Source of the DNA: Thiobacillus sp.
Lineage (GTDB): Bacteria > Pseudomonadota > Gammaproteobacteria > Burkholderiales > Thiobacillaceae
Reading direction: 5' to 3'
Assembly (NCBI GenBank): GCA_030679915.1
Contig: JAUXRY010000022.1
Location: forward strand, 62,001-126,000
Length of the DNA: 64,000 bases
The notes beneath the pieces are model-generated. The model was given only the letters and a program-made list of their open reading frames with translations, did not search any database and was not told the origin of the DNA. Made by a program: the position numbers and the translations under genes. Numbering within the stretch: position 1 is the stretch's first letter; each line of letters begins with the position of its first letter. Shown piece by piece: positions 1 through 64,000 of the stretch.

Positions 1-697
1 GAAGAGCAACATCTTTTGATAGCACCTCATTGCCCCAGTCCGACAGGCGAGGCAGGCTAAAAAGAGGTTGGGGGGATTCCTCCCATGAGATCAAAAAGGA
101 AATTGGATAAAACTTCAGCAACCAGATAACTGCTACCTGCCCGGATGGGATATCTAAATAGGCTGCATCACGAAAAATGATGCTCCCATGGTGGGGGAAG
201 GGCCAATAATAAATCCGGATATTTTGGGGTAACGGTAAAGACTCATTGGCGAACCAATCACGAAGCTCTTCCGTTTCCGGCCCCTTAAGGTATCGATCTA
301 CCCCTTGAGCCGCCAGATGTCCAAATACCGCTCGCATAATCCGCTGAGGATTGCCCTGAATCCTGGCAGTCGCGGGCAACGCTGCGTACGAACTCAAGAG
401 CTGCGAGACTTGCTTCGTAAACGAGGCTAGCGGAGGGTCGTAGCACAGACCGAGTAGGTCGTTGTTACACCGATGGCAGAGCGTCCGAAACTTAACCCCA
501 TTCTGGGAAATTCGTCCTTTTTCTACTACTCCTTGACCGGATAGTAGTTCTACGATGTGCCGAATCTGGACAGCTGTTGGCTTTACACAGGATTTTGGCG
601 GTGAATGATCCTCAGTGAGAGGCCCTGTCTCCCCACAAATGTTGCACTGCCCTTGCTTCTTGCCAATCGTACGAAGCAGCCGACCTGTGTTTCTCAT
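1..697 (-). CDS. HNH-like zinc-finger nuclease-family protein, 3' end beyond window
   Basis: An uninterrupted frame of 232 codons runs from an ATG at 697 off the left edge, so only the N-terminal part is present. Residues 18-36 read QCNICGETGPLTEDHSPPK and a second pair follows as LCHRCNND, giving a CxxC-DH-CxxC layout typical of HNH/zinc-finger nuclease-like proteins, some of which belong to phage or defence loci. The rest (aromatic-rich, with IRIYYWPFP and a later AVIWLLKFYPISF stretch) is not recognised. No good ribosome binding site precedes the ATG, so an alternative start cannot be excluded. Base composition is more AT-rich than in the neighbouring fba cluster, consistent with accessory DNA. 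The family is a motif-level call; substrate and activity are unknown. Confidence 0.6.
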   Translation of the reverse strand, partial: MRNTGRLLRTIGKKQGQCNICGETGPLTEDHSPPKSCVKPTAVQIRHIVELLSGQGVVEKGRISQNGVKFRTLCHRCNNDLLGLCYDPPLASFTKQVSQLLSSYAALPATARIQGNPQRIMRAVFGHLAAQGVDRYLKGPETEELRDWFANESLPLPQNIRIYYWPFPHHGSIIFRDAAYLDIPSGQVAVIWLLKFYPISFLISWEESPQPLFSLPRLSDWGNEVLSKDVAL

Positions 698-932
698 AAG
701 TTTTTATTTCAATTCATACAAGAGCGATACTCTAGCACTGCAACCACGGATAGGTTTTGTCATTGCAGAAAGATGGAAGGTGAAGTACTTTTGACGGCTG
801 TATAGACAGAATAGCTACTACAGGGAACGTAGGTTAAAGAAGTTACAGCGGTCGTTAGTATCGAGAATTTCCCTCGCCGATGACCGTCTGGAGATGGCCG
901 ATAGTTGTCCCTTAGCGCCAGTGCCTGGTCCC

Positions 933-961
933 CAAAAAAAAACGGGACGCCGTAGCGTCCC
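933..961 (-). terminator. Rho-independent terminator after fba
   Basis: On the minus strand a perfect 7-bp stem (GGGACGC / GCGTCCC, plus-strand 944-950 with 955-961) with a 4-nt loop is followed by an uninterrupted T-rich run (plus-strand A/C at 933-943). It lies about 35 nt after the fba stop codon and closes the fba end of the carbon-metabolism cluster. Confidence 0.85.
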
Positions 962-996
962 ATTTCATTTCAACGTAGATCTCGGCAAGCCGAAGA

Positions 997-2064
997 TCAG
1001 TTGACCTTGGGAGCCAACTCGCCTTTGTCGTAACGCTTGAACATGTCTTCCAGGTTGTAGACCTTGGTGATTTTGCTGGCCATGCCGGCAGCACCGAAGG
1101 CTTCGTAGCGATTGCGGCAGATGTCGGTCATGCCTTTGGTTGCTTCCTTGAGGAATTTGCGCGGGTCGAAGTTGGACGTGTTTTCGGCCAGATGCTTGCG
1201 GATCGCACCGGTGGACGCCATGCGCAGGTCGGTGTCGATGTTGACCTTGCGCACGCCGTGCTTGATGCCTTCAACAATTTCGGACACCGGCACGCCATAG
1301 GTCTCGCCCATGTCGCCGCCGAAGCTATTGATGATGGCCAGCCATTCCTGCGGCACTGAAGACGAACCGTGCATCACCAGGTGGGTGTTGGGAATACGGG
1401 CGTGAATCGCTTTGACGCGGTCGATCGCCAGGATATCGCCGGTGGGCGGACGGGTGAACTTGTACGCGCCGTGCGAAGTGCCAATGGCAATAGCCAAGGC
1501 ATCGACGCCGGTTTTCTTGACGAAGTCAGCGGCTTCATCGGGATCGGTCAGCAGCTGGCTGTGGTCCAGTGCGCCTTCGGCGCCGTGGCCGTCTTCTTCA
1601 CCGGCCATGCCGGTTTCGAGCGAGCCCAGGCAGCCCAGTTCGCCGTCGACGGATACGCCACCTGCGTGAGCCATCTCGACCACTTTGGCGGTGGTTTCGA
1701 CGTTGTATTCATAGGTGGCGGGAGTTTTGCCGTCAGCCAGCAAGGAACCGTCCATCATCACCGAGCTGAAACCCGACTGAATGGAACGGAAACAGATGTC
1801 AGGCGTTGCGCCATGATCCTGGTGCATACAGACCGGAATCTGCGGATACATTTCGATCGCGGCCAGAATCAGGTGACGCAGGAAGGGCTCGCCGGCATAG
1901 GAACGTGCACCGGCGGAACCTTGCAGAATCACCGGGGAATCGACCGCAGCGGCGGCTTCCATGATGGCTTTGACCTGTTCCATGTTGTTGACGTTGAACG
2001 CGGGCAAGCCATAGCTGTTTTCAGCGGCATGGTCGAGCAATTGACGAAGGGATATCAGGGCCAT
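997..2064 (-). CDS. fba: Class II fructose-bisphosphate aldolase
   Basis: Catalyses reversible cleavage of fructose-1,6-bisphosphate (and, in Calvin-cycle organisms, sedoheptulose-1,7-bisphosphate) in the cytoplasm. The 355-aa protein has the class II HQDHG motif (residues 81-85, Asp83 and zinc ligand His84), and further zinc-ligand histidines in GTSHGAYK (His198) and MHGSS (His232). The glycine-rich phosphate loop and the NIDTD substrate motif are present. The ATG at 2064 follows a good AAGGAGA ribosome binding site. It is the last gene of a tkt-gap-pgk-pyk-fba series, the order found in many chemolithoautotrophic betaproteobacteria, where this aldolase is often called cbbA. A role in CO2 fixation is inferred from context only; no Rubisco gene lies in the window. 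Confidence 0.95.
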
Positions 2065-2111
2065 TTACAGTCTCCTTGGTTAAAAATATTCAGCTAATTA
2101 CGAATGCAAAA

Positions 2112-3545
2112 TCAGGGTTTTTTCGAGCCGCCAACGCGGACGATTTTCATGGTGTTGGTTCCGCCCGACTGGCCGATGGGTTCGCCGATGGTCAGCAGAA
2201 TCAAATCGCCATCGCGCACGGCGCCGCGCCGCCGCAATTCTTCTTCGGCCTCGGCCAGTAACGCATCCCGCTCTTTGCTGGCGGTCTTCAGGTTAATGGG
2301 ATAAACACCACGGAAAAGAGTGACTTTTCTACGGGTTTCAACCTGAGGTGTCAAGGCGTAGATCGGCACCCGGGTCGACAACCGGCTCATCCACAAGCAG
2401 GTATTGCCGGATTCAGTCAGCGAGGCAATGGCCTTGATGTTGAGGTGCACCGAGGTAAACACCGCCGACATGGCGATGGCTTCATCGGGGCGCAAAAAGC
2501 TGTGGTCGAGGCGCGCGCCAGAGAACACATTGTCGGCTTCTTTTTCGGCTTCCAGACAGACGCGGTCCATCGCCTGGATGGCTTCGACCGGGAACTGGCC
2601 CGCCGCCGTTTCGGCTGACAACATCACTGCATCGGTACCGTCGAGCACCGCGTTGGCGACGTCGGATACCTCGGCGCGGGTCGGGATCGGGCTGGAAATC
2701 ATTGACTCCATCATCTGGGTCGCGGTAATCACCACTTTGTTGCGCTCCAGCGCCATGCGGATCATGCGCTTTTGCAGGCCAGGAACAGCGGCATCGCCGA
2801 CTTCCACGCCGAGGTCGCCGCGCGCCACCATGATGGCATCCGAAGCTTCAAGAATTTCTTCCAGGTTTTCGATTGCTTCAGTGCGCTCGATCTTGGCAAT
2901 GAGCTGACACTTGCCGCCGGCCGCACGCAACAGCTCGCGCGCCTGGTGCATGTCAGCGCCGGAGCGCGGAAACGACACCGCCAGATAGTCCGCTTTCAGC
3001 GCGACTGCGGTCTTGATGTCTTCGATGTCTTTTTCAGTCAACGCCGAAGCGGACAGGCCACCGCCCTTGCGGTTGATGCCCTTGTTGTTGGACAGCACGC
3101 CGCCCTGCACCACGGTGCAGATAATTTCCGTACCCTTGACTTCTTCAACCCAGAACTCGATGCGACCGTCATCCAGCAACAGCGTCACGCCCCGGCTCAC
3201 GTCATTGGGCAGATCCTTGTAATCCAGACCCACGCGATTCTGGTCGCCCATCGGGCACGCCGCGTCGAGAACAAAGGTGTCGCCTTTGGCCAATGTGATC
3301 TTGCCGTCCTTGAATTTGCCAATCCGGATTTTTGGGCCTTGCAGGTCGACCAACACACCCACGGCACGGCCACGGGTACGGGCCAGCGAACGCACCAGCT
3401 CGGCGCGATCGATATGATCCTGCGCCACGCCATGGGAAAAGTTCAGGCGCACCACATCCAGCCCAGCCTCCATCATGCGATCCAGCGTTTTGGGATCGGA
3501 GCAAGAGGGGCCGAGGGTGGCGACGATTTTGGTTCTACGAATCAT
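2112..3545 (-). CDS. pyk: Pyruvate kinase
   Basis: Converts phosphoenolpyruvate and ADP to pyruvate and ATP. The 477-aa product begins MIRRTKIVATLGPS and contains the pyruvate-kinase signature around IAKIERTEAI with the catalytic lysine, followed by ARGDLGVEV and the C-terminal allosteric-type domain ending near TNTMKIVRVG. The start at 3545 is preferred because it matches the usual N-terminus of the family. An in-frame start 54 nt upstream would lie inside the stem of the pgk terminator hairpin. No strong ribosome binding site precedes the chosen ATG. It lies between pgk and fba on the same strand, 47 nt before fba. Confidence 0.93.
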   Translation of the reverse strand: MIRRTKIVATLGPSCSDPKTLDRMMEAGLDVVRLNFSHGVAQDHIDRAELVRSLARTRGRAVGVLVDLQGPKIRIGKFKDGKITLAKGDTFVLDAACPMGDQNRVGLDYKDLPNDVSRGVTLLLDDGRIEFWVEEVKGTEIICTVVQGGVLSNNKGINRKGGGLSASALTEKDIEDIKTAVALKADYLAVSFPRSGADMHQARELLRAAGGKCQLIAKIERTEAIENLEEILEASDAIMVARGDLGVEVGDAAVPGLQKRMIRMALERNKVVITATQMMESMISSPIPTRAEVSDVANAVLDGTDAVMLSAETAAGQFPVEAIQAMDRVCLEAEKEADNVFSGARLDHSFLRPDEAIAMSAVFTSVHLNIKAIASLTESGNTCLWMSRLSTRVPIYALTPQVETRRKVTLFRGVYPINLKTASKERDALLAEAEEELRRRGAVRDGDLILLTIGEPIGQSGGTNTMKIVRVGGSKKP

Positions 3546-3580
3546 TTTTTTAGCACTACGTAAGTTTGAGGAAGAAGCGG

Positions 3581-3617
3581 AAAAGCCCGAGGGGCGCAAT
3601 GCGCCCCTCGGGCTTTT
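3581..3617 (-). terminator. Strong hairpin between pgk and pyk
   Basis: A perfect 13-bp stem (plus-strand 3585-3597 with 3601-3613) with a 3-nt loop, flanked by AAAA and TTTT on either side, lies immediately after the pgk stop. The short T tract is compatible with partial termination in either direction, so it may attenuate rather than abolish transcription into pyk. Confidence 0.7.
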
Positions 3618-3629
3618 CCTTGAAAGGGA

Positions 3630-4811
3630 TTAGCCCTTCGCGCGTTCCTCCAGGATTGCCACGGCGGGCAACACTTTGCCTTCAAGGTATTCAAGGAAAG
3701 CACCGCCGGCGGTGGAGATGTAGCTCACCTTGTCATAAATATCGTACTTCTGGATGGCAGCAATGGTGTCACCGCCGCCAGCTAACGTGAAAGCGTTGGT
3801 ATTGGCGATGGCCATGGCGATGGTCTTGGTGCCTTCGCCGAACTGGTCGAATTCGAACACGCCCACCGGGCCGTTCCACACCACGGTTCCAGCCGTCATG
3901 ATGATGTCGGCAAGTTCCTGTGCGCTCTTCGGACCAATGTCAAAAATCATGTCGTCGTCTTCCACATCGCCCGCATCCTTCAGCACCGCGGGTTCGTTGG
4001 CATCAAACTTCTTGCCACACACCACATCGACGGCAATCGGGATGGTTGCGCCACGCGCAGTCATCTTGGTGATCAATGTCTGTGCGGTCGGGATCAGATC
4101 GTTCTCGCACAGCGACTTGCCGATGTTCTTGCCGGTAGCAGCCAGAAAGGTGTTGGCGATACCACCGCCAACCACCAGTTGTTCACACTTCTCGGACAAC
4201 GCTTCCAGCACGGTCAGCTTGGTCGAAACTTTTGATCCGCCGACGATGGCCACCATCGGACGTGCCGGGTTGGCCAATGCCTTTTCCAGTGCGTCGAGTT
4301 CTTCGGTCAGCAGGATGCCCGCTGCCGCCACCGGGGCAAACTTGGCGATGCCATGGGTCGAGGCTTCGGCACGGTGGGCGGTGCCGAATGCATCCATCAC
4401 GAACACATCGCACAGCGCGGCGTATTTCTTGGCCGTTTCATCGACGTTCTTCTTTTCGCCGGTGTTAACGCGGCAATTTTCCAGCACCACCAGTTCGCCG
4501 TTAGCCACATCGAAGCCGCCTTCGGTCCATTCACGAATCAGGCGCACGTTTTTGCCGAGTTTCTGCGCGATGACATCGACCACTGGCTTCAGGGAGTCTT
4601 CTTCCTTGAACTCGCCTTCAGTGGGGCGGCCGAGGTGGGAGGTGACCATCACTTTGGCACCCGCCTTGAGGCAATGCTCGATGGTGCGCATCGACGCAGT
4701 GATGCGGGCATCAGAGGTGACCTTGCCATCCTTGACCGGCACGTTCATGTCGGCGCGGATAAAGACGCGCTTGCCAGCCAGATCGAGATCGGTGACGCGG
4801 ATAAAAGCCAT
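3630..4811 (-). CDS. pgk: Phosphoglycerate kinase
   Basis: Transfers phosphate between 1,3-bisphosphoglycerate and ADP, in glycolysis or, reversed, in the Calvin cycle. The 393-aa protein begins [21 protein letters not shown], matching the PGK N-terminal signature. It has LASHLGRP-like TSHLGRP, the GGSKVSTKL substrate/nucleotide region and the C-terminal GGGDTIAA phosphate loop. The ATG at 4811 is chosen because GGAGAACACC gives ideal spacing; a TTG four codons upstream overlaps this ribosome binding site. It sits between gap and pyk. Confidence 0.95.
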
Positions 4812-4853
4812 GGTGTTCTCCAATAGTAAGTTTTAAGGGTTGGCACGCCGACT

Positions 4854-4876
4854 AAAAAAAGGTCGCGCCAGACCTT
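4854..4876 (-). terminator. Rho-independent terminator after gap
   Basis: On the minus strand the stem AAGGTC / GACCTT (plus-strand 4871-4876 with 4859-4864) with a 6-nt loop runs directly into seven T residues. It lies about 70 nt downstream of the gap stop and would separate gap from pgk at least partly, so pgk may also have its own promoter in the roughly 40 nt before its start. Confidence 0.75.
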
Positions 4877-4947
4877 AAAGCTCACGAACCATCCAACTTG
4901 CAAGATGCTTTCGAGGTCACGCCCCGTAAGCATCTCGTGCAGCCGGA

Positions 4948-5958
<1,011 letters not shown>

Positions 5959-6037
5959 CTAGGTTGAAAATTTTGTAGCCTTGAAAAACACGAGCGCTCG
6001 CCAAGCAAGCCACTCGCATTTTTTTTCGGTATCAGTT

Positions 6038-8023
6038 TTACAGAACGCCTTTAACGGCTGCAGCAACGGCTTCAGCCGTAATGCCAAAGTGCTTGTACAG
6101 CGCGGGTGCTGGAGCCGATTCGCCGAAGGTATCCATCCCCACGACAGCGCCTTCCAGACCCACATACTTGCGCCAGAAGTCGGTGACACCGGCTTCGACA
6201 GCTACGCGCGGCAGGCCCTTGGTCAGCACGCTGGCCTTGTAAGCCGCATCCTGACGGTCGAAGGTGTTGGTCGACGGCATCGACACTACACGCACTGCGA
6301 TGCCTTCCGCTGCCAGTGCTTCCTGGGCTTTCATTGCCAGATCAACTTCAGAACCGGTGGCGATGATGATGGCCTTAGCCCCGGCGGCATCTTTCAGCAC
6401 ATAGCCACCCTTGGCGATATTGGCCATGGTGGCGGCATCACGCGCCACGAAGGGCAGGTTCTGACGGCTGAGAATATGGCAGGTGGGGCCGTCGGTACGC
6501 TCAACCGAGTGTGCCCAGCCGACCAGGGTTTCCACGGTGTCGCACGGGCGCCATACGTCGTTGTTAGGCATCATGCGCAGGGTCGAGGTCTGCTCCACCG
6601 GCTGGTGAGTCGGGCCGTCTTCGCCAAGGCCAATGGAATCATGCGTGAAGACGTGAATCACGCGCTGCTTCATCAGCGCTGCCATACGAATGGCGTTGCG
6701 CGAATATTCGGAGAACATCAGGAAAGTGCCGCCGAATGGCAGGAAGCCACCATGCAGCGCCATGCCATTCATGATTGCGGCCATGCCGAATTCACGTACG
6801 CCGTAGCTGATGTAATTGCCGGGGTTGCCGTTGCGAACCGGATGACAGCCTTCCCAGTTGGTGAAGTTCGAACCCGTCAAGTCGGCCGAGCCGCCCAGGA
6901 ATTCGGGTAGCACGGGCGCCAGCGCATCGATTGCATGCTGCGACGCCTTGCGGCTGGCAACAGTTTCCGCCTTGGTGTTACAGGCAGCCAGCTTCTCGGC
7001 GACATGTGCCTTCCAATTGGCAGGCAATTCGCCATTCATGCGGCGCACGAACTCAGCCGCTTCAGCCGGGTAGGCTGCTTTGTATTCAGCGAACTTGTTG
7101 TTCCACAACGTTTCCAGGCCCTGGCCCTTGGTCTTGGCATCCCAGCCGGCGTAAATGTCGGCAGGCACTTCGAACGGCGGATAATTCCAGCCGATATTTT
7201 TGCGAGTTGCCTCAATTTCAGACGCGCCCAAGGCTTCGCCATGCACATGGGTACCGCCTTCTTTGTTCGGCGCGCCCTTGCCAATGACCGTTTTGCAGCA
7301 GATCAGCGTGGGCTTGTCGGTGCTGGCCTTGGCCTTTTGGATCGCAGCTTCCAGCGCAACGACGTTATGGCCGTCCACACCGGCAACCACATTCCAGCCA
7401 TACGCTTCAAAGCGCTTGGCGGTGTCGTCGGTGTACCAGTGCTCGATATGACCATCGATCGAAATGCCGTTATCGTCCCAGAACGCGATCAGCTTGTTGA
7501 GCTTCCAGGTGCCGGCCAGCGCACAGGCTTCGTGCGAAATGCCTTCCATCATGCAGCCATCGCCCAGGAACACATAGGTGTGGTGGTCGACGATGGTGTG
7601 GTCGGGCTTGTTGAATTCATTGGCAAGTACTTTTTCAGCCATGGCCATACCAACACCGTTGGTGATGCCCTGGCCGAGCGGGCCCGTGGTGGTTTCAATA
7701 CCGGGCGCATAACCATACTCGGGGTGACCCGGCGTTCTGGAATGCAACTGGCGGAACTGCTTGATGTCTTCAATCGACAGGTCATAGCCCGTCAGGTGCA
7801 ACAGCGAGTAGATCAACATCGAACCATGGCCGTTGGACAGCACAAAGCGGTCACGATCCGCCCACTTGGGGTTGGTCGGGTTATGACGTAGATGGTGATT
7901 CCACAGCGTTTCAGCGATTTCCGCCATGCCCATGGGGGCGCCGGGGTGGCCGGATTTTGCTTTTTCGACTGCATCCATCGAAAGCGCGCGAATGGCATTG
8001 GCCAGGTCGTTACGGGTTGGCAT
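6038..8023 (-). CDS. tkt: Transketolase
   Basis: Thiamine-diphosphate enzyme that moves two-carbon units in the pentose phosphate and Calvin cycles. The 661-aa product starts [19 protein letters not shown] and contains [11 protein letters not shown] with the conserved His26. The TPP motif is LGDGCMMEG, and a central pyrimidine-binding domain carries [14 protein letters not shown]. The ATG at 8023 follows GAAGGGA. The longer frame upstream lacks homology-like features and overlaps the probable promoter. It is the first gene of the tkt-gap-pgk-pyk-fba series. Confidence 0.95.
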
Positions 8024-8115
8024 TGCGTTCCCTTCAGCTAAGTAAAAAACCGTCGCATTCCACCCGGAATTTAAAGTTGCGCAATGGCAACTGGGCAGAA
8101 TATGCAAAAACCTTG

Positions 8116-8145
8116 ATTATCCGTCAGCAGGGCGGGCTTTCGCAA
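8116..8145 (-). promoter_or_regulatory. Possible sigma-70 promoter for the tkt cluster
   Basis: On the minus strand TTGCGA (plus-strand 8140-8145) is separated by 18 nt from GATAAT (8116-8121), about 95 nt upstream of the tkt ATG. The -10 is close to consensus and the -35 matches at four of six positions. No start-site data exist; this is a consensus match in the only sizeable gap upstream of the cluster. Confidence 0.35.
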
Positions 8146-8257
8146 GCCGCACCCAAAGCGGTCAAAAGAGGTGACAAGACAAGGAGTTAAAGCAAAAGTC
8201 TCAAGCACTGACTCAAAGTCGGTGACTAAATTCTTTTTATTTGGCCCATGTGTTGGC

Positions 8258-9040
8258 TTATGCGCCGGCCGCTTTGAGCCAGTCACGCCACAAAACAAAC
8301 AGTTCAGGGCTGGCTGAGGCCACCACCGAACGCTCCCACACGTTGGCAATATCAAAGCTGCCAGTCAGACTGGATAGCCGGCCACCTGCCTCTTCAAGAA
8401 TCAGTGCGCCCGCAGCGTAATCCCACAATTTCTGGCCGCCATGCACATAAATATCAAAGCGCCCGGCGGCGGTATAGCACCAGTCCAGGGTGGACGCGCC
8501 GAAATTGCGCTGCGAAGCATAGGGTGGCCACGACGCCAGTCGGCCGGCCAGCTCACGGTCGATCCGTTTCATCTCCACGCCAGCCAACGCACGTCTCAAT
8601 TCGGTGGCAGGCGCCCGCAACGGCAAGGGCTTGTCATTCAGAAACGCGCCACGCCCCCGCTCGGCCGAAAACATTTCATCGGCGATGGGGTCGTACACCA
8701 CGCCCAACATGCGTTCGCCTTTGTATAGATACGCTACCGAGACAGCGAAGTAGGGCACGCCGGCGACAAAATTGGAGGTGCCATCAATCGGGTCAACACA
8801 CCACAGCCCATCACGGCCCGCATTCCAGGCATCGTGCTGCTGTTGCTCGGTCATCTCCTCGCCCAGCACCGGCACATTTTTGATGAGCGGCAAGGCCGCC
8901 TCCAAGGCGTCCTGTGTTGCCGAATCGGCTTCGGTAAACAGGCTTCCATCTGGCTTGTGCGTGTGCTTCACCTTAAGAAACCGGGGCGTTACTTCGCGTT
9001 GGGCGACTTCACGAACCAGCGCTTTGATCTGTTCAAGCAT
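8258..9040 (-). CDS. Inositol monophosphatase family protein
   Basis: Mg-dependent sugar/inositol phosphatase fold. The 260-aa sequence contains the metal site LGEEM (about residue 70), the family signature CVDPIDGTSNF and the C-terminal WDYAAGALILEEAGG motif. These are the three metal and substrate motifs of the IMPase/SuhB/FBPase superfamily. The actual substrate (inositol-1-phosphate, histidinol phosphate, 3'-phosphoadenosine phosphate or another) cannot be read from the sequence. The ATG at 9040 gives MLEQIKALVRE, a normal family start; a TTG nine codons upstream is possible. It is followed by the tkt promoter region on the same strand. Confidence 0.88.
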   Translation of the reverse strand: MLEQIKALVREVAQREVTPRFLKVKHTHKPDGSLFTEADSATQDALEAALPLIKNVPVLGEEMTEQQQHDAWNAGRDGLWCVDPIDGTSNFVAGVPYFAVSVAYLYKGERMLGVVYDPIADEMFSAERGRGAFLNDKPLPLRAPATELRRALAGVEMKRIDRELAGRLASWPPYASQRNFGASTLDWCYTAAGRFDIYVHGGQKLWDYAAGALILEEAGGRLSSLTGSFDIANVWERSVVASASPELFVLWRDWLKAAGA

Positions 9041-9109
9041 GCTCAGGGGCACCCGCCACACGGACAAAACTCAAGCTGTTTACCGCAAAAAACCTTCTAA
9101 TGCCGTTAC

Positions 9110-9679
9110 TCAACCTATGCATAACGCTTCTTTCCATTTGATCGAGCAGCCCATGCTGGGAATTTGTTCAGATGGACCCTGCTGCGTAGTGGCAATTTGC
9201 TTCATGGCTTCAAACAGATCACGGCGCACGCCATCGGGAGCCGTGTCCTTGCGCGATTCATCAAAACGTCCACGATACTGCAGTTCGAGATCCCGGTTGA
9301 AACCAAAAAAATCCGGCGTACATACCGCACCGTAGGCTTTGGCCACCTGCTGGGTTTCGTCGATCACATAGGGAAAAGAAAAGCCAAACTCCAGCGCCAC
9401 GTTTTTCATGTTGTCGAAGGCATCCTCCGCGTATTCGCTCGGATCGTTCGACATCACGGCAATCGCGTGAACCCCAAGCGTTTTCAGCTCAGCCATATCA
9501 CGTACCAGTCGCGGGCGGATGGCTTTCACATACGGACAATGGTTACAGATAAACATCACCAGCAAGCCGTTCGGCCCCATCGCATCACGCAGGGTCCATT
9601 GCTTGTCGTCGGTACCCGGCAAATTGAAGTCAGGGGCTTTCCAGCCAAAATCGCATACAGGGGTAGTGAGGGAAACCAT
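9110..9679 (-). CDS. Thioredoxin-like redoxin (AhpC/TSA-type fold)
   Basis: The 189-aa cytoplasmic protein begins with a peroxiredoxin/TlpA-like segment (CDFGWKAPDFNLPGTD) and carries an active-site region FICNHCPYVKA, i.e. C-N-H-C in place of the usual CxxC of thioredoxins. A PDFFGFNRD cis-proline-type segment follows. A C-terminal MGCSIKWK motif is typical of a redoxin subfamily found beside oxidoreductases. No signal peptide is seen. Function as a thiol reductase or peroxidase is inferred from fold; no partner gene is adjacent. It is divergent from rsmE, 44 nt away. Confidence 0.8.
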   Translation of the reverse strand: MVSLTTPVCDFGWKAPDFNLPGTDDKQWTLRDAMGPNGLLVMFICNHCPYVKAIRPRLVRDMAELKTLGVHAIAVMSNDPSEYAEDAFDNMKNVALEFGFSFPYVIDETQQVAKAYGAVCTPDFFGFNRDLELQYRGRFDESRKDTAPDGVRRDLFEAMKQIATTQQGPSEQIPSMGCSIKWKEALCIG

Positions 9680-9723
9680 GTCGTGCTCCGCTGAATCTCA
9701 AGGTATGCCGGCATAATAGCAAG

Positions 9724-10452
9724 ATGTCATCGCCGCGCTTTTATCTTGATCACCCGCTTGCCCTGGGCGCCCGCTTCAGCCTGCCGCCCGGGCCCGCGCG
9801 CCACGCAGCAAAAGCACTGCGGTTAACCGTGGACGACACGGTCACCCTGTTTAACGGCCAGGGGGGAGAACATACCGCTCATATCGAGCGTATCCAGAAA
9901 GATGATGTTGCGGTCAGAATCACCGGTTTTACTGACATCGAGCGCGAGTCGCGCTTGCGCATCATGTTGGCGCAAGGAATCTCGAGTGGCGAGCGAATGG
10001 ATTACACCCTGCAAAAATCCGTTGAGCTTGGCGTGGTTTCGATCCAGCCGATTGCCGCCAAACGCAGCGTGGTCAAACTCAGCGGTGAGCGTGCGGAGCG
10101 TCGTGTTGCGCATTGGCAAGGTGTCGTCGCCAGTGCCAGTGAACAATGCGGACGCAACCAGGTGCCTACAGTAGAAGTGCCACAAACACTGACTACCTGG
10201 TTGGGACATCACACAGCGGGACGCCTGTTATTTTTATCGCCACTGGCCGACACACGACTGGCCAGCTTGCCGCCACCCACAGGGATCGACTGTCTGGTGG
10301 TCGGCCCCGAAGGCGGCTTTGAGGCTGATGAAATTGCAGCATTGGTTGCAGCAGAGGCCATACCTGTTTGTCTCGGCCCACGCGTGCTGCGTACCGAGAC
10401 AGCAGCATTGGCCGCGTTGGCGGCGATGCAAACCCTGTGGGGCGACTTCTGA
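9724..10452 (+). CDS. rsmE: 16S rRNA (uracil-1498-N3)-methyltransferase
   Basis: Methylates U1498 of 16S rRNA. The 242-aa protein has the N-terminal PUA-like segment (HAAKALRLTVDDTVTLFNGQGGE) and the SPOUT knot motifs EQCGRN, VVGPEGGFEADEI and LGPRVLRTETAA, which together are diagnostic for RsmE. The ATG at 9724 lacks a strong ribosome binding site but gives the expected N-terminus (SSPRFYL). It is convergent with the DsrE-like gene across a symmetrical terminator. Confidence 0.95.
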   Translation: MSSPRFYLDHPLALGARFSLPPGPARHAAKALRLTVDDTVTLFNGQGGEHTAHIERIQKDDVAVRITGFTDIERESRLRIMLAQGISSGERMDYTLQKSVELGVVSIQPIAAKRSVVKLSGERAERRVAHWQGVVASASEQCGRNQVPTVEVPQTLTTWLGHHTAGRLLFLSPLADTRLASLPPPTGIDCLVVGPEGGFEADEIAALVAAEAIPVCLGPRVLRTETAALAALAAMQTLWGDF

Positions 10453-10461
10453 CCCGACAAC

Positions 10462-10499
10462 GGACTTAAAAACCGGGCCGAAGCCCGGTTTTTAAGTCC
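10462..10499. terminator. Bidirectional terminator between rsmE and the DsrE-like gene
   Basis: A perfect 17-bp inverted repeat (10462-10478 with 10483-10499) with a CGAA tetraloop carries A5 on one side and T5 on the other within the stem. It works in both directions and lies between two convergent genes, 10 nt after rsmE and 11 nt after the DsrE-like gene. Confidence 0.9.
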
Positions 10500-10510
10500 A
10501 GCCAAATTAA

Positions 10511-10948
10511 TTATGGGCGAATGTAGGCATACCCATCCGCTTGACGTTCCATGATTTCCACAACGCCCGAAGGCACATAACCAATCTTGGAATTCATGTC
10601 TTCCTTGGTCAGCTTCTGGCCACGCATGGTGTTGGCGCAAGCCACAATCTTGATTCCCGAATCGGCCATTTCGCTGATGCGGTTGGCTACGACGGAGTCG
10701 GATTTCAGTATGCCGATGCCTGGACCAAATGCCACGATTTCGATCACAGCACTTTTCAGATCCTTCTGGACGTTTTTGGCGTTGTTCAGCGCCAGGTTCC
10801 AGTAAGCCGGGTCGCTGTCGCTCACCTGAATGACCACTTTTGGCGCGGCCGCTGCGTCACCTGCAACAGCGGTTGTCGGCAGCGCGATTGCGCCCAAAAC
10901 CATCGCACCACCCAATATTGCGCCTATTAGCTTGTTCATGAATTTCAT
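10511..10948 (-). CDS. Periplasmic DsrE/DsrF-like family protein
   Basis: The 145-aa protein starts with a clear signal peptide (MKFMNKLIGAILGG, cleavage near TAVAGDA) after a very strong AAGGAGG site. It continues with a DsrE-type alpha/beta fold: KVVIQVSDSD, a central AFGPGIGILK loop and KIVACANTMR with a single conserved Cys104. Cytoplasmic DsrE-type proteins relay sulfur; exported members are common in sulfur-oxidising bacteria but their function is not settled. It is isolated, divergent from argA and without other dsr or sox genes nearby, so a sulfur role is inference. Confidence 0.82.
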   Translation of the reverse strand: MKFMNKLIGAILGGAMVLGAIALPTTAVAGDAAAAPKVVIQVSDSDPAYWNLALNNAKNVQKDLKSAVIEIVAFGPGIGILKSDSVVANRISEMADSGIKIVACANTMRGQKLTKEDMNSKIGYVPSGVVEIMERQADGYAYIRP

Positions 10949-11197
10949 TATTTAAGCCTCCTTCAGAATGGTGGGAAAACAGGTAAACAGTCAGTGCGTT
11001 AATGACGTGACCATGATAAACCGGATATCACGCTGGCAATACAGGAAGAATTGCCTTGCGGACAGTGAGACGTGCCCCCCATTCGAATTATTCAAGGTTT
11101 TTAACTATTGTCTTGCGAGCGCCCTGCATAGCAGGGGGGTTTTCGGTATCCTTACAACTTGACAAGCCCATAAACCCGCCCAGATCAGGACACTCCA

Positions 11198-12526
11198 TTG
11201 AAAGACAACAACGATTTCGTTCACTGGTTCCGCTCCGCCGCACCTTACATTCATGGCTTTCGTGGCAAAACCTTCGTCATTGCCTTCGGCGGTGAACTGG
11301 TGGCCGACAATGGCTTTGTGCAACTTGCGCATGATGTCAATCTGCTGAACAGCCTGGGTGTGCGGCTGGTGCTGATCCACGGTGTGCGGCCGCAAGTGGA
11401 AGCGCGGCTGACGGAGAATGGCACCGCGATCCGGTACGTAGGGGGACTTCGAGTCACTGACGATGCCGCGCTTGCCTGTGTCAAGGAAGCGGCCGGAACG
11501 GTACGCGTCGAAATTGAAGCCCTGTTGTCGCTGGGGCTGGCCAACACGCCCATGGCCGGCGCCAGCATCCGGGTAGCGTCCGGCAATTTTGTGACGGCGC
11601 AGCCTTTGGGCGTACGCGAGGGCGTGGATTTACTTCACACCGGCGAAGTGCGCAAGATCGATGCCGCGGCGATCCGGCGACGTCTCGACCAGCACGATAT
11701 CGTGCTGCTATCCCCGATCGGCTACTCCCCAACCGGCGAAATATTCAACCTCAGTCTGGAAGATGTGGCCACGCAGGCCGCAATCGAACTGGCCGCGGAC
11801 AAGTTGATTTTTCTAATGGACACGGAAGGCGTGCCGGACAAAGGACGCAAGATTCATAACGCCCTCACCGTCAACGAGGCACGCAAGGTGTTCGAAAAGG
11901 CCGGCCAGGGCAAGGCACGCAAGCTGCCGGAGGACGTGGCCTACTACCTGCCCTGCGCGATTACTGCCTGTACGCAGGGGGTCAAGCGCGCGCACCTCAT
12001 CAGCCGCCACCGCGATGGCGCCCTGTTATCCGAGCTCTTTACCCGCGAAGGGGTGGGTACACTCATCACACCCGCGCCATTGGAAACGCTGCGCGCTGCC
12101 ACGATCAACGACGTCGGTGGCATTCTCGGCCTGATCGAACCGCTTGAACGCGAGGGAATTCTGGTACGGCGTTCGCGCGAGTTGCTGGAAATGGAAGTGG
12201 AACGTTTTCTGGTGCTGGAATCCGACGGGGTCATTGCGGGTTGCGCAGCGCTCTACCCTTTTCCGGAAGAACATGCAGCCGAACTGGCCTGTCTCGCTGT
12301 ATCAAAAGATTTCCGCGGCCAGGGTTTTGGCGATCTGCTGCTGGAAGAGGCCGAAAGAAAGGGCAAAAAGCTCGGATTCAAACAATTATTTGTGCTGACC
12401 ACCCGCACTGAACATTGGTTCGAAGAACGCGGCTTTGTTGATAGCAGCCTGAGCAATCTACCCAAGAGCAAACAAGCGCTATATAACTACAATCGCAAAT
12501 CCAAAGTATTGAAAAAATCACTATGA
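11198..12526 (+). CDS. argA: N-acetylglutamate synthase (amino-acid kinase plus GNAT domains)
   Basis: First step of arginine biosynthesis. The 442-aa protein has an N-terminal amino-acid-kinase-like domain (GKTFVIAFGGELV, LIHGVRPQVEARL, IFLMDTEGV) and a C-terminal GNAT acetyltransferase domain (VSKDFRGQGFGDLLLEEAE, then HWFEERGF). This is the bacterial ArgA architecture and length. The start is a TTG at 11198 preceded by AGGA, chosen because it yields the expected N-terminus (FVHWFRSAAPYIHGFRGKTF). The kinase-like domain normally binds arginine as feedback inhibitor. It is 15 nt upstream of the PhnD-like gene. Confidence 0.93.
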   Translation: MKDNNDFVHWFRSAAPYIHGFRGKTFVIAFGGELVADNGFVQLAHDVNLLNSLGVRLVLIHGVRPQVEARLTENGTAIRYVGGLRVTDDAALACVKEAAGTVRVEIEALLSLGLANTPMAGASIRVASGNFVTAQPLGVREGVDLLHTGEVRKIDAAAIRRRLDQHDIVLLSPIGYSPTGEIFNLSLEDVATQAAIELAADKLIFLMDTEGVPDKGRKIHNALTVNEARKVFEKAGQGKARKLPEDVAYYLPCAITACTQGVKRAHLISRHRDGALLSELFTREGVGTLITPAPLETLRAATINDVGGILGLIEPLEREGILVRRSRELLEMEVERFLVLESDGVIAGCAALYPFPEEHAAELACLAVSKDFRGQGFGDLLLEEAERKGKKLGFKQLFVLTTRTEHWFEERGFVDSSLSNLPKSKQALYNYNRKSKVLKKSL

Positions 12527-12541
12527 CTGGAGCGAGCGGTT

Positions 12542-13396
12542 TTGCGCCTGTTTAAATTCCGCTTGCACGCGCTGGCGCTTGTCCTGTTGCTCCTGATGGG
12601 ACTGCGCACAGGCTGGGCGGACGACGCCCGCCCCCTGGTTCTGGGTGTGTTCCCTTATGTCACGGCCAAACAAATCGTGGAAATCTATCGTCCAGTGGCC
12701 AAGGCGCTGGAAGAAAAGCTGCAGCGCCGGGTACTGCTCTTCACCGCACCCGACTTCACCACTTTTGCCCAAAGGACCCGCCAGGGCCAATACGACATTC
12801 TGCTTACAGCACCGCATCTGGCCTGGCTGGCACGGGAGGACACGGGATACCTGCCCCTGCTGAAGTATGACCTGCCGTTTCGTGGTCTGCTGGTCGTCAA
12901 GTCCGATTCACAGCATAAGGATTTGGAAGATTTACGTGGACACACCATCGCCACACCTGATTCCATCGCATTGGTAGTTTTAGCGGGAAAAATTGAATTG
13001 GCTGCGAGTGGACTCAGAGAAAAAATCGACTACCAGTTGAAACAGTCTGGTACTCACATCAACGCTGCGATGCAAGTCATCCATGGACGTGCTGGCGGCG
13101 CCATGCTGGCAGCGCAAACCTACAACTTGATGCGCCCCAAGCTGCAACAGCAATTACGGGTGCTGGCGTTAACACCCCAATTATCCAGTTTGATGTATCT
13201 CACCCACCCGCGGTTATCCGTTACCGAGGTGCAGTCAATCCGCACCGCGCTGCTTGATTTCTCTGCCTCCCCCGATAAACAGGCACGCAAACACCATGGC
13301 TCCAATGGCGCCATTGAACCGATCGATGACGCGATGTTTCAAACGATCAGCCCCTACGCATTGGCGACGCAAAAAATGTTGCTGCAGAAGAAATGA
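12542..13396 (+). CDS. PhnD-like periplasmic substrate-binding protein
   Basis: The 284-aa product has a signal peptide (LALVLLLLMGLRTGWA, cleavage near residue 26) followed by a type II periplasmic-binding-protein fold of the phosphate/phosphonate (PhnD) family: LVLGVFPYVTAKQIVEIYRPVAK near the mature N-terminus, YDILLTAPHLAW, and LRGHTIATPDSIA. The start is TTG at 12542 after GGAGCGAG. No ABC permease or ATPase is adjacent. Instead, the stop codon overlaps the start of a membrane GGDEF/EAL protein (ATGA), so the protein more likely acts as a ligand sensor for that partner. By analogy, PhnD-like AioX senses arsenite for a sensor kinase. The ligand is unknown. Confidence 0.85.
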   Translation: MRLFKFRLHALALVLLLLMGLRTGWADDARPLVLGVFPYVTAKQIVEIYRPVAKALEEKLQRRVLLFTAPDFTTFAQRTRQGQYDILLTAPHLAWLAREDTGYLPLLKYDLPFRGLLVVKSDSQHKDLEDLRGHTIATPDSIALVVLAGKIELAASGLREKIDYQLKQSGTHINAAMQVIHGRAGGAMLAAQTYNLMRPKLQQQLRVLALTPQLSSLMYLTHPRLSVTEVQSIRTALLDFSASPDKQARKHHGSNGAIEPIDDAMFQTISPYALATQKMLLQKK

Positions 13397-16170
13397 AAGA
13401 CTGGCTCGACCGGCTCTCGCTTCGCTACAAGCTCACCCTCGCCGCCCTCGCGGTAGAGGTCATCATGCTCAGTCTCCTGATTGGATACGGCATGCAGTTC
13501 ACCAACCAGGCATTGCAGCAACAGGCCAGTCAACGTGTGCATGAAATTGCCGATACGCTGGCTGTCGCGCTGCTGGCCCCCTTGTCACAACAAGATGATG
13601 CCAGCGTACGCGACATCATTGAGTCGGTACGGCGGGACAGCAATCTGGAGAAAATCGTGGTGCGCGACAACATCGGTCGCACTGTGCACCAGACAGGTCG
13701 CGAGATTGCCCGCAACGCAGCCGACTTCGGCGTAACCCGTCCGATCGAGCTGGCGGGCCAACCATACGGTGAGGTCGACCTGGTCTTGTCGAGCGACTTT
13801 ATTCAGACAGCGCGAGCGCAGTATCTTCAGCAAAGTCTCTTGATTGCCGGCGCAGCCTTGATCCTGACCACCATTTTGCTGACGCTGTTGGTCGGCAGGC
13901 TTACCGGGCGTTTTGAAGCGCTCACCCGCGCCAGCAAACGCATGGAACAGGGCGACCTGGACGTACTCATTGCGGGCGAAGGAAAAGATGAACTGGGTCA
14001 ACTGGTCCGAACCTTCAACCGGATGGCAGAGTCAGTCCGCTTCAGTGTCGAACGTGCCCACGATAACGAAGCGCGCTTTCACGCCATCGCCGACTACACG
14101 CATGATCTGGAATTCTGGCTGTCACCCGAAGGCAAACTGTTATGGGTCAACCCGTCAGTCGAGCGCATGCTGGGGTACACCGTTGGCGAATGCATGATGC
14201 AACAGCATTTTCCATTGGACCTCATCCACCCGGAAGGCAGAACCGAAGCAGACTTTATCCTGCGCCAGGCATTACGTGGATCGTCCGGGCAAGGCTATGC
14301 CCTGCGTATCTGCCGCAAGGACGGAGGCCATTTCTGGGCCTTGGCAAACTGGCAACCGATCAAAGATCATAACGAGAATTATCAGGGCATCCGCGCCAGC
14401 ATCCACAGCATCGATGATCTGAAATCCACCGAAGCCAACCTGCGTCAGGCCATCAACGAACTGCGTATCGCAGAAACCTTGCAGGGGAAATACCTGGAGG
14501 AAACCGAGCAGGAACGTGCACGTCTGGTCTCGCTGTTGTCGGCGATGAATCTGGGCATTTTGTTTGTTGCCGCAGATGGCCTCGTGCTCTACAACAATCC
14601 CTCGTTCAGCCGCATGTGGATGATCGACGAAAAACAGAACCTGATCGGGAAACCTGCGCGAGATGTTCTTGCCCAGTCGTCCTCTTCACTGGCCCGTCCG
14701 GACCAGTTTTCCAAGCACTTGATGTCGGTGCTGGAAACTCGGGAGCTGTCCGACAGTTTCGAGATCCAGATGACCGATGGACGCGTCATCACCGAACTCG
14801 ATTATCCGGTGCGGGACCGCGAAGGCCGATTTACCGGCCATTTATGGATTTACGAGGACATCACCCGCGAACGCCAAACCGCCGAACAACTGGTGTATCT
14901 GGCCGAACGTGACGCACTGACCGGGTTATACAACCGCCATCGATTCCAGCAGGAACTGGCGCGCACCATGCTGGAAAGTGATCGCCACCGCATGAAATGC
15001 GCGGTGATGTTTTTCGATCTCGACGAATTCAAAACCATCAATGACACCTACGGCCATCGTGCCGGCGATGCGCTGCTGATCCGGGTGGCCGGTGAGGTCG
15101 GCGCACTGGTCCGCCGCAACGAGGTGCTGGCACGCCTGGGGGGCGATGAATTCGCCCTGCTCTTGCCCGGTGTAAACGGCAACGAAGCCGAAGCATTGGC
15201 CGAGCGCGTGGTGCGCGCCGTGGCACAGATCCCGTTTCGTTTCGAGGGGCAAAGCCTGCGTGCCACCACCAGCCTGGGCATTGCCTATTACCCGGAGCAT
15301 GCCATTGATGCCGATGATCTGGTCGCACGCGCTGACATCGCCATGTATCAAGCCAAAGACTCCGGCAAAAATACCTGGCGCGTTTTCCGGTCGAACATTG
15401 CTGCGGACACAGAAATGCGCAGCCGGCTGTCGTGGGGGGAGCGCATCAGCAATGCGCTCGACAGAGGCTTGTTCGAGTTACATTTTCAGGGTGTATACCG
15501 GTCGGAAGACAGCGAACTTTCCCATCTGGAAGCACTGATCCGGATGCGCGACGAACGCAATCCCGCGGAACTCATCATGCCGGGCCATTTTATTCCGCCC
15601 GCCGAGAAAAGCGGACGTATTCTCGATATCGATCGCTGGGTCATTCGTGAAGTGATCAAAAAACTGTCCCAATATCCTGACATCCCCTCCATCGCGATCA
15701 ATATATCGGGGCGCTCCCTGTCCGAACCCACCCTGCCTCAATACATTGGTGACGCCATACGCGAAGGCGGCGTCAAGCCCAACCGGCTGATTGTTGAAAT
15801 CACGGAAACGGCTGCCGTTTCCGATCTTCATGATGCACAGCGCATGATCGAAGCACTCCGCCAACTGGGGTGCGGTGTATGCCTTGATGACTTTGGCGTC
15901 GGCTTTGCCTCATTCGCTTATCTCAAACACCTGCATGTCGATACGATCAAGATTGATGGCATTTTCATTCATGACCTGGCCAACGATCACGACAACCAGA
16001 TATTCGTGCGAGCGATGGTTAGTGTTGCGCTGGGATTGGGGAAATCGGTGGTAGCGGAATATGTCGAAGATGGAAAAACGCTCGCCCTGCTGCGCCGGCT
16101 CGGCGTCGACCTGGTGCAGGGCTACTACCTCGATCGCCCGACACTCAATCATCCAGCACTTAACCCTTAA
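13393..16170 (+). CDS. Membrane sensor with HAMP, PAS, GGDEF and EAL domains
   Basis: The 925-aa inner-membrane protein has a first membrane segment at about residues 14-35, a periplasmic domain, a second membrane segment near 150-172 and HAMP. Two PAS-like domains follow (about 230-350 and 370-490). The diguanylate cyclase motif LGGDEF is intact (583-587), and the EAL domain starts at 713. The inhibitory site upstream of GGDEF reads RRNE instead of RxxD. EAL catalytic residues appear intact (EAL, NIS, EITET, DDFG, KID, AEYVE, QGYY), so both synthesis and hydrolysis of cyclic di-GMP are possible. It overlaps the PhnD-like gene by 4 nt, implying coupled translation and a shared signal. Confidence 0.93.
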   Translation: MKDWLDRLSLRYKLTLAALAVEVIMLSLLIGYGMQFTNQALQQQASQRVHEIADTLAVALLAPLSQQDDASVRDIIESVRRDSNLEKIVVRDNIGRTVHQTGREIARNAADFGVTRPIELAGQPYGEVDLVLSSDFIQTARAQYLQQSLLIAGAALILTTILLTLLVGRLTGRFEALTRASKRMEQGDLDVLIAGEGKDELGQLVRTFNRMAESVRFSVERAHDNEARFHAIADYTHDLEFWLSPEGKLLWVNPSVERMLGYTVGECMMQQHFPLDLIHPEGRTEADFILRQALRGSSGQGYALRICRKDGGHFWALANWQPIKDHNENYQGIRASIHSIDDLKSTEANLRQAINELRIAETLQGKYLEETEQERARLVSLLSAMNLGILFVAADGLVLYNNPSFSRMWMIDEKQNLIGKPARDVLAQSSSSLARPDQFSKHLMSVLETRELSDSFEIQMTDGRVITELDYPVRDREGRFTGHLWIYEDITRERQTAEQLVYLAERDALTGLYNRHRFQQELARTMLESDRHRMKCAVMFFDLDEFKTINDTYGHRAGDALLIRVAGEVGALVRRNEVLARLGGDEFALLLPGVNGNEAEALAERVVRAVAQIPFRFEGQSLRATTSLGIAYYPEHAIDADDLVARADIAMYQAKDSGKNTWRVFRSNIAADTEMRSRLSWGERISNALDRGLFELHFQGVYRSEDSELSHLEALIRMRDERNPAELIMPGHFIPPAEKSGRILDIDRWVIREVIKKLSQYPDIPSIAINISGRSLSEPTLPQYIGDAIREGGVKPNRLIVEITETAAVSDLHDAQRMIEALRQLGCGVCLDDFGVGFASFAYLKHLHVDTIKIDGIFIHDLANDHDNQIFVRAMVSVALGLGKSVVAEYVEDGKTLALLRRLGVDLVQGYYLDRPTLNHPALNP

Positions 16171-16373
16171 TTCTTAAGATGCTTTTCTGCCGAAATGTCA
16201 TTCGGCGACCACGCTGAAACGTAAAAATGGGTTGATTTCATTGCCTGTCGACCATTTTGCGCTGTATCCCCGTTTTACAGCCCGATCTACAGGCTGACAT
16301 GCCTTGAACGTGCCGGACACCGGCCAAAAACTGTTAAAATCCCCTGTTTTTCACGATTTTTCGGGATTTCTCC

Positions 16374-17966
16374 GTGCTTACCGCTTCCAGCATCACCCTG
16401 CAATTCGCCGCCAAACCGCTGTTCGAGAACGTCAACGTCAAGTTTGGCGATGGCAACCGCTATGGCCTGATCGGCGCCAACGGCTGCGGCAAATCCACCT
16501 TCATGAAGATACTCGCCGGCGAACTGGAATCGACTGCCGGCAACGTCTCGCTTGACCCCGGTGAACGCATGGCGTGGCTGCGCCAGGACCAGTTTGGTTA
16601 CGAAGACCAGCGGGTGCTCGACGTAGTGATGCAAGGCCACGCCGACATGTGGAAAGTCATGCTGGAAAAAGACGCCATCTACATGAACCCGGAAGCGAGC
16701 GAGGAAGATTACCTGCACGCGGCCGAACTGGAAGCCAAGTTTGGTGAAATGGGCGGCTACGATGCCGAGGCGCGCGCGGGACAACTGTTGCTGGGCGTGG
16801 GCATTCCCACCGAGCAGCACATGGGCACCATGAGCCAGATCGCACCCGGCTTCAAGCTGCGCGTGCTGCTGACGCAAGCACTGTTTTCCAACCCCGACAT
16901 CCTGTTGCTCGACGAACCGACCAACAACCTCGACATCAACACCATCCGCTGGCTGGAAAACGTGCTGAACGAAAGCAAGGCCACCATCATCGTCATCTCG
17001 CACGACCGCCACTTCTTGAATCAGGTCTGTACCCACATGGCCGACCTCGATTACGGCACCATCAAGACCTACCCCGGCAACTACGACGACTACATGCTGG
17101 CCTCGGCGCAGGTCAAGGAACGTCAGGCCTCCACCAACGCCAAGGCCAAGGACAAGGTTGCCGAACTGCAGGAATTCGTGCGCCGCTTCTCGGCCAACAA
17201 ATCTAAGGCACGCCAGGCGACCAGCCGGATGAAGATGATCGACAAGATCAAGATCGAGGATTTCAAACCGTCATCGCGCCAGAATCCTTATATCCGGTTC
17301 GAGCCGGAGAAAGTCCTGCATCGCCGCGCGCTCGAAATCGAGGACCTCAAATTCGGCTACGAAGACACACCTCTGTTTTCCAATCTCGGCTTCTCGCTCG
17401 AGGCCGGTGAAAAACTCGCTGTCATCGGCGGCAACGGGGTCGGTAAATCCACCCTGATGAAGCTCCTGATGAGCGAACTCAAACCAGAATACGGTGAGGT
17501 GAAATGGAGCGAGAACGCCAATATCGGCTACTTCTCGCAGGATCACGTCACCGATTTCGACATGGACCTGAACCTCACCGACTGGATGCACCAGTGGACC
17601 CAGGCGGGCGACGACGAGCAAATATTGCGCGGCATACTCGGGCGGCTGCTGTTTTCGGGCGACGATGTGAAAAAATCGGTGCGCGTGCTGTCCGGCGGCG
17701 AAAAAGGCCGCATGCTCTACGGCAAGTTGATGCTCGGCCGCCACAACGTGCTGGTGATGGACGAGCCGACCAACCACATGGACATGGAATCGATCGAGTC
17801 GCTCAACATCGCACTTGAGCAGTTCAAGGGCACGCTGATTTTCGTTTCGCACGACCGCCAGTTCGTCAGCAGCCTCGCCACCCGCATTCTTGAAGTCACC
17901 CCGGAAGGCGTCGAGTTCTACATGGGCAACTACGACGAATACCTGCATTCCAAGGGTCTGGAATAA
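16374..17966 (+). CDS. ybiT: ABC-F ribosome-associated ATPase YbiT
   Basis: The 530-aa protein has the same length and end-to-end pattern as E. coli YbiT. Two ABC domains have Walker A motifs GANGCGKST and GGNGVGKST and LDEPTNN / MDEPTNH Walker B regions, separated by the P-site-tRNA-interaction linker (about 245-310). The first signature is degenerate (MSQIAPG), as in the family; the second is [12 protein letters not shown] proteins act on the ribosome and are cytoplasmic. The GTG at 16374 gives [11 protein letters not shown], matching the family start. It precedes the Rossmann-type gene by 12 nt. Confidence 0.93.
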
Positions 17967-17977
17967 GGATTGCCGTC

Positions 17978-18733
17978 ATGAGCGAAGTCATCCTCATCGG
18001 CCTCGGCCAACTCGGGCGTATTTTTGCCGGCGGCCTGCTGCGCATTGGTTGCACGGTGATTCCGGTCAATCGCGGCGACGGCATGGCAACAGTGGCGCAG
18101 CGCCATCCCACCCCTGAATTGGTATTGGTGGCGGTGGCTGAAAATGATCTGCATGCAGTGCTGGCGGACTTGCCGGAAAACTGGACATCGCGCGTCGCGT
18201 TGATCCAGAACGAACTGCTGCCACGCGACTGGCTGGTGCACGGCATGATCGATCCCACCGTCATCTCGGTGTGGTTCGAAAAAAAGAAAGGCATCGATGC
18301 CAGGCCGTTGATTGCCTCGCCCGCTGCCGGACCGGGCGCTTCCCTGCTGTGCCGCGCGCTGACTTCCATCGACTTGCCATGCCGCGAAGTGGCCCTGGGA
18401 GATGAACTGCTGTTCGAGCTGGTGCGCAAGAACGTCTACATCCTCACCACCAATATTGCGGGGCTCAAGACCGGCGGCACCGTAGCCGAACTCTGGGCGC
18501 AGCATGAAGCTTTTGCGCGTCAGGTCGCTCACGAGGTGATGGATATACAGGATGCGCTGACCGGCACCCAACTTGACCGTGACGCGCTGATTGCCGGCAT
18601 GCTGGAAGCCTTCAACGGCGATCCCGCGCACGGCTGCACCGGGCGCTCGGCACCGGCACGCTTGACTCGGGCCCTCGGGCACGCGGATGAATTCCAGTTG
18701 GCGGTTCCTACCCTCAGGACGCTTGCGCGCTGA
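17978..18733 (+). CDS. Rossmann-fold protein resembling ketopantoate/6-phosphogluconate reductases
   Basis: The 251-aa cytoplasmic protein opens with a dinucleotide-binding motif (ILIGLGQLGRIFAGG, GxGxxG at residues 8-13) and has a helical C-terminal half with LTRALGHADEFQLAVPTL. This overall layout resembles ketopantoate-reductase-like dehydrogenases, but the catalytic Lys/Asn/Glu motifs are not clear. It lies 12 nt after ybiT with its own AAGGA site, so it is probably cotranscribed. The substrate is unknown. An earlier assignment to panE would not be justified. Confidence 0.6.
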   Translation: MSEVILIGLGQLGRIFAGGLLRIGCTVIPVNRGDGMATVAQRHPTPELVLVAVAENDLHAVLADLPENWTSRVALIQNELLPRDWLVHGMIDPTVISVWFEKKKGIDARPLIASPAAGPGASLLCRALTSIDLPCREVALGDELLFELVRKNVYILTTNIAGLKTGGTVAELWAQHEAFARQVAHEVMDIQDALTGTQLDRDALIAGMLEAFNGDPAHGCTGRSAPARLTRALGHADEFQLAVPTLRTLAR

Positions 18734-18754
18734 GCACAAACGGCGAGGCCGTGA

Positions 18755-19231
18755 TCAGATGGTTTTGACCTTGGCCGGTTTGTCTTCCTGCCCAACCACG
18801 CCCTGCTGATCAAACGGTAGCCATCTGGATGACTGGTCGGTTTTGACACGGCCACTGATGCGATAGGGCACCCCGGCTTTCAGCGAGTCGGACGGAAGCG
18901 TCTTGATCTGCTGAATCAGGTTTCGGAACTGCGTGACGGCATCCAACCGTATCACCGTGCTCGATATCGCCGGCAGCAACACGGAAACACGCGACAGCCC
19001 CTTGGCAAAAGCACGCCCGTTCAGCTCCAGTTCGAACTCCAGCGCCTCGATATTCAGATCGAAATCGTTTGGATTGCTCACCCGCAAACCCACATCAAAG
19101 TGCTGTTCAAAAATGCCGAGGCTTTTGATGTCGACATCGGCCACGCTCACCTTGGGAGCTTTGGCGTGATACGGCAGGCCGCTGCAAGCGGCTAGACTCA
19201 AGGCCAGTAGTAAAATTAACCACCGTTGCAA
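18755..19231 (-). CDS. LEA type 2 (WHy-domain) lipoprotein
   Basis: The 158-aa protein begins with a lipoprotein signal and lipobox (SLAACSG, Cys16). It has a single LEA-2/WHy-type beta domain, seen in FDVGLRVSNPNDFDLNIEALEFELELNG, which is the recognisable NPN signature. Such bacterial proteins are anchored in the outer or inner membrane and have no defined function. It starts 9 nt after the fructosamine-kinase-like gene, making it the last gene of the radical SAM operon. Confidence 0.82.
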   Translation of the reverse strand: MQRWLILLLALSLAACSGLPYHAKAPKVSVADVDIKSLGIFEQHFDVGLRVSNPNDFDLNIEALEFELELNGRAFAKGLSRVSVLLPAISSTVIRLDAVTQFRNLIQQIKTLPSDSLKAGVPYRISGRVKTDQSSRWLPFDQQGVVGQEDKPAKVKTI

Positions 19232-19240
19232 TGGAACCCC

Positions 19241-20122
19241 CTATCGAATGTGCGCCCGCAATTGGGCGGCCATGCGCCTAGCTTGCGCCACATAACTGCC
19301 GCCGAAAAGATTGGCGTGATTGAGAACGTGATAAAGATTGTAGAGCGTTTTACGCACGGCATAGCCCGCATCGAGCGGCCAGGCTTCACGATAAGCCGCA
19401 TAAAAATCCGGTGCGAATCCGCCAAACAGCTCGGTCATCGCAAGATCACATTCGCGGTCACCAAAATACACCGCTGGATCGAATATCACCGGCGATCCAT
19501 CGGACAGATAGCCGTGATTTCCGCCCCATAAATCACCATGCAGCAGCGAAGGGGCCGGGACGTATCCGTCAAATAAAACGTCAAGCTGAGTCAGCAGGGC
19601 CTCGCCGTCTGCTTGTAGTGCACCGACGTAGCCATTCTCCGCTGCCAACTGCAGCTGAAACCCCAGGCGTTGATCACGCCAGAAGTCGATCCAGCTTTCG
19701 TGCCAGGGATTCGGCTGCGGCGTGGCGCCGATCCAGTTGTCGCGCGGCCCGCCAAATTGCGTTGCACTGACTCGGTGTTGCTGCGCGAGCAGACGGCCCA
19801 GTTGCGCGGCGTCGCCGTGCGGTTTCAGCAACAGGTGCTTGAGCACCAGGTACGCCTGTCCGTCTGCCACGCCATGACACACCCCCTGCGGCACCCGCAC
19901 TGCGTTTGCATGGGCCAACTCAGTCAACCCGGCCGCTTCTGTTTCGAACCATTCAAGATGAATGGCGGGCTGGATTTTGACAAAAAAGCTGCGCGCGTCG
20001 TCACTCAACGTGAAGGCCTGGCTGATATCACCGCCATGGACAGCTTGCATGTTCTGGACGACGAAGGATGCACCGCTGGAACGGCTGATTGCGGCGGCGA
20101 TTTCGCTGAGGAAAGCGCTCAC
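19241..20122 (-). CDS. Fructosamine kinase family protein
   Basis: The 293-aa protein belongs to the fructosamine/ketosamine-3-kinase group of the aminoglycoside-phosphotransferase-like superfamily. The catalytic loop is LLHGDLWGGN and the metal motif is FDPAVYFGDRECDLA, followed by TELFGGF, which is characteristic of this family. These enzymes phosphorylate sugar residues linked to amines, including glycated proteins. Its start overlaps the stop of the ATP-grasp gene (ATGA), so the two are translationally coupled. Whether it repairs glycated protein or acts on a small molecule made by the operon is unknown. Confidence 0.88.
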   Translation of the reverse strand: MSAFLSEIAAAISRSSGASFVVQNMQAVHGGDISQAFTLSDDARSFFVKIQPAIHLEWFETEAAGLTELAHANAVRVPQGVCHGVADGQAYLVLKHLLLKPHGDAAQLGRLLAQQHRVSATQFGGPRDNWIGATPQPNPWHESWIDFWRDQRLGFQLQLAAENGYVGALQADGEALLTQLDVLFDGYVPAPSLLHGDLWGGNHGYLSDGSPVIFDPAVYFGDRECDLAMTELFGGFAPDFYAAYREAWPLDAGYAVRKTLYNLYHVLNHANLFGGSYVAQARRMAAQLRAHIR

Positions 20123-21345
20123 GACTCGACCAGCGGCTGGATGCGGATAGCCAGCGCTGCGTGGGCGGCGCGCAAGGCCGCTTCAGCTGCCGGCGGCGTG
20201 GCTGCACGACTGAAAACAAAGCCCAGGTAAGCCGCGCCTTCGGGTGGCGGCGCCATCAACTGGCCGGGCTGAGCGGTAATCTCAATGCCGGTGATGTGCG
20301 GCACTTCCAGTGCAGCGGACACGCCATCCACGCCCCGCAAAATCCCCTTTATGGGAATCGGGATCATCATCACGCCGGCTGCATCTGTATTTGTCTGTGT
20401 CGGCAGCGGCATGCCCACGGCGTGGCGCAACACGATTTCAGCCGACCCCATGCCGAGCGTGGCCAAGAGCATGCGGCCACACAGGCCGCCTATCCCACGC
20501 GGCGCAATTTCGAGCAGCCACACGCCGGCGTCGTTGATGCGCGCCTCGGCATGGATCACCCCCTCGCTGACCCCGGCGGCTGCGCAAGCACGTTGCACCG
20601 CAGCGGCAAGCTCGATTTGTGTTGCGTCCGGCAGGCGTGACGGCGTGATGTACAGCGTTTCTTCGAAGTAGGGGCCGTTGAGCGGATCGGGCTTGTCGAA
20701 TACGGCCAGCACCTGCAATTCACCGTGGCTGAGCACCCCGTCCAGCGCAACCTCGATGCCCGGGATAAACGACTCGACCAGCAGGCCCAAGGCATCGGCA
20801 CCGCGTTGAACGCGTGACTGAATGCGCTGCACCTGCTGGATCGCGCGTGACAGTTGCACCGCGTCGTCGACCCGGATGACGCCGCGGCTGGCGTTCAGTC
20901 GGCGTGCTTTGACCACCAGCGGAAATCCCAGCGCTTCAGCGGCCTGGGCGTCCTGATCCTGGATCGCGACAAATGAGGGATGCAGCAGGCCCGCAGTCTG
21001 TTGCACCTGGCGGAAATGGAGTTTGTCGGTGAGCCGCGCCACTGCCTCGGGCGGATTGCCCGCCAGCTTCAACGCAATCCGCAGTTGCGCGGCCAGCGCC
21101 ACGCCATGATCGTCTGCCGCCAGCACCGCATCAACCTGCTGTCTCAACGCCCGTAACACCTGTGGCAACGCCGCGTCGGGCTGGTCGAACGGTACGCTCA
21201 TCAAGGGGGGCAAGCCCCAGCCGGGCGCAAGCCGATGGCAATAATCCGCGCAGGTCACCAGCTCGACATCAAGCCGGGAAGCGGCCTCGATGAAATCCTG
21301 ATTGGCATAGCCTGCGGCAGGAAGCAGCAACAGGAGACGGGGCAT
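20119..21345 (-). CDS. ATP-grasp domain carboxylate-amine/thiol ligase-like protein
   Basis: The 408-aa cytoplasmic protein has an N-terminal Rossmann-like pre-ATP-grasp region (ADDHGVALAAQL) and an ATP-grasp fold: FPLVVKARRLNASRGV for the nucleotide lysine, LLVESFIPGIEVALDGV, and LLEIAPRGIGGLCG for the metal site. These enzymes form amide or related bonds through acyl-phosphates. The gene begins 6 nt after the radical SAM stop, so the ribosome binding site lies inside the upstream gene, and it overlaps the kinase gene. Substrates cannot be assigned. The nearest recognisable functional group is that of amino-acid or dipeptide ligases. Confidence 0.82.
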   Translation of the reverse strand: MPRLLLLLPAAGYANQDFIEAASRLDVELVTCADYCHRLAPGWGLPPLMSVPFDQPDAALPQVLRALRQQVDAVLAADDHGVALAAQLRIALKLAGNPPEAVARLTDKLHFRQVQQTAGLLHPSFVAIQDQDAQAAEALGFPLVVKARRLNASRGVIRVDDAVQLSRAIQQVQRIQSRVQRGADALGLLVESFIPGIEVALDGVLSHGELQVLAVFDKPDPLNGPYFEETLYITPSRLPDATQIELAAAVQRACAAAGVSEGVIHAEARINDAGVWLLEIAPRGIGGLCGRMLLATLGMGSAEIVLRHAVGMPLPTQTNTDAAGVMMIPIPIKGILRGVDGVSAALEVPHITGIEITAQPGQLMAPPPEGAAYLGFVFSRAATPPAAEAALRAAHAALAIRIQPLVES

Positions 21346-21351
21346 GATGAA

Positions 21352-22764
21352 CTAGAAGCTGGCGAGTTGGGTTTCAGTGGGTTCGGCGCAGCAATACCAG
21401 GGTTCGGAATGATGCGGTATCACCACACCGAATTGCGCGGGATCGAGCGCCGGGGCCGTTTCACCCAATGCGGCGTGGGTGCGATTCCAGATGCCGGCAA
21501 ACACGTCGGCGCGCGACAGCTCGGCTTTTTCTGCCGCCATCACCCACGCCATGATCTCGGCCTGCAAGGTGTCGGCGCGCACATCATCGGCCTGCCAGGG
21601 ATAACCCAGCATGGCGTCATCGAAAGCGCCGACCTGCGCGGCAAAATCCGGCAGGTGCAACAGATAGGAACCTTGCGGCACCAGCAAACGAATTGCCAAT
21701 TGAATCGGCGGCACCGCCTCGACCAGATTCAACCTGAGCAGGGCCGCCAACAAATCACGATAGCCTTCCAGCGTGGTCCACGGTGTGAATGGCACGAAGG
21801 TGGGGGCAAGCGCAATATCGAGCTCACGCACCAACGCCAGCGCTTCTTCAAACCCGGCCTGGGTATGGCCTTTGTCCAGCCGGTCGAGAATCGCGTCGTC
21901 AATTGATTCGACTGCGGCGACGATGAACAGCAGACCACACGCCTTTAGACGCGGCAGCAGTTCGGCGTGATTCAGCAGATGCTCGATCTTGATTGTCGCA
22001 TCCCAACTCAGGTCGGGAAAACGCGCATGCAGTGCCTCGGCCACTTTCATCGCATGGGTCGGGCCATTGAGAAAATCGGGATCGCCAAAGCTGATGTGCT
22101 GCGCACCGACTTTGACCTGCTGCGCGATATCGGCCAGCACGATGTCCACCGGCACCGTGCGGAATTTTCCTTCGTACACCGGCACTACCGGGCAATGGCG
22201 GCACAGATGTTTGCAGCCGCGCGTGGCTTCGGCAAAGCCGGTAATTTTCTGCGTGCCGTCGGCCAGAATCAGTTTGGCATAGCGCTGCAGTTCGGGCAGG
22301 CCGTGGCGATCGGGCAGCAAGAATTCGATCTTGTCGCGCCGCACTACGGTGTCGGCTGGCGACACACCGGTTTGCACCCAGGCCAGCAGATCGGGTTCGG
22401 ATTCGCCACCGAACACGGCTTCCACGCCCAGCTCGCGCAACCAGGCCGCGTTCATCGGCGCATACAAGCCAAACGCAGCAATGCGCGCGCGCGGCGCCAG
22501 TTCACGAATTTTCGGCAGGGCGGCGGCGGCGATCCGCGTGGCGGTGTGCATGCCCAGATAAATCGCGACGTATTCGGCGTCCTTGAACACAGCGGGATCG
22601 AGTTTTTGTTGCGACAGATCGAGACAGGCCACCGGGATCTCGGCGCGCGCAAACCAGGCTGCAGGCTGCGCCAGGTTGAAGGGCTGTCGCCCCAACTCGT
22701 AAGGACTGACCAAAACAACGCGCGCCCCGGAGGGCGCGCAGGTGCTGACGGTGCAAGCTGTCAT
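21352..22764 (-). CDS. Radical SAM protein with C-terminal CCAEP tail
   Basis: The 470-aa protein has an N-terminal B12-binding-like region (residues 15-130), then a radical SAM core with GCKHLCRHCPV (Cys184, Cys188 and Cys191, CxxxCxxC) and later barrel motifs (ISFGDPDFLNG, FIVAAVES). Near the end is WYCCAEPTETQLASF, with CCAEP at 458-462. This matches a tail known in the CUAEP/CCAEP-tail radical SAM (seleno)protein family, where the first or second Cys may be selenocysteine; both codons here are TGC. The reaction is unknown. The start at 22764 follows AAAGGAT; a longer frame would overlap the DUF971 gene. It is tightly linked to DUF971, ATP-grasp and kinase genes. Confidence 0.85.
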   Translation of the reverse strand: MTACTVSTCAPSGARVVLVSPYELGRQPFNLAQPAAWFARAEIPVACLDLSQQKLDPAVFKDAEYVAIYLGMHTATRIAAAALPKIRELAPRARIAAFGLYAPMNAAWLRELGVEAVFGGESEPDLLAWVQTGVSPADTVVRRDKIEFLLPDRHGLPELQRYAKLILADGTQKITGFAEATRGCKHLCRHCPVVPVYEGKFRTVPVDIVLADIAQQVKVGAQHISFGDPDFLNGPTHAMKVAEALHARFPDLSWDATIKIEHLLNHAELLPRLKACGLLFIVAAVESIDDAILDRLDKGHTQAGFEEALALVRELDIALAPTFVPFTPWTTLEGYRDLLAALLRLNLVEAVPPIQLAIRLLVPQGSYLLHLPDFAAQVGAFDDAMLGYPWQADDVRADTLQAEIMAWVMAAEKAELSRADVFAGIWNRTHAALGETAPALDPAQFGVVIPHHSEPWYCCAEPTETQLASF

Positions 22765-22774
22765 CAGAATCCTT

Positions 22775-23173
22775 TTATTTACCCTTCGGACGCTGCTCGA
22801 ACATTTTCGAAATGCCGGGCTCACGCGAAGCGCCCGCAGCTTCCATGCGCTTGAGGTATTCATCCCACATCGCGGTTTGATTTACACCGATGTCGTGGAG
22901 GTATTCCCAGGAATAAATCCCGGTGTCATGGCCGTCCGAAAAAGTGAAATTGATGCCATACAAACCAACCGGTTCGGCGGCATTGATCAGAATTTCGCGC
23001 TTGCCGACCTGCAGCACTTCCTGCCCGGGGCCGTGGCCGCGCACTTCGGCAGAAGGGGAATACACGCGCAGAAATTCGAATGGGATCTCGAAATGTGTCC
23101 CGTCATTGAACGCGATTTCCAGCTTGTGCGAAGCCTGGTGAAGCTTGATGTCGGTAGGGGTAGGAATAGCCAT
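22775..23173 (-). CDS. DUF971 domain protein (gamma-butyrobetaine-hydroxylase-like N-terminal domain)
   Basis: The 132-aa protein begins MAIPTPTDIKLHQASHKLEI and shows the DUF971 pattern: FNDGTHFEIPFEFLRVYSPSAEVRGHG, GLYGINFTFSDGHDTGIYSWEYL. The domain occurs alone in bacteria and at the N-terminus of gamma-butyrobetaine hydroxylases and may bind metal or iron-sulfur ligands. The start at 23173 is required because the longer open frame upstream runs through the tRNA-Arg gene. It is 10 nt upstream of the radical SAM gene in the same operon. Confidence 0.88.
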   Translation of the reverse strand: MAIPTPTDIKLHQASHKLEIAFNDGTHFEIPFEFLRVYSPSAEVRGHGPGQEVLQVGKREILINAAEPVGLYGINFTFSDGHDTGIYSWEYLHDIGVNQTAMWDEYLKRMEAAGASREPGISKMFEQRPKGK

Positions 23174-23273
23174 GGCTGAAACACTCAAAATGAACGCTGC
23201 CCCAAGTTTAAACCCGCAACGCGAAGAATAAACCCCGGCGGAACAAGGGACTGAAACCGATTTGATCTGAATT

Positions 23274-23350
23274 TGGTGCGTCCGGCGCGATTCGAACGCG
23301 CGACCCCTGCCTTCGGAGGGCAGTACTCTATCCAGCTGAGCTACGGGCGC
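23274..23350 (-). tRNA. tRNA-Arg (anticodon CCG)
   Basis: A complete 77-nt cloverleaf can be folded on the minus strand, with D-arm GCTCAGCTGGATAGAG, a 5-bp anticodon stem CTGCC/GGCAG with loop CTCCGAA (anticodon CCG), T-arm GCGCG TTCGAAT CGCGC, and an encoded CCA end. It reads Arg codon CGG. The acceptor stem has one non-Watson-Crick position, C4 opposite A69; all other pairs are normal. Confidence 0.95.
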
Positions 23351-23478
23351 TATGAGCCGCGAAGCATAGCGGGTTTGGCAGATCGAGTCTATCCACAGAA
23401 GCATGCATGACCCTTTCCTGACGGGCCGGCTTTCCTTATAATCCGTGGTTTTGATGCCTCCCCCCCAAGGATAATTAC

Positions 23479-24276
23479 ATGGCCGACTCGAACGCCAAGA
23501 TGACTCAAGCCACTCCGCAAGAAGTCATTATTTCTGTTGTCGCCGGGCTGTTCGCGCCCCTGTTGGCAATTTTCCTGATCGTACAACTGGTGCTTGGCAT
23601 TCAACAGGAACACAAACCCGACACCACCAGCGACGCCGCACAGAAAGCGATGCTCGCGCGCATCAAGCCGGTTGCCCAGCTGGCAGCGCTCGACGCCAAT
23701 ACCCCCAAGGTCGAAAAATCCGGCCAGGAAGTCTATGACGCGGTATGTTTCTCGTGCCACACCCCCGGCGCGCTGGGCGCACCCAAGTTCGAAAACAAGG
23801 GTGACTGGGCGGGTCGACTCGGCCAGGGCTACGACACCTTGATCAAGCATGCCATCGAAGGCATTCGCCAGATGCCCGCACGCGGTGGCGATGGTGATCT
23901 GTCCGACACCGAAGTGGCACGCGCAGTGGCGTACATGGCCAACGCTGCAGGCGCCAGCTTCAAGGCACCTGAAGCAGCAGCCCCAGCGGCAGCAGCAGGT
24001 GCAACCGCTTCGGCCAAACCGGACCCGGCCAAGGGCAAAGCCGTCTACGACGCCAATTGCGCGGCCTGTCACGCAACCGGCGTTGCCGGCGCCCCCAAAC
24101 CGGGCGACAAAGCCGCATGGTCCGCTCGCCTGGGACAGGGCTACGCCGGCCTGTATGACAATGCCCTCAATGGGATACGAGGCATGCCGGCAAAAGGTGG
24201 CAATGCCGACTTGCCTGACGCCGACCTGGCGAATGCGGTCGCTTACTTGTTTACCGAAGCGGGTGGCAAACTGTAA
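23479..24276 (+). CDS. Membrane-anchored diheme cytochrome c (c5-like domains)
   Basis: The 265-aa protein has an uncleaved N-terminal membrane segment (residues 16-40) and two class I heme domains joined by an Ala/Pro-rich linker (160-185). Heme sites are VCFSCH (Cys90, Cys93, His94) and NCAACH (Cys194, Cys197, His198). Each is followed by the same pattern, GAPK...W..RLGQGY...I..MPA.GG, whose methionine is the likely sixth ligand. It would carry electrons in the periplasm while tethered to the inner membrane. A second cytochrome with a third copy of the domain follows 49 nt downstream. Confidence 0.92.
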   Translation: MADSNAKMTQATPQEVIISVVAGLFAPLLAIFLIVQLVLGIQQEHKPDTTSDAAQKAMLARIKPVAQLAALDANTPKVEKSGQEVYDAVCFSCHTPGALGAPKFENKGDWAGRLGQGYDTLIKHAIEGIRQMPARGGDGDLSDTEVARAVAYMANAAGASFKAPEAAAPAAAAGATASAKPDPAKGKAVYDANCAACHATGVAGAPKPGDKAAWSARLGQGYAGLYDNALNGIRGMPAKGGNADLPDADLANAVAYLFTEAGGKL

Positions 24277-24325
24277 GCCAGCGGTTTTGCTCAGGCAGCT
24301 TTATTCAAATAAAGGGAGACATAGG

Positions 24326-24901
24326 ATGAAGGGCAGCATTTTTTGGGTCACGCTTGCAACGGCCTCGCTATTAGGTTGTGGTAAATCCGAAGAGGCTGCT
24401 GTCTCTCCCTCCATCCTGGAAGTCCCACAACAAGCCGAACAGGCTCCGATGGACTCCAGCCAGGTTGAACCTGTTCCGGCCCAGATTAGCGAGCCTGTAG
24501 CCGCCGAGGTGGTAACGCCTCCCACCCAACCCTCGGTGGTGGCGCCCACTGCACCCGCCAAGTCCACGCAGCCCATCGCGGCCAAACCTGTACAAGCTAC
24601 ACCCGTCAGCCCGGCCACCATTGCTGCTGAGGCCACGCCTGTTGCACCCAAGCCGGACTTGGCGCACGGCCAGCAAATTTATCGCCAGTCATGCGCTGTG
24701 TGTCACGACAAAGGGATCGCTGGCGCACCTAAACTAGGCGATGCCACTACCTGGTCAGCACGGCTGGCGCAAGGCATGGATGCGCTTTATGCTTCCTCAT
24801 TACGCGGCAAGGGCGCAATGCCGGCCAAAGGCGGGAATCCGTCGCTGGCGGATGCTGACGTCAAGGCTGCGGTCGATTTCATGGCGGCGCAATCTCGCTA
24901 A
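24326..24901 (+). CDS. Monoheme cytochrome c lipoprotein
   Basis: The 191-aa protein starts after a GGGAGACATAGG region with a lipoprotein signal (SLLGCGKSEE, Cys18). A long Pro/Ala/Val-rich linker (about 25-110) then leads to one heme domain with SCAVCH and the GAPKLGD...MPAKGG signature. The domain is closely similar to the two in the preceding cytochrome, pointing to duplication. The lipid anchor and flexible linker would let the heme domain reach partners at a distance. The ATG at 24326 is chosen because it provides the lipobox; the open frame extends upstream only as an overlap with the previous gene. Confidence 0.9.
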   Translation: MKGSIFWVTLATASLLGCGKSEEAAVSPSILEVPQQAEQAPMDSSQVEPVPAQISEPVAAEVVTPPTQPSVVAPTAPAKSTQPIAAKPVQATPVSPATIAAEATPVAPKPDLAHGQQIYRQSCAVCHDKGIAGAPKLGDATTWSARLAQGMDALYASSLRGKGAMPAKGGNPSLADADVKAAVDFMAAQSR

Positions 24902-24907
24902 GACTTC

Positions 24908-25642
24908 ATGTCGCTTGTCTGCCCACATTGCGGTAGCAATCAAATCCGCAGCGCTGAATTGCACGCCCATGACGGCATACGGCACATGCTGTTCAGCACG
25001 CCGCGGCGCTGCCGCACATGCCGCCAGCGTTTCTGGACGACCAATCCCTACAAACCTTTATTGCTATTGACTGCCGTAGGCGCGTTGGTCGGTATCACCC
25101 TCTGGCTCGCGTTGGAGGACAGTCCCAACATGTCGGCCAGCCAGGCACCCAACAAGCTACCCCACGCCCGTGCGGCACAGGGCGATGCCAAAGCCCAGTT
25201 GCAACTGGGCTTACGCTATGTCGAAGGCGACGGCGTCATCCAGAACGACAAGGAAGCGGCCAAGTGGTTTGCGCTGGCGGCCAAGCAAGGTTTGCTCGAA
25301 GCGGAATATCACTACGGCCTGATGTTGTTGAAGGGCCGCGGCGTGGTGCAGGACTACAACGCCGCGTTCAAATGGATCGAAAAGCCGGCAAAGCGCGGCT
25401 ATGCCAAGGCCCAGTACAGCCTGGGCGAGCTTTATCGCTACGGCACCGGCACTGCCATCAACAAGGCGCGCGCCTATATGTGGTTCAACCTGGCAGCAGC
25501 GCAAGGCGTGGACGCCGCTGCCAAGGCGCGTGACGGCCTGGTGTGGCAGTTAAAGCCTGAGCAGATTATTGAGATGCAGGAAGAAGCCCGGCAGATGACA
25601 CGCTCGGCGCATGCCCCGGCGGCCGTTCCTGTCAATCCCTGA
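24908..25642 (+). CDS. Zinc-ribbon, membrane-anchored Sel1-repeat protein
   Basis: The 244-aa protein has an N-terminal zinc-ribbon-like segment (CPHCGSN, then CRTCRQRFW), a single membrane segment (residues 49-68) and then three to four Sel1-like repeats (AQLQLGLRYVEGDGV, AEYHYGLMLLKGRGV, AQYSLGELYRYGTGT). Sel1 repeats mediate protein-protein contacts. It lies 6 nt after the cytochrome lipoprotein gene and is probably cotranscribed, but no function can be stated. Confidence 0.85.
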   Translation: MSLVCPHCGSNQIRSAELHAHDGIRHMLFSTPRRCRTCRQRFWTTNPYKPLLLLTAVGALVGITLWLALEDSPNMSASQAPNKLPHARAAQGDAKAQLQLGLRYVEGDGVIQNDKEAAKWFALAAKQGLLEAEYHYGLMLLKGRGVVQDYNAAFKWIEKPAKRGYAKAQYSLGELYRYGTGTAINKARAYMWFNLAAAQGVDAAAKARDGLVWQLKPEQIIEMQEEARQMTRSAHAPAAVPVNP

Positions 25643-25777
25643 TTCCTGTTTCAAGTTGCGCGTGGGCACGCATCCACATCCAGCATCCAGAACTGATGAG
25701 TATCCAGTTTCAGCCGGATTATTTTGCAAGGCGTAACTGAGCTGGTCACAGGTTCCTGCTCGCGAGCGCCCACACAC

Positions 25778-27067
25778 TCATCCGCTCCGTGTGTCATGCT
25801 CGTGGTCCGGCGAGGATTTTCGCGTAAGGAATACCCCCAGCGTGATCATCAGACAAACCACGCCAGCCAGGGTAAAGGTGAGCGGCGCCCCCAGGCTGCT
25901 GGTGCCATACCCGATCGCCGGATAAGTGATCAACCAAAAGGCGTGGGTGAGCGCGAAATAAGCGGCATAGGCTCGTCCGCGATCGGCTTCGTGGGTGTGC
26001 TCAGCGAGCAGCGTCGAGGAGGGGATCGCGATCAGGGCCTGCCCGGCACCGTTCAAGAACCAGAGCAAGGCAAAAATCCACAACGGCGGCTGCAACACCC
26101 CCGGCAACAGCAGCACACCGAGCACGAGCCCCCCAACCAGCAAGGCGCGCTCGGTCCACCGATGACGCAGGCCATGAAGGGCAACGCGACTGTCGGCGCC
26201 GGATTCATAGCGGCCGGTTGCTCGCCCCAACACGAGTGCGGCGACTGTCGAGCCCACCCCCAGTGCCGCCATCACCACCACAAACGCCGTCTCGCTCAGG
26301 GCGAGAACTTCCTTCACGTACACGACGGTCGCGACGATCGCCGCAGCCCCGGCGATCGCTTCGACAAAGCTGAATATCAGCGCGCGCCGCAGCGACGCCT
26401 CGCGTAACAATATTTTTGCTCCGTAGGTCAGCTCGTGCAGCACCACGCCCGGCGAAAACTGTTTGGGCGGTTTCGGAATATGTCGTAGGGAACTGGCCGC
26501 GACCAGGCCAGCCGAAACCAGATAACTCGCCGCATCAAACCAGAATAGCCACTGCAGGCCCAGCAGCGCGACAAGAAGCCCGGCAAGCATAGGCGCCAGC
26601 ATAGCCTCCATGTCCACCGCCACGCGCGACAACGACAGGGCCTTCACGTAGTGCGCGCTGCCGGCCACTTCGGGAATGGTCGCATCGTAGATCGGCGAAA
26701 AAAAAGCGGTGGCTGCGTTGATCAGAAAGATCATCACGTAAACCTGCCACACACTCTCGATAAACGGAAACAAGGCTAGAAGCCCGAATCGCACGATATC
26801 GGCGAGGATCAGCATGCGCTTGCGGTTGACACGATCCGCAAGAATTCCGGCCGGCTGGGAAAACACCAGGAAGGCGAGAATCCGCAGCATCAGCGCGTTG
26901 CCGATCACAACGGCCGCCGAGCCGCCGCCGACCAACTGATGCGCGAACAGCGCCAGCCCCACGGTGGTCACCCCGCTGCCGATGAGCGAGATGACCTGGG
27001 CGGAAAACAGCAGCCTGAAGTCGCGATTGCGGGCGAGCGGGCTCGCGAACAGGCTGGCAAGACTCAC
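25778..27067 (-). CDS. MFS transporter, probable export protein of the metal-efflux operon
   Basis: The 429-aa protein has about twelve hydrophobic segments, a charged loop after the second (AGILADRVNRKRM, the major-facilitator loop 2-3 motif) and a C-terminus rich in His, Asp and Glu (DHEHDTRSG). MFS exporters of the NreB type, with His-rich ends, occur beside nickel/cobalt efflux genes, which fits its place at the end of the czc-like operon. The GTG at 27067 is preceded by AAGGAAG. Nickel specificity is inference from context only. Confidence 0.8.
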   Translation of the reverse strand: MSLASLFASPLARNRDFRLLFSAQVISLIGSGVTTVGLALFAHQLVGGGSAAVVIGNALMLRILAFLVFSQPAGILADRVNRKRMLILADIVRFGLLALFPFIESVWQVYVMIFLINAATAFFSPIYDATIPEVAGSAHYVKALSLSRVAVDMEAMLAPMLAGLLVALLGLQWLFWFDAASYLVSAGLVAASSLRHIPKPPKQFSPGVVLHELTYGAKILLREASLRRALIFSFVEAIAGAAAIVATVVYVKEVLALSETAFVVVMAALGVGSTVAALVLGRATGRYESGADSRVALHGLRHRWTERALLVGGLVLGVLLLPGVLQPPLWIFALLWFLNGAGQALIAIPSSTLLAEHTHEADRGRAYAAYFALTHAFWLITYPAIGYGTSSLGAPLTFTLAGVVCLMITLGVFLTRKSSPDHEHDTRSG

Positions 27068-27179
27068 CCTAATGACTTCCTTTTCGCTGGCCGGCGCGAA
27101 GCGTCAACCATTCCATTGCGACAACCGGGAACGCGTTGGCCTCGGCCTTCCCGAATGAAACCGCGCTGCATGGTTTTGC

Positions 27180-27800
27180 TCACTTTGCCTGCTGCAGTGC
27201 CGCGTAAAAGCCACTCACTTTGAGTTTGATCCGAACCGGTTTATCCCCACGGTTACGCCAAAACCAACCATGCGTACCGTCAAACGGTGCGACAAATGTG
27301 CCTTGCGCACTGGATTGCTGCTGGTCTTTCCAGTAGCTGGCGAAATCTGACCCGGCATTCACGCGCTCGCCGTGCATGTCGAAATTGACCTTTCCGCCTT
27401 CGGCTTTCCAGGTAAAGACGAACTGCTCGCCTTGTCGCATGGTGGCCTTGATTTCATCGCCTTCGCCGGGTTGCAGGGTCAGTATCATTTCGTCACTGCG
27501 GAAAGGGACTTCGCTAGCAGTCACAATCGGCGCAGCGGCTTGTGCCGCCGGTGCAGCTGCAGCCTCACTGCCGGGCTGCACCACAGCAGAAGTGTCCGGG
27601 ATCAGTGCCGATGCTGCCTCGCCACTGGGGGCGCTCAGCGTAGTCAGCCCCAGCGCTTTTCCAATCCCGGTTGGGTCGATGCCATGCTCGGCGGGCAGCA
27701 CGAGGGTAATCAGGATTGCAGCGGCGGCGGCGAGTGCGATGCCCGTCGCCTTGAACAATTGGGGCAGGCTCGGCAGCGGGTGGGTATTGTGGGTGGTCAT
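27180..27800 (-). CDS. Single-span membrane-anchored periplasmic protein
   Basis: The 206-aa protein has one N-terminal membrane segment (about residues 17-38), an Ala/Pro-rich linker and a C-terminal beta-rich domain (EMILTLQPGEGDEIKATM, GTFVAPFDGTHGWFWRNRGDKPVRIKL). This type is annotated elsewhere as a transmembrane anchor protein and is often found next to HupE/UreJ-like and RND metal efflux genes. The start follows AAGGATCC and lies 16 nt after the HupE-like gene. No enzymatic motif is visible. Confidence 0.72.
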   Translation of the reverse strand: MTTHNTHPLPSLPQLFKATGIALAAAAAILITLVLPAEHGIDPTGIGKALGLTTLSAPSGEAASALIPDTSAVVQPGSEAAAAPAAQAAAPIVTASEVPFRSDEMILTLQPGEGDEIKATMRQGEQFVFTWKAEGGKVNFDMHGERVNAGSDFASYWKDQQQSSAQGTFVAPFDGTHGWFWRNRGDKPVRIKLKVSGFYAALQQAK

Positions 27801-27816
27801 ATCTGGATCCTTTAAT

Positions 27817-28554
27817 TCAAAGTGTGAAATAGCGGGTTATTTGATGGCCCATCAGGATGAATCCCGCGGCCATCAACACGGCATTGGTTGCAAACGCCTG
27901 ATGCCAAAATGCACCGGACCGCCGCCAGAAACCCATGGCGATGAGAATGGCGGCAAGCGCGAGCAACTGCCCAAGTTCGACCCCGACATTGAAGGCGAGG
28001 ATGTTGGGCACCAGTCCATCCTGCGATAGCGTGAATTCCTGCAGTTTGGTGGCGAGACCAAATCCGTGGAAGAAGCCAAAGATCAGCACCGCGGCCTTGG
28101 TGTTGGGTTGAAAGCCCAGCACCCGCTTGAATGCGCCCATGTTGTCGAGCGCCTTGTACACGACCGAGAGGCCGATGATGGCGTCGACGATGTAGGGGTT
28201 GACGTGCGTTCCACTGAGCACGCCGTACAGCAGTGTTGCGCTATGACCCACTGCGAATAGCGTGACGTAGATCCCGACCTCGCGCATGCGATACAGAAAG
28301 AAAACCACGCCGAACAAGAACAGCAGGTGGTCATACCCCGTGACCATGTGCTTGGCGCCCAGATACATGAACGGGATCAGCTGCATGCCGCTGGCCTGCT
28401 CGATAAACAGCTTGTCATCCTCGGCAACACCGTGCGCAAACACACTCGTTGCGAGGAGCGAAAGCAGAGCGAGTGTGAAGAATGCAAACCCGCGAGTGCG
28501 CAAAGCGGCCTCGATCCGTTGCAGCGTGGAGATCAATGTGAAATTTTCTGTCAT
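27817..28554 (-). CDS. HupE/UreJ-family membrane protein
   Basis: The 245-aa protein starts MTENFTLISTLQRIE and has a first hydrophobic segment ending in SVFAHG, then six further membrane segments. Family motifs GYDHLLFLFGVVFF and FFHGFGLATKLQEF contain the conserved His residues that are thought to bind nickel or cobalt in HupE/UreJ permeases. The start at 28554 is chosen because longer frames run into the preceding TolC-like gene; an intermediate ATG at 28593 is possible. Direction of transport is not known; association with efflux genes suggests a role in metal tolerance or homeostasis. Confidence 0.8.
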   Translation of the reverse strand: MTENFTLISTLQRIEAALRTRGFAFFTLALLSLLATSVFAHGVAEDDKLFIEQASGMQLIPFMYLGAKHMVTGYDHLLFLFGVVFFLYRMREVGIYVTLFAVGHSATLLYGVLSGTHVNPYIVDAIIGLSVVYKALDNMGAFKRVLGFQPNTKAAVLIFGFFHGFGLATKLQEFTLSQDGLVPNILAFNVGVELGQLLALAAILIAMGFWRRSGAFWHQAFATNAVLMAAGFILMGHQITRYFTL

Positions 28555-28639
28555 GTTCCCGATCCAAAATAAAGTGAGCGTCGAGGCGACGCCCATGTAA
28601 CCTGCAATGTCGCTTGTTGCATCCTGGGTTTTTTCGGCT

Positions 28640-29899
28640 TCACGGATGCGCATGCGCGCTATCCGCATCGACATCCAGCGGCCACAACTGATGTGAATCC
28701 AGCTTCAGCCGGGCGTGCGCAGAGAGTGCATCCAGTTGCGCCTGCTGCGCCATCAACTGGCTTTCCAGCGCCAGCCGGCGATTGATCAGCACCTGATCCA
28801 GACTGCCTTCCCCCAAGCTATAGGCGAGGGCAGCCAGGCGGGCGGATTCTGTCTGCGCCTGGGCAGCACGCTCGGCCTGTTGCCAGTTTGCGGTCTGCGC
28901 GATGGCCGCTTCAAAATCCGCACGCGCCTCCACCCGCAAGCGCTGCTCCAGGCGGACGACGGCCAGTTGCGCAACGGTACTCAGTTGCTCAGCGGCCTGC
29001 TGATCGGTGCGCCGCGCCGCACCCGGTAGCGTCAGACCCACATTTACCCCCAGCAAATGCTCGTTGCCGCCGCCTTCGTTCTTGTAAAAAACACCGATGT
29101 GGGGATCAACACTGTGTCGTTTTGCCAATTGTCTCGCCTCGGCCTGCAACACCTCAGCCTGACGGCGCGCACGAACGAGTTCATGGTTGTGCTCGAAGAC
29201 GGCATTGACGTACTCGTCAGCGTTACCGGTCGGCTGTTCGGGTCTAGGGAAATTCGTGTCTGCCACCACGGGCAATTCAGGAAAGACGGCACGCAATCGG
29301 TTGCGTGCCTGCTGCTCACGCGAAGCGGCCTGCTGCTGCTGCAGTCGCACCTGCGCCAGTGCGGCTTCCGCGTTGACACGCTCGGAGCGGGGTGCCTCGC
29401 CGAGTCGGATCCGCGCATTCACGTTGCCGAGCTGCTGCTCAGCCAGCGCATGTTGCGACTGCCATAGGTGCGACTGACTGTACGCATTCAGCCAGCCAAA
29501 CCACAGGTCGAGCAATTGGCGTCCACTTTCGTGCAGGGCTTCACCGAGATTGGCTTCGGCATGCGCATTGAGCGCGCCGGCCAGCGCGCGATCGGCAGCC
29601 GCACGCGCCGGCAGCCGTACCGGACGCGACACCATCAATCCCCATTCGGCCTGATTATCGCGTGACGCAGACTGGATCCGGCGCTGCGCGAGATCACCAC
29701 CGACCGTCCATTCTTCGCGCCCGCGCTGCAAGCCTTCACCGCGCAGGGTTTGTGCAGCAAAGTCGCCGCGGGCTTGCGTCACCGTGGGGGATGCCCACAA
29801 CGCGGCCTCGGCGGCAACGGGATCAGGCAAATACGCTCCGTGCGCAGACAGGGAAAACGTCAATGCGAGCGCAAGGCTCACTGTATGCACGGCATTCAT
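28640..29899 (-). CDS. TolC-family outer-membrane protein (CzcC-like)
   Basis: The 419-aa protein has a short signal peptide (ALALTFSLSAHGA) and the long heptad-rich alpha-helical segments of TolC-type channel proteins, in two repeated halves (for example LAEQQLGNVNARIRLGEAPRSERVNAEAAL and ALAYSLGEGSLDQVLINRRLALESQL, each a TolC hallmark). It completes a tripartite RND system with the two preceding genes. The start overlaps the stop of the czcA-like gene by 4 nt. Gene order is B-A-C, unlike the C-B-A order of the classical czc operon. Confidence 0.88.
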   Translation of the reverse strand: MNAVHTVSLALALTFSLSAHGAYLPDPVAAEAALWASPTVTQARGDFAAQTLRGEGLQRGREEWTVGGDLAQRRIQSASRDNQAEWGLMVSRPVRLPARAAADRALAGALNAHAEANLGEALHESGRQLLDLWFGWLNAYSQSHLWQSQHALAEQQLGNVNARIRLGEAPRSERVNAEAALAQVRLQQQQAASREQQARNRLRAVFPELPVVADTNFPRPEQPTGNADEYVNAVFEHNHELVRARRQAEVLQAEARQLAKRHSVDPHIGVFYKNEGGGNEHLLGVNVGLTLPGAARRTDQQAAEQLSTVAQLAVVRLEQRLRVEARADFEAAIAQTANWQQAERAAQAQTESARLAALAYSLGEGSLDQVLINRRLALESQLMAQQAQLDALSAHARLKLDSHQLWPLDVDADSAHAHP

Positions 29900-32800
29900 G
29901 CGCGTGCTCCTTTCAGAATGAATTGGCGATAGAGAAGCGGCAACATCACCAACGTCAGCAAGGTGGCGCTGACCAGCCCCCCGATGACGACGATGGCGAG
30001 CGGCTTCTGGATTTCAGAGCCAGGCCCGGTCGCAAACAGCAACGGCACCAGGCCGAAGGCGGCAATGCTGGCGGTCATCAGCACCGGGCGCAGGCGGCGC
30101 AAGGCGCCATCACGAACCACGGCATCCCCCTTCAAGCCCTGCGCGCGCAGCTGGTTGAAATGGCTGACCAACACCACGCCGTTCAGCACCGCGATGCCCA
30201 ATAACGCGATGAAACCCACCGAGGCAGGCACTGACAGATACTCGCCCGACGCCGCCAGCGCAAAGATGCCACCGATCAGCGCCAGCGGCACGTTCATCAT
30301 CACCAGCACCGCCTGGCGTACATCACCAAATGTGACATAGAGCAAGAAGCCGATCAGCAACAACGCGACAGGCACCACAATCAACAGTCGTTGTGCGGCA
30401 CGCTGCTGGTTTTCGAATTGCCCGCCCCACGCGATGCTGTATCCGGTTGGCAATTTGACCTGCGTCGCTACCGCGGCTTTTGCCGCTTCGACGAAACTCA
30501 CCAAATCACGTCCAGCGACGTTGCTTTGCACCACGGTAAAGCGCGCGGCATTCTCACGCTTCACTGCCACCGGGCCGGTAGTGCGCTTGAGCGTGGCTAC
30601 CTGATCGAGGCTGATTTCACGACCATCAGCCAGCGTCAGGCGAATCGCCTGCAACGCGCCGGGAGACTCGCGCATGCCTTGAGGCCCACGCAATTGCAGC
30701 GGAATCCGTCGCCCGTCCTGCTGGATCATGCCAATGACCTCGCCTTCAAGCTGTATTCTCAGCAGCTCGGCGATTTCGTCCGCACTCACCCCAAAGCGTC
30801 CCGCCGCATCGCGGTCGATTTCTGCCTGCAGATATTGCACGCCATCGTTCTGCTGGGTGTAGACGTCGGATGCCCCCGGGATTTTTTCGACCACCTTGAA
30901 AATCTCGCCGGCCAATTGGTTGAGCGTGTCGAGGCTGGGACCAAAAATCTTGATCGCCACATCCCCTCGCGAACCAGTCAGCATTTCCCCTACCCGCATG
31001 TCGATCGGCTGTGTGAAGTTGTAGGCGATGCCAGGAAAACCATCAAGAATTTTACGGATTTCGTCGGTCAACCATGCCTTGTCCTGACGACGCCACTCGG
31101 AATGCGGCTTCAATACCAGAAACGTATCGGTGTCGTTGAGGCTCATTGGGTCGAGCCCCAACTCGTCGGCACCTGCGCGACCGACGATGCGGCGGATTTC
31201 CGGTACGTGTTTCAGCAATGCTGCCTGCACCCGTAAATCCTGTGCCACCGATTCTTCCAAGCTGATCGAGGGCAGCTTTTCCAGTTGCACCAGGATGTCG
31301 CCTTCGTCCATCGTCGGCATGAAGGTTTTGCCGATCAGGGGATACACGCCAACCGCTGCCAGCATCAGGATGCCTGCGGTGATGTACACAACTTTCGGAC
31401 GCACCAATGCGCGATCTAGCAAGGGCGTGTAGAGATTCTGAGCCTTGCGCAGCAACCATGGATCGGTATGCGAACCCTGCTTCAGGAACATCGAGGCCAG
31501 CACCGGAATCACGGTGAACGCCAGCAACAATGATGCCGCCAGCGCAAAAACAATGGTCAGCGCAACCGGCGTGAACAACTTGCCTTCCAGCCCTTCCAGC
31601 GTCAGCAACGGCAGAAACACAATGGCGATAATGGCGATACCTGCGGTCACCGGGCTGGCGACCTCCTGCGTTGCCCACAGCACGCGTTGCAACGGCGTCT
31701 CTTCGGTGTTTTCCGGATCGTGCGCCAGATGCGCGACGACGTTTTCCACCACCACCACAGCGGCATCAACCAACAATCCAATCGCGATCGCCAGGCCGCC
31801 CAGACTCATTAAATTGGCCGACAAGCCGAACTGCCGCATCAACACAAACGTCGCCAGCACCGACAGCGGCAAGATCAATGCCACCACAATCGCGGCACGC
31901 AGATTGCCGAGGAACAGGATCAGCAGGATCACCACCAGTACGGCAGCTTCGAGCAGCGCTGTGCTCACCGTTCCGACAGCTCGATCCACCAGTTGCGCGC
32001 GGTCGTAAAACGTAGAGACCGTCACGCCTTTAGGTAGGGTTTTCTGAATGTCGGCCAGTTTGATCTTGACGTTCTTGATCAGCTCGCCCGCGTTAACGCC
32101 TTTCAGTCCGATGACCAGGCCTTCTACCGCCTCACCTTTGCCGTCCTGCGTCACCGCGCCGTAGCGCGCCAGCTCGCCCATTTCAACGCGCGCAACATCG
32201 CCGACAGTGACGACCACACCCGCAACCGACTTGATGCCAATGTGGCGCAAATCGTCCAGCGCGGCGATGCCGCCATTGACGCGCACCACCCAGGTCTCCT
32301 CGCCTTCGTTGACGCGTCCGGCGCCGTCGTTGCGGGTATTGGTTTCCAGCGCCGTGCGCAACTCGTCCAAAGTTACGCCACGTGAGCCCAGCGCAGCCGG
32401 ATCGGGACTCACATCAAACGTGGCAACGCGGCCACCGAGCGAATTGACATCCGCCACGCCGGGAATCGCACGCAACTGTGGCCGAATGGTCCAGTCGAGC
32501 AGGATGCGTTTTTCTGCCAGCGACAAAGGCCCTTCGATGGTGAACATGAAGAGTTCGGACAGCGGCGTCGAAATCGGTGCCAGTCCGCCCGACACGTTGT
32601 CGGGCAGGTCGCCTTTGACATTGGCAAAGCGTTCGGCCACCTGCTGCCGCGCCCAATAGATGTCGGTGCCTTCTTTAAAGTCGACGGTGATATCCACCAA
32701 TGCATTCTTCGACAAACTGCGAAGAATGGTCTGGTCCGGGATGCCCAGCAGTTCGGTTTCAACCGGCTGTGTGATGCGCGCCTCCACCTCTTGCGGCGTC

Positions 32801-32967
32801 ATCCCCGGCGCTTTCAGGATCAGCTTGACCTGTGTGGTCGATACATCGGGGAATGCGTCGATCGGGATTTGCTGGTAGGCGCGAACCCCCAGCCCCGCCA
32901 GCACGAGCGCCAGCACGAGCACGAGCCAGCGCCGGGCCAGCGCGAATTCGATCAGGGTATTCAACAT
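29896..32967 (-). CDS. Heavy-metal efflux RND transporter (CzcA/CusA family)
   Basis: The 1023-aa inner-membrane proton-driven exporter begins MLNTLIEFALARRWLVLVLA and has two halves of RND type with large periplasmic loops. The fourth-membrane-segment motif reads AIGLLVDAAVVVVEN. Classical zinc/cobalt CzcA and nickel CnrA have an Asp in place of the first Ala (DFG...), so the substrate class differs or is undefined. The start at 32967 is chosen because GGGGGAA precedes it and it lies one nt after the czcB-like stop. Tripartite partners are the flanking genes. Confidence 0.93.
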   Translation of the reverse strand: MLNTLIEFALARRWLVLVLALVLAGLGVRAYQQIPIDAFPDVSTTQVKLILKAPGMTPQEVEARITQPVETELLGIPDQTILRSLSKNALVDITVDFKEGTDIYWARQQVAERFANVKGDLPDNVSGGLAPISTPLSELFMFTIEGPLSLAEKRILLDWTIRPQLRAIPGVADVNSLGGRVATFDVSPDPAALGSRGVTLDELRTALETNTRNDGAGRVNEGEETWVVRVNGGIAALDDLRHIGIKSVAGVVVTVGDVARVEMGELARYGAVTQDGKGEAVEGLVIGLKGVNAGELIKNVKIKLADIQKTLPKGVTVSTFYDRAQLVDRAVGTVSTALLEAAVLVVILLILFLGNLRAAIVVALILPLSVLATFVLMRQFGLSANLMSLGGLAIAIGLLVDAAVVVVENVVAHLAHDPENTEETPLQRVLWATQEVASPVTAGIAIIAIVFLPLLTLEGLEGKLFTPVALTIVFALAASLLLAFTVIPVLASMFLKQGSHTDPWLLRKAQNLYTPLLDRALVRPKVVYITAGILMLAAVGVYPLIGKTFMPTMDEGDILVQLEKLPSISLEESVAQDLRVQAALLKHVPEIRRIVGRAGADELGLDPMSLNDTDTFLVLKPHSEWRRQDKAWLTDEIRKILDGFPGIAYNFTQPIDMRVGEMLTGSRGDVAIKIFGPSLDTLNQLAGEIFKVVEKIPGASDVYTQQNDGVQYLQAEIDRDAAGRFGVSADEIAELLRIQLEGEVIGMIQQDGRRIPLQLRGPQGMRESPGALQAIRLTLADGREISLDQVATLKRTTGPVAVKRENAARFTVVQSNVAGRDLVSFVEAAKAAVATQVKLPTGYSIAWGGQFENQQRAAQRLLIVVPVALLLIGFLLYVTFGDVRQAVLVMMNVPLALIGGIFALAASGEYLSVPASVGFIALLGIAVLNGVVLVSHFNQLRAQGLKGDAVVRDGALRRLRPVLMTASIAAFGLVPLLFATGPGSEIQKPLAIVVIGGLVSATLLTLVMLPLLYRQFILKGARA

Positions 32968-32968
32968 G

Positions 32969-34024
32969 TTATTCCCCCAACCACTGCGCTTTAAGCGCCG
33001 CCACACCCTTTACGGCAACCCGGTTGCCCGCAGTCAGGCCCGTGACCTCGGCCTGACTGGCGTTGCGGCGAATCACCTGTACCTGGATGGGCGAAAAACC
33101 CTGCGGGGTTTCGACAAACACGTAGGGCATGTTCACTTTCCACACCAGCGCAGCAGCGGGAACGACCAGATTCTCGGCCGACTGCGCACCGGTCAGCGCG
33201 ATCTGAACCGACTGGCCAGGACGCAGCAATTGTTGCGGGTCCACCAGGCTGGCGCGTGCCAACACACTTTGCGACGCATTCAGTTGCGGCAGCAAAGCGC
33301 TGACGCGACCGCTGGCCGAACTGCCCGAGACCTTGACCGTCTGTCCCACAATGACCTGCTGCGCCTGGGTGGTGCTGAGCGGAATTTCCAGCGTCAGCTT
33401 CGACAGGTCCGCCACCTTAACCAAGGTCATCCCGGCGTCCACCCGCTGGCCGGGTTCGGCGTCACTTTCAATCACCACGCCAGCGATCGGCGCAGTCAAG
33501 GTGATCGAGCTTCCGGACACACGGCCGCCTCCCATCATGGAGAGCGCGGTTTGTGCCGCCGACAGGCTGGCACGCGCCGACTGCGCCTCGGACTGCGAGG
33601 CCCGCACGCGCGATTCGGCAATCAGGCCTTCGGCAAAGAGTTTTTTATCGCGTGCCGCAATCCCCGCGGCCAGTTTTGATTTCAGGCGCGCCTGCGTTAA
33701 TTCATTCTGCGCGTCGGCCAAACCCGGCATCGACAGCGTAACCAGCGCAGCGCCCCGCTTGACCGTATCGCCCGCCTGAACATGAATCCGGGTAACCAGC
33801 GCATCGCCCGCAGCCGCAGCAACGCGCACACTGGCCGGTGGCAAAGTCACCCGCGCCGGATACGTCAGCGCCAGACTGACGCTTTGTGTGCCCGCAGCGA
33901 CGGTCGCCACACCCAGGTTTTTCTTCTGCGCGGCAGTTAAGGGAATGACGTCAGCCGCAGCAGCGGGGACAGCGCAGACCAGCGCCAGGACAACAATACG
34001 TGAGGCAATAAAACCAGAAACCAT
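32969..34024 (-). CDS. RND efflux periplasmic adaptor (CzcB-like membrane-fusion protein)
   Basis: The 351-aa protein has a signal peptide ending VPAAAAD, a lipoyl-like half motif (ALVTRIHVQAGDTVKRGAALVTL), a central alpha-helical hairpin (about 120-170) and a second lipoyl half (ITLTAPIAGVVIESDAEPGQRV), followed by beta-barrel and membrane-proximal domains. It bridges the RND pump and the TolC-like channel. The ATG at 34024 follows TTGGAGAG. No N-terminal His-rich metal-binding extension, as in CzcB, is present; that role could be filled by the separate His-rich gene upstream. Confidence 0.9.
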   Translation of the reverse strand: MVSGFIASRIVVLALVCAVPAAAADVIPLTAAQKKNLGVATVAAGTQSVSLALTYPARVTLPPASVRVAAAAGDALVTRIHVQAGDTVKRGAALVTLSMPGLADAQNELTQARLKSKLAAGIAARDKKLFAEGLIAESRVRASQSEAQSARASLSAAQTALSMMGGGRVSGSSITLTAPIAGVVIESDAEPGQRVDAGMTLVKVADLSKLTLEIPLSTTQAQQVIVGQTVKVSGSSASGRVSALLPQLNASQSVLARASLVDPQQLLRPGQSVQIALTGAQSAENLVVPAAALVWKVNMPYVFVETPQGFSPIQVQVIRRNASQAEVTGLTAGNRVAVKGVAALKAQWLGE

Positions 34025-34091
34025 GCTAACTCTCCAAAAGCGATGAAACAGCAGGCAAACGCGTGCAAGAGCAACGCGCTGCAATGGACAA

Positions 34092-34472
34092 TCAGACGGC
34101 AGGGGGGGCTAAGGCGAGGGGAAGCGAGTGGTCAGACGGGACAAGATACAACGGCGGCGGCGCCGGCAACCCCCTACCCGGTGAGGATGTATCAATGCGC
34201 AGCAGCGTGACGGGCGAGATCGAAGGCACATCGGCGGATGCGCCATGCGCATCAGAACGAATTGGCATGCCATGGGCCACTTCGATTTCAGCGCCGTGCT
34301 CGCTTGCCGCAAGCGGATGGTATGCCGACTCGACATGCGCCCCCGCATGGGCATGGGCATGGGCATGGTTCAGACTGGCGTGACTGATTTGAACCGAACC
34401 CGCATGGGCATGGATGAACGGCGTCATCGTCTGCAAGACGATAACGATCCAGAGCATCAAATAACGGGGCAT
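34092..34472 (-). CDS. Exported histidine-rich protein, first gene of the metal-efflux operon
   Basis: The 126-aa protein has a hydrophobic signal segment (LMLWIVIVLQTMTPFIHAHA) followed by a His-rich stretch with alternating HAHAHAHAGAH and further His residues, then a Pro-rich tail. Such small exported proteins precede cobalt/nickel/zinc efflux genes and probably bind metal in the periplasm. The ATG at 34472 has no strong ribosome binding site; a TTG nine codons upstream is possible. It is 68 nt upstream of the czcB-like gene on the same strand. Confidence 0.68.
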   Translation of the reverse strand: MPRYLMLWIVIVLQTMTPFIHAHAGSVQISHASLNHAHAHAHAGAHVESAYHPLAASEHGAEIEVAHGMPIRSDAHGASADVPSISPVTLLRIDTSSPGRGLPAPPPLYLVPSDHSLPLALAPPAV

Positions 34473-34521
34473 TCGGTTTGACACAATCAGGGCAGGCAAG
34501 TCCGGTTGGCGTAACGTTTTC

Positions 34522-34551
34522 AGATTACAGGGTGTGGCTCAATACTGCCAA
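34522..34551 (-). promoter_or_regulatory. Possible promoter of the metal-efflux operon
   Basis: On the minus strand TTGGCA (plus-strand 34546-34551) is separated by 18 nt from TAATCT (34522-34527), about 50 nt upstream of the His-rich gene. The -35 matches the sigma-70 consensus at five of six positions. The CTTAAG box lies about 37 bp further upstream, a plausible activator position. Confidence 0.4.
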
Positions 34552-34587
34552 TCACACACAGTAATGAGTGAATCCTGACGATTGATT

Positions 34588-34604
34588 CTTAAGCGCGCCT
34601 TAAG
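34588..34604. promoter_or_regulatory. PmrA/QseB-type box, CTTAAG-N5-CTTAAG
   Basis: Two perfect CTTAAG half-sites separated by 5 nt (11-bp periodicity) lie 116 nt upstream of the metal-efflux operon. This is the architecture of boxes recognised by PmrA/QseB-class response regulators (YTTAAK-N5-YTTAAK). A near-identical box precedes the cytochrome b/SHP/DHC operon at 45385, beside a regulator of that class. Binding is inferred, not shown. Confidence 0.6.
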
Positions 34605-34748
34605 TTGCAGGGATATCCCAGTAAATACCTTACGGCAGAATTGAACGCTTGCCTATTAAATGACCATTTTCCAGCGGGCCAGACAATATCTATCCAGCGA
34701 CTTTAAAAATGCTTGCGAACAGAGTTCATAAGCGTCACGAGGGCAGAA

Positions 34749-34838
34749 ACCGGCCGACTGCGGTCACTGAGTGAACCAGGAACATGCGTTCCTGGACGGC
34801 CGGTATACCTTAGCAAGCTGCCAGCGGCTGAGCTGGCA
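34749..34838. repeat. Multi-hairpin element downstream of hsdR
   Basis: An outer stem ACCGGCCG / CGGCCGGT (34749-34756 with 34797-34804) encloses two hairpins: GGTCACT/AGTGAACC (about 34762-34777) and CCAGGAAC/GTTCCTGG (34776-34783 with 34788-34795). A separate hairpin TGCCAGC/GCTGGCA follows (34819-34825 with 34832-34838). No long T tract is present, so this is not a classical terminator. It lies 50 nt after the hsdR stop, in a 416-nt gap without genes. Confidence 0.5.
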
Positions 34839-34888
34839 TGGTTGGCAGGTCATTGACTAGAGCCGCCATCCAACCAGCAAGACGACGC

Positions 34889-37800
34889 CTATCCTTCTGT
34901 CCAACCCGCTGACAGCAACTCTGCCTGCGCGATCACTGTTTTAACAGCCTCCTCCTGCAAGTCCGGCGGATAACCATACTTGTTCAGGATGCGCTTCACC
35001 ATCACGCGAATCTTTGCCCGCGCGCTTTCGCGCAGTGTCCAGTCTATCGTCACACTCTTCTTCACTTGGGTGATGAGTTCGGCGGCGATGACCTTGAGTT
35101 TGTCGTCGCCCATGGCGATGACGGCGTTCTGGTTGGCGGCAAGCGCGTCGTAAAAGGCCACCTCGTCATCCGTCAGGCCAAGTGCTTCGCCGCGCTTGGT
35201 GGCGGCGTCGAGTTCCTTGGCGAGTTGAATCAGCTCTTCGATCACCTGCATCGTGGAGATGGCGCGGTTGTGGTACGCGTTGAGGGTCTTCTTGAGCTTC
35301 TCGGAAAAGACCTGGCTCTGCACAAGGTTGCGCTTGGATCTGACCTTGAGTTCGTCCTTGAGTAGTTTCTCCAGCAACTCGGCGGCGACGTTCTTGTGCT
35401 TCAGGCCGCGCACTTCGGCGAGGAACTGGTCAGAGAGGATCGAAATGTCCGGCTTGGGCAAGCCAGCGGCGGTGAAAACGTCGATCACCTGGCCCTCGGT
35501 GGTGATGGCTTTGGAAACGAGCTGGCGGATGGCGGCGTCGACCTGCTCCGGCGTCTTCCGGTTGTTGCTGCTCTGCTTGTTGAGCGCGGCCTGGATCGCC
35601 TGAAAGAAACTCACGTCGTCGCGAATCTCGGTGGCTTCATCGCTCGCGGCGCAGAGGGCGAAGGCGCGGGAGAGTTCCGTCACTACCTGCACCCAACGCT
35701 TTTTGCCGTCGTCCTGTTCGAGGATGTGCTCCTGTCCGGCGGGGATGAGGGCGAGGCGTTCTGTGGGTTTACCGGTGATCCACTTGTCACGGTTGAAGCC
35801 ATGCATCATGTCGCAGGCGATGTCGTGTTTCTCCAGCATCACGGCGATGGCCTGCGCGGTGTCGAAAGTCGGATCACCCTGGCCGCCGCTCTCGGTGTAA
35901 GTCACCAGCGCCTTCTTGAGTTGATCGGCCAGCCCCAGGTAATCCACCACCAGCCCGCCGGGCTTGTCGCGGAAGACACGGTTCACGCGCGCGATGGCCT
36001 GCATCAGTCCGTGGCCCTGCATCGGCTTGTCCGCATACATCGTGTGCAGGCAGGGCGCGTCGAAGCCGGTCAGCCACATATCGCGCACGATCACGATGCG
36101 GAAGGGGTCACGGCTATCCTTGAAGCGATTCGCCAGCTTGCGGCGCTTGTCCTTGCTGCGAATGTGCGGCTGCCAATCGGGACCGTCATCGGCACTGCCG
36201 GTCATCACCACCTTCACCACGCAGGCCTTGCCCTTCTCGGCTTCGCTATTTCCATCTGCGTCGTCTTCGGCGCTGGCCCAGTCTGGACGCAGCTTGATGA
36301 GCGCGTTGTAGAGGTCCACGGCGATGCGGCGGCTCATGCAAACAATCATCGCCTTGCCGTCCATCGCCTCGACGCGCTTCTCGAAGTGCATCACTAAATC
36401 TGCCGCAATGAGCGCGATGCGCTTCGGGTCGCCCACCAGCGCCTCCAGCGCGGCCCATTTGGTTTTGAGATTTTCCTTCTTCGTCAGCTCTTCGCCTTCG
36501 GTGATTTCCTCAAACTCCGCGTCGAGCTTCGGCAGCTCCGCGGCGTTCAGGCTCAGCTTGGAAATGCGGCTCTCGTAATAGATCGGCACGGTGGCCTTGT
36601 CGGCGACGGCACGCTGGATGTCGTAGATGGAAATGTAATCGCCGAAGACCGCCCGCGTGTTCGCGTCGGTCTTCTCGATCGGCGTGCCGGTAAAGCCGAT
36701 GAACGACGCATTCGGCAGGGCATCGCGCAGGTTGCTGGCGAAGCCGTAGGACATCTCGCCGGTCTTCTCATTCACCTTGCCGCCAAACCCATACTGGCTG
36801 CGGTGCGCTTCATCCGCAATGACCACGATGTTCTGCCGCGCGCTCAGTTCGGGCATCGCCTCACCCTTTTCCGGCATGAACTTGTGGATCGTCGTGAACA
36901 CCACGCCGCCGCTCGCCCGGTTCAGCAGTTCGCGTAAATGCTCGCGCCCGCCCGCCTGCACCGGCATCTGGCCGAGGATGTCGTGGCAGCGCTGGAACTG
37001 GCCGAAGAGCTGGTCGTCGAGATCGTTACGGTCGGTCAGCACCACCAGCGTCGGGTTTTGCATCGCAGCGTGCCGCACCACGCGTGCAGCGTAGAAAAGC
37101 ATGGAGAAGCTCTTGCCGCTGCCCTGCGTGTGCCAGACCACGCCCGCGCGCCGGTCGCCCGGCTTGCCGCCGTGCATGCGGCCCGCCCAGTAGGTGCCCA
37201 CATCCTGCTTCGCCGTGTTGGCCTCAACCATGCCCGCAGTCATGCCACTGGCGCGCACCGTTTCCTCCACCGCCGCATTCACTGCGTGGAACTGATGGTA
37301 GCCCGCGATAATCTTGTGCAGCGCGCCCGAGTCCGGGTCTTCCTCGAAAACGATGAAATGTTGGAGCAGGTCGAGGAAGCGCTGCCGCTCGAACACGCCG
37401 CGCACCAGCACCTCCAGCTCCAGCGCCGTCTTCGGCGCATCGCCCTCGCCATCAATCGTGCGCCAGACCTTGAACCACTCCTGGTTCGCCGTCACGGAAC
37501 CCATGCGCGCCTGCAAGCCGTCGCTCACTACCAGCGCCGCGTTGTAATGCAGCAGCGAGGCAATCTCCGCCTTGTAGGTTTGAAGCTGGGCGTAGGCGCT
37601 CCAGATCGTCGCGTCCTCATCCGCCGCATTCTTCAGCTCGATCAAGCCCAGCGGCAGCCCGTTCACGAAAACCACGATGTCCGGCCGCCGGTTGTGCTGC
37701 GCCCCACCCGACGTTTCGATCACCGTGAACTGGTTCACCGCCAGCCAGTCGTTCGCCCGCACATCGCCGAAATCCACCAGCCGCACATGGTCCCCGGCGA

Positions 37801-38119
37801 TGCTGCCGTCCCTGCGCGGGTATTCCACCGGCACCCCATCGCGCAGCATCCGGTGAAAGGCGCGGTTGGTCTGCGTCAGCGAAGGCGTCCCCACCCGCAG
37901 TACCTTGCGCACAGCCTCCTCCTGCGCCTCCTCGGGAATGGCCGGGTTCAGCCGCCGGATCGCTTCGCGCAAGCGCCCCACCAGCACCACGTCGCCAAAC
38001 GACTCCCGCTCCGCCGCCGGCTCGCCGGGCGCGAGAAGCGGCCCGTGGCCGATGGCATAGCCCAGCTCACCGAACCATTCGAGCGCTGCGCCTTCGACAG
38101 TGGATTCGTTGAGGCTCAT
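34889..38119 (-). CDS. hsdR: Type I restriction enzyme, restriction (R) subunit
   Basis: Motor and nuclease subunit of a type I restriction-modification system, 1076 aa. The N-terminal nuclease has the PD-(D/E)xK elements RRPDIVVF (Asp147) and LIELKN (Glu161, Lys163). The helicase part has Walker [10 protein letters not shown] (331-338), [16 protein letters not shown] and [13 protein letters not shown], followed by a C-terminal helical domain that contacts the methylase. The start overlaps the stop of the rhuM-like gene (ATGA). It is separated from hsdM/hsdS by three other genes. Its first codons are duplicated at 40865-40925. Confidence 0.95.
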
Positions 38120-39183
38120 GGTTTGTCCCCTGTCTCCGGCAGCTCCTTGATCGCTCGGTCGAAGTCCGACTCGAACAGCCGATCCTGCACGATACGGTAT
38201 TTCTCAAACTCACTTTCGGCATGGGCTTGGGCGATTTCGGCAGTGACTTTGCCAGCATCCTGCAAAATTTCCCGGTCGGTCGCGGCAATGAAGCGGTTGA
38301 GGCGGGTTTCCCAGTCCTGCATGGTCATGGGAATCTGCCGCAGCGCCATGTCTTCGGCCACATCGAGGTAGGCGGAGACAAGCCGCTGCAGTTGGGCCAT
38401 TTCGTTTTCCGTGAGGTAGTTTTTCGCCACGCTGACATCGAACTTCTGGATTTTTCCTTCGGGCGCGTCTTTCCAGGTGGTGAGTCCCATGCTGTCTTTG
38501 GTGGCATCGGCACGGGAGAGGATGACTTCCGCCGCCGTCTGGCCGTGGATGGCCCAGTGCAGCTTGTTTTGCACGGTGGCAAAGAAGCGTTTGGTGGAGG
38601 CGGCGGTGACATCGTAGTCGATGGAAGTGGCGTAGATGTCGGTGATTTTCTGGTAAAACTTGCGCTCGCTGAGGCGGATTTCGCGGATGCGCTGGAGCTG
38701 TTCCTCGAAGTATTTTTTGCCGAGGACGGAGCCGTCGTTTTTCAGGCGCTCGTCGTCCATGGCAAAGCCCTTGATCGTGAAGGATTCGATGATGCCGGTG
38801 GCCCACTTGCGGAATTGGACGGCGCGCTCGGAGTTCACCTTGTAGCCGACGGCGATGATGGCGGCGAGTTGGTAGTGCTGGGTGTCGTAGGCTTTGCCGT
38901 CGGCGGCAGTTATTCGAAAATTTCGAATAACTGAACCGGCCTGCAATTCGCCGTCGGCAAAAATCTGCTTGAGGTGGTAGTTCACGGTGTGGGTGGCCAC
39001 ATCGTAGAGCAGCCCCAGCATCTTCTGAGTGAGCCAGACATTCTCATCGGCGTAAACGGCTTCGACGCCACCCTGGCCGCTGGCCGCCACAAAGGTCAGG
39101 TATTCCGCCGCCGAAGAGCGAACCAAGGAGACTGAGGTGTTCTTTTTGGCGCGACCGTCAGGAGTGGATTTGTTTTTGCTCAT
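38116..39183 (-). CDS. RhuM-family protein
   Basis: The 355-aa cytoplasmic protein shows the RhuM pattern: [27 protein letters not shown] near residues 49-75, [44 protein letters not shown] and a helical C-terminal half. The family, first named for a Salmonella pathogenicity-island gene, is common in restriction-modification and phage-defence loci but has no established mechanism; a DNA-binding role is suggested by its Fic/KilA-N-like N-terminus. Translation is coupled to hsdR through a 4-nt overlap. Confidence 0.88.
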
Positions 39184-39261
39184 GGCCTGTTCTTTCTCAA
39201 ATCGCAGGGGCTGGCGGGAAAAACTGAGTAGCGGGCTACCAAATACAAGGAGCTCAAATCC

Positions 39262-39407
39262 AAATTCGGGGAGCTGAGATTCGAAATTCGGGGAGGTCGT
39301 CCGAAAACAGCATTCGCCGCCGGTTTGCTTTTAAACAAGCAACTTATTGAAAGTAAAAGATTTAAATGGAACATGCCGTACCTAGGCCGGTTTGCTTTTA
39401 AATAAGC
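39262..39407. repeat. Short direct repeats between the AlbA/ATPase gene and rhuM
   Basis: Two kinds of repeat fill the 225-nt gap. AAATTCGGGGAG occurs at 39262-39273 and 39284-39295 with a 22-bp period that is partly conserved outside the 12-mer. A 22-mer beginning GCCGGTTTGCTTTTAAA and ending AAGC occurs at 39319-39340 and 39386-39407 with one mismatch, spaced 67 bp. The second copy ends one base before the AlbA/ATPase stop codon. They may be recombination scars or binding sites; no gene is convincing here. Confidence 0.7.
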
Positions 39408-39408
39408 G

Positions 39409-40818
39409 TCACGCCCAGAATGGCACATAGCTTCGATAGCGGGTGGAGGTTTGGGCAGGGTCGGCAAGCTTGATTTTTCCAGCTTCCATTGTCGCCGCAA
39501 TGATTTGGGAAACCGTTGCTGTCTTGTCCTCCGACAGCTTGAATCTCTCCCTCAAGCTTTGGTTGGTCATCTTTTCATTCATCACATAGCGCAGGCAGCA
39601 ATGCTGGTAGCAAGCGCGAATGCGGTCATTGCGATCCATCTGTTCGATGTTCATGTGGGCGAAAAGCAAAGCCGAGGTGCGCCGTTCCCCCACCCTGAAA
39701 TCAGGTGCCGGCAGTTGAAACACCTCTGCCGCCTGCACCACTTTATCCACGCCACTGCCTTTCTCTTCGCAGATACCCAGACGCCGCATCAGATCAGCCA
39801 AGCGTTCATTACGCGACTGGTATTCGTCAATAAACCGGTCCGGTGGAATGAAAGGCTTCCCGGGATTTGAAATCTCCATCCGGTCATCGTAAATCTCGAT
39901 CATCACCGAGGTTCCAGTCTGGGTGAAATCCTGATGGATGAGCGCATTCGCCACCAGTTCGCGCACCGCAATTTCCGGAAACATCTTCACCTCCCGCCGC
40001 AGTGCCTGCTCGATCACCTCATTTGAAGGCACCAGTCCGTAGATGAACTCCACCAGACCTTGGAAGCCAACCGAATAACCTTTCGTGCCCAGCTTATCCA
40101 GCTTCGTCTTCAGCTTATTCTTGCCCTCGTAAACGATGACCCGCGCGGATTTCCGCGCCAACCGGTCGAACTGCTCCAGCTTCTTGGCAAACAGGATCGC
40201 TCCCAGGTTCGTAATCGTCCACCCGCCATCTTGGCGCAGGATGAGTTTCTCACTCTCAAAACGTTCCAACACACCGGCCCGATTGACCGGATAAGGCAAA
40301 TGCAACAGGTCGAAATAGCTCTGCGTATCCAGAAGCTGAATCACCTTGTCATCATCGCAGTCGGCCAGTGCAAGCTGAGAAAACCAGTCTGGCTGCCCCT
40401 CCGCAAAAATCGCCCGTAGCCGATCCTCGCTCATCGGCACCAGTTCTTCACCGGCGCGCATGAGGTAAGCACCCTCGAAATCGTAAACCGTGCCGCGCGG
40501 GCGACCCGGAATATGGAACACCAGCACCCGACCATCAGGATGCAGCACCTCCTCGATTTCCACCCGGAAACCCAGGGTATGAAACATCTTGGCCGCCATC
40601 TCCACCGGATCATTAAAAGCCGCCGTGCCCACGACCTTGCGGGGTGGTTGATCTTCAATGCCGAGCAGCAGATACCCGCCGCCTTCATTCGCTAACGCCA
40701 CGCAGTATTTGTAGAGCTTGCGGTTGTCGAACTGCGTCTTCGCTTCCTTGAATTCCAGCCGCTGATGCTCCGAATGAGCAGCCCGCCATATGTCAATTTG
40801 TTGAATCGTCGTCGCCAT
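39409..40818 (-). CDS. ATP-binding protein with AlbA/Schlafen-type N-terminal domain
   Basis: The 469-aa protein has an AlbA_2/Schlafen-type domain at residues 1-130 (RLEFKEAKTQFD, NEGGGYLLLGIED, the two acidic and glycine-rich landmarks), then a GHKL-like ATP-binding segment (AVRELVANALIHQDF, YDDRMEISNPGKP, RLGICEEKGSGVDKV) and a C-terminal winged-helix region. Such proteins occur as transcription regulators and as parts of defence loci. It lies between DUF3644 and rhuM in the type I RM locus, and its promoter-side gap contains an hsdR remnant. Its role there, whether regulation or an added defence function, is not known. Confidence 0.85.
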   Translation of the reverse strand: MATTIQQIDIWRAAHSEHQRLEFKEAKTQFDNRKLYKYCVALANEGGGYLLLGIEDQPPRKVVGTAAFNDPVEMAAKMFHTLGFRVEIEEVLHPDGRVLVFHIPGRPRGTVYDFEGAYLMRAGEELVPMSEDRLRAIFAEGQPDWFSQLALADCDDDKVIQLLDTQSYFDLLHLPYPVNRAGVLERFESEKLILRQDGGWTITNLGAILFAKKLEQFDRLARKSARVIVYEGKNKLKTKLDKLGTKGYSVGFQGLVEFIYGLVPSNEVIEQALRREVKMFPEIAVRELVANALIHQDFTQTGTSVMIEIYDDRMEISNPGKPFIPPDRFIDEYQSRNERLADLMRRLGICEEKGSGVDKVVQAAEVFQLPAPDFRVGERRTSALLFAHMNIEQMDRNDRIRACYQHCCLRYVMNEKMTNQSLRERFKLSEDKTATVSQIIAATMEAGKIKLADPAQTSTRYRSYVPFWA

Positions 40819-40864
40819 AATCAGCTCGTACTTTGCGCTAAATTTTTAGTGATGCCTGCACAAT

Positions 40865-40925
40865 GCGGCTCGTGGCCGATGGCATAGCCCAGCTCCACGA
40901 ACCAGGTCAGGGTTACGTTGAGGCT
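40865..40925 (-). pseudogene. Degenerate copy of the first codons of hsdR
   Basis: Plus-strand 40865-40895 matches 38038-38068 (hsdR codons about 18-27) with one mismatch in 31 nt. The last 10 nt (CGTTGAGGCT) match the sequence right after the hsdR ATG. The part between is shortened and diverged. Read in the hsdR frame it gives [18 protein letters not shown], against SLNESTVEG...[12 protein letters not shown] in hsdR. The start ATG has been replaced by the stop codon of the DUF3644 gene. A short remnant of an hsdR start therefore sits where hsdR would be expected after hsdS-DUF3644. Confidence 0.85.
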
Positions 40926-41916
40926 AGGTATCATTGGCACATCTCCGAATTATCTTTGCAGTGCTTGCGGACGGTCGCGAGCCAAGAGTCGTACCAGTAC
41001 CAAGTTTTGGCGACTTGAACGCCATATCCCTTTGCCAGGTTCTTTGCATCGCAACTCTTCCAAAATCAGTGTGCTGCGCCATCCCAAACTTTGGAAAACC
41101 CTCGGCCTTAACCGAGGCCACTATCTGCGATGGAAGCCACTTTGGACGTTCCGTCTCTCGAATCACTGCGTACGTGGCGTTAACGCTCTTAGCAAGTTCT
41201 GAGTCGGCTTTAACGAAGGTGATGACTTGATCTGCCTGATTCGGATGATTCGCTGTCTTCGGTACAAAAATCACGCGATATGCAAACTTCTCACTCGCAA
41301 ACTCTTCAGACGTCAGCGCACCGTCGAACCCCTCAATGTACTTTTTAATATGGCCCGGCAAACCCTTTTGTTGCGCAAGCGTATCGACCTGCTCCTGGCT
41401 GAGCGACGAGAATTGCAGGCTAACCGCGAGGTGCTTGGCGATGCCGTACTCTTCTCCGAACAGTGATGCGGCTGCATGATGATAGTTGATGCAGCAAGCC
41501 TGAAAGCGTGCACTCAGGAGATCATCGATCCGCGTGGTCATTTGATGCTCGATCTCATGCCGAAGACCGATTAGAAACTTTAAGTTCTGAACCACCTCAC
41601 GCTCCAGGGGGCACTGCTCCTCATTCAGGCACCGCTCCAGTTCCCAATGTTTGAAGGCACCACCGTTCTTGGTGCGGTCATATTGCTTCCTCTTCGCTCC
41701 TTGAGTGAAGTACCGGTAATCAATGCCCACAGCGCGATAGTGCGCATGGAGAAGATATGTCCACGCGATGTTCATCAGAACAATGTAGGTTTCAGACTTG
41801 AACGTTACATTCGGGTTGTTGAAAATCTGAATAGCCGCAAGCGCCGCTTCGCGGGATTTCTTCAGCAGTTCTTCCTTGACGGAGAAAACTCGGCGAACGC
41901 GCTTGGCGGTGCTCAT
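40924..41916 (-). CDS. DUF3644 domain protein of the restriction locus
   Basis: The 330-aa protein begins [26 protein letters not shown] and carries the DUF3644 signature FNNPNVTFKSETYIVLMNIAWTYLLHAHYR, followed by a GLRHEIEHQM helix and a C-terminal region that includes HTDFGRVAMQ. The family is found in or beside type I RM and other defence systems without a known activity. The start overlaps the hsdS stop by 4 nt, so the genes are coupled. Its stop codon coincides with the beginning of the hsdR remnant. Confidence 0.85.
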   Translation of the reverse strand: MSTAKRVRRVFSVKEELLKKSREAALAAIQIFNNPNVTFKSETYIVLMNIAWTYLLHAHYRAVGIDYRYFTQGAKRKQYDRTKNGGAFKHWELERCLNEEQCPLEREVVQNLKFLIGLRHEIEHQMTTRIDDLLSARFQACCINYHHAAASLFGEEYGIAKHLAVSLQFSSLSQEQVDTLAQQKGLPGHIKKYIEGFDGALTSEEFASEKFAYRVIFVPKTANHPNQADQVITFVKADSELAKSVNATYAVIRETERPKWLPSQIVASVKAEGFPKFGMAQHTDFGRVAMQRTWQRDMAFKSPKLGTGTTLGSRPSASTAKIIRRCANDT

Positions 41917-43280
41917 GTGGTTTCTTCCACAAGGCGATCAGCCACGCTCAACTCCCCGCTCAACTCCCCGCTCAGCAGCTTCGGTAGCAGCGCGTCGCGC
42001 AGGGTGGCGAGGGTTCGGGATTGGTGAAGGTTGGCGTGAACTTGCCGGAACAGCGGCGTCACTTGCTTATCGAAGGCGAGGAGGATCTCCTTCGGCGCGA
42101 GGAGAACGTCTGTCGCTTCGAAGGTGCTCGTGGTGATCGTATCGAAGATGGAGCCGTGACCACCTTGGACGAGGCGCTCAATGAAGTGACGGGCGTTGCA
42201 GTAGAGGGCGAAAGGCGCACCGACCTTTGAGCGCAGTCCGTAGCAGGTCTGATTCATTGCCATCGCATGGCCGAACATTGTAAGTCTCCCAGTCGTCGCT
42301 CCTCGCGCGACAACCACAGTTGCATTGGCCGGGATAACCTTCGTGGAGCTTTCATCGACGCCCTGCGTCGTGATGGTACGCTCGGTGGACACAAGGAAGG
42401 CTTCACCGCATTGGGAAACGTCCTTCGCGCTGGCCCACGGCACATCACCGTTCCAGTAGGCCGGAACATCGGTTTTGGGCGTGCCGCCACTCAGCAGGTC
42501 TGCTTGCCGGAGGATCGAGCCGGTCTCCCACCCTTCTGGAATGTGGCCGAGTGGGGAGTCTTGGAAGGTGGCGGGGAAGATGGCTGCGGTGGCTGGGTCG
42601 AGGGCGGCAGGGGGGCGGCCGTCGAGTTTGGCGCGGACGGGGTCGAAATCCACGAACCAGCTCTGGAACAGCGCCCGCGCCATCGCCTCCAGCGTCGTGT
42701 TCATCCGCCGGTTCAACTCGATCTTGTCGTCCAGTGCCCCAAGCACCGCCGCGATGGCTTCGCGCGTGTCAGTCGGTGGGATGGGAATCGGAAGCTTCGC
42801 CAAGTCGCGGAGGTTGAACGTGGCTTGAACGGTCGTCGTCGCCCACGTGCGAATGCAGTGCTGGATGAACGCGGTACGAAGGCAGATGGAAACCCAAAGG
42901 CTGCCGGGGTCTCTACGAACGGGAATTACTCCGACGGCACGAGCTACATTCCAGCCGCGCAGTTTTTCGGGGACGATGGCCACCTCGCCGAGAGTTCCAA
43001 CGAGCGTCAAAAGAACTTCACCTCCACGCAGGCGGGAGCGCAGGAACTTGGCTTCAATTTCGGCTTCAACTTTGAGCATGTCCGTCGTGTCGATGCGCCC
43101 ATTCCGAATGTTGTTCACGCGCACGATGGGAACACCATCGGTGGTTTCGCTTCCGGGTTGGACAATGCCGTATGAAACGCCGCGTTCGTCAACGAGATCG
43201 CCAAGCGATTCATAGCGCCAGCCGCTAGGGAGGACTGGCAACTCGTCGGGCAATGACAGATCTTCGAGACTAACTGCCAA
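41913..43280 (-). CDS. hsdS: Type I restriction enzyme, specificity (S) subunit
   Basis: The 455-aa DNA-recognition subunit has two target-recognition domains (about residues 15-165 and 235-400) separated by the conserved helical spacer [21 protein letters not shown] second copy of that helix lies at the C-terminus ([16 protein letters not shown]...[10 protein letters not shown]). The two halves bind the two parts of a bipartite site; the sequence recognised cannot be predicted. Its start overlaps hsdM by 11 nt. A 12-bp tandem repeat near the 3' end makes the tail read GELSGELS. Confidence 0.93.
41947..41974. repeat. 12-bp tandem repeat in the 3' end of hsdS
   Basis: Two perfect copies of CTCAACTCCCCG (41947-41958, 41959-41970) plus four bases of a third copy encode the repeated tetrapeptide GELS in HsdS. 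The unit is a multiple of three, so slippage would add or remove four residues without breaking the frame. Confidence 0.85.
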
Positions 43281-44880
43281 AGCCCAGCCCCTTGAGGTTT
43301 GCTTTTATGGCCAGCTCCAGATTCGCCGACTCGGCGAACTGCACTTCAAGTTCGGCGACGAGGCGCGGCATCTTTTCCTCGAAGGGGTCGCCGTCGTCTT
43401 CGACTTCCTCGGCACCGACGTAGCGGCCGGGCGTGAGGACGTGGCCGTGGGCGGCGATTTCGGCGGTGGTGGCGGATTTGCAGAAGCCGGGAATGTCGGC
43501 GTAGGTTGATTGTCCTTCGACAGGCTCAGGACGAACGGCGTTTTTATCGCCGCGCCAGGCGTGGTAGGTGGATGTGATCTTGTTGAGGTCGGCGTCGGTG
43601 AGCTCGCGGTGGACGCGGTCGATGAGCGTGCCCATTTTCCGCGCGTCAATGAAGAGGGTTTGCTTTTTACGATTGCGGAAGCCGCGTTTGGCATCGGCGC
43701 CTTTGTTTTTCGCGATAAACCAGAGGCAGACGGGAATTTGCGTACTGTAGAAGAGCTGGCCGGGCAGCGCCACCATGCAGTCCACGAGGTCGGCCTCGAT
43801 GAGTTTCTGGCGGATGTCGCCTTCGCCAGACTGGTTGGACGACATGCTGCCATTGGCGAGGACGAAGCCGGCCATGCCGTGCGGCGCGAGGTGGTGGATG
43901 AAGTGCTGCACCCAGGCGAAGTTGGCGTTGCCCTTGGGCGGGACGCCGAACTGCCAGCGCACGTCGTCGTCGCGGCGGTGCCAGTCGCTGTCGTTGAAGG
44001 GCGGGTTGGCCAGCACGTAGTCGGCGCGCAGGTCGGGATGGAGGTCGCGGCGGAAGGTGTCGGCGTGCTCTGCGCCAAAATCAGCTTCGATGCCTCTTAA
44101 AGCCAGATTCATCACCGCGAGGCGGCGGGTGGTGGCGTTGCTCTCCTGGCCGTAGATGCTGATGTCCCCGAGCTTGCCGCCGTGGGATTCGACGAATTTT
44201 TCCGACTGCACGAACATGCCGCCGGAGCCGCATGCGGGGTCGTAGATGCGGCCTTTGTAGGGGGCGAGCATTTCGACCAGGCAGCGCACGACGCAGGATG
44301 GGGTGTAGAACTGGCCGCCGTTTTTACCCTCGGCGCTGGCGAAGCGAGTGAGGAAATACTCGTAGACGCGGCCGAGCAGATCGACCGAGCGGTGGGTCTT
44401 TTCGCCTTCGCTGGCGGCGGTGAGTTCGATAGTGGCGATGACGTCGATGAGTTCGCCGAGGCGCTGCTTGTCGAGGCCGGGGCGGGCGTAATCCTTGGGC
44501 AGCACGCCTTTGAGGCGCGGGTTGTCGCGCTCGATAGCGACCATGGCGTCGTCCACGATTTTGCCGATGGTGGGCTGCTTGGCGCTGGCCTGGAGGTGCG
44601 GCCAGCGGGCGTCAGCGGGCACCCAAAAGACGTTCTCGGCCTTGTATTCGTCGGGGTCTTCGGGGTTGGCGCCGGCGTAATCACCTTGGCCCGCGACGAG
44701 CTTGGCGCGGTGTTCCTCGAAGGTGTCGGAGATGTATTTGAGGAAGATGAGGCCGAGGACGACGTGCTTGTATTCCGCCGCGTCCATGTTGTTGCGCAGC
44801 TTGTCTGCGGTGAGCCAGAGCTTGGCCTCGAAGCCAAGATTGGCGGATGAGTCGTTTTTCCTGGTGGGCGTTTTCGCCAT
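43270..44880 (-). CDS. hsdM: Type I restriction enzyme, modification (M) subunit
   Basis: N6-adenine methyltransferase subunit, 536 aa. An N-terminal HsdM_N region ([36 protein letters not shown]) precedes the methylase core with the AdoMet motif DPACGSGGM (214-222) and catalytic NPPF (292-295), then a C-terminal S-subunit contact helix. Between WRGDKN and TYADIPGF the protein contains about ten extra residues, VRPEPVEGQ, encoded by a dispersed palindromic repeat (43511-43539). The insertion keeps the frame, is far from the active site and probably leaves the enzyme functional. First gene of the RM operon. Confidence 0.95.
43511..43539. repeat. Dispersed palindromic repeat inserted in hsdM
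   Basis: The plus-strand sequence TGTCCTTCGACAGGCTCAGG and the following ACGAACGG match the core of a short repeat that I know to be widely scattered in proteobacterial genomes. Its translations ([25 protein letters not shown]) are frequent false peptides in annotations. Here it is read in frame as VRPEPVEGQ (HsdM residues 449-457). The outer bases GTCCT and AGGAC can pair. Confidence 0.75.
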
Positions 44881-45384
44881 CAGATTGCCTTTTGATTGGT
44901 GTGGGTCTCATGTGCGTTTTAAACACATTGCCTGCGCCATCTTAGCCGATTTGGGTGGCCTTCTTTGCCTGTTTCGCACCAGAAATCGTGATACAGCCCT
45001 TCGAATGGAGGTCAACTATCTGGCAAAAATTGCCGGACTCGATGCCTGTATCCGACGAATTTAATATCCACCCGGTGTCGGCTACAGCAATGACCGTTCT
45101 GGCCGAGGACTTGTCATTGAGCAGTTGCTTGGAGCGACTGCTGTATTTTGCAACCTGCCGCCCAACCGGTGACAGCGTGAAGGTCAGCCATGGGTCGATT
45201 TCAGCCATTTCTAGACTCAGGCAGATGATTGAGAAAACGCATCAAGCTCCAAGTCGCAATTGGCGGCAACCTGAAAATCAAACCGATATTTCCCGTTGCA
45301 TCTAACACCGTTTCCCCTAAGTAAAATTTTCCGGTTTTTCCCGCTGACAAGTTGATTGGCTGCTTGCGATAAATGGCACGGCAT
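44881..45384. other. Gene-free stretch upstream of hsdM
   Basis: About 500 nt between the divergent hsdM and cytochrome b genes. Open frames of 88 codons (minus, 44942-45208) and 116 codons (plus, 44955-45305) overlap each other and have no recognisable domain, signal peptide or good ribosome binding site. The interval should hold the hsdM promoter, but no convincing match was found. Confidence 0.5.
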
Positions 45385-45401
45385 CTTAAGGCTGCGCTAA
45401 G
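45385..45401 (+). promoter_or_regulatory. PmrA/QseB-type box upstream of the cytochrome b/SHP/DHC operon
   Basis: CTTAAG-N5-GCTAAG, one half-site perfect and the other one to two bases off. A -10-like TAGAGT follows at 45412-45417, about 10 nt after the box, and the cytochrome b ATG lies at 45448. In PmrA/QseB-type promoters the box takes the place of the -35 element. The operon also encodes an OmpR-type regulator of this class (47030-47701), suggesting autoregulation. Compare the perfect box at 34588. Confidence 0.5.
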
Positions 45402-45447
45402 ACTGCACTACTAGAGTGGTCTCATTGCATGACCGAAGGAGACCACC

Positions 45448-46071
45448 ATGTCACGCTTGAAAACCGAACCCCGTCGCGTGTACGACCCGCTGCTGCGGCT
45501 GCTGCACGCAGCTATCGCGCTGTCTATCATCTCGCTCATCATCACGAGCCAACTGTCCGACTGGTTCGAGCATGGCCCTTATGAAGACACGCTATGGAAT
45601 CTGCATATTTTGTCCGGCTATGTGCTGGCGACGAGCTTTCTGACGCGTTTGCTGTGGGGCCTGGTAGGTCCGGCCAGCGCACGCTGGCGCGACTTGTGGC
45701 ACCCCGCTGTGTGGAAGGACAGCCTTCGGAGGCTGCGCCTACCTGCGGCACACCGGGTGGGGCACGATCCGATCGCCAGCCTGGCGTATCTGTTTGCCTA
45801 TGGCGTGATGGCGCTGATGGTCGTCACCGGACTGGGACTCGCCGCCAGCGAATTCCAGGCCGGCCCGCTGGCCGGCTGGCTCGGCAACGCGACCTGGCTG
45901 GAGGACGTGCTGAAGGATCCGCACGAGGCTGGTTTCATCCTGATGCTGGGCTTTATCGGCCTGCACATGGCGGCGCTGGTATTTCACCACCTGCGCGGCG
46001 AACGGGTGGCGCAAAGCATGCTCACCGGCAAGCAGTACATCGATGCAGAAAGCGAGGTGCAGCATGATTAA
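45448..46071 (+). CDS. Cytochrome b561-type membrane protein (cytochrome b/b6 domain)
   Basis: The 207-aa protein has four membrane segments with candidate heme-ligand histidines in LLRLLHAAIAL (segment 1), LWNLHILSGYVL (segment 2) and GLHMAALVFHHL (segment 4), the layout of di-heme cytochrome b subunits of the b561/hydrogenase-b type. It would pass quinol electrons to the periplasmic cytochromes encoded next. The start follows AAGGAGACC. The next gene begins 8 nt before its stop codon. In Rhodobacter sphaeroides a comparable cytochrome b accompanies the SHP and DHC genes. Confidence 0.9.
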   Translation: MSRLKTEPRRVYDPLLRLLHAAIALSIISLIITSQLSDWFEHGPYEDTLWNLHILSGYVLATSFLTRLLWGLVGPASARWRDLWHPAVWKDSLRRLRLPAAHRVGHDPIASLAYLFAYGVMALMVVTGLGLAASEFQAGPLAGWLGNATWLEDVLKDPHEAGFILMLGFIGLHMAALVFHHLRGERVAQSMLTGKQYIDAESEVQHD

Positions 46072-46468
46072 GCCACTTGCCCTGACCATGCTGGCGCTGA
46101 TGTCCGCCAGTGTAGCGGCCGCCGACACCCCGGCAACATTGATGGCGCATTTTGCACAACAAGCAGGCAGCCCGGTTTTGGCCCTGTCTGCCGCCCGCGG
46201 TGAAACACTCTACCGCAGCGAACATCCCGGGCATGCTGGCACGAGCGTGAGCTGTGCCAGCTGTCACACCGCCAACCCAAAACAACCCGGCCGCACCCGC
46301 GTCAACAAGCGCATCGAACCGCTTGCGCCCGCGGCAAACCCACAACGTTTCACCGATGCGGCCAAGGTCGAAAAATGGTTTCGGCGCAACTGCCAAGACG
46401 TGCTGCAACGCGAATGCAACGCACAGGAAAAGGGCGATTTCATCGCCTGGTTGAGTCAACTCAAATAA
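46064..46468 (+). CDS. SHP-like monoheme cytochrome c (DUF1924)
   Basis: The 134-aa protein has a signal peptide (residues 1-20, cleavage near VAAAD) and one heme site SCASCH (Cys64, Cys67, His68). The C-terminal part KWFRRNCQDVLQREC contains Asn109 next to Cys110 and a second Cys118. The spacing matches the sphaeroides heme protein (SHP), where an Asn is the sixth, displaceable heme ligand and a disulfide is formed. SHP can bind oxygen and related ligands. The physiological role is not settled. It overlaps the cytochrome b gene. Confidence 0.85.
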   Translation: MIKPLALTMLALMSASVAAADTPATLMAHFAQQAGSPVLALSAARGETLYRSEHPGHAGTSVSCASCHTANPKQPGRTRVNKRIEPLAPAANPQRFTDAAKVEKWFRRNCQDVLQRECNAQEKGDFIAWLSQLK

Positions 46469-46478
46469 GGAGCGAGAC

Positions 46479-47006
46479 ATGAATACTTTATTACGTGGAA
46501 TCGGAGTGCTAACAGCAGTCGGCACAGTCACTCTGCTGGCTTTTTCATTGCCGTCTGGCGTGGCCCACGGCGATGGCGGTGGCGATGTCATGCCCAGACT
46601 CGCACACAAAAACTGGCAGCAGGAATGCGCCAGCTGCCACCTCGCCTATTCTCCCGCCCTGCTACCGCGCGCGTCATGGCAGCGCCTGATGGGTAAGCTC
46701 GACAATCACTTTGGCGATAACGCCAGCCTTGATCCGGTAAACCAGGCTGATATCCTGCGATTCTTGGAGGCCAACGCCGCCGATTCTGGCACCAGTCAGA
46801 TCGGGAGTAGAGTAATGCGGCGTATGGCGACCAAGGAAGCTCCGTTGCGCATCACCGAAACCCGCTGGTTCGTGGGCAAACACGATGAAGTGCCGCGCAC
46901 AGCATGGTCGCGCAAATCGGTGGGCTCCGCCGCCAATTGCGCGGCATGCCACAGCAAGGCGGAACAGGGCGTGTTTGACGACGACTCGGTCAGGATTCCG
47001 AAATGA
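46479..47006 (+). CDS. Diheme cytochrome c of the DHC family
   Basis: The 175-aa protein has a signal peptide (ending near GVAHGDG) and two heme sites, ECASCH and NCAACH, at the N- and C-terminal ends, the arrangement of DHC. The middle has RLMGKLDNHFGDNASLD and the typical ITETRWFVGKHDEVP. In Rhodobacter sphaeroides DHC reduces SHP, so the three cytochromes should form a chain: cytochrome b, DHC, SHP. The start is 10 nt after the SHP stop, following AAGGAGCGAG. Confidence 0.9.
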   Translation: MNTLLRGIGVLTAVGTVTLLAFSLPSGVAHGDGGGDVMPRLAHKNWQQECASCHLAYSPALLPRASWQRLMGKLDNHFGDNASLDPVNQADILRFLEANAADSGTSQIGSRVMRRMATKEAPLRITETRWFVGKHDEVPRTAWSRKSVGSAANCAACHSKAEQGVFDDDSVRIPK

Positions 47007-47029
47007 ACGCCCAAGGATAAAATTGCACG

Positions 47030-47701
47030 ATGCGCATATTGTTGGTGGAAGATGACCGCTTGTTGGGCGATGGGTTGCAGGCCGGGCTGACGCAGGCAGG
47101 CTATGCCGTTGACTGGCTGCGCGATGGCGAAGCGGCGGTGTCCGCCTTGTCGACCGAAACGTTTGTGGCGGTGGTACTCGATTTGGGCTTGCCGAAGCGC
47201 GATGGCCTGTCTGTGCTGCAATGGCTGCGAGGGCGCCATGACGCCACGCCGGTTCTGATTCTCACCGCGCGCGATCAACTGGAAGACAAGGTCCGCGGAC
47301 TCGATCTGGGCGCCGACGACTATGTGCTGAAACCGTTTGACCTCGATGAAGTGACCGCTCGATTGCGCGCGGTCGTGCGGCGCGCCCATGGCCGCCCAGA
47401 ACCGATACTCACGCTGGGCGAAGTCGAACTCAATCCGGCTGCACGCTCGGTGTTGCGCGCCGGTCAGGCGGTGGAACTGACGGCACGCGAATTCGATCTG
47501 CTGCACTTATTGCTGCAAAATGCCGACCGCGTGCTCACGCGGCGCGCGCTGGAAGAACAGCTCTACACCTGGAACGATGCGGTCGACAGCAACGCGCTCG
47601 AAGTCCACATCCATCACCTGCGACGCAAGCTCGGCAACGAGGTGATCCGCACGGTGCGCGGCGTCGGCTACATGGCGTCATCCGCCGCGACGCCCTCATG
47701 A
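47030..47701 (+). CDS. OmpR-family response regulator (QseB/PmrA class)
   Basis: The 223-aa protein has a receiver domain (VEDDRLLGDGL acidic pair, phosphorylation site Asp51 in VVLDLGLPKRDG, LTARD and KPFD motifs) and a winged-helix DNA-binding domain ending in HIHHLRRKLG...IRTVRGVGYM. The overall sequence is of QseB/PmrA/TctD type, whose DNA boxes are CTTAAG-like. It follows the cytochrome genes by 23 nt with AAGGA and overlaps the kinase gene. Likely target promoters are the box-containing ones at 45385 and 34588 (inference). Confidence 0.93.
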   Translation: MRILLVEDDRLLGDGLQAGLTQAGYAVDWLRDGEAAVSALSTETFVAVVLDLGLPKRDGLSVLQWLRGRHDATPVLILTARDQLEDKVRGLDLGADDYVLKPFDLDEVTARLRAVVRRAHGRPEPILTLGEVELNPAARSVLRAGQAVELTAREFDLLHLLLQNADRVLTRRALEEQLYTWNDAVDSNALEVHIHHLRRKLGNEVIRTVRGVGYMASSAATPS

Positions 47702-49059
47702 GTGCTGCGCCCACCTATTCCCTGCGCCGGCGTCTGGTATGGCTACTGACCAGCGCGGTGGCCGCGATCTGGCTGCTATCGGTTGTGGTGGTGTATCAGC
47801 GCGCCCACCACGAGGCAGATGAACTGCTCGACAGCCAGCTGACGCAGATTGCAGACACCCTGCTTGCCATTGTGGCAGGCGGCGAAGTCGACCATTTCGT
47901 TAAGGAGCTGCACGAACACACGCAACGCTATCCCGTGCCTATTGCATTCGAGGTATGGCACGCCGACGACGGTGAAGCACGCCGCCTGGTGACGTCGCCC
48001 GGACATGCCGAATTTGCAGCGGGCATGACGACCGGCTTTAGTGAACATCTGTATCAGGGTGAAAACTGGCGTTTCTATACGGTTCAGGACAACGATGCGG
48101 AATATCGTGTCATCGTCGCGCAGGCCCATGCCGCGCGCGAGCGGTTGGCGCGCGAAATTGGTTTATCGCTCCTGATTCCCGGCATGCTCGCGTTACCCAT
48201 GATGGCGCTGGCCGTATGGTGGGTGGTGGGACGCACGCTGCGGCCAGTGGATGCGGTGGCACATCAGGTCGGCTCGCTGGATGCGCAGGCGCTGGCGCCG
48301 TTGGACACATCGACACCGCTGCCTGAAGAGATTGCGCCGCTGCATGCCGCGCTCAATGCCCTGATCCAGAGGGTTACCGAAGCCTTCGACAGTGAGCGCC
48401 GGTTTACCGCCGATGCTGCACACGAACTTCGCACCCCGCTGGCCGCACTGAAAATTCAGGCTCAGGTTGCCCAACGCGCGCAGGAAGCTGACAGTCGGCA
48501 ACGTGCGCTGGCACAGGTGATTGCCGGTGTTGACCGGATGACGCACCTGGTCGAGCAATTGTTGACGCTGGCACGCGTCGACCCCACAAGCCACAGCACG
48601 CCACCGCCATTGAACCCGGCAGAGTGTATCGCCACGGTTTGCGCCGAACTACTGCCGAAGGCACAGCGCCAGGCACAGTCACTGGTGGTGGATGCGACAG
48701 CGGTATGCCCGATTGCCATTTCCACAGCCTGGTTGGAAATTGCGCTGCGTAATATGGTGGATAACGCCTTGCGCTATGCGGGCGAAGGTGCGCGTATTGA
48801 AGTCCGCCTCGATAGAACTGGGGCGGGGTGCTCGATCACTGTCGCAGACGATGGCCCGGGCGTGGAACCAGCCCTGCGCTCACAACTCAGCGCTCGATTC
48901 GTGCGCGGTGAGCGTGAGGGGGAAAGTGAAGGCTGTGGACTCGGGTTGTCCATCGTGAGCCGAATTGCCCAGCTATCCCATGCCAGACTGGAATTGGGGG
49001 ACGGGCTACCGCGCAAGGACGGGGGTCATGGATTGGCCGCCACTCTGCACTTCAGCTAA
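47698..49059 (+). CDS. Sensor histidine kinase (QseC class)
   Basis: The 453-aa membrane kinase has two membrane segments (about 15-35 and 155-180) around a periplasmic sensor domain, a HAMP-type linker, the phosphoacceptor HELRTPLAAL (His242) and N, G1 and G2 boxes (DNALRYA, VADDGPGVEP, GCGLGLSI). The start overlaps the regulator stop (ATGA). The signal is unknown; position next to cytochromes and a metal/copper region suggests redox or metal sensing. Confidence 0.93.
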   Translation: MSAAPTYSLRRRLVWLLTSAVAAIWLLSVVVVYQRAHHEADELLDSQLTQIADTLLAIVAGGEVDHFVKELHEHTQRYPVPIAFEVWHADDGEARRLVTSPGHAEFAAGMTTGFSEHLYQGENWRFYTVQDNDAEYRVIVAQAHAARERLAREIGLSLLIPGMLALPMMALAVWWVVGRTLRPVDAVAHQVGSLDAQALAPLDTSTPLPEEIAPLHAALNALIQRVTEAFDSERRFTADAAHELRTPLAALKIQAQVAQRAQEADSRQRALAQVIAGVDRMTHLVEQLLTLARVDPTSHSTPPPLNPAECIATVCAELLPKAQRQAQSLVVDATAVCPIAISTAWLEIALRNMVDNALRYAGEGARIEVRLDRTGAGCSITVADDGPGVEPALRSQLSARFVRGEREGESEGCGLGLSIVSRIAQLSHARLELGDGLPRKDGGHGLAATLHFS

Positions 49060-49240
49060 GCGCTCGACTCACGCTGAACGACACCCTGCCCAACAGAATG
49101 ACTCCACGTCGTTGACCTGGTCACGATCCTGATCAGCGGGATGTTCTGAAACAGTCACAAAAACACTTCGATCATGCTTTTCAATACACGGCCCGAGCCG
49201 GGTTTCGGAAATACGCTTTCCCAGGCCCGGGCAAGCACAC

Positions 49241-49552
49241 CTACTGCGCGGGTTTGATTGCGGTGATGGTCATTGCGCCATTGATATTCTCAACATGGAA
49301 TTTCACGGTATCGCCGACCTTGACACCATTCAGCAGCGTGGGCGAAACCACCTGAAAAACCATGGTCATGCCGGGCATATCCAGATTGGTGATCGGGCCG
49401 TGCTTGAGGGTGATTTTGTTGTTTTCCGTGTCGATCTTGCGCACCACGCCATCGCTCAATGCACTGGCTGCCGCTGAGGTTGGCGCGGCCGTTTGGGCAT
49501 ACAGCGGCGCGGTAAATGACAACGCAGCCATCAATACAATCAGTTTTTTCAT
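49241..49552 (-). CDS. CusF-like periplasmic copper-binding protein
   Basis: The 103-aa protein has a signal peptide (ending in PLYAQ) and a small beta-barrel with KHGPITNLDMPGMTMVF. His51, Met62 and Met64 fit the CusF copper site. The aromatic Trp of E. coli CusF is Met59 here, as in several CusF-like domains. It probably binds Cu(I)/Ag(I) in the periplasm. The ATG at 49552 follows AAGGAGTC. It is the last gene of the copper operon, 88 nt after the multicopper oxidase. Confidence 0.88.
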   Translation of the reverse strand: MKKLIVLMAALSFTAPLYAQTAAPTSAAASALSDGVVRKIDTENNKITLKHGPITNLDMPGMTMVFQVVSPTLLNGVKVGDTVKFHVENINGAMTITAIKPAQ

Positions 49553-49639
49553 GGTGAGACTCCTTTTGTTGAAAAATGCAGACAGGCGGCAAATCGTTCG
49601 CGCAGCATCACGCAATGGTTTGCCGCCACAAGGTTCAGT

Positions 49640-51025
49640 TTAATGCCCGGAATGGCCACTGGGTTTGCGCACCTTCACTTCGACATCGGTGGGTGTGCCC
49701 TTGGGTGAGGCGGATTTCGGCGCACGCACCGGATCGGATAACGCGCCGGTGTACTCGAAGGCCACTGTACCAGCGGGTGCCTTGTACCAGCCGGGATCGG
49801 AATAATCTCCCTTCTTCTGTTCGCGTCGCACTTTCATCATGGTAAACATGCCGCCCATTTCCACCGAGCCGTAGGGACCTTGTCCGGTCATCATCGGCAG
49901 GGTGTTGTCGGGCAGTGGCATTTCCATTTCGGCCATGTCGGCCATGCCGCGTTCGCCCATCACCATGTAGTCGGGAACCAGCTTGTTGATCTTTTGCATA
50001 ATCCCGGTGTGATCGACGCCAATCATGGTCGGTGTGGCATGGCCCATTGCGTTCATGGTGTGGTGGCTCTTGTGGCAGTGGAACGCCCAATCGCCTTCCT
50101 CGTCGGCCAGAAACTCGATCTGACGCATCTGCCCCACCGCGATATCGGTGGTGACTTCCGGCCAGCGCGAACCCTTGGGTGTGGGACCGCCATCGGTTCC
50201 GGTGACCTCGAACTCCACCCCGTGCAAATGGATCGGATGATTGGTCATGGTGAGATTGCCGACCCGGATGCGGACTTTGTCGTTCAACCGAACGTTCAGG
50301 GTATCGATCCCCGGAAACGCGCGACTGTTAAACGTCCACAAGTTGAAGTCGAGCATGGTGTTGACCATCGGCGTCGCGCTGCCGGGATCAATATCGTAAG
50401 CATTCAGCAAAAAGCAGAAATCGCGGTCGACAGGATTAATCAGCGGATGCTTGCCCTTGGGGTGCGTCACCCAGAACCCCATCATACCCATCGCCATCTG
50501 CGTCATTTCGTCCGCGTGCGGGTGATACATGAAGGTGCCGGGCCGGCGCGCGACAAACTCGTAAACAAACGTCTTGCCCGGTTTGATTGCTGGCTGGTTA
50601 AGACCGCCGACGCCATCCATTCCATTGGGCAAGCGTTGGCCGTGCCAGTGGATGGTGGTGTGCTCGGGCAGGCGGTTGGTGACGAAAATTCGCACCCGAT
50701 CACCTTCCACCACTTCGATGGTCGGCCCAGGCGACTGGCCGTTATAGCCCCACAGATGCGCCTTCATCCCGGGGGCAATTTCGCGCACCACCGGTTCGGC
50801 GACAAGGTGAAACTCTTTCACCCCATCCTTCATCCGCCACGGCAGCGTCCAGCCGTTGAGCGTGACCACCGGGTTGTAGGGCCGGCCATTCGGCGGAATC
50901 AGCGGTGGCTGGGTGTCGGGCGTGCCCATGCTGACGATCTCGGGCAATCCCGCCAGCGCAGCCGGTGTCACCGTGGCTGCAGCGACCGCGCCCGTCAGTT
51001 TGAAAAAATCGCGTCGTGAAGTCAT
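49640..51025 (-). CDS. Multicopper oxidase (copper resistance)
   Basis: The 461-aa protein has a Tat-type signal (SRRDFFKLTG) and the copper ligands HWH (126-128), HPH (168-170), HPIHLH (263-268) and HCHKSHHTMNAM (316-327), including type 1 ligands Cys317, His322 and Met327. It is a periplasmic three-domain laccase-like oxidase similar to CopA/CueO proteins that oxidise Cu(I). A Met-rich segment (GMADMAEMEMPLPDNTLPMM) and a His-containing tail (GHSGH) may bind extra copper. The start at 51025 follows AAAGGATTACTC; 11 nt separates it from the upstream TolC-like gene. Confidence 0.93.
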   Translation of the reverse strand: MTSRRDFFKLTGAVAAATVTPAALAGLPEIVSMGTPDTQPPLIPPNGRPYNPVVTLNGWTLPWRMKDGVKEFHLVAEPVVREIAPGMKAHLWGYNGQSPGPTIEVVEGDRVRIFVTNRLPEHTTIHWHGQRLPNGMDGVGGLNQPAIKPGKTFVYEFVARRPGTFMYHPHADEMTQMAMGMMGFWVTHPKGKHPLINPVDRDFCFLLNAYDIDPGSATPMVNTMLDFNLWTFNSRAFPGIDTLNVRLNDKVRIRVGNLTMTNHPIHLHGVEFEVTGTDGGPTPKGSRWPEVTTDIAVGQMRQIEFLADEEGDWAFHCHKSHHTMNAMGHATPTMIGVDHTGIMQKINKLVPDYMVMGERGMADMAEMEMPLPDNTLPMMTGQGPYGSVEMGGMFTMMKVRREQKKGDYSDPGWYKAPAGTVAFEYTGALSDPVRAPKSASPKGTPTDVEVKVRKPSGHSGH

Positions 51026-51036
51026 GAGTAATCCTT

Positions 51037-52449
51037 TCAATGTCCGCCCGCTGCTTCGGCAGAGGCGGAGGAAGCTGAGGGTGCGGTCATCATGCCGGGG
51101 GTGCCGACCAGTGCCATCTGAAAATCGGATTCGGCCAGCCAGTAATCACGCTGCGCCTCGATGGCGGCGTTGACCGACACAATCTGCGAGCGCGCATCGG
51201 CCAGCAATTCGAATACACCGATCAGCATGCCGTTGTAGCGCAACACGTTCTCCTCGGAGATGCGTTTTTTAAGCGGCACGATTTCATCGCGCAGATGTTT
51301 GGCGATGGCGTACTGCCCTTGCTGCATGGCATAGGATTCGCGCACTTCCGAGCGCGCGTTAACCGCGACCTCCCGTGCCCGTTCGAGCGCCTGCCGATAG
51401 CGCGACTCCGCAGCAACCACCCGGCTCTGGCCCCAATCGAACAGCGGCAACTCGAAGGTGATTTCATACCCGCGCTGCTGCGGTTCGGTATTGGAACCGT
51501 TGTTGATGACGCCCAGTTCCAGCACATTGATCAGCCGCGTACTGCGCGTGAGGCCCAGATTTTTAGCCAGCGCCTCGGTTTGCAGCCTGGTCATCTGCAA
51601 GTCCAGCCGTGTGTCCATGGCCTGCTGCTCCACGTTGGACAGCGCGGGCAAGGACTGGGGCAAATCAGGCAGCCGATCGGGCAGTTTCAGCTTGTCTGCG
51701 CTGTTCAAACCCATCAGCCGAACCAGACGCTCACGCGCCTGCACTTTGGCCCCTTCTGCACGCGCTACAGCCAGCGCGGCATCCGCATAAAACGAATGCT
51801 CACGTGCCTGGCGCAGCTTGCTCCAGTTGCCGACCTTCGCCATGCGACTGGCAAGATCAGCACCCGCTTCGGCCGCTTCCATTGCCTGCTGCTGATACTG
51901 TGCTGATTGAATGGCGGTGACGGCAATGATCCAGGCCTTGCGCGTATCCGCCGCCAGTCGCAACACATTCAACACCAGCCCACGACGCGTTTGTTCAAAC
52001 AGCCGTTTTTCGATCTCGGTCCGCATCGGCATCGTCAACAGGCGAGCAAGATTCAAGTGCAGGCTGCGTTCCCACTCCACCTCGTCGCCACGGGTGAGTC
52101 GGCCAATGGAAAAACCCGGGTTGGGCAAACGCTGGGCCGACACCAAATCGGCTTCGGCGATACCCAAGGTATTGAATGCTGCCTGCAGGCCCGGATTGTT
52201 GAGCAGCGCAATCTGCACCGCGGCTTCGTCTGTCAGCGGCTGTTCCAGCATCTTGTCGACGCGGGCCTGTGTTTGTACACGCGTGGCCTCGTCGCGCGAC
52301 CACACCACGTCTTTCTGGATGCGCGACTGGGTGGCAGACTGGACAGCATCAAACCCGCCATCCTTTGAAAAACTGGCGCAACCGCCCAGCAGGGCTGCGG
52401 ACATCAATGCCAGCACGAGCGTGCGAGGCATAGTGGGGGTTGTTTTCAT
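51037..52449 (-). CDS. TolC-family outer-membrane lipoprotein in copper operon
   Basis: The 470-aa protein begins with a lipoprotein signal (SAALLGGCASF) and has TolC-type repeats (NPGLQAAFNTLGIAEADLVSAQRLPNPGF; LQMTRLQTEALAKNLGLTRS) with long helical segments. No RND pump or adaptor gene is next to it, so it either works with a pump encoded elsewhere or substitutes for CopB. The ATG at 52449 follows GAGAGG. It is followed by the multicopper oxidase and preceded by a small exported protein. Confidence 0.87.
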   Translation of the reverse strand: MKTTPTMPRTLVLALMSAALLGGCASFSKDGGFDAVQSATQSRIQKDVVWSRDEATRVQTQARVDKMLEQPLTDEAAVQIALLNNPGLQAAFNTLGIAEADLVSAQRLPNPGFSIGRLTRGDEVEWERSLHLNLARLLTMPMRTEIEKRLFEQTRRGLVLNVLRLAADTRKAWIIAVTAIQSAQYQQQAMEAAEAGADLASRMAKVGNWSKLRQAREHSFYADAALAVARAEGAKVQARERLVRLMGLNSADKLKLPDRLPDLPQSLPALSNVEQQAMDTRLDLQMTRLQTEALAKNLGLTRSTRLINVLELGVINNGSNTEPQQRGYEITFELPLFDWGQSRVVAAESRYRQALERAREVAVNARSEVRESYAMQQGQYAIAKHLRDEIVPLKKRISEENVLRYNGMLIGVFELLADARSQIVSVNAAIEAQRDYWLAESDFQMALVGTPGMMTAPSASSASAEAAGGH

Positions 52450-52459
52450 GGTGAGCCTC

Positions 52460-52795
52460 TCAATGTCCATGCTGGCTATGGCTGCTCGGTTCTGCAGCGC
52501 CATCACCTGGTTGAGCGTCACGCAGATAGGTGAGCCAGCCGCCTATTTCTCCGACGCGGTCATTGGATGCGGACCAGTCACTGACGGGCTCATCGCGCCA
52601 TTTTTGATACTGGCCAAGCGGTGTATCAGGTGCCATTCCCATTTCTTTTGGCATGGATTGTGTCGCCGTGGGCATGGTTTCGGCGGCCTGCGCCAAGGGC
52701 ACAACCAGCATTGCAGCGACAACGAACGGTGCCGCCCACCGAGGCAATTGGACGCGGACAGGTAACGTCACTGGACGAATAAATGAATTCAACAT
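52460..52795 (-). CDS. Small exported protein of the copper operon
   Basis: The 111-aa protein has an N-terminal hydrophobic signal (FVVAAMLVVPLAQAAE) and a short mature part with TPLGQYQKWRDEPVSDWSASNDRVGEIGGWLTYLRDAQ, ending in SHSQHGH. The family is unnamed to me; proteins like it accompany TolC/multicopper oxidase genes in betaproteobacteria. Met and His residues suggest metal binding. The ATG at 52795 follows GAGGTTCACC, and 10 nt separates it from the TolC-like gene. Confidence 0.65.
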   Translation of the reverse strand: MLNSFIRPVTLPVRVQLPRWAAPFVVAAMLVVPLAQAAETMPTATQSMPKEMGMAPDTPLGQYQKWRDEPVSDWSASNDRVGEIGGWLTYLRDAQPGDGAAEPSSHSQHGH

Positions 52796-52869
52796 GGTGA
52801 ACCTCGCAAATTCAGCGGCAGCGTGCCGCAAACAGAATCAGATAAACGCGCTGGCTTGCAGCGCGGAAT

Positions 52870-53247
52870 TCAAGCGAAGGCGAGTCGAGGCGGACGCTCG
52901 GGACTGTCGGGTATAAAGCCGATGAAAGTGTCATCCGCGTGGGGGGCGACACGATGTGCAAAAGGCACAATGGGTGCGGCATCGACAGCCGGAATCATCA
53001 AGGTCGAAGCGGCATGGCAGACGGTGCAGTGCTTGCAATTATTGGAATTAGGCGCTTTGTCAGTCTCTTTCGGCTCATGGCACGTTGCCAACGCCTCGCC
53101 CGACATCGCCTGTTGTTCCATGTGCTGGAACGTGGATTGGCCCTGATACGAAAACACGCAGCCCAGCATGGCGGCAGACGCAAAGGACTGTACTGGCAGG
53201 ACCAGCATCATCAAGATCAGCAGGAATCGGGTTATTCGGGAACGCAC
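52870..53247 (-). CDS. Small exported Cys/His-containing protein (DUF2946-like)
   Basis: The 125-aa protein begins at a GTG (53247) with a signal peptide (RFLLILMMLVLPVQSFASA). It has Cys residues in MLGCVF, ATCHEP and NCKHCTVCHAAS, and a C-terminal SPERPP motif, resembling DUF2946 proteins. Those are often found in copper or other metal clusters. No ribosome binding site is obvious. The CxxCxxCH cluster could bind metal; it contains CTVCH, which also matches the heme-binding motif, but the protein does not look like a cytochrome. First gene of the copper operon. Confidence 0.6.
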   Translation of the reverse strand: MRSRITRFLLILMMLVLPVQSFASAAMLGCVFSYQGQSTFQHMEQQAMSGEALATCHEPKETDKAPNSNNCKHCTVCHAASTLMIPAVDAAPIVPFAHRVAPHADDTFIGFIPDSPERPPRLAFA

Positions 53248-53328
53248 TGGGTCAGTGTAATCAAAAAAACAGGGCCATCCAAATGACCCTCACCGGTCTC
53301 TCAAGGTTCCCCGACCTGCCGGATGGCT

Positions 53329-53775
53329 TCAAGAACGGCGCTTGCGGGGTTCGTAATGCACCACCGCGCGCATGATTTCGGAATAGGGGAATTCAGTACA
53401 ACTGCCAAAACGGGCCTTGGCTTGCTGCACGGCTGCCGCCACATCGGTGCTTTCGTCGCCAGCGTCCCCCAGTGAAGCCGCCAACCCGCGCACGCCACCG
53501 CACTGGGCGCGAATTTCCTTGCCAAACGGCCACGGCGAATCGGGTGTGATTTTCAGGGCGAACTGCGCGTTCTCATGCAGCGCCTGATAAAAGCTCAGGC
53601 AGTCCTCGCGGGCTGCGGGGTCGCTACAGGCAATGGCTTCACGTTCTGCCAAATTGAGTTTGTGTGAACGGTCGCAGCCCACGCATCGCGACAGCAAAGC
53701 CCGTTCAAACGGACAGTTGTATTCAATGTAGGCCTTGCGCGCCAGCTTGTAGGCGTCTTCGTTGTACTCAGCCAT
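53329..53775 (-). CDS. Cys-rich hypothetical protein
   Basis: The 148-aa cytoplasmic protein begins MAEYNEDAYKLARKAYIEYNCPFE and contains several cysteines (YNCPF, RCVGCDRSHK, ACSDP, DCLSF, QCGGV, SCTEF). No signal peptide or known domain was recognised. CPF...RCVGC could be a metal site. It is followed by 53 nt and a TolC-free gap toward the copper operon, and preceded by another small unknown gene, so operon membership is uncertain. Confidence 0.65.
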   Translation of the reverse strand: MAEYNEDAYKLARKAYIEYNCPFERALLSRCVGCDRSHKLNLAEREAIACSDPAAREDCLSFYQALHENAQFALKITPDSPWPFGKEIRAQCGGVRGLAASLGDAGDESTDVAAAVQQAKARFGSCTEFPYSEIMRAVVHYEPRKRRS

Positions 53776-53838
53776 CGGCCACCTTCAATATTCGATTGTG
53801 CGGACGTGACCCGAACCCTTCCAGGCCATTATCCAAAC

Positions 53839-54066
53839 TTACCAATCGTCACCCGTGAGCCGGGTATCCAGTTCACGTTCTGCAGACAACGTCTCCTGCG
53901 CAGCGATTTCATTCTCGGCAAACATCATCTTGTATTTGTCGCCGGTTTTGGGATCGAGGGTTTTACGCAGCTCATTGGTCTGCGCCTTGGCCTCCTTGAA
54001 CGAAGCCCATTCGCCCTGTTTTTCTAGCACCTTGAACATACCCAGACGAAAAACGTAATACGGCAT
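53839..54066 (-). CDS. Small conserved hypothetical protein
   Basis: The 75-aa protein, MPYYVFRLGMFKVLEKQG, is hydrophilic with a high content of charged residues and no signal peptide. The start lies 9 nt after the secA stop and is preceded by AAGGAG, so it is probably cotranscribed with secA. I recognise no domain; proteins of this size and sequence type accompany other betaproteobacterial genes. Confidence 0.65.
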   Translation of the reverse strand: MPYYVFRLGMFKVLEKQGEWASFKEAKAQTNELRKTLDPKTGDKYKMMFAENEIAAQETLSAERELDTRLTGDDW

Positions 54067-54075
54067 AAAAACTCC

Positions 54076-56784
54076 TTAACTCAGCTTGCCGTGGCACTGT
54101 TTGTATTTCTTGCCCGAACCGCATGGACAGGGATCGTTACGGCCCACCTTCGGATACCCACCCCCTGCAGCAGCAGTGGCTTCGGCCTCGGCAAAGTCCT
54201 GGGCTTCATCGTAACCTGCGTGCTGATATTGCACATTGGACATATCTTCATGCAACTCAACGGCAGGCATGTCCTCAGGCACCCGTACCTGCACGGAACT
54301 GGTGATCTGCGTGACTTCGGCCTTGATCCCTGTGAGCATGCCCGAAAACAGTTCAAACGCTTCGCGCTTGTATTCCTGCTTGGGCTGTTTCTGTGCATAG
54401 CCACGCAGGTGGATGCCCTGACGCAGATGGTCCAGCGCCGACAGATGTTCGCGCCAATGGCTGTCCATGCTTTGCAGCATCACCGAACGCTCGAACTGGC
54501 GTAGACCCTCCGCGCCAGCCATCGCTTCCTTCTCGGCATGCGCCGCGTCGGCGGCACTCATGATTTTTTTGCGCAGACTCTCTTCGTTCAGCGTCTTGTC
54601 TTCATCCAGCCACTGCTGCAGGGGCAGATCGAGTGCGTATTGCGCGCCCAAGGCTTTTTCCAGGCCAGCCACGTCCCATTGCTCGTCCATGCTACCCGGT
54701 GCGATGTAGAGGTCGATCGCATCACTCAACACGCTGCCGCGCATGGCACGAATGGTGTCGCCGATATCCTCGCTCGCCAGCAGCTCGTTGCGCTGCTCGT
54801 AGACCACCTTGCGCTGATCATTCGACACGTCGTCGTATTCGAGCAGTTGTTTACGAATATCGAAGTTGCGTTGCTCAACCTTGCGCTGTGCGTTTTCGAT
54901 CGCGCGCGTCACCCACGGATGCTCGATTGCCTCGCCTTCTGGCATCTTCAGGCGATCCATGATCGCAGCGACACGGTCAGACGCGAAGATGCGCAACAGC
55001 GGGTCTTCCAGCGACAGGAAGAAACGGCTGGAGCCGGGATCGCCCTGACGCCCGGAACGTCCGCGCAACTGGTTGTCGACGCGGCGTGATTCGTGACGTT
55101 CGGTGCCGATGATGTGCAAACCGCCCGCGGCCAGCACGGCATCATGGCGCGGTTTCCAGTCGGCCTTCAGTGCGGCAATGCGGCTGGCTTTCTCGCTGTC
55201 GGACAGCGCCTCATCCAGACTGATCGCGTCGAGTTCATTTTGAATGCCGCCACCCAGCACGATATCGGTACCCCGGCCCGCCATGTTGGTGGCGATGGTG
55301 ATACCGCCCGTCATGCCGGCTTGCGCGATGACTTCCGCTTCGCGCTCATGCTGCTTGGCGTTGAGCACGTTGTGCGGCAACCCGGCTTTTTTCAGTTCGG
55401 CTGACAGCAGTTCGTTGGCTTCGATCGAGGTGGTGCCGACCAGTACCGGCTGACCTGCGGCATGGCGCTCACGGATGTCGATGATCACCGCCTGGTCGCG
55501 CTCGGCTCCGGTGCGGTAAACCTGATCGTGCTCGTCCTTGCGGATCATCGGACGGTGCGTCGGAATGACCACCGTTTCGAGACCGTAGATACTCTGGAAT
55601 TCGAACGCTTCGGTGTCCGCCGTGCCGGTCATGCCCGACAGCTTTTGATACATGCGGAAAAAGTTCTGGAAGGTGATCGATGCCAGGGTCTGGTTTTCTT
55701 TCTGGATTGACACGCCCTCCTTGGCTTCCACTGCCTGGTGCAAGCCTTCGGACCAGCGCCGTCCGCTCATCAGGCGGCCGGTGAATTCGTCGACGATGAC
55801 GACTTCGTCGTTTTGCACCACGTAATGCTGATCTTTGAAGAACAACGCATGCGCACGCAGTGCGGCATACACGTGGTGCATCAGCATGATGTTGGTGGCG
55901 TCGTACAAACTGCCGCCCTCAGGCAGCACGCCCATCTCGGTGAGGATGGACTCGATTTTTTCGTGACCCGATTCGGACAGCAACACCTGGCGCGATTTTT
56001 CATCGACCGAGTAATCGCCTTCGGACTCTTCGTCCTTTTGCCGGGTCAGTTTCGAGGGAACCAGATTCAATTGCAGGTACAGCGCGGTATTTTCTTCCGA
56101 CTGCCCTGAAATGATGAGCGGCGTGCGCGCTTCGTCAATCAGGATCGAGTCGACTTCGTCGATGATGCCGTAGGCCAGCGGACGCTGCACCTTCTGACTC
56201 ATCTCGTAGACCATGTTGTCGCGCAGGTAGTCGAAGCCGTATTCGTTGTTGGTGCCGTAGGTGATGTCAGCGGCATACGCGGCTTTCTTCGCGTCGTGCG
56301 GCATCTGCGACAGGTTGATACCGGTGGTCAGGCCCAGGAAGCTGTACAGGCGACCCATCCATTCCGCATCGCGACTGGCCAGGTAATCGTTCACTGTCAC
56401 CACGTGCACGCCACGGCCTGTCAGCGCATTCAGATACGCGGGCAGGGTCGACATCAGTGTTTTTCCCTCGCCGGTGCGCATTTCGGCTATCTTGCCGTCG
56501 TGCAACACCATGCCGCCCACCATCTGCACATCGAAATGGCGCATGCCGAGCACCCTGTTCGACGCTTCGCGAACCACCGCGAAGGCCTCGGGCAACAGTT
56601 TGTCGAGCGACTCGCCGTTTTCCAGCCGGGATTTGAATTCGCCAGTCTTGCCGGCCAGCTCGGAATCGGTCAACTTCTCCATCGCCGGTTCCAGCGCATT
56701 GATCGCTTTCACCTTTTGCAGGTATTGTTTAACCAGCCGCTCGTTGCGACTACCAAAGACTTTTTTGAAAATGGATTGCAGCAT
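54076..56784 (-). CDS. secA: Preprotein translocase ATPase SecA
   Basis: The 902-aa ATPase drives export through SecYEG. It begins [21 protein letters not shown]. It has Walker [28 protein letters not shown], the [14 protein letters not shown] motif, [13 protein letters not shown] and the C-terminal zinc-binding tail ([14 protein letters not shown]) that contacts SecB. The ATG at 56784 is chosen for agreement with the family; the frame extends 23 codons upstream but without homologous sequence. It is divergent from the dciA-like gene, 89 nt away. Confidence 0.97.
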
Positions 56785-56873
56785 GGGGAACCCGAAATGA
56801 CCGCAGGACGCGGAAAATCGTCGAAGTTTAGCATAGCGCGGTGGACTGCCCATGCCCCTCGTGCCACACCCGC

Positions 56874-57314
56874 ATGAGCACCTCCAGTCTGTCTGATCTG
56901 CTGGCCAGCCAGCTACCGAGTGGTCTGGCGGTTCGCGCCCGGGTTTTACTCAATACGCAGGCCGCATTGGAGCGTGCCCTGCCTGCCGCGATCGCCGGGC
57001 ATGTCCGCGTCATGCAGCTGGAAAACGGTGTGCTGAGCCTGGCTTGCGACAGCGGCGCCGTCTCCAGCCGTCTGCGCCACCAGACCGAAGACCTGATCGC
57101 CAAACTGGGCAAGCACGGCATTACGGCGACCAGCCTGCGCATCAGTGTTAACCCCGAATTGCTGCCGCGCTACGTCCATCCGGTCGAAAAAGCCGGTTTG
57201 CCCGCCACCGCGCTGGAGGGTCTGGCACACCTCAGCACAGACATAGAAGAAGGCCCGCTTAAAGACGCCCTGACCCGATTGCTGCGCCACCATACGCCGC
57301 CTGGTCACGAATAA
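56874..57314 (+). CDS. DciA-like protein (DUF721)
   Basis: The 146-aa protein belongs to the DUF721/DciA family, recognisable by its central [36 protein letters not shown] pattern (loading of replicative helicase DnaB in organisms without DnaC). The start at 56874 is the first ATG that fits; the frame is open for 11 more codons upstream. Pairing with secA is a common gene order in betaproteobacteria, where dciA-type genes lie beside secA and lpxC. The dciA name rests on domain resemblance only. Confidence 0.8.
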
Positions 57315-57364
57315 CTTTAACAACGCACAAACGACCAATGCGCCCCCACAAGAGCAACCACTTA

Positions 57365-58453
57365 ATGAAAAATGTACTGCACATGGCCTTGTTTGGAGCC
57401 ATCTGGCTTTTAACCCCTACCGCAGGGGCCATGGAGATGGATTCCACACCCGTTTCCGCTGCCACGGGGAACCCCCGCCATGACAGCACCCAAAACGAGC
57501 AACCCCGCCCAAAGCCGGTCGGGGGAGAAGATGCGTTGAATACCTATCGCGCCATGTTTCTGGAAGGCAAAACAGCCAGCGACATGGAAGCGTTCATCGC
57601 CCAGTACAAAAACGCTGACCTGGAAAACCTGATCCCAAGAGCCACGATCAGAATGCGGACGTTTGCCGCCTATGAAGCGGCCTATCTTGTCCATCAATGC
57701 GACAAGGCAAAGCAGCTTCACCGCACGATTTCAGGATACAACGTCACATTGCCCTTCTCGTATGCGGCGTGCTTACGGGGGAAGACCGCACTGGCCGTCG
57801 ATCCTGCGACCCTGTATGCGGCCGGCGTTCGCTTTGAAGCGGATGGCGAACGCGCGAGTGCGCGCACCTTATACCGAAACCTGCTGGACCGGTTTCCCCG
57901 GCATTCAGCAGCCAAGGCAGCGGCAGACCGACTCGCGCGCATGACCGAAACCGAAGCGCTCGATACAGCGCGTCAGCAGGAAAACCCCCCAGAGCTTGCC
58001 CCCGGTCCTTCAGCGCCGGCGTCCATCGCATTGCACAGTCCTGCGGCTACGGCCTGCCCCAAGGACCTCGGCTATCTCCGGTCCCAGATGGTTTTCACGG
58101 AGTTGCGACAAAACCCCAACTTTGACGAACCCATCGACAGCATCATCCACAAGGCAGGCGGGCTTGAAGCCGCCATCGCGGAACTGAAGCGGCTGATCCA
58201 AGAAAACCAGCGACCCTTGAGTCAAGCTGCAAGCGCTGTGCGCCAATATAAACCGGCTGACCAGGGTGGCGAGGCATTGGCATTCCGCTGCGAGAAACCG
58301 GATGGCGAATTCTGTTCTGCCAACTATCACTACCATCTGATACAAGAGGGCAATTTTTATTACACCGAGATGCTCAACAGCCTGCTTTGCAGAAAAACCG
58401 GAACCATGGAGCACGCACGGTATGCGCCCGCGCCCTTGGCTGGCGCAAAGTAA
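57365..58453 (+). CDS. Secreted protein of unknown function
   Basis: The 362-aa protein has a signal peptide (MKNVLHMALFGAIWLLTPTAGA), a low-complexity Pro/Ala region and then a tetratricopeptide-like section (FEADGERASARTLYRNLLDRFPRHSAAKAAADRLA). The Cys-containing C-terminal domain includes CPKDLGYLRSQM, FRCEKPDGEFCSANY and LLCRKTG. No family was recognised. An ATG nine codons upstream is possible. It is adjacent to dciA-like (50 nt) and convergent with the mscS gene. The TPR-like part suggests protein interaction. Confidence 0.6.
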   Translation: MKNVLHMALFGAIWLLTPTAGAMEMDSTPVSAATGNPRHDSTQNEQPRPKPVGGEDALNTYRAMFLEGKTASDMEAFIAQYKNADLENLIPRATIRMRTFAAYEAAYLVHQCDKAKQLHRTISGYNVTLPFSYAACLRGKTALAVDPATLYAAGVRFEADGERASARTLYRNLLDRFPRHSAAKAAADRLARMTETEALDTARQQENPPELAPGPSAPASIALHSPAATACPKDLGYLRSQMVFTELRQNPNFDEPIDSIIHKAGGLEAAIAELKRLIQENQRPLSQAASAVRQYKPADQGGEALAFRCEKPDGEFCSANYHYHLIQEGNFYYTEMLNSLLCRKTGTMEHARYAPAPLAGAK

Positions 58454-58471
58454 GGAGACGATAAACGGCAA

Positions 58472-59813
58472 TCAGGGCGTGTCTGTGTCGGCCTGGACGG
58501 GGGCCAATGCCTCCAGCCCACCCCGAATGTGCAAGTCACGCTGCGGATAGGGAATAACAATGCCGGTCCCCTTGAAGGCACGCCAGATGGCCAGATTGAT
58601 ATCCGAACGTACATTGGCCATGCCCGACTCGGGATCCTGAATCCACACCCGCAGTTCCAGTTCGATGCCGTTGTCGCCAAACGCCAAACGCCATCAGGCG
58701 CGTAGCCGGCTCCGGGTCGGCAAGGACCCGCGGATTGGCCATCGCCGCCTCGCGCAGCAAGCTAAGCGCCTGTTCGGGGTCGTTGTCGTAGCTGATCGAG
58801 ACCGGAATCTTCAGGCGAACATTGCGGTCGCTGAAACTCCAGTTGATCACCTCGTTGGTGATCAGGGTCTCGTTGGGAATCAGCCGATCCACCCCATCAC
58901 GATCCCGCACCACCACATAACGCGCACGCAGTTCCTGCACCCAGCCGAATTTTTCGCCGATGGTGATGACATCACCCGGGCGAATCGAGCGGTCGAACAG
59001 GACGATGAAGCCGCTGATGAAGTTGCTGGCGATGCGCTGCAGGCCAAAGCCCAGACCCACGCCGAGCGCGCCGCCGAATACAGTCAATGCGGTCAGATCG
59101 ATGCCCACCGCATCCAGCGCCAGCAAAAAAGCCAGCACCAGCAGCAGAAACTTGCTGAGCTTGACCAGCGCCACCTGCATGCTGGCGTTGACATACTCGG
59201 CCTGGCTGATGCGGTTCTCGATCAGCCGGGCCACCCACATCGCCAGCATCCATAACACGGCCACCGCCAGAACCAGCTTGCCCACTGCAAGCACTGAAAT
59301 GCGCTTCTCGCCTAGCTGGATGGCCATGCCATCCAGCCCTTCCAGTACTGCGGGCAACCAGCCCAGCAGATGCAGCGCGACAACGATCCAGACCGATGTT
59401 GAAATAATGCTTTCCCAGGCTTTGACCATCGGGCTGGGGCGGAATGTCTTGCGTAAAAAATAGACTACCGTGCGAATTGTGGCCAACGACACCAACAGCG
59501 GCACCGCGAGGTTAAGCAATCCCACCGACATGTCTTGATGCGCCAGCCATGCCCGTCCCGCCACAACGCCGACCAGCATGCTGATCGGAAACAGAACGCG
59601 CTGCAGGGTTTTCAAGGCAAGATGGCGAAGGGCAAATTCCGCATTCTGTTCGGTGCGCGCCACCAGACCCTGATTCAATAGACGATGGACCAATAGCGCG
59701 GCTGCGGCTGCCACGACAATCACACCGATTTCCCACCACACCAAGGGGTCAAACATCAGGGCTTGCCCGGAGCTCAACAGGGTTTGAATTTCAGCGGGTA
59801 GCGTTAGGGCCAT
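58472..59813 (-). pseudogene. MscS-family mechanosensitive channel, frameshifted near 3' end
   Basis: The frame from ATG 59813 codes for a MscS-type protein: N-terminal membrane segments, the pore and vestibule motif VFGGALGVGLGFGLQRIASNFISGF, and the beta domain GDVITIGEKFGWVQEL. At 58676-58689 the sequence GCCAAAC is repeated in tandem. After it the frame ends at 58536, while a second frame continues with the expected C-terminus (AFGDNGIELELRVWIQDPESG to the stop at 58472). Removing one 7-bp copy gives a continuous 444-aa protein. Either the gene is inactivated, the sequence is phase-variable, or the duplication is a sequencing error. Confidence 0.88.
58676..58689. repeat. 7-bp tandem duplication causing the mscS frameshift
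   Basis: GCCAAAC occurs twice in direct succession (58676-58682 and 58683-58689) followed by GCCA. The 7-bp addition shifts the reading frame of the mscS-like gene; deletion restores it exactly (1335 nt = 445 codons from start to the downstream stop). Confidence 0.9.
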
Positions 59814-60251
59814 TTCGAATCACTCGCAGAAAGTTTTCAGCAACATACCGGACAGTTGCCTTAACCCACAAGCCTATGCATTTGGGCGGCACTGAACAAA
59901 CCTCAGTGGTTACTATTTTGCGGTGTCACTACGGACTTATCCTGGACGATAAAATGAGCGCTCCGCTATTGCTTCGAAGCTTCCCACACGGCATGCTCTG
60001 CCAACAGCTCACCCCATCATCATGCGCAAACGCCCCGCACGCTTTGAATCCTCGCTATTTGCTTGTCTGCTTTCCGGCCTGATGGGGTTACGGATGTCAG
60101 GCATTGACCTGGACAAGCCTGGGTTTTCGCAGTGATTCTGCACACTGTGGCTATTTCATGGCTCAGCTCGTGGCTCATCGCATGTCCCGCTGTCATGATC
60201 GTTGCGCACTGCGAAACCCACCGCTCATGAAACGGGCCGGTTAAGACTGTC
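59814..60251. other. Gene-free stretch between mscS and VTT-domain genes
   Basis: This 438-nt interval between divergent genes contains only short open frames (68 codons plus at 59876; 115 codons minus at 60020-60367 that overlaps the VTT gene). None has a recognisable domain. Promoters for both flanking genes should be here but none was identified convincingly. Confidence 0.5.
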
Positions 60252-60812
60252 ATGAATAAACACCGACGTCTGATTGCTGTCGTGTTGTTTATTTTTCTGT
60301 TGTTCGCAGTGTTTGAATTGTCCGGTGCCCGAAGCCATTTCACCCTCGGATTTCTGCAACAAGTCATCCGGGAACATCAAGCCAGCGGATTGCTGATTTT
60401 TGTGCTGGCGTTTGTGCTGGGTAATCTGATCCAGATTCCTGGCTGGATTTTTCTTGCGGCTGCGGTACTCACACTGGGACAATTCTGGGGCGGCGTAGCC
60501 ACCTATTTCGCGGCAAGCATCTCGTGCGTTGTCACTTTCTTCACCATCCGCTTTGTGGGCGGCAACGCCCTTGGAAAAATGGATAACACGCTCGCCGTCA
60601 ACGCCCTCAACCGGCTGCATGCTCACCCGATCAAAAGCATCTTTCTGTTGAGAATGCTGTTCCAGACACTCCCCGCGCTCAATTACTCCCTGGCGATAAG
60701 CGGCGTCCGATTTCGTTCTTACCTGATAGGCACCTTGCTTGGTTTACCTCTCCCCATTGCCGTTTACTGCATTTTTTTCGAAACGCTGGCAAAAATCCTG
60801 AAGATCATTTGA
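60252..60812 (+). CDS. TVP38/TMEM64-family (VTT domain) membrane protein
   Basis: The 186-aa protein has four to five membrane segments with the family features GNLIQIPGWIFLAAAVLTLGQFWGG and FLLRMLFQTLPALNYSLAISGVRFRSYLIGT, the (F/Y)xxR and G...P pattern of VTT/DedA-related proteins. These are thought to move lipids or support membrane homeostasis. It is a single gene, 123 nt before the rhodanese gene on the same strand. Confidence 0.85.
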   Translation: MNKHRRLIAVVLFIFLLFAVFELSGARSHFTLGFLQQVIREHQASGLLIFVLAFVLGNLIQIPGWIFLAAAVLTLGQFWGGVATYFAASISCVVTFFTIRFVGGNALGKMDNTLAVNALNRLHAHPIKSIFLLRMLFQTLPALNYSLAISGVRFRSYLIGTLLGLPLPIAVYCIFFETLAKILKII

Positions 60813-60936
60813 TCGAGTTCAGGATAGAACCTACTCCCCTGAACCTTTTTCCAGGCAGTGCGTCAACAAGGCAAGGCTTTGCGTGAAGCGCACGCGCTGT
60901 GATTAACGTTGATGTCACCCCCTGCAAGGAGCACCC

Positions 60937-61389
60937 ATGCACACCTTAAAACTGGCTATTCTTTCTCCTCTTTTCCTCGCCGCCACTTTGGCCGGCTTCG
61001 CGCATGCTGAAGTCAAAGAAATCAAGGATGGTGCGCAACTCACGCGGGAAGTCGATGCGAACGTACGCGATATTTCAACGCCTGATCTACGCCGCGAAAT
61101 CGAAAAGAATCCGGACCTGGTGCTGATCGACATCCGCATGCCGGATGAAATCAAGCAGATGGGCGGCGCCATCAAGGCCACGCAAAACGTCAACATCCCG
61201 CGGGGCTGGCTGGAGTTTCGCGTCACCGGGCATGCGCTGCACAAGGACACGCCGATTGTCGTGTATTGCGGAGGCAACATCCGCAGCATCCTGGCGGCCC
61301 ATACTTTGCAGCAAATGGGGTATACCAACGTGAAAAACTACCCGGATGGCTTCATTGGCTGGAGGCGGCAGGGGCTGCCGGTTGAATAA
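60937..61389 (+). CDS. Periplasmic rhodanese-domain protein
   Basis: The 150-aa protein has a signal peptide (ending AGFAHAE) and one rhodanese domain with VLIDIRMPDEI, the active-site loop VVYCGGNIRSILAA (Cys111) and a C-terminal GFIGWRRQGLPV. Secreted single-domain rhodaneses can carry persulfide sulfur in the periplasm; the substrate here is unknown. Start follows AAGGAGCACCC. It is convergent with the diguanylate cyclase gene. Confidence 0.92.
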   Translation: MHTLKLAILSPLFLAATLAGFAHAEVKEIKDGAQLTREVDANVRDISTPDLRREIEKNPDLVLIDIRMPDEIKQMGGAIKATQNVNIPRGWLEFRVTGHALHKDTPIVVYCGGNIRSILAAHTLQQMGYTNVKNYPDGFIGWRRQGLPVE

Positions 61390-61404
61390 ACTCTTTCAAG
61401 CTTA

Positions 61405-61418
61405 TTCCCGTACGGGAA
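61405..61418. other. 14-bp perfect palindrome between rhodanese and diguanylate cyclase genes
   Basis: TTCCCGTACGGGAA, a perfect palindrome, lies in the 48-nt gap between two convergent genes. It could be a weak terminator stem or a protein-binding site. No T tract follows. Confidence 0.4.
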
Positions 61419-61437
61419 CGTGCGATTTGCGTATGAA

Positions 61438-62445
61438 CTAGAAAAGTTCGACTGAACCGCTGATGCGTTCTTCTGGTGTGAGTTCGCCACTGCTTACCAG
61501 CTCACGATAGGCGCAGACCTGATTGCGGCCATGTTCCTTGGCGTAGTACAGGGCCTTGTCTGCTTCCTCAAACACATGGGGTGGCAATACCTGATCAATG
61601 ATCGGCGTAAAACCCACACTAACGGTCACTTGTCCCACCTGGGGAAACGAATGATTCTGTACTTTGGTCCGGATTCGCTCAAGAATGACTTTGGCGATTT
61701 CAGGTGTCACGCCTTTGACGAGAGCGACAAACTCTTCGCCGCCATAGCGGAATACCCAGTCTGCATCGCGTAGCGCGCCGCGAACCAGGCCCGAAAAAAC
61801 CAGCAGCACCTCATCACCGATCAAATGGCCATAGTTGTCATTGACTCGTTTGAAGTGGTCGATATCAAACACGGCCAAATAGTCATCTTTGCCCTCGTCT
61901 TGCTTCCGGTTGAACCCGTTGGTCCGGGCCGAAAGCAGTTCACCCATCTTCTGTTCCATCTTCTTGCGGTTATACAACCCGGTCAGGGTGTCGCGTTCGC
62001 TGTCAAACAGCAACTTGGCATAGTTGGCGTGAATCTTGACCATGCCTTGCACGGTACTCAGGTCGGAATCGCTCCATTCGGGCTGCCGAATAATGATGAC
62101 CTTGCGCCGACCTTCCAGAATACCCAGGCTGCTAATGAGATAACGCTGTCCATCAAGATCGAGTTGCTTATCCGATGCTGTGGAACTCAGGCTGGCCGCT
62201 TCGGCGAGCAGTCCATCGTCGATCGGGAACATCGGCGGCGGCAACGGACAATTCTCATCCTTGATCCACTGTCCGCGCTCCGTGCCTGGAACCAGCCAAA
62301 TCAAGCCGGCTTCCACTCCGGGCAGCATCTCCAGAATGACATCCAGCAAACTTCGCAGCAACGTCAATTCGTCGCGTTGTTCGGTCAATGCCACCAAGGA
62401 ATCTATGACTTGATGGTTACTCCCGGAATGCTTGGCAAGGACCAT
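61438..62445 (-). CDS. Diguanylate cyclase with N-terminal GAF-like domain
   Basis: The 335-aa cytoplasmic protein has an N-terminal region (about residues 15-150) that resembles a GAF sensor domain, and a GGDEF-type domain with the active site FRYGGEEF. The inhibitory RxxD site is intact (ALRDADWV). No membrane segment is seen. The protein would make cyclic di-GMP. The ATG at 62445 is preceded by AAGG; a TTG five codons upstream is possible. It is independent of the GGDEF/EAL protein at 13393. Confidence 0.9.
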   Translation of the reverse strand: MVLAKHSGSNHQVIDSLVALTEQRDELTLLRSLLDVILEMLPGVEAGLIWLVPGTERGQWIKDENCPLPPPMFPIDDGLLAEAASLSSTASDKQLDLDGQRYLISSLGILEGRRKVIIIRQPEWSDSDLSTVQGMVKIHANYAKLLFDSERDTLTGLYNRKKMEQKMGELLSARTNGFNRKQDEGKDDYLAVFDIDHFKRVNDNYGHLIGDEVLLVFSGLVRGALRDADWVFRYGGEEFVALVKGVTPEIAKVILERIRTKVQNHSFPQVGQVTVSVGFTPIIDQVLPPHVFEEADKALYYAKEHGRNQVCAYRELVSSGELTPEERISGSVELF

Positions 62446-62512
62446 GACGACAACCTTCAATAAAGGATTAACAAGGATAAAACCTTGGCTGGTTTTTCAA
62501 AGCCATTTTTAG

Positions 62513-62695
62513 TTATCGCAGGACTACCCGCTCCACGACATACAGCAAGGCAATGATCAGCCCTATGACAATGGAGAAGCGCAGTACGCGTCCGACGTAA
62601 CGCAAATATTTTCGGTTTCCGGTGAATAACCACGTCAAACCCAGCGCAACCACCGCAACTACCAGCGCGACGATCATCAGGCGAATGGCGATCAT
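62513..62695 (-). CDS. Small membrane protein coupled to lpxC
   Basis: The 60-aa protein has two membrane segments (residues 6-25 and 40-57) with a basic loop between (GNRKYLRYVGRVLR). Its ATG overlaps the lpxC stop codon (TGATG), so it is likely translated by reinitiation. I know no function; the pairing with lpxC suggests a role in the envelope. Confidence 0.75.
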   Translation of the reverse strand: MIAIRLMIVALVVAVVALGLTWLFTGNRKYLRYVGRVLRFSIVIGLIIALLYVVERVVLR

Positions 62696-63609
62696 CAGGC
62701 GACAAGGGGATGCAAACGCAGAAAGGCGTCAGGGACGTCCTCGTTCTGCTCGAAGCTGACGCTTTCCCAGGATTCCTGATGCTGCAGCAATTCGCGCAGC
62801 AGCATATTGTTCAGTGCGTGGCCAGATTTGTAGGCTTCGAAAGCGCCTATAACCGGGTGGCCCAGCAAATACAGATCGCCGATGGCATCGAGCACTTTGT
62901 GTTTGACAAACTCATCGTCGTAACGCAGGCCATCCTGATTCAACACGCGATACTCATCCATGACGATGGCATTGTCGAGCGATCCCCCCAGGGCCAGACC
63001 ATTGTTGCGCAGGGCTTCGACCTCATGCATGAAGCCAAAGGTGCGGGCGCGGGAGACCTCCTTCGTATACGCATTATCGGCAAAGTCGATGCTGACGGTT
63101 TTGCCGCTTTTCTCAAACACGGGGTGCTTGAAATCGATGGTGAATTCGACCTTGAAGCCGTGATGCGGCACAAAACGTGCCCACTTGTCACCATCGCGTA
63201 CTTCGATTGGCTTGAGGATACGTACGTATTGCTTGGCGGCATCCTGCTCAATGATGCCGGCGGACTGCAGCAGATACACAAATGGCGCCGAAGAACCGTC
63301 CATGATGGGAATTTCGGGACCGGTCAGATCAACAATCAGGTTGTCGATGCCGAGGCCCGCGAGCGCCGACATCAGATGCTCGACGGTGGACACCTTGGCG
63401 GCGCCCAATTCGAGCATGGAACATAGCCGGGTGTCGGTGACCAGATACGGGTCGGCTTTGAGTTCAGCGGGGGGATCGAGGTCCATCCGCCGGAACACAA
63501 TGCCGGAATTGGGTGCAGCCGGGCGCAAGGTCATCTCGACCTTGATGCCGGAATGCAGGCCCACGCCAGTGGCGTGGACGGGCGTTTTGAGGGTGCGCTG
63601 CTTGATCAT
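62695..63609 (-). CDS. lpxC: UDP-3-O-acyl-N-acetylglucosamine deacetylase
   Basis: Second step and committed step of lipid A synthesis. The 304-aa zinc amidase has the metal ligands His78 (STVEHLMSA), His237 and Asp241 ([10 protein letters not shown]), the catalytic base region [11 protein letters not shown] (Glu77 in VEH) and His264 (SGHALNN), one residue off the E. coli numbering. It is downstream of ftsZ with about 98 nt between them, as at the end of many betaproteobacterial division clusters. Confidence 0.97.
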
Positions 63610-63707
63610 CCTGTCATTTTAACCGGTCGCAGAGGGAGGGCGAGAGGAGAGGAGGTGCCGGGCTTGTGACCACGGCACCCTGATTGGGTTCACCCTCCCC
63701 CCGCGCC

Positions 63708-64000
63708 TCAGTCAGCCTGACGACGCAGAAACGCCGGAATATCCAGCGTGTCGATGCCGGAATCAGTCATCGCCTGAATGGTGCGCGAACGACGGCTGGT
63801 CATCACGCTGGGCAGCTCTTCACTATTCCCCACCATCATCGGCGCATCATCGGTGCCGGTACGGATGATCTGCATCGGTTTGGGTTGCGAGCGTGACACA
63901 GGGTTGCCCAGACCGGTTGCGACCATGGTGACGCGCAACGATTCACCCATTTCATCGTCAAGCACCTGGCCCACGATGACGCTGGCTTCTTCGGCAGTGA
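63708..64000 (-). CDS. ftsZ: Cell-division protein FtsZ, C-terminal part
   Basis: The open frame from the right edge to the stop at 63708 encodes TAEEASVIVGQVLDDEMGES, then a TMVATGLGNP segment, a variable linker and the conserved terminal peptide DIPAFLRRQAD, which binds FtsA and ZipA. The N-terminal GTPase domain lies outside the window. It is followed by lpxC on the same strand. Confidence 0.95.
   Translation of the reverse strand, partial: TAEEASVIVGQVLDDEMGESLRVTMVATGLGNPVSRSQPKPMQIIRTGTDDAPMMVGNSEELPSVMTSRRSRTIQAMTDSGIDTLDIPAFLRRQAD

Follow-up and report, generated by a model that had tools for sequence, protein, structure and literature searches.

A short segment between the DUF3644 and AlbA_2 genes of a type I R-M operon is, judging from its match to a related locus, what survives of the 5' end of an hsdR gene that once lay directly behind DUF3644. 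This scar is probably the broken-off hsdR start left at a joint of two type I R-M operon variants. Similar broken starts are seen in other loci, are specific to the hsdR start, and tend to end in frame at the next gene. The window (the whole analysed stretch of 64,000 nucleotides from Thiobacillus sp.) carries the operon on its minus strand, in the compact order hsdM, hsdS, DUF3644, SLFN AlbA_2/HATPase, RhuM, and hsdR (Table 1). Pfam and PADLOC show hsdM, hsdS, and hsdR together in one operon, with same-strand accessory genes embedded between hsdS and hsdR; the DUF3644 start overlaps the hsdS stop. The DUF3644 and RhuM proteins match PADLOC candidate families, and the operon is predicted to be an anti-phage type I R-M system. 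A search of positions 34500–45500 with Rfam, up to E 1, yields no known RNA.

Table 1. Genes, scar and repeats in the window, and IS200-like relatives in other loci (locus before the coordinates).
Feature	Position	Strand	Evidence
hsdM, 536 aa	43270..44880	-	Pfam N6_Mtase 4.9e-105, HsdM_N
hsdS, 455 aa	41913..43280	-	Pfam Methylase_S 1.6e-18
DUF3644 protein, 330 aa	40924..41916	-	Pfam PF12358 1.3e-58; PADLOC candidate PDC-S19 8e-142
Block of hsdS tail, DUF3644, and start of hsdR, collinear with L003 8906-10069	40864..42023	-	blastn 86.6% (4978-6137 of the turned window; window position = 47001 minus turned coordinate)
Scar of the hsdR start, a 37-codon open frame that begins at the former hsdR ATG and stops 2 nt short of the AlbA ATG	40821..40934	-	
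Core of the scar, matching the intact hsdR start (codons 15-27 plus one base) at 37/40 nt	40865..40904	-	
SLFN AlbA_2 / HATPase_c_4 protein, 469 aa	39409..40818	-	Pfam PF13749 1.3e-22, PF04326 2.1e-13
Direct repeat 1, immediately behind the AlbA stop	39386..39407	-	repeat family D16; pair behind AlbA relatives
Direct repeat 2, 67 bp from repeat 1	39319..39340	-	repeat search; pair behind AlbA relatives
RhuM-family protein, 355 aa	38116..39183	-	Pfam PF13310 3.7e-108; PADLOC PDC-S05 1e-150
Part of intact hsdR repeated in the scar	38038..38077	-	direct repeat, local alignment
Intact hsdR, 1076 aa	34889..38119	-	Pfam HSDR_N 3.4e-45, SWI2_SNF2, T1RH-like_C 6.8e-130
IS200-like relatives	L111:12116-12649, L145:4757-5293, L144:9561-10085		Pfam match
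IS200-like relatives	L024:7213-7731, L140:3758-4279		tblastn

The original prediction took 61 bp between DUF3644 and AlbA for a remnant of the hsdR start, and the remnant is real: the direct repeat of 40 nt shared with the intact gene has 37 identical bases (93%), and the local alignment of the scar with its own hsdR start scores 65, far above the best of 500 dinucleotide shuffles (30). The claimed 30 of 31 identical bases at hsdR codons 18–27 hold on inspection of the printed sequences, and the first hsdR codons are present too, the ten bases AGCCTCAACG adjoining this match. In the 2.52-Mb assembly, at E≤0.001, the scar matches only itself and its own hsdR start. Chance similarity is ruled out by the shuffles together with the ten-segment control given below. 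The remnant is, however, longer than the 61 bp: its frame contains no stop over 37 codons and, compared with the locus L003, lacks 18 nt in frame, so the scar is an open mini-ORF. Nor does the DUF3644 stop replace the hsdR ATG, as had been thought; alignment with L003 shows the ATG retained at 40932–40934, and the DUF3644 TAG (40924–40926) lies 5 nt behind it, so the reading frames of the scar and DUF3644 overlap. In the short-start test the window is indecisive because of its deletion (score 12; highest internal window 14), and it is counted via the DNA match.

The closest empty-site allele to the window is L003, a betaproteobacterial MAG, with DUF3644 94% identical to that of the window and hsdR directly next. 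The hsdR ATG of L003 overlaps the DUF3644 stop, and this hsdR starts two codons further upstream than that of the window. The two loci align in a single block of 1179 columns, which spans the hsdS tail, DUF3644, and the hsdR start and ends at window position 40864, at about hsdR codon 30, where the remnant breaks off. Relatives with the segment and no cassette had been named as evidence against a remnant; L003 is such a relative, yet it supports the idea, because the segment there is the start of an intact hsdR.

Other parts of the window have other closest relatives, as judged from best identities: the nearest relatives of hsdM and hsdR are in L048, L052, and L012, that of AlbA is in L004, and DUF3644 and the scar are L003-like. 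A sliding comparison along the window hsdR reveals no clear switch point, and a chimeric hsdR in the window was rejected on this ground. Given the L003-like DUF3644 and scar, the other-allele hsdM and hsdR, and no clear switch within hsdR, both directions of transfer fit equally: an L003-like DUF3644 module may have arrived with a bit of hsdR, or AlbA–rhuM may have arrived at the hsdR start. Thus, the earlier proposal that genes entered at the hsdR start is partly supported: it stands as regards the joint, located where genes separated DUF3644 from hsdR, and either side may have been the incoming one. Recombination with a related hsdR copy, also proposed, gains from the scar and the resident hsdR looking like different alleles. 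For AlbA and rhuM as one cassette the observations are mixed: L005 and L104 also have the order AlbA 3' element–RhuM–hsdR, whereas in L004 hsdR follows AlbA immediately and a broken RhuM-like start precedes AlbA. This broken start (L004, approximately 10082–10346; 31% to RhuM of the window) breaks off directly before AlbA, hence hsdR is not the sole gene broken this way.

The DUF3644 set comprises 84 loci (the window, 80 from genome contigs, and 3 from viral contigs). A longer hsdR belonging to the families tested lies downstream in 37 of them, which serve as the denominator; among these 37, L009, L012, L020, L046, L055, and L073, among others, are cut by a contig end, and in L040 the hsdR frame breaks off. 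In 15 of the 37, hsdR lies directly behind DUF3644 (distance -3 to +202 nt), so the postulated ancestral order hsdM–hsdS–DUF3644–hsdR exists today. In the other 22, hsdR is about 1 kb or more away, and 13 of these separated loci carry an hsdR-start remnant (L047 and L050 being nearly identical): directly behind DUF3644 in ten (the window, L005, L009, L016, L019, L022, L040, L052, L056, L073), and further along in L047, L050, and L048. No clear remnant is seen in 9 of the 22, which counts against an origin at operon joints. L019 and L040 are counted as scars: the short-start test failed there on mis-set hsdR starts, but inspection showed matching starts; a possible further short remnant in L021 was left out of the count. 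L006, L007, and L059 have a remnant with no longer hsdR in the available stretch.

The genes that follow a remnant are diverse: AlbA_2 proteins (the window, L016, L052, L152), RhuM (L040, L059, L073, L139), DUF3644 (L005), a metallophosphatase (L009), a DarT-family protein (L047), Fic (L111), an IrrE-like protein (L022), DUF4062 (L056), and an AAA/DUF4143 protein (L146); a GmrSD-like gene precedes a remnant in L005. At L007:9981–10352 the hsdR start forms one open frame with the next sequence, which looks HTH-like by eye, and at L146:9118–10950 it forms one open frame with the AAA/DUF4143 protein.

As a control, the own HsdR of each of 82 loci with at least 1.5 kb upstream (the window, 32 loci of the DUF3644 set, and 49 drawn regardless of DUF3644) was cut into ten 100-residue segments, which were compared with up to 12 kb of upstream DNA. 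The first segment matches upstream DNA on the same strand at E<1e-3 in 13 of the 82 loci; the other nine segments give six locus–segment matches in all, of which L019 accounts for three and one is on the opposite strand. This shows that the effect is specific to the hsdR start. The 49 loci derive from 55 of 96 listed places, minus one with no recognised hsdR start and five with less than 1.5 kb upstream; those of the 96 that were left out are for the most part short open frames, along with the window, G208 and G163, which have little DNA upstream, and a small number of weak full-length frames, e.g., G240 and G357. Remnants are rarer here, in 3 of the 49 loci, which again counts against joining of operons: L111 and L139 have two remnants each, and L104 has codons 59–99 only, without start codons. 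More than 600 nt separate the last hsdM/hsdS ORF from hsdR in 38 of the 49 loci. The scar of L139 nearer to hsdR is not clearly more similar to hsdR than the other scar, a further point on the negative side.

A census with the HsdR N-terminal profile over 369 and 398 genomes, partly overlapping, adds L146, L149, L152, and L155, where a remnant lies upstream of a same-strand hsdR, the downstream hsdR of L146 being itself incomplete. Short matches in 17 stretches were examined (left out were, e.g., G067 C275 and G477), and those at contig ends (G335, G546, G598) were discarded. The hsdR-start remnants of L141, L142, L145, L147, L150, and L151 have no full hsdR beside them in the available stretch, and hence some remnants are plain decay. 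Joining of operons does not fit the hsdR-start copy downstream of hsdR in L144, nor the additional fragment (hsdR codons 375–510) in L146. The internal hsdR deletions of L148 and L156 fit no better, nor does a C-terminal piece of hsdR about 6 kb upstream of hsdR at L097:7414–7563, with 96% identity to the resident HsdR over 50 aa.

The 21 listed remnants have a median length of 37 hsdR codons, with 20 of them at most 100 codons long (range about 9 to 142); the coordinates and lengths were set by hand, as was the next start in L059. Even breakpoints over approximately 1060 codons would give far longer scars, so long similar repeats would probably have recombined, deleting the cassette, and mostly short, diverged scars would persist. 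In 10 of 19 cases the scar frame closes no more than 10 nt from the start of the next gene, compared with 2 of 38 frames shifted at the joint (Fisher p 9.6e-5); L006, where no ORF of 100 aa follows within 400 nt, and L048, which has no start, were left out of this test. It is failed by 9 of the 19 scars, which counts against the proposed joints. Because scar frames tend to end at the next gene start, a scar may serve as a translational bridge; the bias fits selection for translational coupling, and the scar of the window, ending 2 nt before the AlbA ATG, probably acts as such a bridge, its translation coupling AlbA with the genes upstream.

Compared with their own hsdR, 11 scars pooled yield pS 0.40 and pN/pS 0.36, and the median pN/pS of intact hsdR pairs (n=62) is 0.28. 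The lowest pS values are those of L052 (0.16) and L019 (0.21), and by their low pS these two could be recent copies; the other nine range from 0.36 to 0.62, so the scar and the resident hsdR mostly have the look of separate alleles and not of a fresh duplication. As to a homologous anchor, the two copies differ as alleles, with no clear switch point in hsdR. In L009, an hsdR start of 15 codons is fused in frame to an hsdS tail (E 8.8e-9 in a comparison with 80 tails); L005 probably also joins an hsdR start to an hsdS tail, more weakly (E 0.04). Both look like the edge of the variable region of one operon set on that of another. Microhomology was noticed by eye at the L005 joint.

We suggest that in the window the left part, as far as roughly hsdR codon 30, would come from an L003-like variant with hsdS tail–DUF3644–hsdR, and the right side, with AlbA_2/ATPase, RhuM, and the intact hsdR, from the other variant. 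The joint would have arisen by illegitimate recombination, attaching the hsdR start of one variant to the other variant at its hsdS tail or cassette edge, and the outer crossovers would lie in homologous hsd sequence. The product would contain the accessory genes of both parents chained together, plus a short, diverged direct repeat of the hsdR start.

If a mobile element or cassette had inserted and thereby duplicated the resident hsdR start locally, a direct repeat would likewise flank the intervening genes, as is seen here; IS200-like transposase relatives occur near hsdR in several loci, and the scars of L052 and L019 are rather close to the resident start. This explanation is nevertheless unlikely, given the pS of 0.36–0.62 in 9 of 11 scars, the pN/pS of 0.20–0.29 in 7 of 11, which is like that of intact pairs, the continuation of the L003-like block into the scar of the window, and the three genes of the hsdS–hsdR interval in the window, none of them an integrase by Pfam. 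Repeat lengths also differ between loci: at about 9 to 142 codons, the scars lack the uniform target-duplication length of a transposon or integron cassette, and as for element-specific sites or ends, there is a conserved repeat pair behind AlbA. The same joints, including an hsdR start fused to an hsdS tail, are given by tandem operons, in which a second whole operon adjoined the first and a deletion took most of the first hsdR and the second hsdM and hsdS. Although the extra hsdR pieces in L146 and L144 speak for such an arrangement, it requires an extra step, no intact tandem pair stood out among the mapped loci (no systematic search), and we consider it improbable.

The bias of open frames, relative to shifted ones, towards ending at the next gene, and the presence of a start codon and a next gene in 19 of the 21 listed scars, could also mean that the hsdR-start copy is a selected functional element, encoding a small HsdR-like peptide or serving as a regulatory copy of the hsdR translation start. 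However, coupling alone accounts for the frame bias, lengths vary from about 9 to 142 hsdR codons, pN/pS is raised (0.48–0.69) in the window, L047, L048, and L052, and 46 of the 49 loci drawn regardless of DUF3644 have no copy at E<1e-3, which makes this explanation very unlikely; a conserved HsdR-like peptide as the main reading was rejected on the pN/pS data.

The pair of direct repeats behind AlbA may be an operator or a recombination site. Among eight AlbA relatives, spacing 66 stands out (summed score 88; the median over spacings is 51), and the best pair has spacing 66 or 67 in seven of the eight. For 19 AlbA relatives, the best repeat pair exceeds that of 600 control genes (Mann–Whitney p 1.7e-8), with at least 14 of 18 repeat matches in 10 of the 19 vs. 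4.5% of controls; considered one by one, 11 of the 19 are equalled by no more than 3 of 100 shuffles, and the other eight are not convincing. Some more distant AlbA relatives have other repeat pairs at other spacings, and L005 retains the AlbA 3' repeat element without AlbA. A structured RNA was rejected: of five stretches folded, L141 alone stands out (z -4.96), the others having z of 0.56, 1.44, -1.02, and 0.75. Repeated AGCTCCCCGAATTTGG-like words were seen by eye upstream of rhuM at 39241–39295, and words resembling AGCTCCCCGAATTTGG occur near the RhuM genes of L004 and L012. Relatives of IS200-like (Y1_Tnp) transposases lie near hsdR or hsdR-start remnants in five loci (Table 1). At L111:5812–7896, HsdM has an added DUF559 domain (residues 500–607), which HsdR of L107 seems to share. 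Two of the three Klebsiella plasmid operons are annotated, and both have the order M–S–DUF4268–R.

Defence genes embedded in type I R-M operons are reportedly the subject of a 2024 preprint by Payne et al.; we know of no account of how such genes reach the hsdS–hsdR interval. In homology-facilitated illegitimate recombination, homology recombines one end and the other end is joined illegitimately, a process that would create joints like those proposed here. The position of defence genes between hsdS and hsdR is itself already known. According to the parts of the reports available, DarTG2 is embedded in a type I R-M operon of the EPEC RptR island, with the hsdS–hsdR site called a potential recombination hotspot (PMC12255303), TgvAB lies in a type I R-M operon of V. 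cholerae VPI-2, and Campylobacter jejuni has a gene between hsdR and hsdS (PMC11411939), the same site as that of the accessory genes in the window. The window resembles these operons (PMC12255303, PMC11411939) in its accessory genes between hsdS and hsdR, and a DarT-family gene (L047) and a GmrSD-like gene (L005) likewise lie at scars; in the available parts of the two papers, however, no hsdR-start remnant is mentioned, whereas the window has a physical trace of the joint. Truncated hsdR genes in non-functional systems of Staphylococcus epidermidis, with hsdS and without hsdM, are a likeness in that hsdR is broken in type I loci, but the accessible part of that report describes no broken start beside a complete hsdR (PMC6918075). 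Among the full-text matches listed, seen by title and start of the abstract, there was no report of hsdR-start remnants, which does not prove their absence from print.

The similar broken starts in related operons suggest that such operons gain defence genes by end-to-end joining at this site. More tentatively, the hsdR start might be a reusable joint for chaining defence cassettes, with translated bridges coupling the genes and a series of scars giving the order of acquisition, although we hold this broader picture to be rather less probable than not. The scars are a sequence-level record of joints and indicate that separate operon variants were chained together; they suggest a rule for the joints that survive, namely, that these are short, diverged, and in frame with the next gene. 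For annotation, such small ORFs are fossils and not new genes, and they offer a means to find joints in genomes, order acquisitions, and spot embedded defence genes.
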